Assembly: GCA_015493585.1 (NCBI GenBank)
Contig: WGCW01000139.1
Location: 1-47,112, forward strand
DNA length: 47,112 nucleotides
Reading direction: 5' to 3'
Source of the DNA: Acidobacteriota bacterium
Lineage (GTDB): Bacteria > Acidobacteriota > Thermoanaerobaculia > Thermoanaerobaculales > Sulfomarinibacteraceae
Shown: piece by piece, positions 1 to 47,112 of the stretch
Layout of the letters: each line of letters starts with the position of its first letter
How positions within the stretch are numbered: the stretch's first letter is position 1
Position numbers and translations under genes: made by a program
Notes under the pieces: model-generated
Databases searched by the model: none
The model's input: only the letters and a program-made list of their open reading frames with translations
Told to the model about the DNA's origin: nothing

Positions 1-2037
1 CGTCAGGTGCAACTGTTCAAGGAGGCTGCTGAACCGTCCGCGATCCTCGGCCCGGTCGATCGCCTCACGGCTCGTCCCCATGATGGCCACGCCGGCGTCT
101 TCCAGGTCGGCCGCCAGGCTCAGCGGCGTTTGCCCGCCGAGCTGGACGATGACGCCGACGGGCCTTTCAGCGTCGCAAATGTCGAGCACGTCTTCCCGGT
201 GCAGCGGGTCAAAGTGCAGGCGGTCCGCGGCGTCGTAGTCGGTGGAGACCGTTTCCGGGTTGCAGTTGACCATGACGGCCTCGAAAGCTTCGGCGTTGAG
301 GCCAGCCACCGCCTCGACGCAACAGGTATCGAACTCGATCCCCTGGCCGATCCGCACCGGGCCGCCGCCGAGGATGAGGACGGGCCGCCGGGTTCGCGGC
401 ATCTCATCGGCGTCGCCGAAGGAGCCGTAAAGGTACGGCGTCTGGGCGGCGAATTCGGCGGCGCATGTGTCGACCCGCCGCCGGACCCGGCCGCACCCCG
501 CCTCCAGCCGCTGACGGCGGATCGAGGCTTCCGTCTGACCCCAGAGCCGGGCAAGCTGGGCGTCTGCCATCCCGAGCCGCTTGGCCGCCCGGATCGTCCC
601 GGCTCCGGGACCGCTGCTGGCCAACGCTCCGGCGGCGGCCACGAGGCCGGCGATCCGGTGCAGGAACCACGGGTCGATCCGGGTCATCCGGTGCAGCGCT
701 CCGATCTCCCACCCCCTGCGGAGGGCCTCGGCCACCTCCCACAGCCGCTCCAGTGATGGGCGCTCAAGCCGGCGTTCGAGCTCCACGTCGGTGGCGCGCG
801 CGACGGCCGGAGGCGCATCGAGCGAGTCCCGGCCGATTTCGAGGGAGCGGATCGCCTTGAGCAGCGCCTCTTCGAAGCTGCGCCCAATCGCGGCGACCTC
901 GCCGACGGCCTTCATCGACGTCCCAAGCAAGGGGCTGGCACCGGGGAACTTCTCGAACGCAAACCGTGGGATCTTCACGACGACGTAATCGAGCGCCGGC
1001 TCGAACGAGGCTGGAGTCGTTTTCGTGATGTCGTTGAGCAGGTCATCGAGGCGGCGGCCCAGGGCGACCTTGGCCGCCAGCCGGGCAATGGGAAACCCCG
1101 TCGCTTTGGAGGCCAGCGCCGAGGAGCGGGAAACGCGCGGATTCATCTCGATGACGGCGAAACGGCCGTCCTTCGGATTGACCGCAAATTGGACGTTGGC
1201 GCCGCCCGTCGCGACGCCGACGGCATCGAGCACCCCGCGTGCCGCGTCCCGCAGGCGTTGGATTTCGCGGTCGGTCAATGTCTGGGCCGGGGCGACGGTG
1301 ATCGAGTCGCCGGTGTGCACACCCATCGGATCAACGTTCTCAATCGAGCAGACGACGACGAAGGTGCCGCCTTCGTCGCGCATGACCTCGAGCTCGAACT
1401 CCTTCCATCCGAGCACCGACGTCTCGACGAGCGTCTCGTGCGCCGGAGAGGCATCGAGCCCGCGCCTGAGCTGCTCCCGAAGCTCCTCGGCGGTCCGGGC
1501 CGTGCCACCGCCCCACCCGCCCAACGTGAAGGAGGGCCGGACGATCAGCGGCAGCCCGAACTCCGCTGCGGCCGCCATCCCTTCCTCGACCGAGTGGACC
1601 GTTCGCGCCGGAAGGACCGGGAGCCCCGCATTCTCCATGGCCCGCCGGAACGCCTCCCTGTCCTCGGCCAGCCGGATCGAGCGCGCCGATGCGCCGAGGA
1701 GCTCGACCCCGAGCCGCTCGAGCACACCGGCCTCCTCGAGCTCCACGGCCAGATTGAGCGCCGTCTGCCCGCCAAGGGTCGGGATGAGCGCCTGGGGGCG
1801 CTCCCGTTCGAGCACCGCCGTCACCGTTGTCAGGTCGAGCGGCTCCACGTACGTGCGGTCGGCCAACCGGACGTCGGTCATCACCGTTGCCGGGTTGGAG
1901 TTGACGAGGACGACCCGGCACCCCTCTTCCTTCAGGGCCTTGACCCCCTGAACGCCCGAGTAGTCGAACTCGCAGGCCTGCCCGATCCGGATCGGACCCG
2001 CGCCGAGGATGCAGACGGTGCGCGGCGCCGGGCTCAC
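1..2037 (-). CDS. carB: Carbamoyl-phosphate synthase large subunit, N-terminal ~679 residues (runs off the window)
   Basis: The large subunit makes carbamoyl phosphate from bicarbonate, ammonia and two ATP for pyrimidine and arginine synthesis in the cytosol. The reading frame starts at GTG 2037 and stays open to base 1. It opens with [19 protein letters not shown] (about residues 10-28), followed by [11 protein letters not shown]. It later shows [37 protein letters not shown], the second-half start [15 protein letters not shown], and [16 protein letters not shown] just before the edge. These match the carboxyphosphate half and the start of the carbamate half of a protein usually about 1,070 residues long; roughly the last 390 residues lie outside. 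The start codon overlaps the carA stop by 4 nt (GTGA), so the two subunits are probably translationally coupled. I see no internal stop. Identity is very secure. Confidence 0.97.
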
Positions 2038-3182
2038 GAGACCTCCAAGCCTGCCCGGCACCGTTCGGCGAAGCGGGCGAAGAGGCCAGCAGCGTCGTTG
2101 GGTCCCGGTGCCGCCTCGGGGTGAAACTGGACGGACTCGAGACCGAGGCGCGGCAGAGCAATCCCCTCGACCGTTCCGTCGGTCAGGTTGATGTGGGTGA
2201 CCTCGATTTCGCGGGGCAACGAGGCTTCCTCCACGGCGTAGTTGTGGTTCTGTGCTGTGATGAGGACCCGGCCGGTGGCCAGCTCGCGCACCGGATGGTT
2301 ACCGCCGTGGTGTCCGAACGGCAGCTTGACCGTCCGGCCGCCCAGCGCCAGGCCGAGGATCTGGTGTCCGAGGCAGATGCCGAGCAGCGGCTTGCGGCCG
2401 ATGAGCGCCGTCACCAGCTCGCGACCGCCATCGACCGCGCCTGGATCCCCCGGGCCGTTCGACAGCACGACGCCGGCCACCTCGCCCGCCAAGAGCGTTT
2501 CAGGTCCGCGTGCCGGTGGGACGACCTCGACGCGAAAACCCTCGCCAATCAGCCGCCGGAGGATCGAGCGTTTCACCCCGAAATCGACGACGCGGACCAG
2601 TGGTCCGTCCGGGTTCCCGCGAGCCATCCCGGGCCACGGACCCTCGGTCCAGGCGTACGGTTCCCCGCAGGCGACCTCCCGGGCGAGGTCGACGCCGTCG
2701 GTACCGCGGGCCTCCCGGGCAGCCGCCAGGAGTCCGTCCGGATCGCTTCCGTCAGCGACCAGAATGCCGGGGATCGCTCCGTGTGTCCGGACGTGGCGCA
2801 CGATCGCTCGCGTGTCGAACCCCCATCCAACCGTCACTCCGCGGGCCTTCAGCCACGCCTCGAGCGCCTCCTCGGCGCGCCAGGAGGACGGCACCTCATC
2901 GAGGTCTTGTACGATCAGCGCTCGCGCCCATACGCGATTGGACTCGGCGTCGGCCGCGTTGATGCCGGTTTGACCGACGTGGGCCACCGTCAATACCAGA
3001 ATCTGACCGTGGTACGAGGGATCCGTCAGCATTTCCTCGTAGCCGGTCATCGACGTGTTGAAGACGACCTCGCCCTCACGCACCCCGGCCTTCCCGGCGG
3101 CATATCCAGAGAACGCCGCCCTATCCGAGAGGACCAGGTGCGCCCGGCGCGGCGAGCGTAACAACCGGGGGAGATTGTCCAT
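2034..3182 (-). CDS. carA: Carbamoyl-phosphate synthase small (glutaminase) subunit
   Basis: This subunit hydrolyses glutamine and channels ammonia to CarB. The protein is 382 residues, normal for the family. The N-terminal CPSase_sm domain (about 13-140) contains [17 protein letters not shown] and [12 protein letters not shown]. The class I glutamine amidotransferase domain (about 195-380) contains [16 protein letters not shown] with nucleophile Cys270, and VQFHPEA with His354 and Glu356, so the catalytic triad is complete. ATG at 3182 is the first sensible start, and the residues after it match the family N-terminus, but the ribosome binding site is weak. It is followed immediately by carB with a 4-nt overlap. 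About 250 bases without a gene lie upstream. Confidence 0.97.
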
Positions 3183-3308
3183 CGGGGCGCCAGCCTACCA
3201 CACCGCAGCGGCGGCACGCGGCCACCGGACGGCACGGACGGACCTCCTCGCCGTGCCACGTCTTGACGGTTGGCAGGGGTTGCGTGCTTGGGAGATTAGC
3301 TCTAATGA

Positions 3309-3329
3309 ATTGAACACTGTCCCCTACTC
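3309..3329 (-). repeat. Dispersed GGGACAGTGTT repeat, copy A
   Basis: On the minus strand this reads GAGTAGGGGACAGTGTTCAA followed by T. The same core occurs three more times at 46417-46439, 46466-46488 and 46610-46632, where it reads GTTGAATAC at the end. It lies in the gene-free stretch 3183-3432 between carA and the oxidoreductase gene; I see nothing else definable there. It looks like a REP-type palindromic or mobile-element-end sequence, but no transposase is nearby, so its nature is inferred. Confidence 0.6.
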
Positions 3330-3432
3330 AACGAGAACAGCCGTTGGACCAGGAACCGCGGGACGAGAAGCGACGGTGTTCTTCCTTCTCCGTATGCCTC
3401 TCCGTGGTGGCGATGAGACCGCCCGGGGCGAC

Positions 3433-4377
3433 TCAGCGGCGGGCGGTCCGTTCGCGGATTTCGATGGCTACGGCGAGGGCGGCGGCGCCAGCGGCGCCAT
3501 CGACGATTGGGGCGGTTTCGCCGCGGCACGCTCCAAAGAACGCGTTCTGCTCGGCGGCGAGCGGCTCTTGCGGCGTGACGTCGATATGCTGGGGAACGAT
3601 CTGAACGCCGGCAGGACCCCGTTGCAGGCGGGCCGAGTGCACGGTCTGATCGGCGTAGTCGATCGAGAAGTAGCTGTCTTGGGCGAACAACCGGAGCTTG
3701 CGGACGCGCTCGGCTGAAACGCGGCTCGCCGTCAGGTTCGCCACCAGCCCGGAAGGAAACTCGACCCAACCGTGGCAGAGATCAACCTTGTCAGTCAGCA
3801 CGGGGACGCCGACGGCACGGATCTCGGAGGGTTGCTCACCGGCCACGGCCAGCGTGATCTGGATGTCGTGAATCATCAGGTCGAGGATGACGTCGACGTC
3901 GACCGACCGTGCCGTGAACGGCGAGAGACGCTGCGCCTCCAGGTAGCGGACGCCGCTGGCGATCTTGAGCGCGGCGTGGACGGCCGGATTGTGAAACTCC
4001 ACGTGACCAACGGCGAGAATCGTGCCGTTCCGGGCAGCCAGATCAACGAGCTCCTCAGCCTCTGCCACCGTTGCGGCGACCGGTTTTTCGACCAGGACGT
4101 GGCAGCCGTGGTCGAGCAGGAAACCGGCGACCTCGCGGTGCGTCACGGTGGGGGTAGCAACGATGACGGCGTCGGCCCGAGCGGCAGCTTCGAGATCGGG
4201 CAGGGCTGCCGCGCCGTATTTCGAGCAGATCGCCTCCAGACGGTCCCGGTCCCGGTCGTAGGCGCCGAGAAAGCGGACCGCCGGGTTCGAGGCGGCGAGG
4301 CGGACGTGGTGCTGGCCGAGGTGGCCGGTTCCAGCCACCGCGACGGTGAGGGCATCGTGAAGGTCGGTATCGATCAT
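3433..4377 (-). CDS. Gfo/Idh/MocA-family NAD(P)-dependent sugar oxidoreductase
   Basis: This is a cytosolic NAD(P)-dependent dehydrogenase of the Gfo/Idh/MocA type, about 314 residues. The N-terminal Rossmann fold has the dinucleotide motif AGTGHLGQHH (about 15-24), followed by ATPTVTH and VLVEKP, whose Lys (about 98) is the usual catalytic lysine. The C-terminal sheet domain begins with VGHVEFHNPA and contains LDLMIHDIQI, which supplies the conserved Asp and His. The run RLSPFTARSVDVDVILDLMIHD resembles the subfamily found beside lipid A genes (GnnA-like UDP-GlcNAc 3-dehydrogenases). That suggests a nucleotide-sugar substrate, but no lpxA or aminotransferase is in view, so the substrate is open. 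I chose ATG 4377; a GTG at 4395 would add six residues. It is divergent from the aminopeptidase gene, with 87 bases between. Confidence 0.85.
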   Translation of the reverse strand: MIDTDLHDALTVAVAGTGHLGQHHVRLAASNPAVRFLGAYDRDRDRLEAICSKYGAAALPDLEAAARADAVIVATPTVTHREVAGFLLDHGCHVLVEKPVAATVAEAEELVDLAARNGTILAVGHVEFHNPAVHAALKIASGVRYLEAQRLSPFTARSVDVDVILDLMIHDIQITLAVAGEQPSEIRAVGVPVLTDKVDLCHGWVEFPSGLVANLTASRVSAERVRKLRLFAQDSYFSIDYADQTVHSARLQRGPAGVQIVPQHIDVTPQEPLAAEQNAFFGACRGETAPIVDGAAGAAALAVAIEIRERTARR

Positions 4378-4409
4378 GGGCGGAGCATAACGCACCCGGA
4401 CGGGCGGAG

Positions 4410-4415
4410 TACAAT
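4410..4415 (+). promoter_or_regulatory. Candidate -10 element for the aminopeptidase gene
   Basis: TACAAT lies about 50 bases before the GTG of the M29-like gene, in the divergent spacer. No convincing -35 is 16-18 bases upstream. The same GTACAAT string lies before the genes at 23741 and 43822, which supports a shared promoter element. Confidence 0.35.
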
Positions 4416-4464
4416 CGAATGCCCGGATCGTCAGAGGCCCGGTTCGATCCGGAAAGGAGGCGCC

Positions 4465-5544
4465 GTGTTTGACCTAGAGAAGCTCTTGATCGATGTATTC
4501 GACCCGCAACCTGAAGAAATCGTAACCATCGCCGTCGATCTGCCCCACGACGGGATCTCCGACAACGAGGAGTGGCGTGCGCGCAGGGAGATGGCCGAGG
4601 AGTGGCGGGAGATGTTTGCCCGTCTTGGCCATCAACGCGGCTTTACGGTCAACCCGATGCTGACCTATCCCGCGACAGGTGCCAACAACAGCGACCTTCC
4701 CGAAACGGGGTGGCTCGAGGGAGAAGAGATCAATCTTCTCGACGCCCTGAAAGGCTCGACGCTCGTCGTCGCCATGACGGAGTACTCCGCCACGGCACCG
4801 CTCGAGGAGATCGCCAAGGAAAACGAGGACTTTCGCGCCGCGTCAATGCCCGGCGTCAGCAAGCGGATGGAACAATCTGCCCTTGCCGCCGACTACGCCG
4901 AAGTTGCGCGCCGGTGCCAGGTCATCGCCGATGCGATGAAAGGCGCTGTCCTCGTCGACGTGCAGTTCTCGACGGGACACCGGTGCTGGTTCGACATCCG
5001 CAACCGCGAGCCAGAGATCGACGATGGATTCCTGCCGCGGTTCAAGGAGGGGGACCGGATCATCAACCTCCCCTCGGGCGAAACGTTTGAGGTGCCGTAC
5101 GAGGGTGAGATCGAGGGTGTGCCATCGTGGACGGCCGGGACGATCCCCGTCATCGAGGACGGGGAGCTGGTGCTCTTCCACGTCAATGCCAATCACGTTG
5201 GGATCGTCGAGGGAGACGGGCCGGTCGCCGGCCGGTATGCCGAGACCTTCGCGGAGGATCCAGCACGGACCAACATCGCGGAGGTGGCGTTCGGTGTCAA
5301 CGAGATGGCTCAAGTGACCGGGAACGTCCTCGAGGACGAAAAGGCCGGGTTCCACTGGGCGTTCGGGCGTTCGGATCACCTCGGTGGCGTCACCGGCGTG
5401 GCGGACTTCCGGTCGCCTCAGACCGTCGTCCATCAGGACATCGTCTACGCCAAGGGAAACGCCGTGCAGATCGCTCACGCCGTGGTCATTCATCCGGACG
5501 GCCGAACCGTGGAGATCATCAAGGACGGCGAGTACGTCGTGTGA
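4465..5544 (+). CDS. M29-like (AmpS/aminopeptidase T type) metallo-aminopeptidase
   Basis: This is a 359-residue protein of the thermophilic aminopeptidase (M29) fold, expected to be a cytosolic metal-dependent enzyme that removes N-terminal residues from peptides. The diagnostic elements are in order: NLPSGETFEVPYEGEIEG (about 201-218), AEVAFGVNEMAQVTGNVLEDEK (Glu273 and Glu292 region), HWAFGRSDHLGG (His297), and VVHQDIVYAK (His323, Asp325). These correspond to the metal-ligand Glu/Glu/His/His/Asp positions of the family. The N-terminal half is more divergent and lacks the repeated start of AmpT, so peptidase activity is inferred. The start is GTG 4465, because an almost perfect Shine-Dalgarno (GGAAAGGAGG, 4451-4460) sits five bases before it; the frame is open much further upstream without a start signal. 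It appears monocistronic. Confidence 0.8.
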   Translation: MFDLEKLLIDVFDPQPEEIVTIAVDLPHDGISDNEEWRARREMAEEWREMFARLGHQRGFTVNPMLTYPATGANNSDLPETGWLEGEEINLLDALKGSTLVVAMTEYSATAPLEEIAKENEDFRAASMPGVSKRMEQSALAADYAEVARRCQVIADAMKGAVLVDVQFSTGHRCWFDIRNREPEIDDGFLPRFKEGDRIINLPSGETFEVPYEGEIEGVPSWTAGTIPVIEDGELVLFHVNANHVGIVEGDGPVAGRYAETFAEDPARTNIAEVAFGVNEMAQVTGNVLEDEKAGFHWAFGRSDHLGGVTGVADFRSPQTVVHQDIVYAKGNAVQIAHAVVIHPDGRTVEIIKDGEYVV

Positions 5545-5692
5545 TACTCAACCCGGGCAACGTGACCCGGTGCTGTCTGAACGGGATGGGGCACGGACGC
5601 GTGATGTCATCCCGTGCGTCATGTGATGAGAAAGCCACTGGATTCATGCCTGGGCCACGGATGCCCCGCTCCGGTGGCTGGGCGATCTCTGC

Positions 5693-6166
5693 TCAGAACC
5701 TGACGTGGATGCGGGTGTTGGTCAGATCGTTCCGGTAGTGGATGATCGGGCCTCCGTCGTCCTTGACCCAGGCGTCGGGGAAGCGGTCTCCGTCGACATC
5801 GTACCGGCAGTGGCGCATGCGCCGGTTCGCAAAGGCATAGATCCGGACGCCCTTGCCATGTCTGAGGTGGTAGATCCGGTAGAGGTAGTGTAAGCCGCGA
5901 TAGGTTTTCCCGGTCCCCGGCAAGGGGCGCGGTCTGACATTGCCCCCGTACAGCTTGTGGTGTCCTGGCTTTTTCGGCCAAAAGGTCCCGGTATCCCGGT
6001 TGTAGATCAGCTCGTCTTCATAGAGGATGTTGATCATGTTTGGCGCTTCAAGCATGCGGGCTTTGACGAGAACCCGCTTGACATTGGGAATTGAAATCGC
6101 GGCCAGAATGCCGATCAGCGCCACGACGATCAGGATCTCCAGCAGGGTAAAGCCGCGTTCTTTCAT
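5693..6166 (-). CDS. Type IV pilin-like (prepilin) protein
   Basis: The 157-residue product begins MKERGFTLLEILIVVALIG, a very short class III leader. Prepilin peptidase should cut after Gly5, leaving N-terminal Phe and Glu5 of the mature chain, and the hydrophobic helix runs to about residue 25. The C-terminal part is basic and rich in Tyr, Arg and His, and ends with a segment containing DVDGDRFPDAWVKDDGG. That looks like a calcium-loop-type region of type II secretion pseudopilins (GspG) or minor pilins. The ATG overlaps the stop of the zinc-finger gene by 4 nt (ATGA), so the two are coupled. No other pilus gene is in the window. It could be a minor pilin or a pseudopilin; I cannot decide. 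Confidence 0.82.
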   Translation of the reverse strand: MKERGFTLLEILIVVALIGILAAISIPNVKRVLVKARMLEAPNMINILYEDELIYNRDTGTFWPKKPGHHKLYGGNVRPRPLPGTGKTYRGLHYLYRIYHLRHGKGVRIYAFANRRMRHCRYDVDGDRFPDAWVKDDGGPIIHYRNDLTNTRIHVRF

Positions 6167-6750
6167 GGTGAAGCTCCCTCCTGGGGAATAACCAGATCGC
6201 CGTCCTGATTCATGACCAGGGGTGGTCCGCCTCCCTCCGGTTGCATCCGCAGGAGGAATCCATCCGGCGTTCGTGTCATGGTGATGCGGCCCGCCCGGAT
6301 CGCCTGGGCGACATCATCGGGGACGAGCGGCTCAATGGCGGCAAGATCCGGATACCGGCCTTGCTGCTGGTAGGCATCGGCAAGCGCGCTTTGCACAAGG
6401 ATGAGATGGTCCATGGCGAACACGCGAGCGACTTCCGGGGTCTTTGAAACCTGGACCGGAGCCGGTTTCTGGCCAATCATCCAGATGAGCTCGCCGATGA
6501 TCGCGAGGACCAGAATCCCTGCGATCCAGAAAAAGGCGCGATGGCTGTGGGACCTCACCGGTGCATTGTCCGGGACGGCCGCCGGTGCTGCCGGCTTTGA
6601 CGCGACCTCGGCCCCGGCTCGATTGATGGCGCAGGTCGTACAGATCGGCGGGTCGGAGCCCGGGACCAAGCATTCGTGACAAAATGCTTGTCCGCACACC
6701 GAGCAGATCGCCTCGGCTTCGACATCGGGGTGGTTGATGCACTTTGGCAT
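6163..6750 (-). CDS. B-box-type zinc finger, single-pass membrane protein
   Basis: The product is 195 residues from ATG 6750, which has GGGAG just upstream. Residues 1-42 carry a compact Cys/His cluster: CINH, then CSVC, CHEC and CTTC. This is the arrangement of small B-box-type zinc ribbons seen in bacterial membrane proteins. An Ala/Pro linker follows, then a transmembrane helix at about 72-93 (AFFWIAGILVLAIIGELIW), then an external domain of about 100 residues containing an ALADAYQQQGRYPD stretch. The zinc finger should face the cytosol and the C-terminal domain the periplasm. It is co-translated with the downstream prepilin gene, which suggests a role in pilin-type secretion or assembly. 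That role is a guess from context. Confidence 0.7.
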   Translation of the reverse strand: MPKCINHPDVEAEAICSVCGQAFCHECLVPGSDPPICTTCAINRAGAEVASKPAAPAAVPDNAPVRSHSHRAFFWIAGILVLAIIGELIWMIGQKPAPVQVSKTPEVARVFAMDHLILVQSALADAYQQQGRYPDLAAIEPLVPDDVAQAIRAGRITMTRTPDGFLLRMQPEGGGPPLVMNQDGDLVIPQEGASP

Positions 6751-6768
6751 GGGCAAGCTCCCACTGAA

Positions 6769-6774
6769 ATTATA
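6769..6774 (-). promoter_or_regulatory. Consensus -10 box (TATAAT) for the zinc finger-prepilin pair
   Basis: On the minus strand a perfect TATAAT ends 18 bases before the ATG at 6750, with GGGAG between. The -35 region (around TCTGAT) is poor. The spacer to the divergent PBP4-type gene is only 51 bases, so promoters for both directions must overlap here. Confidence 0.5.
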
Positions 6775-6801
6775 ACCCAAAGTATGCCATGATCAGAGCC
6801 G

Positions 6802-8052
6802 ATGAGGCGGATGAGCATCTGTGCTGCGATCGTGATTCTCGCTGGGATGGCAGCCCCTGCCCCGGCCAGGTTGTTGTGGGATGCCGAGACGATCGATGGC
6901 CGCCCGGTAACCGTCCGGGACGGGGAAACACCGTTCAATCCCGCATCCGTCGTCAAAGTAGCGACGACTTGGATGGCGCTGGAACGGCTGGGGCCGGAGC
7001 ACCGGTACGTCACTGGGTTCGGGGCCGCTGGCGATCTCGATCCACGGCGCGGGCTCTTGAACGGTCATCTCGTCGTCATCGGTGGCGACGATCCCGACTT
7101 TCAGATTGAGAATGCCATCGCGGTAGCGCGGAGGCTCAACGCACTGGGCGTCCGGCGCGTGACCGGCGGGCTGACGGTCAAAGGCGCGTTCTGGATGGGA
7201 TGGGAAGGCGGCCCGTTCAGACGCAAGCCGGACCGGACGGCACGGCTGCTGCTGGCGGGCCGGCGTCTCAAACGGACGCTGAATCCGGCATTGTGGAGCG
7301 CGGCGATCTGGAAGACGTGGCGCGATCTCGCCCGCCGGCGCGGGTGGAACGTGGCCCATCCACCACGGATCGTCATCGATGGGCCGGTCGCTGTCGATGA
7401 CGCGGTGCGGCCCCGCGTCCTCGTCGTCCACCGCTCGAATCCGCTGCGTATCATCCTCAAGCGGTTCGATGTGTTCTCGAACAATGACATCGTTCGCATT
7501 GCGGACCCGCTGGGCGGCGCGGCCGCGGTGGAGGCGTTCGTACGGAACACGCTGCCCGGGCAGGCCAGTAAAGTGCACCTGCAAACGGCATGCGGCGAGG
7601 GTGAGAACCGGATGACCCCGCATCTGATCGTCCGGATGCTCGCCAAGTTCTCCCGGGCTCTGGCACGGATGCGGCTCACACCTCGCGACCTCCTGCCGGT
7701 TCCCGGCTGCGATCCGGGTCCGGTGCCGCTGATGTTCCCAAAGCTTGCGCGCGGGCGGCTGGCACGTTCGGTCGTCTGCAAGACCGGGACGCTGAGCTCG
7801 ACCGACGGAGGCGTCGCCGTGCTGGCTGGCTTGTTCACGACCCCGGATGGACGGACGATCGTCTTCTGCGTGGCAGCACCGGATGCGGGTGGCGGTCTGA
7901 GGCACTGGCGCCGCAAGGAACAGCGCTGGCTCCTCCGGTTGATCCGCCGGGAGGGAGGGGCCGTTCCGGGAGCCTGTGGTGCGCCATTCGTGCTTTCCGA
8001 TACCTTTGCAACGATCGAAACAGTTTTCCGCAGCGGGAGGAGATCACCATGA
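6802..8052 (+). CDS. dacB: D-alanyl-D-alanine carboxypeptidase/endopeptidase, PBP4 (S13) type
   Basis: This is a periplasmic serine peptidase that trims or cleaves peptidoglycan peptides. It has a hydrophobic signal peptide (about 1-22, ending APAPA) and 416 residues. The three penicillin-binding motifs are present: SVVK (Ser49, Lys52) preceded by FNPAS, SNN (226-228), and KTGTLS (Lys327-Thr-Gly). LVVIGGDDPDF matches the strand that in PBP4 precedes the large inserted domain. It is a little shorter than E. coli PBP4 (about 477), and the usual GSGLSR before the KTG region reads GEGENR. I used ATG 6802; ATG 6811 is an alternative with GAGGCGG just before it. The stop overlaps the HD-protein start by 4 nt (ATGA). 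Confidence 0.88.
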   Translation: MRRMSICAAIVILAGMAAPAPARLLWDAETIDGRPVTVRDGETPFNPASVVKVATTWMALERLGPEHRYVTGFGAAGDLDPRRGLLNGHLVVIGGDDPDFQIENAIAVARRLNALGVRRVTGGLTVKGAFWMGWEGGPFRRKPDRTARLLLAGRRLKRTLNPALWSAAIWKTWRDLARRRGWNVAHPPRIVIDGPVAVDDAVRPRVLVVHRSNPLRIILKRFDVFSNNDIVRIADPLGGAAAVEAFVRNTLPGQASKVHLQTACGEGENRMTPHLIVRMLAKFSRALARMRLTPRDLLPVPGCDPGPVPLMFPKLARGRLARSVVCKTGTLSSTDGGVAVLAGLFTTPDGRTIVFCVAAPDAGGGLRHWRRKEQRWLLRLIRREGGAVPGACGAPFVLSDTFATIETVFRSGRRSP

Positions 8053-8615
8053 GTGTGAACGATGAAATCCGAAAGATGTGGCCTGAGCTCGAGTGGATCG
8101 GCGATTCGAACCTTCGTGACAAGGTCCTGCGCTGTTGGGTCCGGGCGTTTGAACTTTCGCCGCTTCAGCCGGCTGACCTCGAGCGCATCCCGTTCACCTT
8201 GAAGGTTCCCGGTTGTCCCGTCTCATTCCTGGCGCACAAGCGTCTCGTGGTCCACATTGCCCGCGACGCCGGTCTCAAGGTCAGAGAATTTTTCGGTGCG
8301 GCGTTACCGGTCAATATGGACGTCCTGGTCGCCGGCGCGATCCTGGCCGATGTCGGGAAGCTGCTCGAGTACGAGGGTGATGGGGCGGGTGGCATCCAGC
8401 AGAGCGTGCGGGGCTCCTATCTGCGCCATCCGTTCACCGGGGTCGCTCTGGCGATGGAACAGGGGTTGCCGGACGAGGTGTGTCACATCATCGCGACACA
8501 TGCCGGGGAGGGTGCCCTGGTGGCGAGGAGCACCGAGGCCTGGCTCGTCCACCACGCGGATTTCATGACGTATGAACCGTTCGTCAGCCGCCTGGTCGTT
8601 CCGGCGGGTCCGTAA
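8049..8615 (+). CDS. HD-domain protein with a degenerate metal-binding signature
   Basis: The 188-residue product has the layout of a small HD-superfamily phosphohydrolase: VHIARDAG (His69), an ILADVGKLLEYE helix (98-109), RHPFTG (His127), IIATHAGEG (His151) and VHHADFM (His168/169, Asp171). In the family the second motif is HDxGK. Here the His is Ala100, leaving only Asp101, while the other ligand positions look intact. Metal binding may therefore be altered, or the enzyme may use one metal. Substrates in this family include nucleotides and RNA ends; nothing here fixes which. It is coupled to the PBP4-type gene by an ATGA overlap and converges on the next gene with a 20-base gap. Confidence 0.75.
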   Translation: MSVNDEIRKMWPELEWIGDSNLRDKVLRCWVRAFELSPLQPADLERIPFTLKVPGCPVSFLAHKRLVVHIARDAGLKVREFFGAALPVNMDVLVAGAILADVGKLLEYEGDGAGGIQQSVRGSYLRHPFTGVALAMEQGLPDEVCHIIATHAGEGALVARSTEAWLVHHADFMTYEPFVSRLVVPAGP

Positions 8616-8635
8616 GCGGAACGTCCCGGGCTGGG

Positions 8636-9319
8636 TTACAGATCGGCCAGGAGATGGATGCGCTGGAGCCTGATGAGGCCAGCGGAGGCCAAGGTCTCCA
8701 GGTCCTGGGTGGCCAGGTTGATCAGGTCGGTTTCGGGAAGGTCTGTTTGGGTGATCTCGGAACCACGCAGGATCCCGAAACCGGTTGCGCCGGCCGACGG
8801 CGCGGGCCGGCGGCTGACGGTCCGGGCCAGATCGATGAGATCCGTCCACCGCTCTCCGGGAAGGTTCGGCTGGGTCGTCAGCGGATAGATGAGGTACCCG
8901 ACGCGGGCGGTCAGGCCGGCTTTGCGCAGGACCGCGGAGCGGCTGGTCATACTGAGCACCCGCTGGGCAACGACGTACGACTGCTCCGGGTCGAGATCAC
9001 GGACCAGCGCGAGAAACTCGTTGGGGCCAAAACGTCCGAGGATGTCCGAGTCGCGGAGGGCCCGGCGCAGGGAGGTAAAGAACTCGAGGTGGATCGATTC
9101 CAGGGTTGCCTCATCGGGGAAGATCTGGGTGTCCTCGAGCGGGACGATCCGGATCAGGTACAGCCCGATGAACAGCGGGGGAAGCTCCTCATCGGGTGTT
9201 GGCCCCCAGCCCATGGCGCGCCGCTGCGTCAGACGGATCTCATACGGCAGCAGAATGTGAAAGAAGCGGGTGTCCGCTTCCGGGAAAGCTTCGGGGGGGT
9301 CTTTTCTCACTCGATCCAT
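8636..9319 (-). CDS. Degenerate GGDEF-domain protein
   Basis: The product is 227 residues from ATG 9319. The middle (about 45-160) follows the diguanylate cyclase fold: a helix with FFTSLRRALRDSDILGRFGPNEFLALVRDLD, then AQRVLSM, then a VGYLIYPL strand equivalent to the usual SIGVAxYP. The active-site signature GG(D/E)EF reads GPNEF, so the catalytic and metal-binding residues are missing and c-di-GMP synthesis is unlikely. A role as a nucleotide receptor or protein-interaction module is possible. The last 60 residues are not recognisable. A GAGGA-containing stretch precedes the chosen start. It lies 31 bases downstream of the patatin gene in the same direction, so they probably share a transcript. 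Confidence 0.7.
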   Translation of the reverse strand: MDRVRKDPPEAFPEADTRFFHILLPYEIRLTQRRAMGWGPTPDEELPPLFIGLYLIRIVPLEDTQIFPDEATLESIHLEFFTSLRRALRDSDILGRFGPNEFLALVRDLDPEQSYVVAQRVLSMTSRSAVLRKAGLTARVGYLIYPLTTQPNLPGERWTDLIDLARTVSRRPAPSAGATGFGILRGSEITQTDLPETDLINLATQDLETLASAGLIRLQRIHLLADL

Positions 9320-9350
9320 CACCTGATCCTCGCAGAATTCATCCCTCCGG

Positions 9351-10454
9351 TCAATCGCCGGGGCGAGCGGAGACGATCCGGTGAAACTCCGTGTGCTCGG
9401 CCAGCCACCGTCCGTACCCGTGCACGAGCTGCAGGAGCTCTCCGTTGCGATCAAGGTCGCCGGGGAACTCCAAGCTGACATCGGCATCCTTCCGGCCGGT
9501 AAAGGCGCGCCACGATTCGGGCGTCGGCTGGATGATCCTGAGGCGCATCCCACGGTAGGCCTCCGATCCCGGAAGAGCGGCCGCCAGCTTTTTGGCCAGG
9601 AGATGGCTCTTCACGTCCGCGGTATCCGAGACGAGCTCGGCGTAGAGGCCGGCCAGAGCGTTGGCCCGGATGAACATCGCCAGATCATTTTGGAAGATCT
9701 CGTTGGTCAGGATCTCCTCGGCTCTCAGGCCAAGCTCGAGCAGGCCGTGAAACTCACGATCGGCCCCTGCGGGGTCCTGCGGAGAGGCGAGGACGACATC
9801 GATCGTATCGAGATCGGCTCCGCTCTGCTTCGCCGCGCCGATCGCATCGGCCAGCGGCGTGATGTTCCGGACGCCCCCGTCGACGAATTGCAGCCGCCGG
9901 CCGGAGCAGCGGGCTCCGGGAGCGTTGAGGACGAGCTCGACGGGATCGAACGCGAGCGGAATCGCCGTCGAGGCGAGGACCAAGGGCACGATGCTGCCAG
10001 GCTCGACATCAGTCGTGGGATCGGCGGCCACGTATTCCCCGGTCTGGAGGCAGACCACGCCGATGCGAAGCGTGTGGCCGAGTGTGTGCAGCCGTTGAGC
10101 CAGGCCGGCCGCAAACGGCTCGAGGATTTCGGCGAGCTCCCGGTTGTCGTAGAGGCCGTCCGTCGCCCGGAGGTCGGCGTAGGTCAGGAGGCCGGGCGCA
10201 ATCGCATGGACGGCGAGATTGGCCGCGTCGAGTTTGGAACGGAAGGCCGGCATCCCGCGCCGCGCCTGATCGACCCAGAGCCTCGCCATCTCCTGGATCC
10301 GGTTCTGCGCGGCCATGAAGACGTTGAGCGCCCCGGCCGACACCCCGCAGTACACCGTCCACCCGCCGTCCCCAGCTTCAGCCAAACGATGGACGACGCC
10401 AGCCTCGAAGATCCCCTTGACCCCTCCGCCGGAAAGAACGAGCGCCCGTGCCAT
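9351..10454 (-). CDS. Patatin-like phospholipase
   Basis: This is a 367-residue Ser/Asp-dyad lipid acyl hydrolase. It has the oxyanion-hole glycine motif LSGGGVKGIFEAG near the N-terminus, the nucleophile elbow GVSAG with Ser39, STAIPLAF, and the catalytic Asp in FVDGGVRN (Asp192). All four hallmark blocks are in the normal order, so it should be active on phospholipid or lipid esters, probably on the cytosolic face. I chose ATG 10454 (MARALVLSGGG), because the twelve residues that an upstream start (10490) would add are not conserved. The DUF3179 selenoprotein gene lies 84 bases upstream and the degenerate GGDEF gene 31 bases downstream, all on one strand. No function linking the three is obvious. 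Confidence 0.88.
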   Translation of the reverse strand: MARALVLSGGGVKGIFEAGVVHRLAEAGDGGWTVYCGVSAGALNVFMAAQNRIQEMARLWVDQARRGMPAFRSKLDAANLAVHAIAPGLLTYADLRATDGLYDNRELAEILEPFAAGLAQRLHTLGHTLRIGVVCLQTGEYVAADPTTDVEPGSIVPLVLASTAIPLAFDPVELVLNAPGARCSGRRLQFVDGGVRNITPLADAIGAAKQSGADLDTIDVVLASPQDPAGADREFHGLLELGLRAEEILTNEIFQNDLAMFIRANALAGLYAELVSDTADVKSHLLAKKLAAALPGSEAYRGMRLRIIQPTPESWRAFTGRKDADVSLEFPGDLDRNGELLQLVHGYGRWLAEHTEFHRIVSARPGD

Positions 10455-10538
10455 GGTGCTAGGGTACCGCGCCCGTACCGGATCCTCCACCTACGGCAAG
10501 CGCCGGGGACAGGCCCGGTCCGTTATCGAGGCATGAGA

Positions 10539-11567
10539 TCAGTCGACGACTCGTGTGTTTGGGAAAAAGCAGCTCCAGGCAAACCAGTAGGCGACGTGAA
10601 CTTTAACTGGTTTGAGAACAGCTCCCCGGTGAGGACCGGATATTGCTCGGCCCGTGTCGAGCTTCCAGAGCCCTCCATGATCGTCAACGGCCCATCCCTT
10701 CCTTGGAGCAGGTTTCAAGTGGATCTGCGTGCCCGGTGCGCCGGCGCGGTATGCGCGGATCCCCCCATCCCCCCCTGCAACGACCAGGACCCCGGAGCGG
10801 CCAATCTGGACGGGAACGATCTTCCGTCTGCGGATGACTCCGCTGGTGATGGCCACCGCCTCACCATCAACGTGAACCCCGTAGACGAGCTCCTTGCCCG
10901 GGAGTCTGCCCCTGAGCCAGTGTGATCGGAAAAGCCCGATTTTCTTCGGGTTGTCGAAGTAACTATGATAGGGAGATGAGGTGACTTGGGTTTCTTTCTT
11001 GAGGAGCCATGTGCCTGGATGATCGTTCCTCCACGCTCTCCATGTCGTTTGCACGGCCGGCAGACTCTGAAGCTGAACACCCTTGAGCGGACCGATAATG
11101 CCGATGCCGAGGACATGGCTCCACTTCGTGTGCGTCTCCGCATCCTTCATCACCATGCTGTTTCGCCACAGCGCTCCAGAGACCAGAAATGTCAGGGTCA
11201 TCGTGTCACGCTTGCGGACGTAGACCACGCCCGTGTGGCAAAGGGGTCACCAGGTGGCCGCGATGGCGGTGCCCGAGATCGTGTCGTTGACGATTTCGTG
11301 CGCATCGAGCTGCCACAGCGAGTAGGCGTGCGACTCCCCGTCCACGGTGACGCCCAGGACCGGCTCACCGGGTTTCATTTGCGCGTCGGCCTGCCGTCCG
11401 CGGACGAACTTCGGGTGTAGGATGGCCGGAATGGCGTTCACGGGAAGCACCTGGTACACCGGATCCCCCCGAACCTCGGCAATGATCTTCGGTGCGGGGC
11501 GCTGTGCCAGAACCCACATGGGGAGGGCCAACATGAGAACGGTTGTGGCAACGATCCGGTGACTCAT
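10539..11567 (-). CDS. DUF3179-family exported protein, probable selenoprotein (in-frame TGA = Sec107)
   Basis: The coding frame runs from ATG 11567 (GGAGGT ahead of it) to the stop at 10539 and is interrupted only by TGA at 11247-11249, codon 107. Read through, it is 342 residues. A signal peptide (about 1-21, ending VLA) indicates export. Before the TGA come IPAILHPKFV, PVLGVTVDGESHAYSL and HEIVNDTISG. After it, in the same frame, come PLCHTGVVYV, FLVSGALWRNSMVM, AISGP-type repeats and YWFAWSCFFPNT. Together they give one complete DUF3179 protein. The family motif TY/WCPLC aligns as TW-TGA-PLC, so the TGA replaces the first Cys of a CxxC pair. A matching SECIS-type hairpin follows. The family function is unknown; a UxxC pair suggests periplasmic redox chemistry. 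A sequencing error or nonsense mutation is the alternative, but neither explains the hairpin. Confidence 0.85.
11215..11233 (-). promoter_or_regulatory. Candidate bacterial SECIS element
   Basis: In the mRNA, CGGGCGU pairs perfectly with ACGUCCG (7 bp, one G-U), closing a five-base loop GGUCU. The stem begins 13 bases after the UGA and the loop guanines are bases 21-22 after it. Known bacterial SECIS hairpins lie just downstream of UGA with a guanine-bearing apical loop about 16-37 bases away; the E. coli fdhF loop also begins GGUCU. SelB would bind here to deliver Sec-tRNA. Confidence 0.75.
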
Positions 11568-11587
11568 GGTACCTCCGATCACACCTA

Positions 11588-11616
11588 AATATACGAATGC
11601 GGGTGCGTGATGTTTC
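11588..11616 (-). promoter_or_regulatory. Candidate sigma70-type promoter of the DUF3179 gene
   Basis: On the minus strand GAAACA (11611-11616) and TATATT (11588-11593) are separated by 17 bases. The predicted start would be about 14 bases before the ATG, just enough to include the GGAGGT site. The -35 is only a half match. Confidence 0.35.
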
Positions 11617-11742
11617 TCTCAGTTCCAGAGGCGGTCGGGTGGTTCTTCCTTACCACAAGTTGCGAGCGGCGGAGGCCATGCCATGTGAGGTTTCAAATAG
11701 TGGTATTGACTGCCGCAGCCGGGGGTGTAGTCTGGGCGTATC

Positions 11743-12420
11743 ATGATGCGGAGAACGGTCAACCTTGACTGGGTTACGGCGTTTTTTTCAATTTTCGTCT
11801 CCGCCGTAGCTTCTGTATCTGTCGCATTCATTGTCAGCCACGCAACGATAAAGGCGGCCCTCCCGGCCAATGCGGCGCAGTACATACGCATTGTTGGTGA
11901 CAAAACTCTTTCGCCGGCATCACGATTGCTTGCTCTGACGGCGATGTACAAGAAGAACTTAGTCGACCCGGACGCGCTCTTTGATGCTGCGTATGACCTG
12001 GAGAATGAGAGCAATCAACGACTCTCGCTTCAACTTCTTTACGTGGTTGGGCGCTCAGATGAAAGCTTGCCTCAATCGCCCATTGGTTACGTCGATGCGC
12101 CGGGAGGATTGAGCGTGCGAGCAAGCAACGGCATGTATCAAGTCAATGGCTGGGCGATCGACGACAACGGAGTCAAACGAGTCGAGTTAAAGATAGATTC
12201 GACAATTGAACGGTATCCGTGTAGCAGGAACCGAGTACGCCCCGATATTGAGAAGCTTTTCCCAAACTTCAGCGACTCGTATCACAGACTGCACAGCGGT
12301 TTCTCATACTGTATTCCGGTGGGCGCTCTGAGCCCTGGCGTTCACCATGTCTCAGTAATGGTCTTTGACAAGGATTTTCATTTTCGAGAGATCTTCTCTC
12401 GGGACATCACATTCAAATGA
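11743..12420 (+). CDS. Unidentified membrane-anchored protein with a beta-sandwich-like C-terminal domain
   Basis: I do not recognise this 225-residue protein as a named family. Residues about 9-32 form one hydrophobic helix (FFSIFVSAVASVSVAFIV), probably an uncleaved anchor with the rest outside the cytosol. Residues about 105-222 contain IGYVDAPGG, VNGWAIDDNGVKRVELKID, RPDIEKLFPNF and LSPGVHHVSVMVFD. This pattern recurs in bacterial extracellular Ig-like modules (GWAxDDxGV...RPDV...GxHxxxV). Codon choice is visibly more AT-rich than in neighbouring genes, with many AAT, TCA and TAT codons, suggesting recent acquisition. It stands alone, divergent from the DUF3179 gene, with no clear ribosome binding site. 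A TTGACT (11706-11711) upstream could be its -35. Role unknown. Confidence 0.6.
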   Translation: MMRRTVNLDWVTAFFSIFVSAVASVSVAFIVSHATIKAALPANAAQYIRIVGDKTLSPASRLLALTAMYKKNLVDPDALFDAAYDLENESNQRLSLQLLYVVGRSDESLPQSPIGYVDAPGGLSVRASNGMYQVNGWAIDDNGVKRVELKIDSTIERYPCSRNRVRPDIEKLFPNFSDSYHRLHSGFSYCIPVGALSPGVHHVSVMVFDKDFHFREIFSRDITFK

Positions 12421-12548
12421 ATGATGGAATTGCCCGGCGCTCTCGCCGAGATCATTGTCGAAGCGCTTCTCATCGGGTTCAGGGTCCTCATGCGGAACCA
12501 TGGTAAGAGAACCGCGAGTTTCCAAGGGCTTTCGCGTGCGGCGCCGAA

Positions 12549-13487
12549 TCAGGCAAAGAGATCGTCGAGCCGGTGGAGGATCTCGTCTGGGACGGTGGCT
12601 TCTTCGGCGCCGAGGTTCTCCTCGAGCTGGGCGAGCGAGGTGACGCCAATGATGGCGCTGCTGATCTCGGAATGCGCCAGGACCCAGGCGAGGGCGAGCT
12701 GTGCCCGGCTCAGACCGGCGTCATCGGCCAACTCCCGCATGGCCAGGACGCGGCGGCGGTTTTCCCCGGTCCACAGCCGGCTGGTGAACTGGGGCAGCCG
12801 GTCGAAACGCGAGCCCTTGGGGATGCCCTCGTCGTACTTGCCGGTCAGGAGCCCCTGTCCAAGCGGGCTCCAGACGACGAGCCCCGTGCCGAGCTCGGCG
12901 GCCAAAGGGAAGAGCTCCTGCTCGATCCGGCGATGGAGGAGCGAGTATTCCGGCTGCTCGACCACAGGGGGATGCCAGCCGTTGGCGCGGGCCAGCTCGA
13001 CGGCAGCCCGAACCATGCTGGCGGGCCATTCCGACGTGCCCCAGTAGAGCACCTTGCCCCGGTCGATCAGATCAGAGAAGGCTCGCACGGTCTCTTCGAG
13101 CGGGGTTGCAGGATCGGGCCGGTGCGCGTAGTAGAGATCGATGTACTCCATCTCAAGCCGCGCCAGGCTGCGGTCGATCGATGCGTGCACGTGCTTGCGG
13201 GAAAGCCCCCGGTCGTTGGGATCGTCCGACATCGGGAAGAAGACTTTGGACGAAATGACGAGCGTCTCCCGGGGCAGCTCCCTGAGCACGTTCCCCATGC
13301 GCCGCTCAGCCTCGCCGTGCGCGTAGATGTCCGCGATGTCAAACGTCGTGATTCCAGCCTCGTACGCCCTGAGCAGAATCGCCCGGATCGTCTGCGCCTC
13401 GCGAACCGTCGCACCAAAGGTCGTCCACCCTCCAAGGGCGAGGCTGGAGACCTGAAGACCCCACTTTCCCAGACTGCGGTACTGCAT
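12549..13487 (-). CDS. Aldo/keto reductase (KCNAB-like)
   Basis: This is a 312-residue NADPH-dependent TIM-barrel oxidoreductase. It begins MQYRSLGKWGLQVSSLALGG, typical of the potassium-channel beta-subunit-like branch. The catalytic tetrad is present: Asp in TTFDIAD and Tyr in IYAHGE (about 50 and 55), Lys in VISSKV (about 81) and His in YYAHRPD (about 122). YWGTSEW, QPEYSLLHR and the C-terminal cofactor loop AIIGVTSLAQLEEN are also standard. Substrate cannot be told from sequence. Two ATG codons occur in tandem; I chose 13487 for its better spacing from GGGAGGCG. It sits 89 bases downstream of uvrA on the same strand and may be read from the same transcript. The 128 bases between it and the orphan gene end hold nothing I can define. 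Confidence 0.93.
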   Translation of the reverse strand: MQYRSLGKWGLQVSSLALGGWTTFGATVREAQTIRAILLRAYEAGITTFDIADIYAHGEAERRMGNVLRELPRETLVISSKVFFPMSDDPNDRGLSRKHVHASIDRSLARLEMEYIDLYYAHRPDPATPLEETVRAFSDLIDRGKVLYWGTSEWPASMVRAAVELARANGWHPPVVEQPEYSLLHRRIEQELFPLAAELGTGLVVWSPLGQGLLTGKYDEGIPKGSRFDRLPQFTSRLWTGENRRRVLAMRELADDAGLSRAQLALAWVLAHSEISSAIIGVTSLAQLEENLGAEEATVPDEILHRLDDLFA

Positions 13488-13576
13488 CATCGCCTCCCAC
13501 CCGCATCAGCGGTGCTTTCCACCCGAGCATACCGTGTCAGATCGGCGAGGAGAAATGTGGGCGCGGCGAGCCGTGG

Positions 13577-16420
13577 TTAGAGGAGCGGTGCGAGGAACTG
13601 GCCGGTGGAGGACGCGGGGCAGGCGGCGACCTGCTCGGGGGTGCCCTCGATGACGAGGCGGCCGCCCTCTTCTCCGCCTTCGGGGCCGAGGTCGATGATC
13701 CAGTCGGCGGTCTTGATCACATCGAGGTTGTGCTCGATGACGACGACGGTGTTGCCTCGATCGACGAGGGCGTGGAGAACGGTCAGGAGCTTGCGGATGT
13801 CGTCGAAGTGCAGTCCGGTCGTTGGCTCGTCGAGGAGGTAGAGCGTCTTCCCGGTGGCCCGTTTGGCCAGCTCGCGCGAGAGCTTGATGCGTTGAGCCTC
13901 TCCTCCGGAGAGCGTCGTCGCCGGTTGACCAAGCTTGAGGTAGCCGAGGCCGACGGCGATCAGCGTATCCAGGATCCGTGCGATGCGCGGGACGGGTCCA
14001 AAGAGCTCGCGGGCCTCTTCGACCGTCAATGCCAACACATCCGCGATACTCAGGCCCCGGTAGCGGACCTGCAACGTTTCGCGGTTGTACCGTGTACCGT
14101 GGCAGACGTCACACGTGACGAAGACATCGGGTAAGAAATGCATCTCGATGCGCAGGCGGCCGGCACCCTGGCACGCTTCGCAGCGGCCGCCCCTGACGTT
14201 GAAGCTGAAGCGGCCCGGTTTGTAGCCGCGGGCGCGCGCCTCAGTCGTTGCGGCGAAGAGCTGGCGGATCGGATCGAAGACCTTCGTGTACGTGGCGGGG
14301 TTGGAGCGCGGCGTCCGGCCGATCGGGCTTTGATCAATCGCAATGACCTTGTCGAGGAGCTCGACGCCCTCGAGACCCGTGTGACGTCCCGGGCGGGCCA
14401 TCGTGCCGTAGAGAGAGCGGGCGACCGCTTTGTGGAGGATCTCGTTGACCAGCGTCGACTTGCCGGAGCCAGAAACCCCGGTCACGCAGATGAAGCGTCC
14501 CAGCGGAAAGGCGACGTCGATCTGTTTGAGGTTGTGCTCGGCCGCACCCCGGACGACGAGCGCCCGGCCATTCCCCTCGCGCCGCTTCGACGGGACGGGG
14601 ATGCTGAGCTCGCCCGAGAGGTAACGGCCGGTCAGCGACGCCGGGTTGGCGATGATCGCCTCCGGCGGGCCTTCGGCTACGACCCGTCCGCCGTGTGCCC
14701 CGGCGCCTGGGCCGAGGTCGATCACCCAATCGGCGGAGCGGATCGTCTCCTCATCGTGCTCGACGACGATGACGGTGTTGCCCAGGTCGCGCATCCCGGT
14801 CAAGGTATCGAGGAGCCGCCGGTTGTCCCGCTGGTGGAGCCCGATCGATGGCTCGTCGAGCACGTAGAGCACCCCCATCAGCTTCGAGCCCACCTGCGTC
14901 GCCAGCCGGATCCGCTGGCTCTCACCTCCCGAGAGGGTGCCTGCCATCCGGTCGAGCGTCAGGTAGTCGAGTCCGACCGCAACGAGAAATCCGAGCCGGT
15001 CCCGAATCTCCTGAAGGATCTTCGAGGCGATCTGACGGTCTCGCTCCGTCAGGTCGAGCTGCTCGAACCACGCGAGGGCACGGCGGACTGGGAGCGCCGT
15101 GACCTCGGCCAGGTTCGTACCACCGACCAGAACGGCCAGCGCCTCGGGTTTCAAGCGGGCTCCCGAGCAAGCCGGGCAGGGCGCGAACGACATGAACCGC
15201 TCGAGGTCCCGGCGCACCTCCTCGGAGGCCGTCTCCCGGTACCGGCGTTCCAGGAGCGGAACGAACCCCTCGAAGCGGTCGCGGTAGGTATAGGCACCCC
15301 TGCGCCCCTGCCACACGAAGTCGAGCTCGCCATCACTTCCGTACATGATCAGGCGGCGGATCTCCTCCGGCAGCCTGCGCCACGGGGTATGGAAATCGAA
15401 GCCGGCCTGCTCTGCGAGCTGCTCGAGCTGCTGCCGCCGCCACGAGCTCGATCCCGGTGAAAGCACCGCGAGGCAGCCAGAGGCGAGCGATCGCTCGGGA
15501 TCGGCGACCAGCTTCTCCGGATCGACCTCCCGGAGGAATCCCAGACCGGAACAGGTGGGGCACGCGCCCTGGGGAGAGTTGAACGAGAAGAGGCGGGGAG
15601 AGACTTCTTCGAGCGAGAAACCGCAGCGGGGACAGGCGTGACGAGATGAGAGCACGAGCTCCTCGCCGCCGTCCGCCGGGGCGATCCGCACGAGCCCTTC
15701 GCCAACCTTGAGCGCGGTTTCCAGCGACGCCGTCAGGCGTCCGGCGATCCCTTCGCGGACAGAGAGACGGTCGATCACAACCTCAATCGTGTGCTTGCGT
15801 TGCTTGTCGAGCGGTGGCGGTTCGGAGATTTCGACAACCTCACCGTCCACACGAGCCCGGATGAACCCCTCCCGCACCATCTGCTCGAAGAGCTTCCGGT
15901 GCTCCCCCTTGCGGCCGGACACGACCGGCGCCAGCACGAGGAACCGGGTTCCCGGCTTGAGCGCCAGCACGCGGTCGGCCATCTGATCGACGGTCTGAGG
16001 CTGGATCGGGATGCCGCACGAAGGGCAGTGAGGGACGCCGATCGACGCCCAGAGCAGGCGGAGGTAATCGTAGATCTCCGTCACGGTCCCAACCGTCGAG
16101 CGCGGGTTACGGGAGGTCGTCTTCTGCTCGATCGAGATTGCGGGAGAGAGCCCTTCGATCGTATCGACATCGGGCTTTTCCATCTGCTCGAGGAACTGGC
16201 GGGCATACGCCGAGAGTGATTCGACGTACCGGCGTTGTCCTTCGGCAAAGAGCGTGTCAAACGCCAGCGACGACTTCCCCGATCCGGAGACGCCAGTGAT
16301 CACGACGAGCCGGTTGCGGGGGATCTCGACGTCGATACCTGCGAGGTTGTGCTCACGGGCGCCGCGGATCGTAATTCTGTCGCGCATCGGTGTGCTCAAC
16401 CCCGGCCGGTCTGACGACAT
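13577..16420 (-). CDS. uvrA: UvrABC excinuclease subunit A
   Basis: UvrA scans DNA for bulky damage and loads UvrB. At 947 residues the length matches the family. It has two ABC ATPase halves: Walker [10 protein letters not shown] (about 43-51) and GVSGSGKST, each with an LSGGE signature, plus [13 protein letters not shown] and [13 protein letters not shown] Walker B regions. The zinc-binding pairs are visible as CPSC, CPRC with CPTC, and CEAC with [15 protein letters not shown]-type and [10 protein letters not shown] insertion motifs are present. I chose ATG 16420, with GAGGGA upstream and 4 bases after the smpB stop; ATG 16387 would begin right at the conserved [15 protein letters not shown]. 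It lies in a smpB-uvrA operon behind an HD-GYP gene. Confidence 0.97.
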
Positions 16421-16424
16421 TCCC

Positions 16425-16886
16425 TCAACGCCGTTCCTTGATAGCCTGCTCGGCCTCACGGTCGAGCGTCCTGCGGCGCAGCGTCTCCCGCTTGTCGTAC
16501 AGGTGCTTGCCTTTGACGAGGGCAATCTCCACCTTGATCCAGTTGCCCTCGAGAAAGACCGAGAGCGGGACGACGGTCAGCCCCTTCTCCTGCACCTTAC
16601 CAGCCAGGCTGAGGATCTGATGTTTGTGCAGCAGGAGCCGCCGGCGGCGCAGCGGATCATGCCCGGCGTACCCGGCGTGCTCGTACGGGCTGATGTGGCA
16701 CCCGACGAGGAAGGCCTCACCGGCCTCGAAGGAGACGTAGCCCTCCTTGAGATTGATCCTGCCCTCGCGAATCGCCTTGACCTCGGTGCCGGTCAGCTCG
16801 ATACCCGCTTCCATCGTTTCTAAGATGTGATAGATGTGGCGGGCCTTCCGGTTGGTGGCGAGAACGGTGCGCTCCCCTTGCTTCAT
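16425..16886 (-). CDS. smpB: SsrA-binding protein SmpB
   Basis: SmpB escorts tmRNA to stalled ribosomes. The 153-residue product contains [29 protein letters not shown] near the N-terminus, [34 protein letters not shown], and the C-terminal [34 protein letters not shown]. All are canonical SmpB blocks, and the basic tail ([20 protein letters not shown]) enters the mRNA channel. The start overlaps the HD-GYP stop by 4 nt, and the stop is 4 bases before the uvrA start, so the three genes are tightly packed. No tmRNA gene is in the window. Confidence 0.97.
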
Positions 16887-18400
16887 GGCATCTCCGCGAG
16901 CTGCGTCATGGCGTCGACCATGTTCGGATCGAACTGCCGTCCGGCGGCAGCCTGAAGGATGGCGATCGCACGGTCAGGGCGGATCGGTGCGCGGTAGCTG
17001 TACTCCGAGATCAAGCGGTCGTAGACCTCGGCAACGTGGACGAGCCGGGAAAGGAACGGGATCGCATCTTGCGACAAACGGTCGGGAAATCCGGATCCAT
17101 CCCAGCGTTCGTGATGGTGCCGCACGATCGGGGCCAGCTCATCGAAACCGGCGTGGAGCAGCTTCTTTTCCCCGGAAAGGACGTGGCTTCGGTAGAGTCG
17201 GCGTTCCTCGGGACCGGGGGCGGTGGCGGTGAGTGCCGGCTGCCCAATCAGGTCGGTCAGCCCGATGTCGTGGACGAGGCCGGCGATCGCCGCTTCCTCT
17301 GCCATTTCAGCATCGAGTCCGAGCACGAACGCGAGGCGCCAGGCGATCCGGGACACCGATTCCATGTGCTGCACGAGATCGGGCGCGTCCGCCCGGAACG
17401 GCTCCACCAGAGACCGGGCGTACCGCCGCCTGAGGAAGCGCAACGTCCCGCAGTGGTGCGCCTCGCCAGCGGTAGCGGACAGTTGAGCGATCAGTTGACG
17501 CGGATCCCCGAGCTCGCGGCTGGTGACGGCCGAGGCGATCAGCGTCCACCCCGGGAGCTGCAAGAGGATGCCGCTCGCAATGGTCCGCGCAGCGGGAGGG
17601 TTCGCTCGTCTCTCGACCTTCCGGACCTGGCGGCTCCACCCATCTTCCTGAGGCGCCATGAGGCCCCGTCCGGTCAGCACGCTGACCTGGTGCTGCTGCA
17701 CCGCCTCCAGGTCGGCTTCATCGGTCCCGCCTGTTGCGAGCACGAGTGATGACGCACCTGCCTCCTCAATGACCGTGAGGCTTATCAGCAGCGCACCCTC
17801 ACGCACCATCGAGGTTGCGAGGCTGATCAGCTCCTGAAACGCGGGCTCATCGAGCGTCACGACTGGAGCGGCATGCTCGTTTTCCGGCTCGATGACCTGG
17901 ACGGCAGGTTCTTCAAGAGAAAGGGCGTTCTCGTCGAGCTCCGGATAGAGGCCAATCGTCGCGAGCAGGTGAATCATCGCGTCGGTAATCTGAGAGGCCG
18001 CCTTGAGATCCTGGGCGACGAATGGTTGGCGCCGGCCCTTGTCTCTCGCATCGACGAAGCCGAGGAGCCGGGATGCACCGTACAGCGGCGCGAGAAGGAT
18101 CCAACCGGAGCCTGCACCTTCGAGGTATCCGGCGATGTCCGGGAAGTCCTCAAGCGCGTGGAGGGCCCTTGGTTTGTTCCGCAGCTCACGCGCTCGAAGC
18201 ACGATCGGGTGTCCGGGTGGAAACTCAGCGGCCAACGCGTCCCGGCGGCCAAACCCGTACTGCGTGGTCAGGAGATAGGACCCATCCGCTGCGAGCAGGT
18301 AGAGCGCCGCCTTCGTGCTGTTGATCTCTTCGAGAAACCGGAAAAGAATCTGCTTGAAATTCTTTTCCAGGTCGGGAGTCCACCCCTGGATCCTGATCAC
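16883..18400 (-). CDS. GAF-like and HD-GYP domain protein (putative c-di-GMP phosphodiesterase)
   Basis: The product is 505 residues from GTG 18400, with AAGGAG upstream. Residues about 10-150 look like a GAF sensor domain (LEEINSTKAALYLL, GWILLAPLYG). A second, weaker GAF-like region spans about 185-310. The C-terminal domain (about 335-500) is HD-GYP-like: His345, LVHDIG (His377-Asp378), RSHVLSGEK, and HHHERWDGSGFPD (428-440). The GYP position reads GSGFP, a common variant of the family's DGxGYP. If active it would hydrolyse c-di-GMP in the cytosol in response to a ligand. It leads the smpB-uvrA transcript, an unexpected partner. I saw no transmembrane segment. Confidence 0.85.
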   Translation of the reverse strand: MIRIQGWTPDLEKNFKQILFRFLEEINSTKAALYLLAADGSYLLTTQYGFGRRDALAAEFPPGHPIVLRARELRNKPRALHALEDFPDIAGYLEGAGSGWILLAPLYGASRLLGFVDARDKGRRQPFVAQDLKAASQITDAMIHLLATIGLYPELDENALSLEEPAVQVIEPENEHAAPVVTLDEPAFQELISLATSMVREGALLISLTVIEEAGASSLVLATGGTDEADLEAVQQHQVSVLTGRGLMAPQEDGWSRQVRKVERRANPPAARTIASGILLQLPGWTLIASAVTSRELGDPRQLIAQLSATAGEAHHCGTLRFLRRRYARSLVEPFRADAPDLVQHMESVSRIAWRLAFVLGLDAEMAEEAAIAGLVHDIGLTDLIGQPALTATAPGPEERRLYRSHVLSGEKKLLHAGFDELAPIVRHHHERWDGSGFPDRLSQDAIPFLSRLVHVAEVYDRLISEYSYRAPIRPDRAIAILQAAAGRQFDPNMVDAMTQLAEMP

Positions 18401-18631
18401 GTTCTCGCTCCTTTCCTCACACGCGCTTCGGCGACTCTTGTATTCTACTCCACAAGAACTATGAGGCCGCCTCCCCTGTGGTATGAATGCAACATCTGTG
18501 GGAGTGATCGCACGGCCGGCCGCGGGAGCCGCTCGATCTCATTCTCAGGAACATGTTGATTTCAACTAAGTTACAGATTTAGCCCAATGATGGTATGAAA
18601 CGTGCTTATGCTCGTCCATGAGGGAGGAAGG

Positions 18632-19543
18632 ATGCGCTGGCAAACGACGATCGAGACCGCAGTCTCCGAGGCGGGCATCGGGCTTCATTCGGGCCTTGAA
18701 AGCCGCTTGTGGATCCGGCCGGCTCCGGCAGACCACGGGATCGTGTTCTATCACCGGGCGAAGCAGGTGTTCATCCCCGCTCAGGTCGACCACACGCAAA
18801 ACCTCGGATATGCAACACGGGTTGGGCTCGGCGAAGCCGCCGTTTCGACGGTGGAGCATCTGCTCTCGGCGCTCAACGGCCTTGGGATTGACAATGCCTT
18901 GATCGAAATCGAGGGTGAAGAAATTCCCATTCTTGATGGTTCGGCCATCCCGTTCGTAGAGCTGATCGACGCTGCCGGAATCCGGAAGCTGGACCGGCCG
19001 GTGACTGCGATTCGCATGACTCGCCCGATCGAGGTTCGTGACGGCGAAAAATGGATGCGTGCGGAACCGGCCGCTGTCTTCTCGGTTGATTACCGGATTT
19101 CCTTTGACAACCCAATTGTGGGTTACCAGCGGTACGCCGGCGTCATCGATCCCGATGTGTACCGCCAGGCGATCGCCCCGGCGCGCACCTTTGGCTTTCT
19201 GAAGGACGTGACCTATCTCAAGAACCAGGGCCTGGCGCTTGGCGGGTCCTTTACAAACTGTGTGGTGCTCGACGATCGCCAGGTAGTTTCCGGCGAGCTC
19301 CGGTTCCCCGACGAGTTCGTACGCCACAAGGTCCTCGATCTGATCGGTGACCTTTCGCTCCTCGAGTACCCGCTGATTGGCGCCGTGACCGCTCACAAGG
19401 CGGGCCATGCGCTCCACGCGGCGCTCGTCCGGAAGATTCTTGCCCATCCCGAATGTTGGGAGATCGTTGGCGGCGATGTAAGCGGGGCGTTCGTCATGCC
19501 GTACCCGTTAGACGTCGAGGCAACCGCAGCTTTGGCCATGTAA
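18632..19543 (+). CDS. lpxC: UDP-3-O-acyl-N-acetylglucosamine deacetylase
   Basis: LpxC performs the committed step of lipid A synthesis, removing acetate from UDP-3-O-acyl-GlcNAc with a zinc ion. The 303-residue product begins MRWQTTIETAVSEAGIGLHSG, the standard N-terminus. It has STVEHLLSALNGLGIDN (zinc His76), ARTFGFLKDV, EFVRHKVLDLIGDL (zinc His232 and Asp236), and HKAGHALHAALV with catalytic His259. All zinc and acid-base residues are present. The start is ATG 18632, preceded by GGGAGGAAGG. The gene stands alone, not in a cell-division cluster, and is followed by a strong terminator. It establishes that the organism makes LPS. A GTTGA-TT-TCAAC inverted repeat lies about 70 bases upstream. 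Confidence 0.97.
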   Translation: MRWQTTIETAVSEAGIGLHSGLESRLWIRPAPADHGIVFYHRAKQVFIPAQVDHTQNLGYATRVGLGEAAVSTVEHLLSALNGLGIDNALIEIEGEEIPILDGSAIPFVELIDAAGIRKLDRPVTAIRMTRPIEVRDGEKWMRAEPAAVFSVDYRISFDNPIVGYQRYAGVIDPDVYRQAIAPARTFGFLKDVTYLKNQGLALGGSFTNCVVLDDRQVVSGELRFPDEFVRHKVLDLIGDLSLLEYPLIGAVTAHKAGHALHAALVRKILAHPECWEIVGGDVSGAFVMPYPLDVEATAALAM

Positions 19544-19572
19544 CCACGCACCCGCTCCGGCGGTCCTTGTGT

Positions 19573-19604
19573 GGGGTGCGGCATGGGCCGCACCCCTTTC
19601 TCTT
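19573..19604 (+). terminator. Rho-independent terminator of lpxC
   Basis: GGGGTGCGGC (19573-19582) and GCCGCACCCC (19587-19596) form a perfect 10-bp stem around ATGG, followed by TTTCTCTT. It lies 30 bases after the lpxC stop and separates lpxC from the DUF4390-ntrYX operon. Confidence 0.9.
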
Positions 19605-19689
19605 GCAACCTCAGGTGAGCGATTCCCAGCGGCGATCTGGACACGCCGCTGATGCCTCATCCGGGACAGGTGTGGTAAAGTTGCCACAG

Positions 19690-20205
19690 ATGCGGATCGT
19701 TGCGACGGTTCTCGTGGGCATGATGCTGGCAGTGGGCTCCCTGCCTCCTCTTGAGGTTCACGTGCACCGCGCCGCAGGAGCCCTCGAGGTCCAGCTCACA
19801 TTGAACGCTCCACTGCCACCGAGTATCTCCGATGCCCTTCCGTCGGGCGCACAGGTCAGCGTGACGTACGCCGTTCAGGTCCGGAGGCGGCGTCCGCTCC
19901 TGTGGAATCCCAAGATCTGGGATGGGAAAGCCGTTGCTACCGTGACCTTTGATCCTCTAACGGGGCGATACCGCGGGGAGTTGCTTCTCAACGATGTCAT
20001 CGTCGCCAGCCGGGAGATGACCTCGCCTGAGCGTGCGCTCGACTGGCTCCGGTCGCCGCCCGCATTCCGGTTGCTCCTGCCACGGACGAAACGTGCCTTA
20101 ACACTTCGAGCCCGTGCCATCTTCGCGACTGGTACGACCTGGCTGATCTTCCCAACAACGCACGGGACGGGCTGGGTCCGGGTTCGAATCACGGACCGGT
20201 CATGA
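19690..20205 (+). CDS. DUF4390-family exported protein
   Basis: The 171-residue product has an N-terminal signal peptide (VATVLVGMMLAVGSLPPL) and a beta-rich remainder containing GALEVQLTLNAPLPPSISDALPSG, WNPKIWD and SPERALDWLRSPP. These features and the position immediately before an NtrY-type kinase match the DUF4390 family, which recurs at this locus in several phyla. The molecular role is unknown. It is probably periplasmic, and its linkage suggests that it modulates the kinase's sensing region. I chose ATG 19690, since the open frame further upstream lacks a ribosome site and runs back into lpxC. Its stop overlaps the kinase ATG by 4 nt. Confidence 0.75.
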   Translation: MRIVATVLVGMMLAVGSLPPLEVHVHRAAGALEVQLTLNAPLPPSISDALPSGAQVSVTYAVQVRRRRPLLWNPKIWDGKAVATVTFDPLTGRYRGELLLNDVIVASREMTSPERALDWLRSPPAFRLLLPRTKRALTLRARAIFATGTTWLIFPTTHGTGWVRVRITDRS

Positions 20206-22313
20206 CGAGGCTGCTCGACCTCTGGAACCGGCACCGGCGCGAGAACCGTTTCCTGCTATTCGCGTTCCTGACGCTGCTGTTCCTCTCAGCCGGGGCGATG
20301 TACCTGGCTCAGCGGGCCCAGGTTGCCTCTCCGAAAGAGCTCACCAACAGGCTGCTGCTCTTCGTCCTGTGGTACCTCGATATCTCCCTCATCCTCATCC
20401 TGCTTTTCATCCTGCTCCGCAGCATCATCCGCCTGACAATGGAGCAGCGGGCCGGCGTGCTGGGCACGCGCTTCCGGACAAAGCTGATCCTGACCTATGT
20501 CGGTCTGAGCTTCTTTCCCGTCATCTTTATCTTTCTGATTGCCACCAACTTCTTGCAGAAGTCGATCGACCGCTGGTTTTCCGCACCGGTCGAAGAGGTG
20601 CTTCAAGGCGGGGCTGCCGTCACCGAGGAGCTCCGGGCCCTGATTCAGGACCGGCTGACCCGGCAGGCCGAGGTTGCGGCACGCGAGCTACGCCACGACC
20701 GGCATGCCGCCCATGTCGAGAAGCTCAACAAGCTCCTCGGTGTCGATCTGATCGCCGTGTACCGGGGATCGCAGCTTGTGCAGGCGGTGACCGATCCGCG
20801 GCGGATCCCGCGCTCGCTTCCACCGATCCGCGGTGAGGAGCTCTCACGGCCGGGCCAGCGTGCGGACCGGTGGCGCGGCGGGCTGCTGATCCGCGCATGG
20901 CAGCCGATCCGCGGATCTCCGTACGTCGTTGTCGTCGGTGACATGCTCCCCCGTCAGGTCCTCCTTCACCTGGAACGGGCGACGGCGGCCTATGCAACCT
21001 TTCAAGAAATGAAGCTGCAGCGGGGCACAGTCCGGTCCACTGTGGTGCTCGTCTTTCTCGCCATCACACTGCTTCTGCTGTTTGCGACGGTGTGGGTTGG
21101 GCTCTACCTCTCCAAGCGGTTCACCGAGCCGTTGCTGGCCGTTGCCGCCGCGACGCAACGCGTGGCCGAGGGGAACGAGCTTGAGGAAGTGACGATCCCG
21201 GCGACCGACGAGGTGGCCGTGCTTGTGCACTCGTTCAACCGGATGGTCCGGCGCGTTCGATCAACTGAGGCCGAGATTCGTGCCTCGAACCAGGAGATGG
21301 CCGTGCTCCTGGCGACGATCCCCACCGGCGTGCTGACAGTTGATCACGGCAACGCCCGATTCCGGCCGAACCCAGCCGCCGCACGGCTCTTAGGCCACCC
21401 TGAATGGGGCGGTCAGTGGCAAGCGACCGGCGAGCTCGCCAGCGCCGGGCTCGAACCATTGCTGCATTGCTTGGAGAGCCCGGCGCCTCACGAAATCACC
21501 GAAATAGATCTTGAGACTGGGAACCTCGTCCGGCACCTCGAAGTGACGGCGGAGCCGCTTCCGACCGGAGGATGGGTGGTCGCACTTGATGATCTGACCC
21601 AACTGATTCGAGCCCAGCGCCAGGCGGCCTGGAGCGAGGTCGCGCGCCGGATTGCCCACGAGATCAAGAATCCGTTGACGCCGATCCGGCTTGCCGCCGA
21701 GCGGATCCAACGCCACGCCGACGGGATCGATGGCCCTGTTCACGACGTTATTCTCAACGGGTGCCGGGCAATCATCGCCCATGTGTCCGGCCTCAAGGAG
21801 TTGGTCGATGCGTTTCACCGGTACGCCCGCATGCCGGCCGTCAACCCGAGGCCGACCTCCATCTCCCGCCTTCTTCGGGAAACGGTCGCCCTCTACGAAG
21901 GGTTGCGGCCGGGCGTTGACGTGACGTTGGATCTCCCGGAGGGAGATATCGTCGCGATCGCCGATCCCGTGCTTTTCCGCCAGGTGATGGTCAACCTCCT
22001 CGACAATGCGATCGAGGCGCTCGAAGGACCGGGGCGGATCGCGGTCAGCGGCGTGAGCCAGGATGGGGAGGTCGTCATCACGGTCGAGGACTCCGGGCCC
22101 GGTTTCCCGACCAACGATGCCGAAACCCTCCTGCAGCCGTTCTATTCAACGAAGGGGCGTGGCTCCGGAATGGGGCTCGCACTGGTCCACCGCGTGGTCG
22201 TCGACCACGGTGGCCGGCTGGAGCTTGGCAACGTCGAACCGCACGGAGCCCGTGTGCGGATTATTCTCCGGGGCGCCGGAGGTTTTCCCCAACGGAGTGA
22301 GCATGCATCGTGA
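20202..22313 (+). CDS. ntrY: NtrY-type membrane sensor histidine kinase
   Basis: The 703-residue protein has N-terminal transmembrane helices (about 16-36, 50-73, 95-116), a periplasmic region to about 278 and another helix at about 279-303. HAMP (304-360) and a PAS-like domain (365-465) follow, then the kinase core. The H box is RRIAHEIKNPLTPIRLA with His486, the N box MVNLLDNAIEAL, the G1 box VEDSGPGF and the G2 box GSGMGLALV. This architecture is NtrY, the sensor partner of NtrX, linked elsewhere to nitrogen, redox or envelope control. The signal here is unknown. It overlaps the regulator gene by 11 bases and the DUF4390 gene by 4. Confidence 0.9.
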   Translation: MTRLLDLWNRHRRENRFLLFAFLTLLFLSAGAMYLAQRAQVASPKELTNRLLLFVLWYLDISLILILLFILLRSIIRLTMEQRAGVLGTRFRTKLILTYVGLSFFPVIFIFLIATNFLQKSIDRWFSAPVEEVLQGGAAVTEELRALIQDRLTRQAEVAARELRHDRHAAHVEKLNKLLGVDLIAVYRGSQLVQAVTDPRRIPRSLPPIRGEELSRPGQRADRWRGGLLIRAWQPIRGSPYVVVVGDMLPRQVLLHLERATAAYATFQEMKLQRGTVRSTVVLVFLAITLLLLFATVWVGLYLSKRFTEPLLAVAAATQRVAEGNELEEVTIPATDEVAVLVHSFNRMVRRVRSTEAEIRASNQEMAVLLATIPTGVLTVDHGNARFRPNPAAARLLGHPEWGGQWQATGELASAGLEPLLHCLESPAPHEITEIDLETGNLVRHLEVTAEPLPTGGWVVALDDLTQLIRAQRQAAWSEVARRIAHEIKNPLTPIRLAAERIQRHADGIDGPVHDVILNGCRAIIAHVSGLKELVDAFHRYARMPAVNPRPTSISRLLRETVALYEGLRPGVDVTLDLPEGDIVAIADPVLFRQVMVNLLDNAIEALEGPGRIAVSGVSQDGEVVITVEDSGPGFPTNDAETLLQPFYSTKGRGSGMGLALVHRVVVDHGGRLELGNVEPHGARVRIILRGAGGFPQRSEHAS

Positions 22314-23676
22314 TTCGATTCTCATTGTTGATGACGAGCCCGGCATCCGGGAGCTGGTCGGGCAGATTCTGCAGGATGAAGGGTATGAGGTTCAGACGGC
22401 CGCTTCGGGCGAGGATGCGCTTGAAGCCGTTGGACGTGATGTGTTCGATCTTATTCTCCTCGATCTTTGGCTTCCTGGCATCGATGGAATCGAGGTCCTC
22501 AAGCAGCTCAAGGCGTCAGGGGTTTCCACGCCGGTCATCGTCATCTCCGGTCATGCGTCGGCCGAGCAAGCGGTCACCGCCATCCAGGCCGGAGCCCACG
22601 ATTTTCTCGAAAAGCCGCTCAGCTACGATCGTGTGCTCGTCAGCGTCCGCAATACCCTCAAACAGTTCCACCTCGAACGGCGGATGCGCGAGGTGCTCAA
22701 GGGTACCGAAGAACCCCATCTGACCGGCAGCTCACCGGTCATTGAAGCGCTTCGCACGCAGATCCGGACGGCCGCGCCGACCGGCGGACGGGTCCTCATC
22801 ACCGGCGCGAACGGAACCGGCAAGGAGGTCGTGGCCCGGATGCTCCATCAAGCATCCAAGCGCGCGAGCGGGCCGTTCGTAGCCGTCAACTGCGCCGCGA
22901 TCCCGTCAGAGCTCATCGAGAGTGAGCTATTTGGCCACCTCAAGGGCGCATTCACCGGCGCCGTCGAGGCCAAACGCGGGAAGTTCGAGCTTGCCGATGG
23001 TGGAACACTCTTCCTCGATGAGATCGGAGACATGAGTCTGCTCACGCAGGCCAAAGTCCTTCGCGTTCTCCAGGAGCAACGCTTTACGAGGCTCGGTGGC
23101 AGCCGGGAGATCACGGTCGATGTCCGGGTGGTCGCTGCGACGAACAAGAACCTGGAAGAGGAGATCGCTGCAGGCAGGTTCCGGCAGGATTTGTACTACC
23201 GTCTCAACGTCATTCCGCTCAGAGTTCCGACGCTGGCTGAACGCCGGGAGGATATCCCGGCACTCGTCGATGAGCTGATGGGAGCCGCTGTCCGGTCCAC
23301 GGGTGCTCGCCCGAAACATTTTTCCCCGGCGGCCATGAATACGTTGATGTCATACAGCTGGCCGGGGAACGTCCGCGAGCTCAAGAACGTCATTGAGCGG
23401 CTCGTCATCATGGTTCCCGACGATGAGATCACGGCCGGACATCTCTCGTTCCTCGACACGGGACCTGGATCGCAGAGCGGATTGGCCGGAATCGACGCCA
23501 CGCTACCGCTGCGTGAGGCGCGGGCGAGGTTCGAGCGTGAGTACATCGCGGCTGTGCTTGCGCGGTGCGGTGGCAACGTCACGCGCGCGGCGAAGGAGCT
23601 CGGGCTCGAGCGCTCGCACCTGCACCGGAAGCTCCGTCAGCTCCAGATCGACTCACGCTCAGCTGACACGTCCTGA
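22303..23676 (+). CDS. ntrX: NtrX-type sigma54-dependent response regulator
   Basis: This is a 457-residue NtrC-family activator. The receiver domain (about 4-118) has Asp10-Asp11, phospho-acceptor Asp54 in LLDLWLPG, and Lys in FLEKPLS. The AAA+ domain has Walker A GANGTGKE (168-175), the sigma54-contacting GAFTGA (215-220), Walker B GGTLFLDEIGDM, and SWPGNVREL. The C-terminus (NVTRAAKELGLERSHLHRKL) is a Fis-type helix-turn-helix. It should therefore activate RpoN promoters after phosphorylation by the adjacent NtrY. The start is ATG 22303 with GGAGTGA upstream, inside the end of ntrY. Some NtrX proteins lack GAFTGA; this one keeps it, so true sigma54 activation is likely. Confidence 0.93.
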   Translation: MHRDSILIVDDEPGIRELVGQILQDEGYEVQTAASGEDALEAVGRDVFDLILLDLWLPGIDGIEVLKQLKASGVSTPVIVISGHASAEQAVTAIQAGAHDFLEKPLSYDRVLVSVRNTLKQFHLERRMREVLKGTEEPHLTGSSPVIEALRTQIRTAAPTGGRVLITGANGTGKEVVARMLHQASKRASGPFVAVNCAAIPSELIESELFGHLKGAFTGAVEAKRGKFELADGGTLFLDEIGDMSLLTQAKVLRVLQEQRFTRLGGSREITVDVRVVAATNKNLEEEIAAGRFRQDLYYRLNVIPLRVPTLAERREDIPALVDELMGAAVRSTGARPKHFSPAAMNTLMSYSWPGNVRELKNVIERLVIMVPDDEITAGHLSFLDTGPGSQSGLAGIDATLPLREARARFEREYIAAVLARCGGNVTRAAKELGLERSHLHRKLRQLQIDSRSADTS

Positions 23677-23713
23677 AGGGACCCGATTCTGGCATCCGGC
23701 CCGGAAGAACTTG

Positions 23714-23719
23714 TACAAT
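23714..23719 (+). promoter_or_regulatory. Candidate -10 element before the second histidine kinase
   Basis: TACAAT lies 22 bases before the ATG at 23741, within TTGTACAATGGG. No good -35 is visible. It shares the GTACAAT string with 4409 and 43744. Confidence 0.35.
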
Positions 23720-23740
23720 GGGAATCGAAGGGTCAATGGT

Positions 23741-25597
23741 ATGACAGACCGGACGGACATCGAACCGGGGATCCCAGCCGAACCAGACCGCCGGGTGCGG
23801 CTCTTCATCCTGCTGCGGCTGACGCTCGTCATTGCAACGTCCTACCTCGTGCTTGCACAGAGCGATTTTGCAAGGCCATCCCCTCTGCTTGCCGGTCTCA
23901 TTCTTGCCGGTCTGCTCTCAAACGTGCTTTTGCCGCCGCTGTCCAAGAAGATCACGCGTTCTTCAACGATTCTCGGTGGCATCATCGCCGCGGACACGGT
24001 CTGGATTACGGTGATGCTGGTGGCGACGGGGAATTTTCACGCCGACTTCTTCTACCTGTACTTCTTCGTGCTCTTTATTGCGGCGATCGGCGAAAACCTG
24101 ATCCTGATCATCCTGGGGGCCATCCTCGCGTGCTCGGCCTACTATCTCGCCCTGATGGCGACGGGGAGAAGTGCCCAGCTGATGACCCCCGGCATGCTCA
24201 TCCGGATCCCGTTCATGCTGTCCGTCGCCGTGTTTTACGGGTACCTCGCTGATCGCGTTCGCCGTGAAGAGAGTCGCGCCCGGGCCGAGGCGGTCATCAT
24301 CTCTGAGCTCAGTGCGAGCCGGCAATCCTTGGCCGAGGCCAACGCCCTCTTGGAAGCGGAGATTGAGGAGCGGAAGCGGATCGAAGAGGAGCTCCACAAG
24401 ATCTCCGACATGAAATCGGCCTTCGTGTCTGCTGTCTCACACGAGCTCCGTACCCCCTTGACAGCGATCAGAAACGCCGTTGACCTGCTGCAAACGGTCC
24501 GGAACGATGACGGAGCCTTTGAAAAGTTCACGTCGATTGCCCGGCGGAACGTCGAGCGGCTGGCGTTCATCGTCAGCGATCTTCTTGATCTGTCAAAGAT
24601 CGAAGCCGGAAGGTTAAACTTTGCATTCACCAAGGCCGATCTCGCGCACCTCCTCCGGAATGTCCTCGAAAACTTTGAGGCTCAAGCTCGCGACGCCCAT
24701 CTTGAGCTTTCTCTCGATCTCGACGAGACGTTACCGCCGGTCTGGGCCGATCCGGGCCGTGTTGAGCAGGTTGTGACAAACCTGGTTGGGAACGCCGTCA
24801 AGTTCACCCCGGCAGGTGGACGAGTGAAGGTTCGGGCCTCGCGAGCCCGTTCCTCCCCGGTTGTCGTCCAGTCATCCGGCGAAGGATTGGGTGACGGTCA
24901 AGACCAAAGGGGTAACAGCGGCGAATGGATTGAGGTGAGCGTCATCGATAGCGGCCGCGGCCTCGCGTCCGGGGAGCTGGCAAAGATCTTTGAACCGTTC
25001 TATCAGGTTGGAGATTCTTTGACGGGCAGAGCTCGCGGAACGGGCCTTGGGCTTGCCATCTCCCGCGATCTCGTGCGTGCGCATGGAAGCGACATCAAGG
25101 TGACGAGCGAAATCGGCGCGGGCAGCCGTTTCTCATTCATGCTCCCGGTGGATGGACCAGCTGCTCATGAGATCACCGGTCTGGAAACGCGGATCCGTGA
25201 GTTCCGGGCGTATCCGTTCTTTTCCCTCCTGGTCGTCTCTGTTCCTCCAGAAGCATCGCTTCCGCCCGAGAGCCGGGCGCGGTGGGTTGACATGCTCGTC
25301 ACGAGGGTGCGTGAGGCCTTGCCGCGCTCGAGTGACATGCTGATCCCGCAACCGGTGCACGGCCGGCTGATCATCGTGCTCCTCGGTACCGAGGCCGCTG
25401 GTGCAGCCGTTGTGCGCGATCGGCTTGAGACATATGTGCAATCCAGCGGGGACACAGCACGTGCGGGAATGCCACTCCCGCAGGTGAGCGGTGTCGCTGC
25501 CTACCCCGAGGATGGCGAGACCGGTGCGCAGCTGATCCACGCGGCGCTCGCCGCCGGAAGGAGAAAGAACCATGACCCGGAAGATCCTTCTCGTTGA
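23741..25597 (+). CDS. Membrane histidine kinase with a C-terminal degenerate GGDEF-like domain
   Basis: The product is 618 residues. It has about six hydrophobic helices (20-170), a coiled linker (about 175-222), a HisKA domain with VSHELRTPL (His234) and KIEAGRL, and an ATPase domain. The ATPase shows NLVGNAVKFTPAGG, VIDSGRGLAS, IFEPFYQV and GTGLGLAI. The last roughly 130 residues are unusual. The region PFFSLLVVSV, then RLIIVLLGTEAAGAAVVRDRLETYV, then VSGVAAYPEDGETGAQLIHAAL follows a GGDEF fold, but the GG(D/E)EF signature is replaced by HGRLI. It should sense a membrane or redox signal and phosphorylate a receiver, probably the overlapping downstream protein. The start is ATG 23741; the ribosome site is weak. 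Confidence 0.88.
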   Translation: MTDRTDIEPGIPAEPDRRVRLFILLRLTLVIATSYLVLAQSDFARPSPLLAGLILAGLLSNVLLPPLSKKITRSSTILGGIIAADTVWITVMLVATGNFHADFFYLYFFVLFIAAIGENLILIILGAILACSAYYLALMATGRSAQLMTPGMLIRIPFMLSVAVFYGYLADRVRREESRARAEAVIISELSASRQSLAEANALLEAEIEERKRIEEELHKISDMKSAFVSAVSHELRTPLTAIRNAVDLLQTVRNDDGAFEKFTSIARRNVERLAFIVSDLLDLSKIEAGRLNFAFTKADLAHLLRNVLENFEAQARDAHLELSLDLDETLPPVWADPGRVEQVVTNLVGNAVKFTPAGGRVKVRASRARSSPVVVQSSGEGLGDGQDQRGNSGEWIEVSVIDSGRGLASGELAKIFEPFYQVGDSLTGRARGTGLGLAISRDLVRAHGSDIKVTSEIGAGSRFSFMLPVDGPAAHEITGLETRIREFRAYPFFSLLVVSVPPEASLPPESRARWVDMLVTRVREALPRSSDMLIPQPVHGRLIIVLLGTEAAGAAVVRDRLETYVQSSGDTARAGMPLPQVSGVAAYPEDGETGAQLIHAALAAGRRKNHDPEDPSR

Positions 25598-25970
25598 CGA
25601 CGAACCGGACGTGATCGAGACTGTGAGGTTTCGCCTCACACAGGAAGGCTACGAGATCCTGACCGCCGGCGACGGGCTCACAGCTCTGGACGCGGCACGG
25701 TCGAACCAGCCCGACCTGCTGATTCTTGACGTTATGCTCCCCGGAGAGAACGGCTACCGGGTGGCGCACAAGCTCCGGGAGGAGCAGCAGGCTGGCACGT
25801 ATCCAAAACCACTGCCGATCATTCTGCTGACGGCTCGTGATCTCAGCTCGGACCCGGAACGTGAAAAGATCTTCATGGACTTTTCCGGAGCGGATCGTGT
25901 GATCTACAAACCGTTCGACCTCGACGATCTGGCCGCCCAGGTCGCCGAGCTGTTGGAGGGCGGGGTGTGA
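25572..25970 (+). CDS. Single-domain response regulator (CheY-like)
   Basis: The 132-residue product is a lone receiver. It has Asp9-Asp10 in LLVDDEPD, phospho-acceptor Asp53 in LILDVMLPGENG, a Thr in LLTARD, and Lys in VIYKPFDLDDL. There is no output domain, so it must act through protein contacts or a phosphorelay. Its start lies 26 bases inside the end of the kinase gene, with GGAAGGAG just ahead, so the pair is translated together and is probably cognate. The insertion LSSDPEREKIFMDFSGADRV before the Lys is longer than in CheY but common in PleD/PilH-type receivers. Confidence 0.92.
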   Translation: MTRKILLVDDEPDVIETVRFRLTQEGYEILTAGDGLTALDAARSNQPDLLILDVMLPGENGYRVAHKLREEQQAGTYPKPLPIILLTARDLSSDPEREKIFMDFSGADRVIYKPFDLDDLAAQVAELLEGGV

Positions 25971-26055
25971 GAGATCGCTGGACGCCGTGACCGGCAGATG
26001 CCAGGAACCATTCTCCTTGTGGAGATGAGAGAGGAATCCTGCGATGATGGCGGCC

Positions 26056-26079
26056 GGGTGTGACGTAGATCGCACACCC
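26056..26079. promoter_or_regulatory. Inverted repeat, CRP/FNR-like operator candidate
   Basis: GGGTGTG (26056-26062) and CACACCC (26073-26079) form a perfect 7-bp inverted repeat spaced by 10. Inside it, TGTGA-N6-TCGCA resembles the CRP consensus TGTGA-N6-TCACA. It abuts the -35 of the divIVA promoter. It could instead be a weak hairpin ending the receiver transcript, but no T-run follows. Confidence 0.35.
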
Positions 26080-26110
26080 TTGTCAAAATACCGGCAAATC
26101 ATGTCATAAT
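26080..26110 (+). promoter_or_regulatory. Candidate sigma70-type promoter of divIVA-hutI
   Basis: TTGTCA (26080-26085) and CATAAT (26105-26110) each match consensus at five of six bases. The spacing is 19, slightly long. The ATG at 26134 follows 23 bases later with a GGAGGAAAG site between. Confidence 0.5.
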
Positions 26111-26133
26111 GGTTCCTTAGCGGAGGAAAGCTC

Positions 26134-26655
26134 ATGAGTGATCTCACACCTCTCGATGTTCTGGGTCAGAAATTCTCCAAGCGACTGAAGGGGTACGATC
26201 CGCAAGAGGTTCACGAGTTCCTCTCCGGTGTCGCGAGCACGATCGAGGGGCTGACGCGCGAGCGTGGCGAGCTCCGCCAGAAGATTCGTTCGCTCGAGGC
26301 CGAGCTGGCTTCGTTCCGGAAACGTGAGCACGCTCTGCAGGAGGCGCTGGTCGCTGCGCAGCGTTCGGCCGACGATACGCTCGACGCCGCCAAGGCCGAG
26401 GGGGAAAAGATCGTCGCCGAGGCGCAGGCGCTCGCGGATCAACTGGTGGAGGATGCCAGCAGCAGGATCAAGACGATCGAAACGGTCATCGGTGACCTCA
26501 GGGCCCGTCGCCGCGAGGTCCGCGCGGAGCTGATGCGCCTCGCGGAGCTTCTGCAGGGCCTGATTCACGACGACCAGCAGCTCGAGAAACAGGAGCCGCA
26601 AACGCCCCGCCTGAGCCTGTTGAACCGCCGGAACGCCGAGCGCCGGGAAGGATGA
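26134..26655 (+). CDS. DivIVA-domain coiled-coil protein
   Basis: The 173-residue product opens with TPLDVLGQKFSKRLKGYDPQEVHEFL, the DivIVA N-terminal membrane-curvature motif. A long coiled coil (about 35-140) rich in Glu, Ala and Arg follows, with AAKAEGEKIVAEAQALADQLVEDA typical of the second DivIVA coil. The basic tail is unstructured. DivIVA proteins gather at curved membrane and recruit division or pole factors. In LPS-bearing bacteria they occur in a few phyla, and their role there is less clear. A strong ribosome site (GCGGAGGAAAG) precedes the ATG. The stop overlaps the hutI start by 4 nt, an unusual pairing of a division-type and a catabolic gene. Confidence 0.88.
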   Translation: MSDLTPLDVLGQKFSKRLKGYDPQEVHEFLSGVASTIEGLTRERGELRQKIRSLEAELASFRKREHALQEALVAAQRSADDTLDAAKAEGEKIVAEAQALADQLVEDASSRIKTIETVIGDLRARRREVRAELMRLAELLQGLIHDDQQLEKQEPQTPRLSLLNRRNAERREG

Positions 26656-27929
26656 TGAGCCTGCTGATCACCGGCGCAAGCCGGATCGAAACACCGGTTG
26701 GACAGTCGGCCCACCGCGGCGCCGGGATGGAAGAGATCCGGATCATTCCGGACGGCGTCGTGCGGTGTGAGGGGTCACAGATCGTCTTCGTTGGTTCAAG
26801 AACAGACCACGATCGTGCCTTCGGCGCAGCGGACGAGGAGCTCGATGCGGCCGGTGGTGCGATCCTTCCCGGTTTCGTCGATCCGCATACGCATCCTGTT
26901 TGGGCCGGCTCCCGCGAAGATGAGTTCAACCGCCGTCTTCACGGCGAGAGCTACATGGACATTGCACGCTCCGGGGGAGGCATCAACCAGACGGTGCGGG
27001 CGACGCGGAACGCGGGCTTTGAAGAGCTGCTGGACGCGGCGCTTGAACGTCTCGATACGTTTCTCCTCCACGGGACAACGATGATCGAGGCCAAGTCCGG
27101 CTACGGACTCGACCTTACGACGGAGATTCGGATGTTGGAAGTCATCCGGACGGCCCACGAGCGTCATCCCGTCGATCTCGTTCCGACGTGTCTCGCGGCG
27201 CACGAGGTCCCTCCGGAATTTCGCGACGATCCAGAAGCCTACATCCGGACGGTGACCGAAGATGTCTATCCGCAGATCGCCCGCCGTGGGCTCGCCGAAG
27301 CGGTGGACGCCTTTTGCGAGACTGGGGTCTTCGACATCCCTCAAACTCGGCGTCTCCTCGCCGATGCGCCCCGGTACGGGTGGGGGATCCATCTCCACGC
27401 AGACGAGCTGACCCCACTGGGTGGCGCCGAGCTTGCCGTGGAGCTCGGCGCTCTATCGGCCGATCATCTGGTTCACGTGACCGATGCGGGGATCGCCGCT
27501 CTGGCCGCATCGCCCACCATCGCCATCCTGCTTCCCGGCACCTCGTTCTTCCTCCGTTCGACGTACGCACCAGGGCGCAGGATGATCGATGCCGGCTGCG
27601 CGGTCGCCTTGGCGACCGACTGCAACCCGGGATCTTCACCTACCGAATCGATGCCCACGATCGTGGCGTTGGCCTGCCTCGAGATGGGCTTGACCATCGA
27701 GGAGACCCTGACCGCTGCAACCCTCAATGCAGCCGCAGCCCTGGGCCGGGCGGATCGCTACGGCTCGGTCGAACCGGGCAAACAGGCCGATCTCGTCATC
27801 TTGAACGGCCCAAGCGCACAACATATCGTCTACCACTACGGCGTCAATCCGGTGCGTCATGTCGTCAAGGCCGGGAGGGTCGTGGTTTTAGATGGCCGCA
27901 TACGGGAGCCGGCTGAGCGTGCCGGCTGA
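26652..27929 (+). CDS. hutI: Imidazolonepropionase
   Basis: HutI hydrolyses imidazolone-5-propionate to formiminoglutamate, the third step of histidine breakdown. The 425-residue amidohydrolase has the metal motif DPHTHPVWAGSREDEF (about residues 77-92), the HutI-specific GGGINQTVRATR, and TTMIEAKSGYGL. Later come CLAAHEVPPEF, HLHADEL, DHLVHV and the metal Asp in LATDCNPGSSPTESM. EPGKQADLVIL closes the composite domain. Length and motifs are typical, so activity is expected. No hutH, hutU or hutG is in the window, so the pathway must be completed elsewhere. It is translationally coupled to divIVA. Confidence 0.95.
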   Translation: MMSLLITGASRIETPVGQSAHRGAGMEEIRIIPDGVVRCEGSQIVFVGSRTDHDRAFGAADEELDAAGGAILPGFVDPHTHPVWAGSREDEFNRRLHGESYMDIARSGGGINQTVRATRNAGFEELLDAALERLDTFLLHGTTMIEAKSGYGLDLTTEIRMLEVIRTAHERHPVDLVPTCLAAHEVPPEFRDDPEAYIRTVTEDVYPQIARRGLAEAVDAFCETGVFDIPQTRRLLADAPRYGWGIHLHADELTPLGGAELAVELGALSADHLVHVTDAGIAALAASPTIAILLPGTSFFLRSTYAPGRRMIDAGCAVALATDCNPGSSPTESMPTIVALACLEMGLTIEETLTAATLNAAAALGRADRYGSVEPGKQADLVILNGPSAQHIVYHYGVNPVRHVVKAGRVVVLDGRIREPAERAG

Positions 27930-29385
27930 AACGCCAACCAAAGGTGCCCTGCGGCCCATCCTCTGGTTTCTGGCCGGCCTCGGCACGTATGGGCTCTCGG
28001 CGGCCCACGGACCGATGTGGGCCGACAGCTCGAAGCTGACGATCTACGCGCTGACCCCATACGTTCCTTCGCTCAATCCGGGCGACCATCCCGGTTGGAG
28101 CCTGATCGCCAATCTCTGGTTCCATCTGCTGGCCTGGGTTTCCCCGATCCGCGCGGCGCACCTCCTTTCAGCGTGTGCCGGGGCAGCCGCCGTTGCCCTG
28201 ATCTGGATGGTGGTCTTCAAACAGACCCGTTCGGCCGCCCGGGCTCACACCACCGCTGCGATGCTGCTCGCAGCCCACGCCATGTGGTGGTCATCGAGCC
28301 TGGCGGAGACGTACGCGCCGGCCCTCGCGCTGGCGCTGGCATCCCTTCTCTTCGAGGGCGAGAGGACGTTCCAGTCTGCAACATCCGGAGTGTTTGCCGG
28401 ATTTGCGGCAGCGGTGCATCCGTTGAGCCTCGTTGTGACCTTCCCCGCACTCGTCCGCCAAAGGCGCAGTGTTTCGCTCTGGACCGCTTTTGTGGTGGGG
28501 CTCTCGCCGGTCTGGCTCGGTCTGTTCCAGACCATGCCCGACCCGTTGACCGGGCACGTCTCTGGTCATGCCGCGTCGTGGGGCTGGCACGTGCACGCCT
28601 TCCTCGATCCTGGGAGGGCGGTCCAAGGGTGCGGCATCGTCGTCGCGCTGCTGCTGCTCAATGTTGGACCGCTCGGGTTGTGGGGTCTCGCGTCCGGAAT
28701 CCGCCATCTGGCAAGACCGGCCTCACGTCCCGAACTTGCCGTCGCGGTGGTCTACGCCGCCGTGCTCTGCCTGTACGCCCCGTTTCGTCTCCACCTGATG
28801 GTGCTCTTCTTCGTCGCAGCGCTGCTGATCGCCGTCGCTCCACATCTCCCACGGCGCGGATGGATCGCGCACATCTTCATTCAGGCGGCGATTTATGTGC
28901 TGGTTCCCTTGGTTCTCACGGCGGCGGGCCATGACAGCCTTGGCGTTCGCCGCCTTTCTGACCGCAACAACGCCTGGTACTTCCTGTGTCCGGTGAAGGC
29001 GGCCGAGCACGGTCCGGCGCGGTACGCCGCCGCGCTCCTGTCCGCCGCACCGCACGGCGCCGTCATCCTAGCTGATTTCAACCCGGGAGCCGTGCTCGCC
29101 CTCGTGCAGCGGGTCGAGCACGTTCGTCCCGATCTCCACATTGTGCCGACCGCCGTCGATGATGCGAACGGCTCGAGCGACCCGGCCCAGGCTCTGGCGG
29201 CCCAGATTGCATCGCTGAGCACTGCCGGTCATGCCGTCGTGTTGGCCGGCCGGTGGGCGCCGTACTACCACCCCCGTGAGCTTGAGCGGCGCTTCGGAGT
29301 GAGCCTGGTTCCCTGCGGACCGGGATGGCAGGTCACCGGACCCCAGCGAGCGGCCACGCCTCGGCAACCACCATCCCGGGGGTGA
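27892..29385 (+). CDS. Multi-pass membrane protein, DUF2723/mannosyltransferase-like
   Basis: The product is about 497 residues with roughly ten hydrophobic helices spread over 20-350, then a soluble domain of about 130 residues (from LLSAAPHGAVILADFN). Near the N-terminus AAHGPMWADSSKLTIYAL and PGDHPGWSLIANLWFH place an Asp in the first external loop, and LAETYAPALALALASLL follows. This is the layout of DUF2723-type GT-C glycosyltransferases, which use polyprenyl-linked sugars. The acceptor is unknown. The ATG at 27892 lies 38 bases inside hutI; GTG 27919 with GGGAG upstream is an equally good start. Its 3' end overlaps the end of the convergent heptosyltransferase gene by 53 bases. Confidence 0.7.
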   Translation: MAAYGSRLSVPAETPTKGALRPILWFLAGLGTYGLSAAHGPMWADSSKLTIYALTPYVPSLNPGDHPGWSLIANLWFHLLAWVSPIRAAHLLSACAGAAAVALIWMVVFKQTRSAARAHTTAAMLLAAHAMWWSSSLAETYAPALALALASLLFEGERTFQSATSGVFAGFAAAVHPLSLVVTFPALVRQRRSVSLWTAFVVGLSPVWLGLFQTMPDPLTGHVSGHAASWGWHVHAFLDPGRAVQGCGIVVALLLLNVGPLGLWGLASGIRHLARPASRPELAVAVVYAAVLCLYAPFRLHLMVLFFVAALLIAVAPHLPRRGWIAHIFIQAAIYVLVPLVLTAAGHDSLGVRRLSDRNNAWYFLCPVKAAEHGPARYAAALLSAAPHGAVILADFNPGAVLALVQRVEHVRPDLHIVPTAVDDANGSSDPAQALAAQIASLSTAGHAVVLAGRWAPYYHPRELERRFGVSLVPCGPGWQVTGPQRAATPRQPPSRG

Positions 29386-30373
29386 TTTCCGCAAGGCAGC
29401 GCTGATGTCCGAGCGGGCACTTCGGCTTGAAGCATGGCGAGCAATCCAGCTCGAGGTCGAGGACCCTCCGGGTCGTGATCAGCGGTGCGGTCCGGCGTGG
29501 ATCGGTCGGCCCAAACAGTGCCACGACCGGCACGCCAGCGAGCGCCGCGAGATGCATCGGGCCGGAGTCATTGCTGATCATCACACTTGAGGCGGCCAGG
29601 GCACCGAGAAGCCCAGCCACGTCGAGATCGGGGCCAACGGTTGCAACTGGCTGGCCTGCCACGGACGAGATGGTTGCCGCTAGCGCTTCCTCCCCGGGTC
29701 CAATGAAGACAACCGGAGTCAGGCCAGCCTCCCGGGCCAGCTGCGCCAGCCGGCCGAACGACTCGAGCGGCCACCGTTTCGAGCTTCCCCATGCGGCACC
29801 CGGCGCCAGTCCGGCGATCTTGCCCGTTCCGGCACCTGCACGCTCCAGCGCAGCTTGGCCTTCTTCGAGCAACGCGGGGGGGAGGTGGGGGCGCCATGAG
29901 GGATCAGCCGGTGGAAAACCGAGCGCGAGCAGCATTGGGTCCGCATCGTGGACCTGGTGCCGTTCCCGGTCCACCGGAAACGCCTGCGTCAGGAGGAGCC
30001 TGGCGCCTCCCCCGACGCTTCCAAACGCCCGTTGGCACACCAGTCTCATGAGGAGCTTGGCGCGTGTCGAATGCCGGAATGTCAGGCCAACGGCGAAGCG
30101 GCCCCTCCCAGCGGTTAACCGGCGCGCTGACTCAAAGAGTGATGTCCGGCGATCGGTGGCGATGACACCGGCGCCGGGAAAGAGCTGCTCCAGCAGCCGG
30201 GCGACCGGCGGCCGGCACGCAAGCACAACCTGACCACGCCATTGGGCGACGAGCACCGCCACGGCGGGCAGGGACATGACCACGTCGCCGATCCAGTTTG
30301 GAAGATCGACGAGCAATGTGCCCTCCCGGATCGCCGGTGATTCGCTGCGGCCGTTTAGGGAGTTGCGAGCCAT
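29333..30373 (-). CDS. waaF: ADP-heptose:LPS heptosyltransferase (GT9)
   Basis: The 346-residue product transfers heptose to the LPS inner core in the cytosol. GT9 hallmarks are LVDLPNWIGDVVMSLPAV near the N-terminus, FRHSTRAKLLMRL, the nucleotide-sugar site GLAPGAAWGSSKRWP, and SNDSGPMHLAALAGVPVVALFGPTDP. The last two blocks are the classic WaaF/WaaC signature. A Cys cluster (CSPCFKPKCPLGHQRC) near the C-terminus is also common in WaaF. I favour heptosyltransferase II, but WaaC or WaaQ is possible. Its ATG shares one base with the stop of the ymdB-like gene, so it ends the long minus-strand cluster. Confidence 0.85.
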   Translation of the reverse strand: MARNSLNGRSESPAIREGTLLVDLPNWIGDVVMSLPAVAVLVAQWRGQVVLACRPPVARLLEQLFPGAGVIATDRRTSLFESARRLTAGRGRFAVGLTFRHSTRAKLLMRLVCQRAFGSVGGGARLLLTQAFPVDRERHQVHDADPMLLALGFPPADPSWRPHLPPALLEEGQAALERAGAGTGKIAGLAPGAAWGSSKRWPLESFGRLAQLAREAGLTPVVFIGPGEEALAATISSVAGQPVATVGPDLDVAGLLGALAASSVMISNDSGPMHLAALAGVPVVALFGPTDPRRTAPLITTRRVLDLELDCSPCFKPKCPLGHQRCLAEITPGMVVAEAWPLAGVR

Positions 30374-31167
30374 CAGATCCCGTCGACGCGGATCCGGCGG
30401 ATGTTCACAGCCCGGCCCGTCGTCTCGTCAGCTTCGACGAGGGCGCCGTGGAGCTGCGGATCGCGTTTGGCCGTCTCGAAGGGGCGCGGGGTGTTGTAGA
30501 GAAACCGTTCGAGGACCCGGTCGGTCCGCATGCCGATGACAGATTCGTAGGCACCGGTCATACCGACGTCGGTTTGCAGGGCGGTTCCCCCCGGCAGGAT
30601 CCGCTCGTCCGCAGTCGGAACGTGTGTGTGGGTGCCGAGGACGGCCGTGACGCGCCCGTCGAGGTGCCAGCCCATCGCCTGCTTCTCCGACGTCGCCTCT
30701 GCGTGCATGTCCACCACGATCAGCTGGAGGTCCGGATGGGCCGCGTGGATCTCGCCCAGCACCCGGTTCGCGACACGAAACGGATTGTCAATCGGCCGCA
30801 TCATCGCCTGACCTTGAAGGTTGATGACCGCGACCGGAATCCCGGCGGCGGTCTCGGCGACACACCAGCCCCGTCCTGGGTTTCCTTCCGGGTAGTTTGC
30901 CGGCCGCAGCAGCGCGGGGTGGGCATCGAGCAGCGGCACCCCCTCCTTCTTGTCCCACGCGTGGTTTCCGGTGGTGAGCACGTCGATCGGGAGCTCATCG
31001 ATCTCCTCCAGCGTTTTCGGCGTAATACCGAAACCACCGGCGAGGTTCTCGATGTTGACAATGACGAAATCGATCATCTCACGATCGATGATCGAGTTGA
31101 GCCGAGCCTTGAGGATCTTGCGCCCCGCCGAGCCCATCACATCGCCAACAAGGAGGATCCGGATCAA
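30373..31167 (-). CDS. ymdB: YmdB-like metallophosphoesterase (TIGR00282)
   Basis: The 264-residue product matches the YmdB family, reported in Bacillus as a 2',3'-cyclic nucleotide phosphodiesterase. Metal-binding blocks are present: [13 protein letters not shown] (Asp8), [12 protein letters not shown] (Glu and Asn), [11 protein letters not shown] (Asn/His), [20 protein letters not shown] (His) and [11 protein letters not shown] (His-x-His). The C-terminal [12 protein letters not shown] tail is family-like. It starts with an ATGA overlap on the rny stop. The rny-ymdB linkage is widely conserved, so the two probably cooperate in RNA turnover or its regulation. Confidence 0.93.
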
Positions 31168-32732
31168 CGCGCGTACTCCACAGCCCGTGTCTCACGAATC
31201 ACCGTGACCTTGATCTGGCCAGGATAGGTGAGCTCTGCTTCGATCTTTTTTGCCACGTCGCGGGCCAGCCAGAGCGCCTCTTCGTCGCTGATCTTGCCGG
31301 ACTCAACAACAATCCTCAGCTCGCGCCCCGCCTGAATGGCGTACGCTTTCTCCACGCCTTTGAACTCACCCGCCAGGGTCTCCAGCTTCTTCAGACGCTT
31401 GATGTAGGTTTCGAGGATCTCGCGCCGGGCGCCCGGACGCGCCGCGGATAGGGCGTCGGCTGCCGTGATCAACACAGCTTCGACGCTCTGGGGATCGTAG
31501 TCGCCGTGGTGACATTCCATCGCATGGATGACACCGTCTGATTCCCCATACCGCTTGAGCAGCTCCCGGCCGAGCTCGAGGTGCGTCCCTTCCATCTCCC
31601 GGTCGACCGCCTTGCCGATGTCGTGGAGCAGGCCGGCGCGTTTGGCGACCTCGGCGTCGACTCCGAGCTCGGCAGCCATGTGGTGCGCAAGCCAGGCGAC
31701 CTCCATCGAGTGTCTCAGGGCGTTCTGCCCGTACGAGGAGCGGAACTGAAGCCGGCCGAGAAGCTTGAGGAGCTCCGGGTGGAGATCAGGAATCCCCATC
31801 TCGAGCGCGACCGCCTCGCCATCCGCGAGGAGCTTCTCGTCCATTTCGGAACGAACCTTCTCGACGACCTCCTCGATGCGCGCCGGGTGGATTCGGCCAT
31901 CCTGCACCAGCCGGCTGAGCGCCAGCCTCCCGATCTCCCGCCGGACCGGCTCGAAGCAGGAGAGGATGACAGCTTCCGGCGTGTCATCGACGATCAGGTC
32001 AACGCCGGTCGCCTGCTCGAACGCGCGGATGTTTCGCCCCTCCCGGCCAATGATCCGGCCCTTCATGTCATCGGAGGGAAGGTCGACGACCGAGACTGTG
32101 CTCTCGATGACCTGTTCCGAAGCGATCCGCTGGATGGCCATCGAGATGATCCGCCGCGCCCGCTCCTTCGACTTCTCGATCGCCTCATCTTCGATCCGCT
32201 TGACCATGTTGGCGGCCTCGATGCGCGCATCGCGCTCCATCGCATGCATCAACTCCGCCTTGGCCTGGTCCTTCGTCAATCCGGCGATCTGTTCGAGGCG
32301 GTGGTGCTGTTCCTCAACGGCGTGTGCGAGCTCCTCTTCTCGTTTCGCCAGCTCCTTGTCCCGCGCACCGAGCTCGGTTTCGAGCTGCTCGACCTGCCGT
32401 TCCCGCTCCGCGAGCCCGAGCAACCGCTCCTCGAGGACAGCCTCGCGCTGGTCGATCCGCTTCTCGATACCGGCAAGCTCGATCCGGTGGTTTCGCGTTT
32501 CCCGTTCGAACTCGGTTCGCGCCGCCAGAAGGCGTTCCCGTGCCTCGACGTCCGCATCCTTGAGAATTCTCTTCGTTTCAATTTCTGCTTCGGCGACGAG
32601 CCGCCGGGCTTCCCGCTCGGCCTGTTCAATCGTCCTGGCCGCCGAACGGCGAACCCGGACCCACAACCAGAGCACGATTCCAAACCCGAGCACCACCAGC
32701 GCTCCGCCGATGGCGAGTATCCACATCTGCAC
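31164..32732 (-). CDS. rny: Ribonuclease Y
   Basis: RNase Y is a membrane-tethered endonuclease that starts mRNA decay. The 522-residue product has one N-terminal transmembrane helix (about 4-26), then a long Arg/Glu-rich coiled coil (about 30-200). The KH domain contains [23 protein letters not shown], and the HD domain contains [20 protein letters not shown] and [15 protein letters not shown] with the catalytic His-Asp. It ends [19 protein letters not shown], as in the family. The start is GTG 32732 behind AAGGGGG; ATG 32726 would drop two residues. It lies just downstream of the 6S RNA and is coupled to ymdB. Confidence 0.97.
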
Positions 32733-32806
32733 GATAACCCCCTTTTCAAGGAGCGATCGGGACGTTCAAGCTTCAGGAGGGCGCCGGGTCATTCTGGAAA
32801 GAATCT

Positions 32807-32973
32807 AAGTGGAGGTCCCCGCTTCAGCCGTGTGAGCATACCCATTTGAACCTGCGTAACCACAGGCGGGTGCCTGCCCGCCGTCCCACGGGGCGGCGGA
32901 ACCCGGCAACCCCTCAAATAGGTGTTGGTTCAGCAATAGTTCTGCTCATCACCAACTGTGCAGGGACCTCCTT
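32807..32973 (-). ncRNA. ssrS: 6S RNA
   Basis: 6S RNA mimics an open promoter and binds sigma70 RNA polymerase. The minus-strand RNA is about 167 nt, with a closing stem GGAGGUCCC / GGGACCUCC. Inside are a GUUGGU/ACCAAC hairpin, the bubble-flanking CUAUUUGAGGGG and GUUCAAAUGGG segments, and a terminal hairpin CCGCCG/CGGCGG. The long rod with a central bubble and the GGUCCC...GGGACC ends match the 6S family. Its position directly after zapA is the classic ssrS location in gammaproteobacteria, which strengthens the call. It may be cut from the zapA transcript. Exact ends are estimates, and no strong terminator is visible before rny. Confidence 0.85.
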
Positions 32974-32981
32974 GTCCTAAA

Positions 32982-33293
32982 TTACGTTGCATCACGGGCT
33001 TCCCCATCTCTGAGAACCTCTTCCAGTTTGTTGACCAGGCGTTCCGCCTGTTGCTCAAGATCCCGTTGCCGGGCGTCCTGATCCATTGATCGCTCTTTAT
33101 AGAGCTCATCCGCGATATTCAAGGCGGTCAAGATCGCAACCTTGACCGTGTCGATGGCGGAGGAATGGCCAGCCACCTCGCGCATCTTCCGGTCGACAAA
33201 ACGCGCCAGCTCTTCGAGCCGGGCGGCGTCCCCGTCGGTACGCACCCCGAGCTTCTGGCCGAAAACTTCGACTGTCGCCCGGACGGTGGACAT
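32982..33293 (-). CDS. zapA: Cell division protein ZapA
   Basis: ZapA bundles FtsZ filaments at midcell. The 103-residue product has the family N-terminus MSTVRATVEVFGQKLGVRTDGD, then LEELARFVDRKMREVA, and VKVAILTALNIADELYKER, followed by a C-terminal coiled coil. Length and order are standard. The second of two tandem ATGs (33293) is best spaced from GGAGGG. It has its own promoter at 33315-33344 and is followed nine bases later by 6S RNA. Confidence 0.92.
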   Translation of the reverse strand: MSTVRATVEVFGQKLGVRTDGDAARLEELARFVDRKMREVAGHSSAIDTVKVAILTALNIADELYKERSMDQDARQRDLEQQAERLVNKLEEVLRDGEARDAT

Positions 33294-33314
33294 CATCCCT
33301 CCTTTCCACCATCC

Positions 33315-33344
33315 AGTATACCCCATCATTTTTAGCTCTGTGAA
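33315..33344 (-). promoter_or_regulatory. Sigma70-type promoter for zapA-6S RNA
   Basis: On the minus strand TTCACA (33339-33344) and TATACT (33315-33320) are 18 bases apart, each five of six to consensus. The start would fall about 15 bases before the zapA ATG. A 7-bp GC hairpin (33349-33367) just upstream may separate it from the pheT transcript. Confidence 0.65.
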
Positions 33345-33409
33345 CGGACCCGGCGCCTCACGCCGGGCCGCCGGAGCGTTCGCCGTCTCGATCCCGCGAT
33401 CGAAGCCGC

Positions 33410-33727
33410 TCAGTCCGCTTGGTCGAGCGCTCCATCGATGCGCGAGAGGATCTCCTCGAGTTGGGAGATCAGCTCACCACGCTGGTTTTCGAGCTGGCTG
33501 ACGTGCTCGTTTTTCTCCTGGCACGCGGCAAGCGCTTCCTCGAGGCCGGTGATTCGGTGCTCGAGCTCTGAGATTTTCTGCTGCGCCGTGTCCGCTTGGT
33601 CCGCCGATTCCTGGCAGCGGCCGAGCTCCGATTCGAGCTCGCTGACACGTTGTTGTGCAGCCGTGTACCGTTCGAGAAGCTCACCGAGCCGCCCTTCTAA
33701 CTGTTTGAGCACCTTTTGCATCGTCAT
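33410..33727 (-). CDS. Small coiled-coil protein, ZapB-like
   Basis: The 105-residue product is almost entirely predicted coiled coil, with heptads of Leu, Gln and Glu such as LEGRLGELLERYTAAQQRVSELESEL and LENQRGELISQLEEILSRID. There is no catalytic motif. Small coiled-coil genes directly before zapA are common and include ZapB-like division factors, so a role bridging ZapA or FtsZ is likely but inferred from position. I chose the ATG at 33727, with GGGAG about six bases upstream. It begins 11 bases after the pheT stop. Confidence 0.65.
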   Translation of the reverse strand: MTMQKVLKQLEGRLGELLERYTAAQQRVSELESELGRCQESADQADTAQQKISELEHRITGLEEALAACQEKNEHVSQLENQRGELISQLEEILSRIDGALDQAD

Positions 33728-33737
33728 GACGTCTCCC

Positions 33738-35780
33738 TCACGCAAACCGGACGTGCAATGCTGTCCCGAGCCGTGTCCGCAACGTTTCTTGTTCGGCGTT
33801 GACCTCATCCTGGGTCAACGACCTTTCCCGGTGCCGGTAGACGAGCCGGAGTGTCGTCCGGACCGTGCCGGGTGGCAACCCCTTACCACTGTACCTGACG
33901 ACGAGCTCGATCCGTTCGACGAGCGGGGATGCCAGATCTCTCACGGCCGCTTCGAGATCGGCGTAAGCCAGCGCCTCGGGGTGTTCCACCGTCATGTCAG
34001 CGGTGATGGCCGGGAAACGCGGGAGCTCCCGGAAACGTGGCAGAGGCAGCGTGGTGGCCGCGCGGTCAAGGTCGAGCTCAGCCACGTAGACCGCCTGCCG
34101 GAGATCGGGTGCAGCCACCTTCTCCGGCACCAGCAAGCCCGCATAGCCAACAATGGTGCCGCCACCATCTTCGAGCACGGCGCCCTCCGCCTCGTCCAGG
34201 CAGCCAGCGGCATCGCGGCGCCAACGAAGGGTATCAAAGCCCGTGCGTCCAGCGATCGCCTCGACCGTCCCCTTGAGGTCCGCAAAAGACACCGGCCGCC
34301 GCTGGTCCCAGGCCCCCGTACGTCCCGCGAGCAGAACGCCGAGCCGTTCATGTTCGGCCGGCTGCCCGTTTTCCAAGGTGAAGACTCTGCCCTCTTCAAA
34401 AAAGGCGAGGTCGGTTTCTCCCTGGTTGAGGTTGAGGCGTGCCGCACTGACGAGTCCGGGGAGCAGGCTCCGCCGCATGACGGCCTGGGTCCTGCTCAGC
34501 GGGTTGTCAAGGCAGACCGGACCGGCGGTGACCAGCGGGAGCACGGAGGATGCGTCATCCTGTTCGGGTGAGATGAACGAATAGGTCACGATCTCCACCA
34601 GGCCCGCCGACACGGCGGCGTCCCGGGCGCGGTCGATCAGCGGCCAGTGGCCGCGCCGCTCGCCGGGCACGGCCGGAAGCACGGGCAGAACGGCGGGTAC
34701 GGCATCGTAGCCAACGTGACGGATCACCTCTTCGTACAGATCCTGCACGCGTTCAATGTCGACACGCCACGACGGCACGCTGACCTGAATGAGACCGCCG
34801 GCATCATGAGGCTGGAATCCAAGATCGTGGAAAATCCGCACTGCCTCGTCCCGGCCGATGTCCATGCCGGCGAACGCGCTCAGTTTGGCCGGATCGAGCT
34901 CGAGCGTCGTGGGCTGCCACGGGCGGGGATTGACATCGATCCGGCCAGAGCACACGGTGCCGCCGGTCAGCTGAGCGATGAGAGCAACCGCAACATCGGC
35001 TGCGAGTGGAGCCATCTCCGGATCGGCGCCGCGTTCGAACCGGTGGGACGCCTCCGTGTGCATTCCGAGCTTCCGGGCGCCCCGCCGGATCGTTAGCGCA
35101 TCAAACGAGGCGCTCTCGATCAGGACATCCACGGTCTCAGGGCCGATCTCGCTGTCGGCCCCTCCCATGATGCCGGCGAGAGCCAGGCTATGCTCGGCAT
35201 CGGCGATGACGAGGATCGACGGATCGAGCTGGCGCTCTTCACCGTCCAGCGTGGTCAGCTTTTCGCCGGATTGTGCCCGCCTGACGACGATACGCCGTCC
35301 CCGGACGCAGTTGAGGTCGAAGGCGTGAAGCGGTTGGCCGAGCTCCATCAGGACGTAGTTCGTCGCGTCGACGATCGCGTTGATCGGGCGGATCCCGCAG
35401 CGCTCGAGCCGCCGTTTGAGCCACCCGGGGGACTCGGCCATATGGACGCGACGGACCACCCGTGCGACGTACCTCGAGCAGAGCTCGGGCGCCTCAATCT
35501 CGACGGAAATCAGGTTCGATGCCGGTTCAGGATCCTCGTCGAGATGCACCTCCAGCGGCGTGAGCCCGGCGTTGGTGGCGACGGCTGCTTCCCGGGCCAA
35601 GCCACGGTGGTTCATCGCGTCGGGCCGGTTGGTCGTCACGTCGACGTCCCAGATCTCGCTGTCGCCGTCCGGCTCACGGACCTCGACGTTGAACCCGCAC
35701 GCCGTCAGTTTTGCCGCGAGCTCATCAAAACCTGGTGCATCCTCAAGGAGATCCTCGATCCACGCTGCGTCAAATCTCAT
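33738..35780 (-). CDS. pheT: Phenylalanyl-tRNA synthetase beta subunit, short form
   Basis: PheT forms the alpha2-beta2 enzyme with PheS. The product is 680 residues, against about 790-800 in E. coli. It opens with [12 protein letters not shown], then goes directly from GFNVEVREPDGDSEIWDVDVTTNRPDAMNHRGLARE into the B3/B4 editing region (NAIVDATNYVLMELGQPLHAFD, IMGGADSEIG). The usual EMAPII-like tRNA-binding domain between residues about 40 and 150 is absent. The B5 domain, the catalytic-like domain and the C-terminal ferredoxin-fold anticodon-binding domain (FPAITADMTVEHPEAL to HVRFA) are kept. The start overlaps the pheS stop by 4 nt. The enzyme should work; the short form is known in some phyla. 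Confidence 0.95.
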   Translation of the reverse strand: MRFDAAWIEDLLEDAPGFDELAAKLTACGFNVEVREPDGDSEIWDVDVTTNRPDAMNHRGLAREAAVATNAGLTPLEVHLDEDPEPASNLISVEIEAPELCSRYVARVVRRVHMAESPGWLKRRLERCGIRPINAIVDATNYVLMELGQPLHAFDLNCVRGRRIVVRRAQSGEKLTTLDGEERQLDPSILVIADAEHSLALAGIMGGADSEIGPETVDVLIESASFDALTIRRGARKLGMHTEASHRFERGADPEMAPLAADVAVALIAQLTGGTVCSGRIDVNPRPWQPTTLELDPAKLSAFAGMDIGRDEAVRIFHDLGFQPHDAGGLIQVSVPSWRVDIERVQDLYEEVIRHVGYDAVPAVLPVLPAVPGERRGHWPLIDRARDAAVSAGLVEIVTYSFISPEQDDASSVLPLVTAGPVCLDNPLSRTQAVMRRSLLPGLVSAARLNLNQGETDLAFFEEGRVFTLENGQPAEHERLGVLLAGRTGAWDQRRPVSFADLKGTVEAIAGRTGFDTLRWRRDAAGCLDEAEGAVLEDGGGTIVGYAGLLVPEKVAAPDLRQAVYVAELDLDRAATTLPLPRFRELPRFPAITADMTVEHPEALAYADLEAAVRDLASPLVERIELVVRYSGKGLPPGTVRTTLRLVYRHRERSLTQDEVNAEQETLRTRLGTALHVRFA

Positions 35781-36796
35781 GCGAACTGCCTCGTCACTCT
35801 CTGATCGCCGGAGAACATCAGCCGGAGATCGGGTATGCCGTAGAGGAGCATTGCCACACGGTCGAGGCCGAGGCCAAAGGCAAACCCGGTATACCGGTCC
35901 GCATCGATGCCGATCTTCTCGAACACGCGCGGGTCGACCATTCCAGAGCCGAGAATCTCGATCCATCCGGAGCGCGAGCACACGCCGCACCCCTTGCCAC
36001 CGCAAAAGATGCAGGTGATGTCAACCTCGGCGGAGGGCTCGGTGAAGGGGAAGTAACTGGGCCGGAACCGGACCTCGACACCGTGGAAGAGCTCCTTGAG
36101 GAACGCCTCGAGCGTCGCCTTGAGGTGCCCAAAGGTGATCCCCTCGTCGACGACCAGCCCCTCGAGCTGATGAAACATCGGCGAGTGCCGGAGGTCCGAA
36201 TCGCGGCGGTAGACCCGCCCGGGAACGACGATGCGGATCGGGGGTGCGTGCTTCTCCATCACCCGCGCCTGCACGGGGGAGGTGTGCGTCCTCAGAAGCG
36301 AGCTGCCGGGGAGGTAGAACGTGTCCTGGTCGTCACGCGCCGGATGGTCCGGCGGAAGGTTCAACGCCTCGAAGTTGTGCCAGTCATCCTCGATCTCTGG
36401 CCCGTCCTCGACGGAGTACCCCATCCGGAGGAAGATCGACTCGATCCGCCGCCGGACGAGGTGCACGGGGTGCTCAGCGCCGCGCGGAGGAACGTGGCCG
36501 GGGAGCGTCACATCGATGACCGGCCGGCTCGCCGCACGTCCGCTGCTGCTCGCGCGTTCCTTCGCTGCACGCAGCTTGGACTCCACAAGCTTCTTGAGCT
36601 CGTTGAGGGCACGGCCATACTCGCGCTTCTCCTCGTTCGGTAACGTGCGGAGCACGGCCGTCAGCTCTTGGAGCACCCCCGAACGCCGGCCGGCGTACCG
36701 GACGCGGACCTCCTCGATCGCGGCGGCGTCGGGGCCGGCGGCGTCGAGGTCGGCGAGGAAGGCCCGGCGGACCTCTTCGAGACGTGTGAGGCTCAT
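35777..36796 (-). CDS. pheS: Phenylalanyl-tRNA synthetase alpha subunit
   Basis: PheS is the catalytic subunit charging tRNA-Phe. The 339-residue product has the N-terminal coiled-coil arm (about 1-95), then [47 protein letters not shown] with motif 1, and [14 protein letters not shown]. Motif 2 is [25 protein letters not shown], and motif 3 is [40 protein letters not shown] zinc-like cluster is inserted before the GSGMVDP loop, as in many bacterial PheS. ATG 36796 overlaps the rplT stop by 4 nt (ATGA). All catalytic motifs are intact. Confidence 0.97.
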
Positions 36797-37146
36797 TTCA
36801 ACGACTGCTTCGCGAGCTCGGCCAGCTTGGTGAACGCGTGCGGATCCCTGACGGCCAGGTCGGCCAGGACCTTCCGGTCGAGCGCACACCCGGCGGCCTT
36901 GAGACCGGCCACGAACCGGCTGTAGGTGACGCCGTTCTCACGCGCCGCCGCGTTGATCCGGGCGATCCACAGCGCGCGGAACTGACGTTTGCGCTGGCGC
37001 CTGTCGCGGTACGCATAGACGAGCCCTTTCTCGACCTGGAGCTTGGCGATCCGGTGGAGGCGGGACTTGCCGCCCCAATAGCCTTCGGCTGCCTTGAGGA
37101 TCTTCTGACGCCGGTCCTTCCGATGTGTTGAACGTTTGACACGCAT
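36793..37146 (-). CDS. rplT: 50S ribosomal protein L20
   Basis: L20 is an early 23S rRNA-binding assembly protein. The 117-residue product begins [25 protein letters not shown] and contains [29 protein letters not shown] and [17 protein letters not shown], the complete canonical sequence. It lies 11 bases after rpmI and is coupled to pheS. In E. coli L20 represses this operon by binding its mRNA; I could not identify such a site here. Confidence 0.98.
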
Positions 37147-37157
37147 GATCGTCCTCC

Positions 37158-37358
37158 TCAGGCGCCGTACGGCAGCATTTTGGCGAGGACCTTCGATTGC
37201 GTGGCCTCGACCATCACGGCGGAGCGCAGGTTGCGCTTCCGCTTCCGGGTTTTCTTAGAAAGGATATGCGAATGGTACGCATGGTGCCGCTTGAACCGCC
37301 CGCTGGCGGTCTGCTTGATGCGCTTGGCGGCGCCCCGATGGGTCTTGAGCTTGGGCAT
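37158..37358 (-). CDS. rpmI: 50S ribosomal protein L35
   Basis: The product is 66 residues: [20 protein letters not shown], then [23 protein letters not shown] and a family-typical end. It is a small basic large-subunit protein. It follows thrS by only 28 bases with AGAAGGAGA ahead of the start. In most bacteria infC sits between thrS and rpmI; it is missing here. Confidence 0.98.
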
Positions 37359-37386
37359 GATGTCTCCTTCTCTGCCGTCCCTGGGG

Positions 37387-39327
37387 CTAGAGCTCCCGGG
37401 ACCGGGTTTTCACAGCGTTGACGATACGAGCCACGACCTCCTCGAGGGGGTGCACCCCCTCGTCGCGGCGATGTCTCAAACGGAGCGCGACGGTGCCGGC
37501 GTCCGCCTCCCGCTGGCCGGCGACCAGCAGATAGGGCACTTTCATCGCCTCACCCTCGCGAATCTTGTATCCGAGCTTCTCCTGCCGGCTGTCCACCGTC
37601 GCCCGGAGGCCGGCTGCCTGAAGGGCGCTGAGCACCTGCTCGGCGTACGGATTGATCGCATCGACGATCGGCAGCACGCGAACCTGCTCTGGGGCGAGCC
37701 ACGGCGGAAGGTCACCGGCGAAGTGCTCGAGCATGACGCCGAAGAACCGCTCGATCGAGCCGAGAATCGCCCGGTGGATCATCACCGGCCGCTTCTCCGT
37801 CCCATCGGAATCGACGTAGGTCAGCTCGAACCGCTCGGGAAGCAGGAAGTCCAGCTGGATCGTTGCCAGCTGCCACTCGCGGCCGATCGCGTCGTGTACG
37901 ACGAAGTCAATCTTCGGGCCGTAGAACGCGCCGTCTCCGGGATTGACCGTGTAGGCGGCCCCGCGTGCATCGAGCGATTCGGCGAGTACCTGCTCGGCGT
38001 GCTGCCAGATCGCGAGATCGCCCATCGCCTTTTCCGGCCGCGTCGACAGGAAGATCTCGATGTCGGAAAAACCGAAGAGCTCGTAAATCTCAAAGATGAA
38101 ATCGAAGAGCGAGCGGATCTCGGGGCCGATCTGCGCGGGCGTGCAGAAGATGTGGGCGTCGTCCTGGGAGAAGGAGCGGACGCGCGTCAGCCCGGTGACG
38201 ACACCGGACCGCTCGTACCGGTGGAGCCGGCCGAAGTCGGCAATTCTCAGCGGCAGGTCCCGGTACGAGTGGGACGAGGACGCAAAGAGCACGCAGTGCG
38301 ACGGGCAGTTCATCGGCTTGACGGAAAACTTGCGGTCCTCCACATCATCGTAGGCGTCGGCGAAAAACATGTTCTCGCGGTAGTTGTCGTAGTGGCCGGA
38401 GCGCTTCCACAGCGCCACGTCGAAGATCTGGGGGGTGATGACCTCGTTGTAGCCATACTCGCGGTACTTGGAGCGCATCAACTCGACGAGCTCGTTGTAG
38501 ACGATGGCGCCCCGCGGGTGGAAGAACGGGCTCGCCGGCGCCTCCGGATGGAACGAAAACAGGTCGAGCTGCACACCGAGCTTCCGGTGATCGCGCTTGC
38601 GCATCTCCTCGAGGCGGGCGAAGTAGGCGTTCATCTCCTTTTTTGACGCGAACGCCGTCCCGTAGATTCGCTGGAGCATTTCGTTGGACTCGTCGCCCTT
38701 GAAGTAGGCGCCGGAAGCCTCGAGCAGCTTGACGGCGCCGATCTGCGAGGTCCGCTGCACGTGCGGGCCCCGGCAGACGTCGATGAACGGTCCGTGCTCA
38801 TACAGCGTGATCGTCTCCCCCTCGGGGATATCGTCGATCCGGATCAGCTTGAGCTCCTCGCCCCGTTCGGCCATGATCCGCTGCGCCTCTTCCCGGCTGA
38901 CCTCCATCCGGCGGAACGGAAGATCCTCGGCGATGATCTTCCGCATCTCGTCCTCGATCTTTTCGAGGTCCTCCGGACGAAACGCCCGCGGAAACCGGAA
39001 GTCGTACTGGAACTTGACCGAATGATCCTGACGGCCGGCGTCGATCTGGGTTCCCGGCCAGAGTCTTTTGACGGCATCGGCGAGCACGTGCTCCGCCGAA
39101 TGGCGGATGACCTCGCCGCCCTCGGGATCCCGGGTCGTGATGATCTTGAGCGTCACGTCTTCTTCGAGCGGCGTTCGCAGATCGACGAGCTGGCCGTTGA
39201 CGAGGCCGGCGACGGTCTCCCGCGCCAACCGCGCACCGATCGACTGGGCCACATCCAGGACCGTCGTCCCGGCCTTGGCCTCCTTGATGCTGCCATCGGG
39301 CAACGTGATGCGAATTGTGCTCGCCAT
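37387..39327 (-). CDS. thrS: Threonyl-tRNA synthetase
   Basis: ThrRS charges tRNA-Thr and edits mis-attached Ser. The product is 646 residues, standard length. It has a TGS domain (1-62), the editing domain with [11 protein letters not shown] and DVCRGPHV (zinc/editing His and Cys), and the catalytic core from about 240. The core includes motif 1 region [17 protein letters not shown], the zinc Cys in KPMNCPSHC, motif 2 [26 protein letters not shown], and motif 3 [22 protein letters not shown]. The anticodon-binding domain follows to the end. ATG 39327 has AAGGAGAGG upstream. No promoter fits in the 30 bases between it and the upstream hairpin, so it probably depends on read-through from the tRNA-Val promoter. 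Confidence 0.97.
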
Positions 39328-39356
39328 GTCTCACCTCTCCTTGCGAGGCTTGCGCT

Positions 39357-39387
39357 CAAAAACAAAATCCCGATCGCATGGATCGGG
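39357..39387 (-). terminator. Hairpin terminator between tRNA-Val and thrS
   Basis: In the minus-strand RNA CCCGAUC pairs with GAUCGGG (7 bp) around CAUGC, followed by AUUUUGUUUUU. It ends the tRNA transcript and lies just 30 bases before thrS. Since no thrS promoter is visible, it may be leaky or act as an attenuator. Confidence 0.85.
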
Positions 39388-39396
39388 TTGCCGGTG

Positions 39397-39473
39397 TGGT
39401 AGGCGCGCGCGGACTCGAACCGCGGACCTCATCCGTGTGAGGGATGCGCTCTAACCAACTGAGCTACGCGCCT
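39397..39473 (-). tRNA. tRNA-Val (anticodon CAC)
   Basis: The gene is 77 nt with encoded CCA. The acceptor stem AGGCGCG pairs with CGCGCCT. The D arm has GCTCAGTTGGTTAGAGC and the T arm GGTTCGAGTCC. The anticodon stem ATCC/GGAT closes the loop CTCACAC, giving anticodon CAC (reads GUG). It lies 12 bases after tRNA-Val(GAC) and shares its promoter. Confidence 0.97.
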
Positions 39474-39485
39474 GGAAAAACCAGG

Positions 39486-39562
39486 TGGTAGGCGCGAGCG
39501 GACTCGAACCGCTGACCTCTACCGTGTCAAGGTAGCACTCTAACCAGCTGAGCTACGCGCCT
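39486..39562 (-). tRNA. tRNA-Val (anticodon GAC)
   Basis: The gene is 77 nt with encoded CCA. The acceptor stem is identical to that of its neighbour (AGGCGCG/CGCGCCT). The anticodon stem TACC/GGTA closes the loop TTGACAC, giving anticodon GAC (reads GUC/GUU). The T arm is GGTTCGAGTCC. It is the first gene after a consensus promoter. Confidence 0.97.
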
Positions 39563-39666
39563 ACAGGCTACCGGCGGGTGACCTCAAGGGTCCTTGCAAC
39601 CCGCCCTCGTCCATACGTCATCCTGACAAAGAACATGCCCCTCATGGATCCCACGAGGGGAACGGA

Positions 39667-39695
39667 ATCGTAGCAACGCGGCCGCGGCCTGTCAA
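39667..39695 (-). promoter_or_regulatory. Strong sigma70 promoter of the tRNA-Val pair
   Basis: On the minus strand a perfect TTGACA (39690-39695) and TACGAT (39667-39672) are exactly 17 bases apart. It overlaps the yjbQ stop. The leader of about 95 bases before the tRNA contains a CCCCTC/GAGGGG hairpin. This is the only strong promoter seen upstream of thrS. Confidence 0.85.
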
Positions 39696-40096
39696 ATCTC
39701 CGGGCGCGCTGCAACCGGCGTGAGCCAAACCCGCCGGGACCGTGGTCCATCGAGCTCGACGAAGAAGACGCCTTGCCACGTGCCGAGGTGGAGCCGGCCC
39801 CTGACGATCGGAACGAGCAGCGAGGGGCCGAGCACGGAAGAGAGAAAATGGGCGTCTGAGTTGCCCTCGGCGTGCGCGAAGTGAATCGGCGGTAGGAGCT
39901 TGGCCCAGGCGTTGAGCAGATCGTGAACGACGTCCGGATCGGCATTTTCGTTGATGACGGCTGCGGCCGTCGTGTGGGGGACGAAGATGTGGCACACACC
40001 ATCCTCGATCCCAGCGGCGTCGAGCGCCGCGTTGATCTGCGAGGTGATCTCGATCATCTCGCGCCGGTGATGGCTCTGCACTGCGATCTCAATCAT
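39692..40096 (-). CDS. yjbQ: YjbQ family protein (UPF0047, TIGR00149)
   Basis: The product is 134 residues from ATG 40096, with GGAGG upstream. Family blocks are VCHIFVPHTTAAAVINENADPDVVHDL, HAEGNSDAHFLSSVLGPSLLVPIVRGRLHLGTWQGVFFVELDGPR, and the terminal RRVWL. The conserved His residues are those proposed to bind metal. Members have been linked to thiamine phosphate synthase activity in vitro, but the cellular role is unsettled. It begins 8 bases inside the end of the transglycosylase gene. Its stop lies within the tRNA-Val promoter. Confidence 0.9.
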   Translation of the reverse strand: MIEIAVQSHHRREMIEITSQINAALDAAGIEDGVCHIFVPHTTAAAVINENADPDVVHDLLNAWAKLLPPIHFAHAEGNSDAHFLSSVLGPSLLVPIVRGRLHLGTWQGVFFVELDGPRSRRVWLTPVAARPEI

Positions 40097-42107
40097 GCTG
40101 CCTCCACTGTGCGGCATAGACCCGGCGGTAGACCCCAGAGAGGTAGATCACGCGCCGCACGTACGTGTAGGTTTCAGGAACCGGAATGGCTTCGGTGAAG
40201 CGTTCAGGATCCGGCCACCGCTTCCACCACCGCGCGGTTCGCGGGGCGCCCCCGTTGTAGGCGGCCAGCGCCGGCTCCAGCGCGCCGAACCGGGCGATCA
40301 GCATCGCCAGCTCGCGCGCTCCAAGCCGCAGATTGATCACCGGATCCTTGAGATTGGGGTGACGGCCAAGCCCCAACTGCCGGGCATGGCGGCGGGCGGT
40401 TCCGGCGGTCAGCTGGAGGAGCCCAACGGCGCCACGCGGGCTGCGGGCGTGTGGGGCGAACGTGCTTTCCTGGCGTGCAAGCGCAGCGATGAGCCACGGG
40501 TCGAGACCCGTTTCCCGGGCCGCCGCCGTGATGGCCCCGGCCCAGCGCAACGGCAGGTAGGCGCGGATCAGATCGCGGGGGCACCGGTCCATCTGAATCG
40601 TCCCCAACCGGGGATCGGCCGTCCGCAGCCAGCGGATCGCCTGCGTTGGATCGGGACCGCGGGCCTCGAGCTTCGCTGCCGCCAGCGCCTCCTGGGGCGA
40701 CGGAACCTGAATCCGCCTCAGCCGTCTCCACTCGAGACGGGCCGCGGCCGTTTCGCCCCACTGCAGCAGATCGCCAACGGTGACCGGCGGCGTAGCTGCT
40801 CCCACCGGGGTCGTGCCGATCGGGCCGCTGACCGCAGGCAGGCCAAGCCGCCTCCGGGACCACTCGGCGTAGAGATCTGGAACCGGTGCTCTGGCCAGCT
40901 CGCGGAGCTCATCTGATCCGTTGCGCCGGTGGACGGCAGCCCAGAACTCGAGGCAACGCCGTTGGCCTGGCAGCTCCCGCTCGAGCTCGCGAACCTGACG
41001 CGTCCAGCCGGGGCGGCGGGTCATCGCGACGCCGAGCCTCCGGCCGAGCCAGCTTCGGCGGGGCGATGTCCATCCGGCGCGGCGAAGCTGGACCCATGCG
41101 TTCCAGGCAGCCTTGAGGCGCCCCTGCTCGGTCATGGCTTCGAGCACGATCTCCCATGCGGTGTTCCTCTGTGTCCGCTGTGCAGCGGGAAACGCCGCGA
41201 CCCTGAGGGCGTCATCCGCGGCGGCCGCGAATGAGGCGTGACTCGAACGGCGGGGAAAGAGATTCCAGGCGCGTTTGAGCTCACACCGCGCGCGCAGGAG
41301 CAGCTCACCGGCCGTCGAGCGCATGCGGTGAGGGAGTACCCGGAGCGCCGGACGCGGCTCTCCCGCCGCCAGCCAGCAGTGCGCCAGTTGATCGCGGCGC
41401 AGCCGTTCGATCCCACCGCGCCACCGGCGCCGGGAGAGCTCCCTCGCTCCGGCGCGCGGACGGCCCAAACGGCACCAGGCGCGAGCACGGCTGATCCACT
41501 CCGGGGGGGTCAGGTGCCCGAGAAGCGTCCGCTCCAGCCTCCCATCGAGCCGGTGGAGCCTGGCCGGGTCGCGAACGGCCATCCGCCGTGCAGCCCGCTG
41601 CCGTGCGGGTCCGGGAATCTTCAGCAGCGCTGCGTCGGCGTCCAAGTCCCCCTCTGCGGAGGCATCGTTGAGGACGGCGATGGCCTCGCGGGTGCGGCCA
41701 TCCTCGAGCAGCGCCGCGCCGAGGGTGGTCTTGGCCCGCCGGTCGAGATCATCCGGGAGACCGGCCGCGATGTAGCGCTGCCACAGCGCGGGTGAAGCGT
41801 GACTCGTACGGAGCAGCCGTCCCCACAGCTCGAAGCGGAACCGTTCCAGGCCAGCGCCCGGCCCGGCTTCCTCCAGGTGTCTGATCGCCTGCATTGGGTT
41901 CGAATGCTGTTCGGCGGCCGCCTGACGAATGAGCGCGATGCGGCGGGTTTCCGGCCGGGCCGGCCGGTGGGATCCACATCCAGTCAAGAGGAGCGGCGGG
42001 ATCAGCCAGATGGCTCCAATGGAGAGGCAGAGCGGCCTCAACGAACGTGCTGCGCGATGTGTGCGGCGCTTCCAAGAAAACGGGAATGAAGCGCCCTGAA
42101 CGGTCAC
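40089..42107 (-). CDS. SLT-type lytic transglycosylase lipoprotein
   Basis: The 672-residue product cleaves peptidoglycan glycan strands with 1,6-anhydro product formation. A signal peptide ends in lipobox LLTGC (Cys44), so it is probably outer-membrane anchored. Residues about 50-500 are helical, Arg-rich repeats resembling the Slt70 superhelical ring. The catalytic domain (about 525-660) has AALARQESTF with catalytic Glu547, AVGLLQLTAGTA, ALAAYNGG and ETYTYVRRV, the full SLT signature. The GTG start overlaps the preceding gene's stop by 4 nt (GTGA). The helical part is too divergent to call the gene slt with certainty. Confidence 0.88.
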   Translation of the reverse strand: MTVQGASFPFSWKRRTHRAARSLRPLCLSIGAIWLIPPLLLTGCGSHRPARPETRRIALIRQAAAEQHSNPMQAIRHLEEAGPGAGLERFRFELWGRLLRTSHASPALWQRYIAAGLPDDLDRRAKTTLGAALLEDGRTREAIAVLNDASAEGDLDADAALLKIPGPARQRAARRMAVRDPARLHRLDGRLERTLLGHLTPPEWISRARAWCRLGRPRAGARELSRRRWRGGIERLRRDQLAHCWLAAGEPRPALRVLPHRMRSTAGELLLRARCELKRAWNLFPRRSSHASFAAAADDALRVAAFPAAQRTQRNTAWEIVLEAMTEQGRLKAAWNAWVQLRRAGWTSPRRSWLGRRLGVAMTRRPGWTRQVRELERELPGQRRCLEFWAAVHRRNGSDELRELARAPVPDLYAEWSRRRLGLPAVSGPIGTTPVGAATPPVTVGDLLQWGETAAARLEWRRLRRIQVPSPQEALAAAKLEARGPDPTQAIRWLRTADPRLGTIQMDRCPRDLIRAYLPLRWAGAITAAARETGLDPWLIAALARQESTFAPHARSPRGAVGLLQLTAGTARRHARQLGLGRHPNLKDPVINLRLGARELAMLIARFGALEPALAAYNGGAPRTARWWKRWPDPERFTEAIPVPETYTYVRRVIYLSGVYRRVYAAQWRQHD

Positions 42108-43669
42108 ATGCCAAGCGCCTCTTCGTCTCCGTCGGCGAGGATCCGGACGAGCTGCTCGCGGAAGTAGTCGCGGGAAGACCGGACCGACTCGGAAATGCGG
42201 TTTTCATACATCTCGCGGCTGCGGTCGATGTCTTCCTTCAGTCTCTGATAGAGGTCCTTGGCAGCCTTCCCATGTTCGACCTCCTCCGGGTTGTAGAGCT
42301 TGATCTCGGACACCAGGAGACGGGCGAACCGCTCGGCTTCCTCGTGTGCAGCGCGGTCCTCTGGTGACAGCTCCTCCGGCTCACCGGTCATCGCCTCGGC
42401 CTGAGTCGTCTCCGCGGAGGGAGGAACGACCGGCTGAACCTCGGGGGGCATGGTGACCTCCGCCGCGGGCATCTCTGTGACCTCGCCCGCTTCCTCCACT
42501 GGCGCTGCCTCTGCCTCCACTGGCGCTGCCTCTGCCTCCACCGCCTCTTCGACGGCCTCTTCCTCCGCTGGTGTTTCTCTGGGATATTCAGCCGCTTCAG
42601 GCGCAGCGGGGACCTCTGCGGAGACCGTACCTTCTTCGTAGCCGGAGGGGGCCTCCCCGGCCGTCTCCACCGCCTCGACACCGGCCGCTTCGGGCTCGGC
42701 AGCGCTTTCCATGGAGGAAACGGCCTCCTGTGGAGCGGTCTCTTCAACGGCTGGCTCTTCGGCTGCTTCGGCAGGCGTCCCGGTAACTGTCACCGGTGGG
42801 TACCCCGTTGCAGGCGTCTCCTCCATGGCCGACGGTGCGGCCTCTTCCATCGATTGAGGACCGGCAGCAACCGGTTCTGCCAGCGTCGGCGACGGGACCG
42901 TTGTCCGGAAGCTCAGCGTATCGATCAACCAGCAGGCCAGCGCGACCAGGCCCTGAGCGGTCTCCGGATCCCATGGACCGTCCTCGAGCCGGTCGATATA
43001 CATGGCGCCGACAATGCGTCCCCTGAGGTTGACAGGGATGAGCCACGCCTCTGATGGCTGTGCCTCGCCCGAGAGCCACTGGGAGAAGGTGGGATCGGCC
43101 GCCGGTGCAAACGTGACGACGCCTCCCAGCGAGACAAACCGGTCGAGCACCTCGGAAGCGCTGACGTCGGTACGCCAGGTCTTGAGATTCTCCGCGTTAG
43201 CAAAACCGATGCCGCTCCAGGCGGACACGGTTCCCTCACGGATGACGAGCACGGCGGCCCTGCCGGCGTATGCCGTGAGGAGGGGGAGCAACTCTTTGAG
43301 GAGCTCCGACTGGGAGCGGGCCGCATCGAGCCGCCGCAGCACATCCAGAGGGAGCCCGGCGGGTTTCTTTGCCTCGGATTGGGCCGCTTCCAGTTGCCGC
43401 TCCAGCTCATCGATCCGTCGCTCGAGCGCGACGGCGCGTTCCTCCGCCTCCGCCTGCAGGCCGTGTGCGGCGTCGATCAGCCCGGTGAGCTCCCCGAGGG
43501 GGAGTAACTCCCCGGGATCAGCCGGAGCCGCTTCGGAGATGGCATGTTGGGCCTCTTCGACCAGCTTCGCCAGGCTCTCGTTGATCACGTTGATCCGGTT
43601 GGTCAGCGCATCGACACTGCGTTGCTGCGCTTTCTCAAGCTGTTCACGGATTTTCTCATACGGGTCCAT
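42104..43669 (-). CDS. Coiled-coil/GAF protein with acidic repeat and conserved C-terminal helix domain
   Basis: The product is 521 residues from ATG 43669, which has GGGAGGGG upstream. Residues about 1-110 are coiled coil (EKIREQLEKAQQRSVDALTNRIN, ALERRIDELERQLEAAQ). Residues about 115-260 look like a GAF domain (LLPLLTAYAGRAAVLVI, LIPVNLRGRIVGAMYIDRL). Residues about 265-440 are low-complexity Glu/Ala/Pro/Val, including a DNA-level 21-bp tandem repeat. The last 80 residues are well ordered (HEEAERFARLLVSEIKLYNPEEV, DLYQRLKEDIDRSREMYENRI); similar tails end other GAF-type proteins in Acidobacteriota-like genomes as far as I recall. No signal peptide is present. It is coupled to the transglycosylase gene and has a strong promoter. 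Function unknown. Confidence 0.6.
   Translation of the reverse strand: MDPYEKIREQLEKAQQRSVDALTNRINVINESLAKLVEEAQHAISEAAPADPGELLPLGELTGLIDAAHGLQAEAEERAVALERRIDELERQLEAAQSEAKKPAGLPLDVLRRLDAARSQSELLKELLPLLTAYAGRAAVLVIREGTVSAWSGIGFANAENLKTWRTDVSASEVLDRFVSLGGVVTFAPAADPTFSQWLSGEAQPSEAWLIPVNLRGRIVGAMYIDRLEDGPWDPETAQGLVALACWLIDTLSFRTTVPSPTLAEPVAAGPQSMEEAAPSAMEETPATGYPPVTVTGTPAEAAEEPAVEETAPQEAVSSMESAAEPEAAGVEAVETAGEAPSGYEEGTVSAEVPAAPEAAEYPRETPAEEEAVEEAVEAEAAPVEAEAAPVEEAGEVTEMPAAEVTMPPEVQPVVPPSAETTQAEAMTGEPEELSPEDRAAHEEAERFARLLVSEIKLYNPEEVEHGKAAKDLYQRLKEDIDRSREMYENRISESVRSSRDYFREQLVRILADGDEEALGM
42493..42534 (-). repeat. 21-bp in-frame tandem repeat
   Basis: Two exact copies of a 21-base unit (42493-42513, 42514-42534) plus a partial third encode the repeated EAEAAPV in the acidic linker of the GAF protein. 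The unit length keeps frame, so copy number can vary without breaking the gene. Confidence 0.85.
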
Positions 43670-43695
43670 GGCCCCTCCCACTGTTCGTACACCCC

Positions 43696-43725
43696 ATTAT
43701 CCCCATCCCCAGCGCTCACAGTCAA
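43696..43725 (-). promoter_or_regulatory. Sigma70-type promoter of the GAF protein-transglycosylase operon
   Basis: On the minus strand TTGACT (43720-43725) and GATAAT (43696-43701) are 18 bases apart, each five of six to consensus. The ATG at 43669 follows the -10 by 26 bases. It lies in the divergent spacer with efp. Confidence 0.65.
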
Positions 43726-43744
43726 GGCGTCAACCCGGATCAGG

Positions 43745-43750
43745 TACAAT
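43745..43750 (+). promoter_or_regulatory. Candidate -10 element of efp
   Basis: TACAAT lies 71 bases before the efp ATG, in the spacer shared with the divergent GAF-protein promoter. The -35 region overlaps that promoter and is poor. Confidence 0.4.
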
Positions 43751-43821
43751 GTTGCCGCGAACCGGCGTGTGTCTCCCGGCAGCAGGGCGCTGGATCGCAG
43801 ATATCACCAGTGAGGATGCCC

Positions 43822-44388
43822 ATGCAAATTATCGCCACCCAACTTCGTTCCGGTCAGATCATCGTTAAGGACGGGGAGCTCTACCGCGTTCTTTCGACAA
43901 CCCACGTGACCCCCGGGAAGGGCAACGCCCTCGTGCAGAGCAAGCTGCGTAGCCTTCGCAGCGGTCTCCAGACCGAGCACCGGTACCGGCCTTCCGACAA
44001 GATCGAGGTCGCGCACATCGACACGCACGAGATGCAGTACATCTATTCGGACGGCTCGCAACACTACTTCATGAACCTGGAGACGTATGAGCAGCTCGCA
44101 TTGGGAGAGGCTGCCCTGGCCGACGCCATGGGGTATCTCTTGCCCGAAACGGTCGTCGAGGTTGACTTCTACGAGGGTGAGCCGATTTCGGTTGAGTTGC
44201 CCAACAACGTAACGCTCGAGGTCATCGAAACCGAGCCGCGGCTCAAGGGCGCTACGGCCGCTGGAAACTCAAAGCCCGCCAAGCTCGAGACGGGCATCAC
44301 GGTGACGGTGCCGGCGTACATCGAGACCGGGACCAAGATCGTCGTCGACACCCGTACCGGGGAGTACGTTTCCCGCGCTGAGGGGTAA
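43822..44388 (+). CDS. efp: Translation elongation factor P
   Basis: EF-P relieves ribosome stalling at polyproline. The 188-residue product has the three expected domains: KOW-like N-terminal (MQIIATQLRSGQIIVKDGELY), OB domain (YIYSDGSQHYFMNLETYEQ) and C-terminal domain (PAYIETGTKIVVDTRTGEYVSRAEG). The modification loop reads HVTPGKGNAL with Lys33. That fits lysine-type EF-P (EpmA-modified or unmodified), not the Arg/EarP type. Downstream, VVEVDFYEGEPISVELPNNVTLEV is standard. The ATG at 43822 gives the canonical N-terminus; ATG 43816 would add two residues. Confidence 0.97.
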   Translation: MQIIATQLRSGQIIVKDGELYRVLSTTHVTPGKGNALVQSKLRSLRSGLQTEHRYRPSDKIEVAHIDTHEMQYIYSDGSQHYFMNLETYEQLALGEAALADAMGYLLPETVVEVDFYEGEPISVELPNNVTLEVIETEPRLKGATAAGNSKPAKLETGITVTVPAYIETGTKIVVDTRTGEYVSRAEG

Positions 44389-44405
44389 CGGCTCGTTGGC
44401 GCCCC

Positions 44406-44457
44406 ATCGGCCGCGGTCCCGCCTAGGGTGTGCAATACCAGCGGGAACACGGCCGAT
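44406..44457. other. Extended inverted repeat between efp and the M20 peptidase gene
   Basis: ATCGGCCG (44406-44413) pairs with CGGCCGAT (44450-44457) and TCCCGC (44417-44422) with GCGGGA (44441-44446). A 3x3 internal loop and an 18-base apical loop complete the shape. There are 14 base pairs and no T-run, so it is not a simple terminator. It may be an RNA structure or operator; function unknown. Confidence 0.6.
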
Positions 44458-44494
44458 CGATCGCCAGCGGCACGAGACAAGCTGAGGAGGAACG

Positions 44495-45577
44495 ATGTCA
44501 CAACGGATGATTGAGCAGTTCATGGAGATGGTCCAGATCGACAGCGAGTCGGGGAACGAGGCTCGATTCATCCAGTACCTCAAGGGCGAGCTTGAAAAAC
44601 TGGGCGCGGATGCCGCTCCGGACGGCTACGGGAACCTGATTGCCACGCTTGGACCGAAGAACAGCACGGCTCAAGAGCCGATTCTGCTCTCCTGCCACGC
44701 CGACACGGTGCAACCTGGCGTGGGGATCGAACCGGTGCTCGAAGACGGTGTGATTCGTTCCAAGGGGGAGACGATCCTTGGCGCGGACGACAAGGCGGGC
44801 ATCGCGGAGATGCTGGAAGCGCTGCGGATTGCCGAGGTGCGGCCACCGGTGGAGATCGCCATCAGCCGTCAGGAAGAGGTCGGGCTGTACGGCGTCAAGA
44901 ACCTGGATTTCTCACGGATCACGGCGAGGAGGGGTTTTCTGCTGGACAACGACACGCTGGATACGATCGTCATCGGCGGCCCCAGCTACTTCGCCATCGA
45001 TGTCGAGATCAAGGGCCGGGCGGCTCACGCGGGCATGGAGCCGGAGAAAGGGATCAACGCGATTGCGGCGGCGGCGCGAGCGATCAGCGCTCTCGATCTC
45101 GGCCGCCTCGATGAGGAGACCACGGCCAACGTCGGCGTCATTCACGGCGGCATCATTCGCAACGGCGTTCCGGATACCTGTACGTTCCTCGCCGAGTGCC
45201 GTTCGCTGAACCATGACAAGGCCCAGCGCCTGGCCGACACCATGGTCGCCACAATCCACAGGGAAGCCGGCGCGGCTGGCGCAACGGCGGAAATCACCGT
45301 CGACAACCTCTGCCGGGCGGTCAACATCCCGGAGGACGCCCCAACGGTCCAGATCGCCAAGCAGGCGCTCGCTAAAGCCGGCATCGAGGCGCAGACGACT
45401 TTCATCACCGGGTTCACCGACGCGTCGATCTACAACAACCACGGCATCGAGATGGCCGTCGTCGGCGTCGGCGCCCGCGAGGAGCACGCCGTCACCGAGC
45501 ACATCCACGTCGCGGACATGGAGAAGGCGCTGATGATGCTCGTCGAGATCCTTCGCCTGACTGGCGAAGGCGCGTAA
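44495..45577 (+). CDS. M20-family metallopeptidase (tripeptidase T-like)
   Basis: The 360-residue product is a cytosolic two-zinc peptidase. Metal-site blocks are LLSCHADTV (His68, Asp70), ILGADDKAG (Asp98/99), SRQEEVGLYG (catalytic Glu127, metal Glu128), LLDNDTLDTIVIGGPSY, and the final His in VTEHIHVADME. The lid domain contains GRAAHAGMEPEKGINAI, and GFTDASIYNNHGIEMAVVGVG matches PepT-like proteins. It is somewhat shorter than PepT (about 408), close to the PepT-like group of about 370. GGAGGAACG precedes the ATG. Its substrate is probably small peptides. MarC follows 18 bases later. Confidence 0.92.
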   Translation: MSQRMIEQFMEMVQIDSESGNEARFIQYLKGELEKLGADAAPDGYGNLIATLGPKNSTAQEPILLSCHADTVQPGVGIEPVLEDGVIRSKGETILGADDKAGIAEMLEALRIAEVRPPVEIAISRQEEVGLYGVKNLDFSRITARRGFLLDNDTLDTIVIGGPSYFAIDVEIKGRAAHAGMEPEKGINAIAAAARAISALDLGRLDEETTANVGVIHGGIIRNGVPDTCTFLAECRSLNHDKAQRLADTMVATIHREAGAAGATAEITVDNLCRAVNIPEDAPTVQIAKQALAKAGIEAQTTFITGFTDASIYNNHGIEMAVVGVGAREEHAVTEHIHVADMEKALMMLVEILRLTGEGA

Positions 45578-45595
45578 CCAGCGCTGGGAGCCTTG

Positions 45596-46231
45596 ATGAA
45601 CCTCGGATCTCTCGTTGGGCCTTTCGGAGTGGCGTTGGCTGGCTTTTTTGCCATCATGAATCCAATTGCCAACACGCCGATCTTTATCTCGGTCACAGCC
45701 GGCGACGATGCGGCGACCGGGAGGGCCGTAGCACGGCGGAGCCTGGTTGTGGCTTTCATCGTGGTTGCGATCACAACGGTCAGTGGAAACCAGCTTTTCC
45801 GGCTGTTTGACATCACTCTGGGAACGCTGCGTATCACCGGGGGCATCCTGGTGTTTCTGATCGGTTTTCACATGCTCCAGGGATCAGGCTCCACGGTGCA
45901 TACCCCAAGTCAAGAAGATCTGAACTCCAGCCGTCAATCGCAACTTGACGTCGCCATCTCTCCGTTGGCCATCCCCATCCTTGCCGGGCCGGGAACCATA
46001 GCCACCGCGATGAGCCTGGCAGCCGGCGGATGGGATCACGTCGTTGTGACGTTGGTGGCTTTTGCCTTGATTTGCCTCCTCACGTATCTCTTCTTCTGCC
46101 AGTCCGGCCGTATTGTCCGTTTCCTGGGACAGAATGGGCTCAACGTGATCACTCGCCTGATGGGCTTGATCGTCGCCTCCATCGGTACCGGAATGGTCCT
46201 CGCAGGCCTCGGGATGCACGCTGCCAGTTGA
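45596..46231 (+). CDS. MarC-family integral membrane protein
   Basis: The 211-residue product has six predicted transmembrane helices. Family motifs are GFFAIMNPIANTPIFISVTAGD near the N-terminus, LRITGGILVFLIGFHMLQG, and SPLAIPILAGPGTIATAMSL. The last is the MarC NPxxxP / AxPLxxGPG-type pair of half-repeats. The transport substrate is unknown. ATG 45596 was chosen over the preceding TTG because GGGAG is correctly spaced. It is probably co-transcribed with the M20 peptidase gene. Confidence 0.92.
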   Translation: MNLGSLVGPFGVALAGFFAIMNPIANTPIFISVTAGDDAATGRAVARRSLVVAFIVVAITTVSGNQLFRLFDITLGTLRITGGILVFLIGFHMLQGSGSTVHTPSQEDLNSSRQSQLDVAISPLAIPILAGPGTIATAMSLAAGGWDHVVVTLVAFALICLLTYLFFCQSGRIVRFLGQNGLNVITRLMGLIVASIGTGMVLAGLGMHAAS

Positions 46232-46251
46232 GGGCCGCTCAGGCCTCCCCA

Positions 46252-46330
46252 TGTCATCCTGAGCCGCCTGCCGCAGGCGCAGCTGTCCCTCCACTGTCAT
46301 CCTGAGCCGAAGGCGAAGGATCTGGGAGGG
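46252..46330 (+). repeat. GTCATCCTGAGCC repeat pair
   Basis: TGTCATCCTGAGCC occurs at 46252-46265 and again at 46295-46308; the second copy continues GAAGGCGAAGGATCTGGGA. Between them lies a GCCTG-CCG-CAGGC hairpin. Similar GTCATCCTGAGC...GAAGGATC sequences are widespread intergenic repeats in several phyla, from memory. Confidence 0.6.
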
Positions 46331-46413
46331 GGCCTCACGTGCATCAACGGCCCTTTGCCGCAGCTTTTGTCCAAAACGATCCGCGCGGATCTCTGGCGAA
46401 ACCCGGCGAAACT

Positions 46414-46510
46414 GCCGAGTAGGGGACAGTGTTGAATACAGCCGACGACGTCTCGCGCAGACGCCGAGTAAGGGACAGTGTTGAATACAGCCGACGACGT
46501 CTCGCGCAGA
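46414..46510 (+). repeat. Tandem duplication of a 49-bp unit carrying the GGGACAGTGTT core (copies B and C)
   Basis: Two 48-base copies (46414-46461 and 46463-46510) differ at one base: GAGTAGGGG versus GAGTAAGGG. Each contains GGGACAGTGTTGAATAC, followed by AGCCGACGACGTCTCGCGCAGA. The core is shared with 3309-3329 and 46610-46632. Confidence 0.9.
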
Positions 46511-46609
46511 GAACGCAGGGCACGCGGAAGAACACAATCGGTTTGCCTGACATCTTTGCGTTCCCGGCGAGCTTGACGCGAGGATTCCTCGGAGAGTACC
46601 GCCAACCGG

Positions 46610-46632
46610 GTATTCAACAGTGTCCCCATCTC
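46610..46632 (-). repeat. Dispersed GGGACAGTGTT repeat, copy D (inverted)
   Basis: On the minus strand this reads GAGATGGGGACAGTGTTGAA then TAC. It faces copies B and C, forming an inverted pair about 120-200 bases apart, like paired REP elements. Confidence 0.7.
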
Positions 46633-46749
46633 GTGCCTGAGCTTGGTTGCCTCGCTGGCGAGGGATTGCCGGGGGCCGGGCGCCGTGGGAGAATCGGTCC
46701 ACCGCCAACCGCGGACCGGACCCGGCACCAGGAAGGAGGTGCTCAGCAC

Positions 46750-47112
46750 ATGGCCAGACGCAGGTCGAAGCCTTCAGCTAGAGCGATTGCGCGTGCGCTC
46801 ATCCCGCTCGCAGGACCCATCGCAAGCGGGCAGGTGTGGCTGGTGCTCCCGGCGGTTGTTGGCGCCTTCCTGAGCCTTGAGGTCGAGAGCGACCGCACGG
46901 CATGGTTCGCGGAGCTTGCGGCCCAGCTTCCTCCGGAGCTCGCCGCGGCGTTTCCCGAGGGGACGGTTCCCAAAGGGGCCGTTCTCTCCGATGTGGAGAT
47001 CTGGGCGGGCCGGATCACCGAGCTGGTGCGCCGCGAGATCGCCGGGCTCCGCATCGCCCCCCACAAGGATGGCGAGCTGGCAAGCGAGATTCTCGCCCAC
47101 GATGCGGAGGAG
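46750..47112 (+). CDS. Unidentified protein, N-terminal 121 residues (runs off the window)
   Basis: I do not recognise this protein. The start at ATG 46750 is clear: AAGGAGGTG sits eight bases upstream. The visible part has a basic N-terminus (MARRRSKPSARAIARAL), then a possible hydrophobic segment (LIPLAGPIASGQVWLVLPAVVGAFLSLEV, about 17-46), then charged helices. Codon usage is typical of the neighbours, and the frame stays open to the window edge. It could be a membrane-anchored or small-domain protein; there is no basis for a function. Confidence 0.6.
   Translation, partial: MARRRSKPSARAIARALIPLAGPIASGQVWLVLPAVVGAFLSLEVESDRTAWFAELAAQLPPELAAAFPEGTVPKGAVLSDVEIWAGRITELVRREIAGLRIAPHKDGELASEILAHDAEE

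Follow-up and report, generated by a model that had tools for sequence, protein, structure and literature searches.

The minus-strand gene at positions 10,539 to 11,567 of the window (the whole stretch of DNA that was analysed, 47,112 nucleotides) almost certainly encodes a selenoprotein, sequence comparison indicating that selenocysteine (Sec) is inserted at its in-frame UGA (11247-11249). Sec decoding is supported by a protein domain that continues unbroken across the UGA, by the presence of the sel genes in the genome, by the recurrence of TGA at this codon among homologues and by a covarying helix downstream of it. The gene adds a member to DUF3179 (PF11376), a selenoprotein family already known, and the family call is not new. 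We take the product to be, most likely, an exported enzyme of selenol-dependent redox chemistry, whose reaction we infer, and it is predicted to be built from two Rieske-like domains that lack the ligands of the iron-sulfur cluster.

The gene and its product

The features referred to below are the following.

10539..11567, minus strand: gene of the DUF3179 selenoprotein (342 residues, with Sec107), ending in the stop codon TGA (10539-10541)
11565-11567, minus strand: start codon ATG
11571..11576, minus strand: Shine-Dalgarno-like GGAGGT, 3 nt ahead of the ATG, as read from the sequence
11505..11567, minus strand: signal-peptide-like N-terminus, MSHRIVATTVLMLALPMWVLA followed by QRP, export predicted from the sequence
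11247..11249, minus strand: in-frame UGA, Sec107, motif W-U-P-L-C
11215..11233, minus strand: SECIS hairpin, 7 bp CGGGCGU/ACGUCCG (one G-U pair), loop GGUCU at 11222-11226
10998..11378, minus strand: predicted N-terminal Rieske-like domain, residues 64-190, containing Sec107
10542..10922, minus strand: predicted Rieske-like domain of the C-terminal half, residues 216-342, duplicated from the same unit as the N-terminal domain and since diverged

An earlier, sequence-only reading of this DNA had proposed a selenoprotein gene here, and it had the coordinates and the strand right: a minus-strand open reading frame runs from the ATG at 11565-11567 to the TGA at 10539-10541, interrupted by a single internal TGA (11247-11249, residue 107). 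It had also taken the residues on the two sides of this TGA for parts of one DUF3179 protein, and indeed a single Pfam match (residues 44-338, E 2.7e-68; 231 bits, where the Pfam gathering score is 27; covering 2-292 of the 292 profile positions) spans residue 107, where the TGA occupies the first Cys position of the motif, as had been noted, to give U-P-L-C within W-U-P-L-C. No NCBIfam family matches the protein. Its C-terminal residues before the stop are shared by DUF3179 homologues, each with its own stop, and the signal-peptide-like N-terminus suggests that the protein is exported. It clearly exemplifies how standard gene calling splits a selenoprotein gene in two.

On its own strand of the window the DUF3179 gene is followed, after 48 nt, by a patatin-like phospholipase open reading frame (9351-10490, minus strand), and the two are possibly co-transcribed. 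A patatin-like phospholipase was not seen beside DUF3179 in the relatives examined, nor does DUF3179 have a conserved neighbour, as no family is common to the genes that flank it in ten relatives. Gene neighbourhood, which pointed to no substrate or electron donor, was dropped as a clue to function, with neighbours differing in each relative.

Selenocysteine machinery and conservation of the UGA

The genome to which the window belongs is an Acidobacteriota MAG of 3.1 Mb in 194 contigs, with a listed completeness of 99.6%. The sel genes for which the sequence-only reading had suggested a search are all found in it: selA (E 2e-148), selB (E 1e-94, above the curated cut-off), two copies of selD (E 1.6e-107 and 3.2e-107) and a tRNA-Sec (selC) with the anticodon TCA. 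Both selD-like genes (L019 on C16 and L020 on C116) are full, and both score well above the curated cut-off. Among the 396 sampled Acidobacteriota genomes, selA is present in 253 and a DUF3179 match (E 1e-10) in 129. The DUF3179 gene is patchy in its distribution, being absent from the sole other sampled genome of the genus, and its nearest named relatives include Acidobacteriota MAGs (Thermoanaerobaculales, Holophagae).

Seen by itself, a lone TGA in a MAG contig would pass for a nonsense mutation or an assembly error in a split pseudogene. The comparative data refute this reading, leaving it a negligible probability: TGA stands at the identical codon in many independent genomes whose frames are otherwise open, and it is followed by a covarying helix, in a genome equipped with sel genes. 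Three members of the window's family-level group carry TGA at the exact codon, and their proteins share 48-54% identity with the one described here. More orthologues with TGA were identified by scanning named genomes, namely in Acidobacteriota, in Calditrichota, in a MAG labelled Deferribacteres and in an Eisenbacteria MAG, while a MAG labelled Bacteroidetes supplied a single orthologue with Cys (TGC). That the codon is TGA is thus borne out by independent assemblies from several phyla. Internal stops in the DUF3179 matches listed for the 396 Acidobacteriota genomes are always a single TGA, never TAA or TAG. Homologues aligned at this column, proposed earlier as a check, have Sec or Cys, the exception being a clade of its own in which the residue is N, S, D, Q or H. 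Checked in these ways, the three conditions that the sequence-only reading had set for its refutation leave the selenoprotein call standing.

The gene selA is commoner among carriers of the TGA form. It is present in 49 of the 52 genomes with a TGA form among the matches listed, versus 59 of the 77 other DUF3179 carriers (Fisher p 0.008), and p falls to 1e-7 when the comparison is with every other genome sampled, figures that are indicative, as the genomes are related and the TGA forms come from the matches listed. Three genomes with TGA (G082, G116 and G348) have no selA match, and since all three possess a tRNA-Sec scoring over the gathering score, their selA was probably missed or is unassembled. 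Four genomes with neither selA nor a TGA form among the matches listed have no tRNA-Sec, and three of these read directly as TGC. As a separate observation, the DUF3179 orthologue of the Holophagae MAG CSMAG_2570 (G002; L036/L066) has an in-frame internal deletion that removes the Sec-bearing core and joins ...DAHEIV straight to KQMPGKALVWG..., representing either a true loss or an assembly error.

The internal UGA is clearly translated through, as would also be expected from a genome-wide reassignment of UGA, or from readthrough without selenium. We consider both very unlikely: the window gene and its close homologues stop at UGA at a conserved C-terminus, the other genes of the window are normal under table 11, a tRNA-Sec is present, and, in a comparison confined to the sequence behind the internal UGA, a conserved SECIS helix follows it.

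The SECIS hairpin

The hairpin described by the sequence-only reading exists at the place proposed, with a start 13 nt past the UGA, a GGUCU loop and loop guanines 21-22 nt past the UGA, but it is not perfect, since a G-U pair is among the seven. If the U of the UGA is taken as nt 1, the helix is formed by nt 17-23 and 29-35, the G-U pair being 20-32, with an energy of -9.4 kcal/mol. Folding had been suggested as a check, and by it the region is no more stable than its shuffles (z 0.5 to 0.8); energy alone was rejected as support for this reason. As to chance occurrence, 7.5% of the codon positions in the window precede some 7-bp hairpin of SECIS-like geometry, and 0.09% precede one of the exact geometry.

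It is the comparative evidence, not single-sequence folding, that lifts the helix above chance. In an ungapped alignment of 30 distinct W-U-P homologues, extending 40 nt from the UGA, nt 17-23 and 29-35 are paired in 98.1% of cells, versus 22-49% when the helix is slid by 1-3 columns. Compensatory double changes (GC to UA, GC to AU, CG to UA and GC to CG) occur in five of the seven pairs, amounting to 17 double-compensated cells, and the unprompted consensus fold of the 30 homologues is the identical helix. Constraint on the protein sequence T-G-V-V-Y fixes part of the segment, and invariant pairs are therefore uninformative; the compensatory changes, however, go beyond what selection on the protein by itself accounts for. 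Eight Cys homologues retain between two and five of the seven pairs and have lost the helix. In its position downstream of the UGA, its G near the start of the loop and its conservation with covariation, the hairpin has the features looked for in a SECIS element. Other hairpins are seen, on reading, near the TGA of more distant homologues, for example GGGCGUC-GGUCU-GACGCCC in L037 (G004:C72). This locus encodes a very diverged DUF3179 paralogue with an in-frame TGA in the motif F-U-G-V-C, and its hairpin has a perfect 7-bp stem, the same GGUCU loop and a slightly different distance.

Predicted tandem Rieske-like domains

No solved structure was found for the DUF3179 protein by sequence search. 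An AlphaFold2 model built with 14 homologues (pLDDT 89.5) was compared with PDB folds, and its C-terminal half (residues 235-328) matches the Rieske ferredoxin 1vm9 with Z 8.7 (rmsd 2.6, 89 residues), while its N-terminal half (76-179) matches whole Rieske domains with Z up to 7.0. When the N-terminal domain is modelled alone (pLDDT 92.8), 91 of its residues align with 1vm9 at an rmsd of 2.6 and Z 9.3. Every one of the 50 PDB matches listed for this model is a Rieske or Rieske-related domain. In Foldseek the E values are weak, the best Rieske values among the matches listed being 0.01 and 0.09, and the Rieske probabilities are high. A thioredoxin fold was not seen among the structure matches listed, where a missing entry does not prove absence.

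Profile comparison points in the same direction. The two halves are duplicates of one another (hhalign 99%, E 6.4e-18), and the C-terminal half matches a profile of Rieske proteins from the window's order (70.8%, E 3.8e-5). The N-terminal half did not match the Rieske profile in direct comparison, and PF00355 gave no match over the cut-off, its best E being 0.07, in 2 of 14 members. The [2Fe-2S] ligands C-x-H and C-x-x-H, invariant in the Rieske set, are absent from both DUF3179 domains: the aligned C-terminal domain is devoid of the Cys and of most His, and the N-terminal domain has no C-x-H/C-x-x-H pair. The model and the profile comparison together suggest two duplicated Rieske-like domains without cluster ligands. 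As a side observation, PF00355 gave no Rieske protein anywhere in the window's genome, versus 35 of the 37 genomes of the order that have one.

One candidate role for Sec107 was that of a Rieske cluster ligand, as U-P-L-C-H resembles the C-P-L-H loop. It was rejected because aligning the N-terminal to the C-terminal domain, and this in turn to the Rieske profile, places Sec107 in the beta-hairpin turn that precedes the first cluster loop, thus probably not at a ligand position.

Sec/Cys exchange and the likely active site

A tree of 62 sequences implies at least six exchanges between Sec and Cys, Cys being found at the UGA position in L053, L083, L085, L088, L089 and L094-L096. Such exchange would be as expected for a catalytic selenol. 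In the same tree, a separate clade of the window's own order has N, S, D, Q or H at this column, perhaps representing a form of DUF3179 that is different or inactive. Its members (L024, L027-L031, L034-L035 and L039-L050) mostly keep the second Cys (TY[NSD]PLCDS).

The sequence-only reading saw in U-P-L-C a redox pair of the CxxC type. The motif is as it described, with Sec or Cys at the first position; the second position, however, varies, being Ala or Val (UPLA/UPLV) in 13 Sec homologues, and so the UxxC pair, by this alignment, is not the conserved active unit. Eleven of these 13 have no other Cys in the stretch examined, their N-termini having been delimited roughly. His90, Glu91, Asp95 and Asp142 are invariant.

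Comparison strongly supports that SelB and tRNA-Sec, guided by the hairpin 13 nt downstream, insert Sec at UGA 11247-11249. The mature protein is predicted to consist of two Rieske-like domains in tandem, both clusterless, with Sec107 in a beta-hairpin turn of the first. The selenolate would react with an oxidant or a sulfur species in the periplasm, and the oxidised Sec could be reset by the neighbouring Cys110, or by an external thiol in homologues without a counterpart of Cys110. For such a redox step the balance of the evidence is mildly favourable. It is also possible, if rather doubtful, that Sec107 binds a metal (copper, mercury or iron, for example) or serves as a non-redox nucleophile. 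The many homologues with a lone Sec and no resolving Cys agree with either role, Rieske folds are scaffolds for metal clusters, and the invariant His90, Glu91, Asp95 and Asp142 could be ligands. However, the canonical Rieske ligands are missing, the alignment places Sec in a hairpin turn off the cluster loops, and repeated Sec/Cys exchange is typical of redox sites, even if compatible with a ligand. In the family as a whole, a lone Sec, in many members without a resolving Cys, on two tandem clusterless Rieske-like domains quite probably represents a new periplasmic active site.

Comparison with known systems

The sequence-only reading had doubted the novelty of its family call, and the doubt was justified. 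Two reviews, PMC9312934 (2022) and PMC13188914 (2026), tabulate DUF3179/PF11376 as a prokaryotic selenoprotein family with the motif UxxC/T, and the former cites Zhang and Gladyshev (2007, NAR 35:4952; Olavius symbiont) for it. A RefSeq plasmid record, there a Cys form, is likewise named 'DUF3179 domain-containing (seleno)protein'. The window gene shares with the reviewed family both the Pfam family and the motif class, UPLC corresponding to the UxxC/T of the reviews. Differences lie in the sampling, which here is mainly of Acidobacteriota and Calditrichota, in the many UPLA/UPLV forms, which the tables of the reviews do not list, and in the fold, predicted here, whereas no fold or function is given in the passages of PMC9312934 and PMC13188914 on this family. 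Neither a Rieske relationship nor the UPLA/UPLV form is mentioned for DUF3179 in those passages or in that of a third paper which names the domain. A literature search of partial coverage, thus weak evidence of novelty, found no link between DUF3179 and Rieske proteins, and nothing that brings Rieske and selenoproteins together. These data provide DUF3179 with a fold and an active residue, both predicted, and with a partner Cys that appears dispensable. A domain of unknown function thereby becomes an enzyme hypothesis open to testing, in a phylum most of whose sampled genomes carry selA.

In the comparison with Rieske ferredoxins and domains (PF00355; PDB 1vm9, 2de7), either half of the model overlays an entire Rieske domain, and the C-terminal half is also similar by profile. 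DUF3179 differs from them in missing the C-x-H ... C-x-x-H ligands, in having two domains in tandem and in the predicted placement of Sec in a hairpin turn. The thiol oxidoreductases with CxxC or UxxC motifs are the general class with which U-P-L-C of the window invites comparison. From these, DUF3179 is set apart by a second Cys that is not conserved and by a predicted fold that is Rieske-like.
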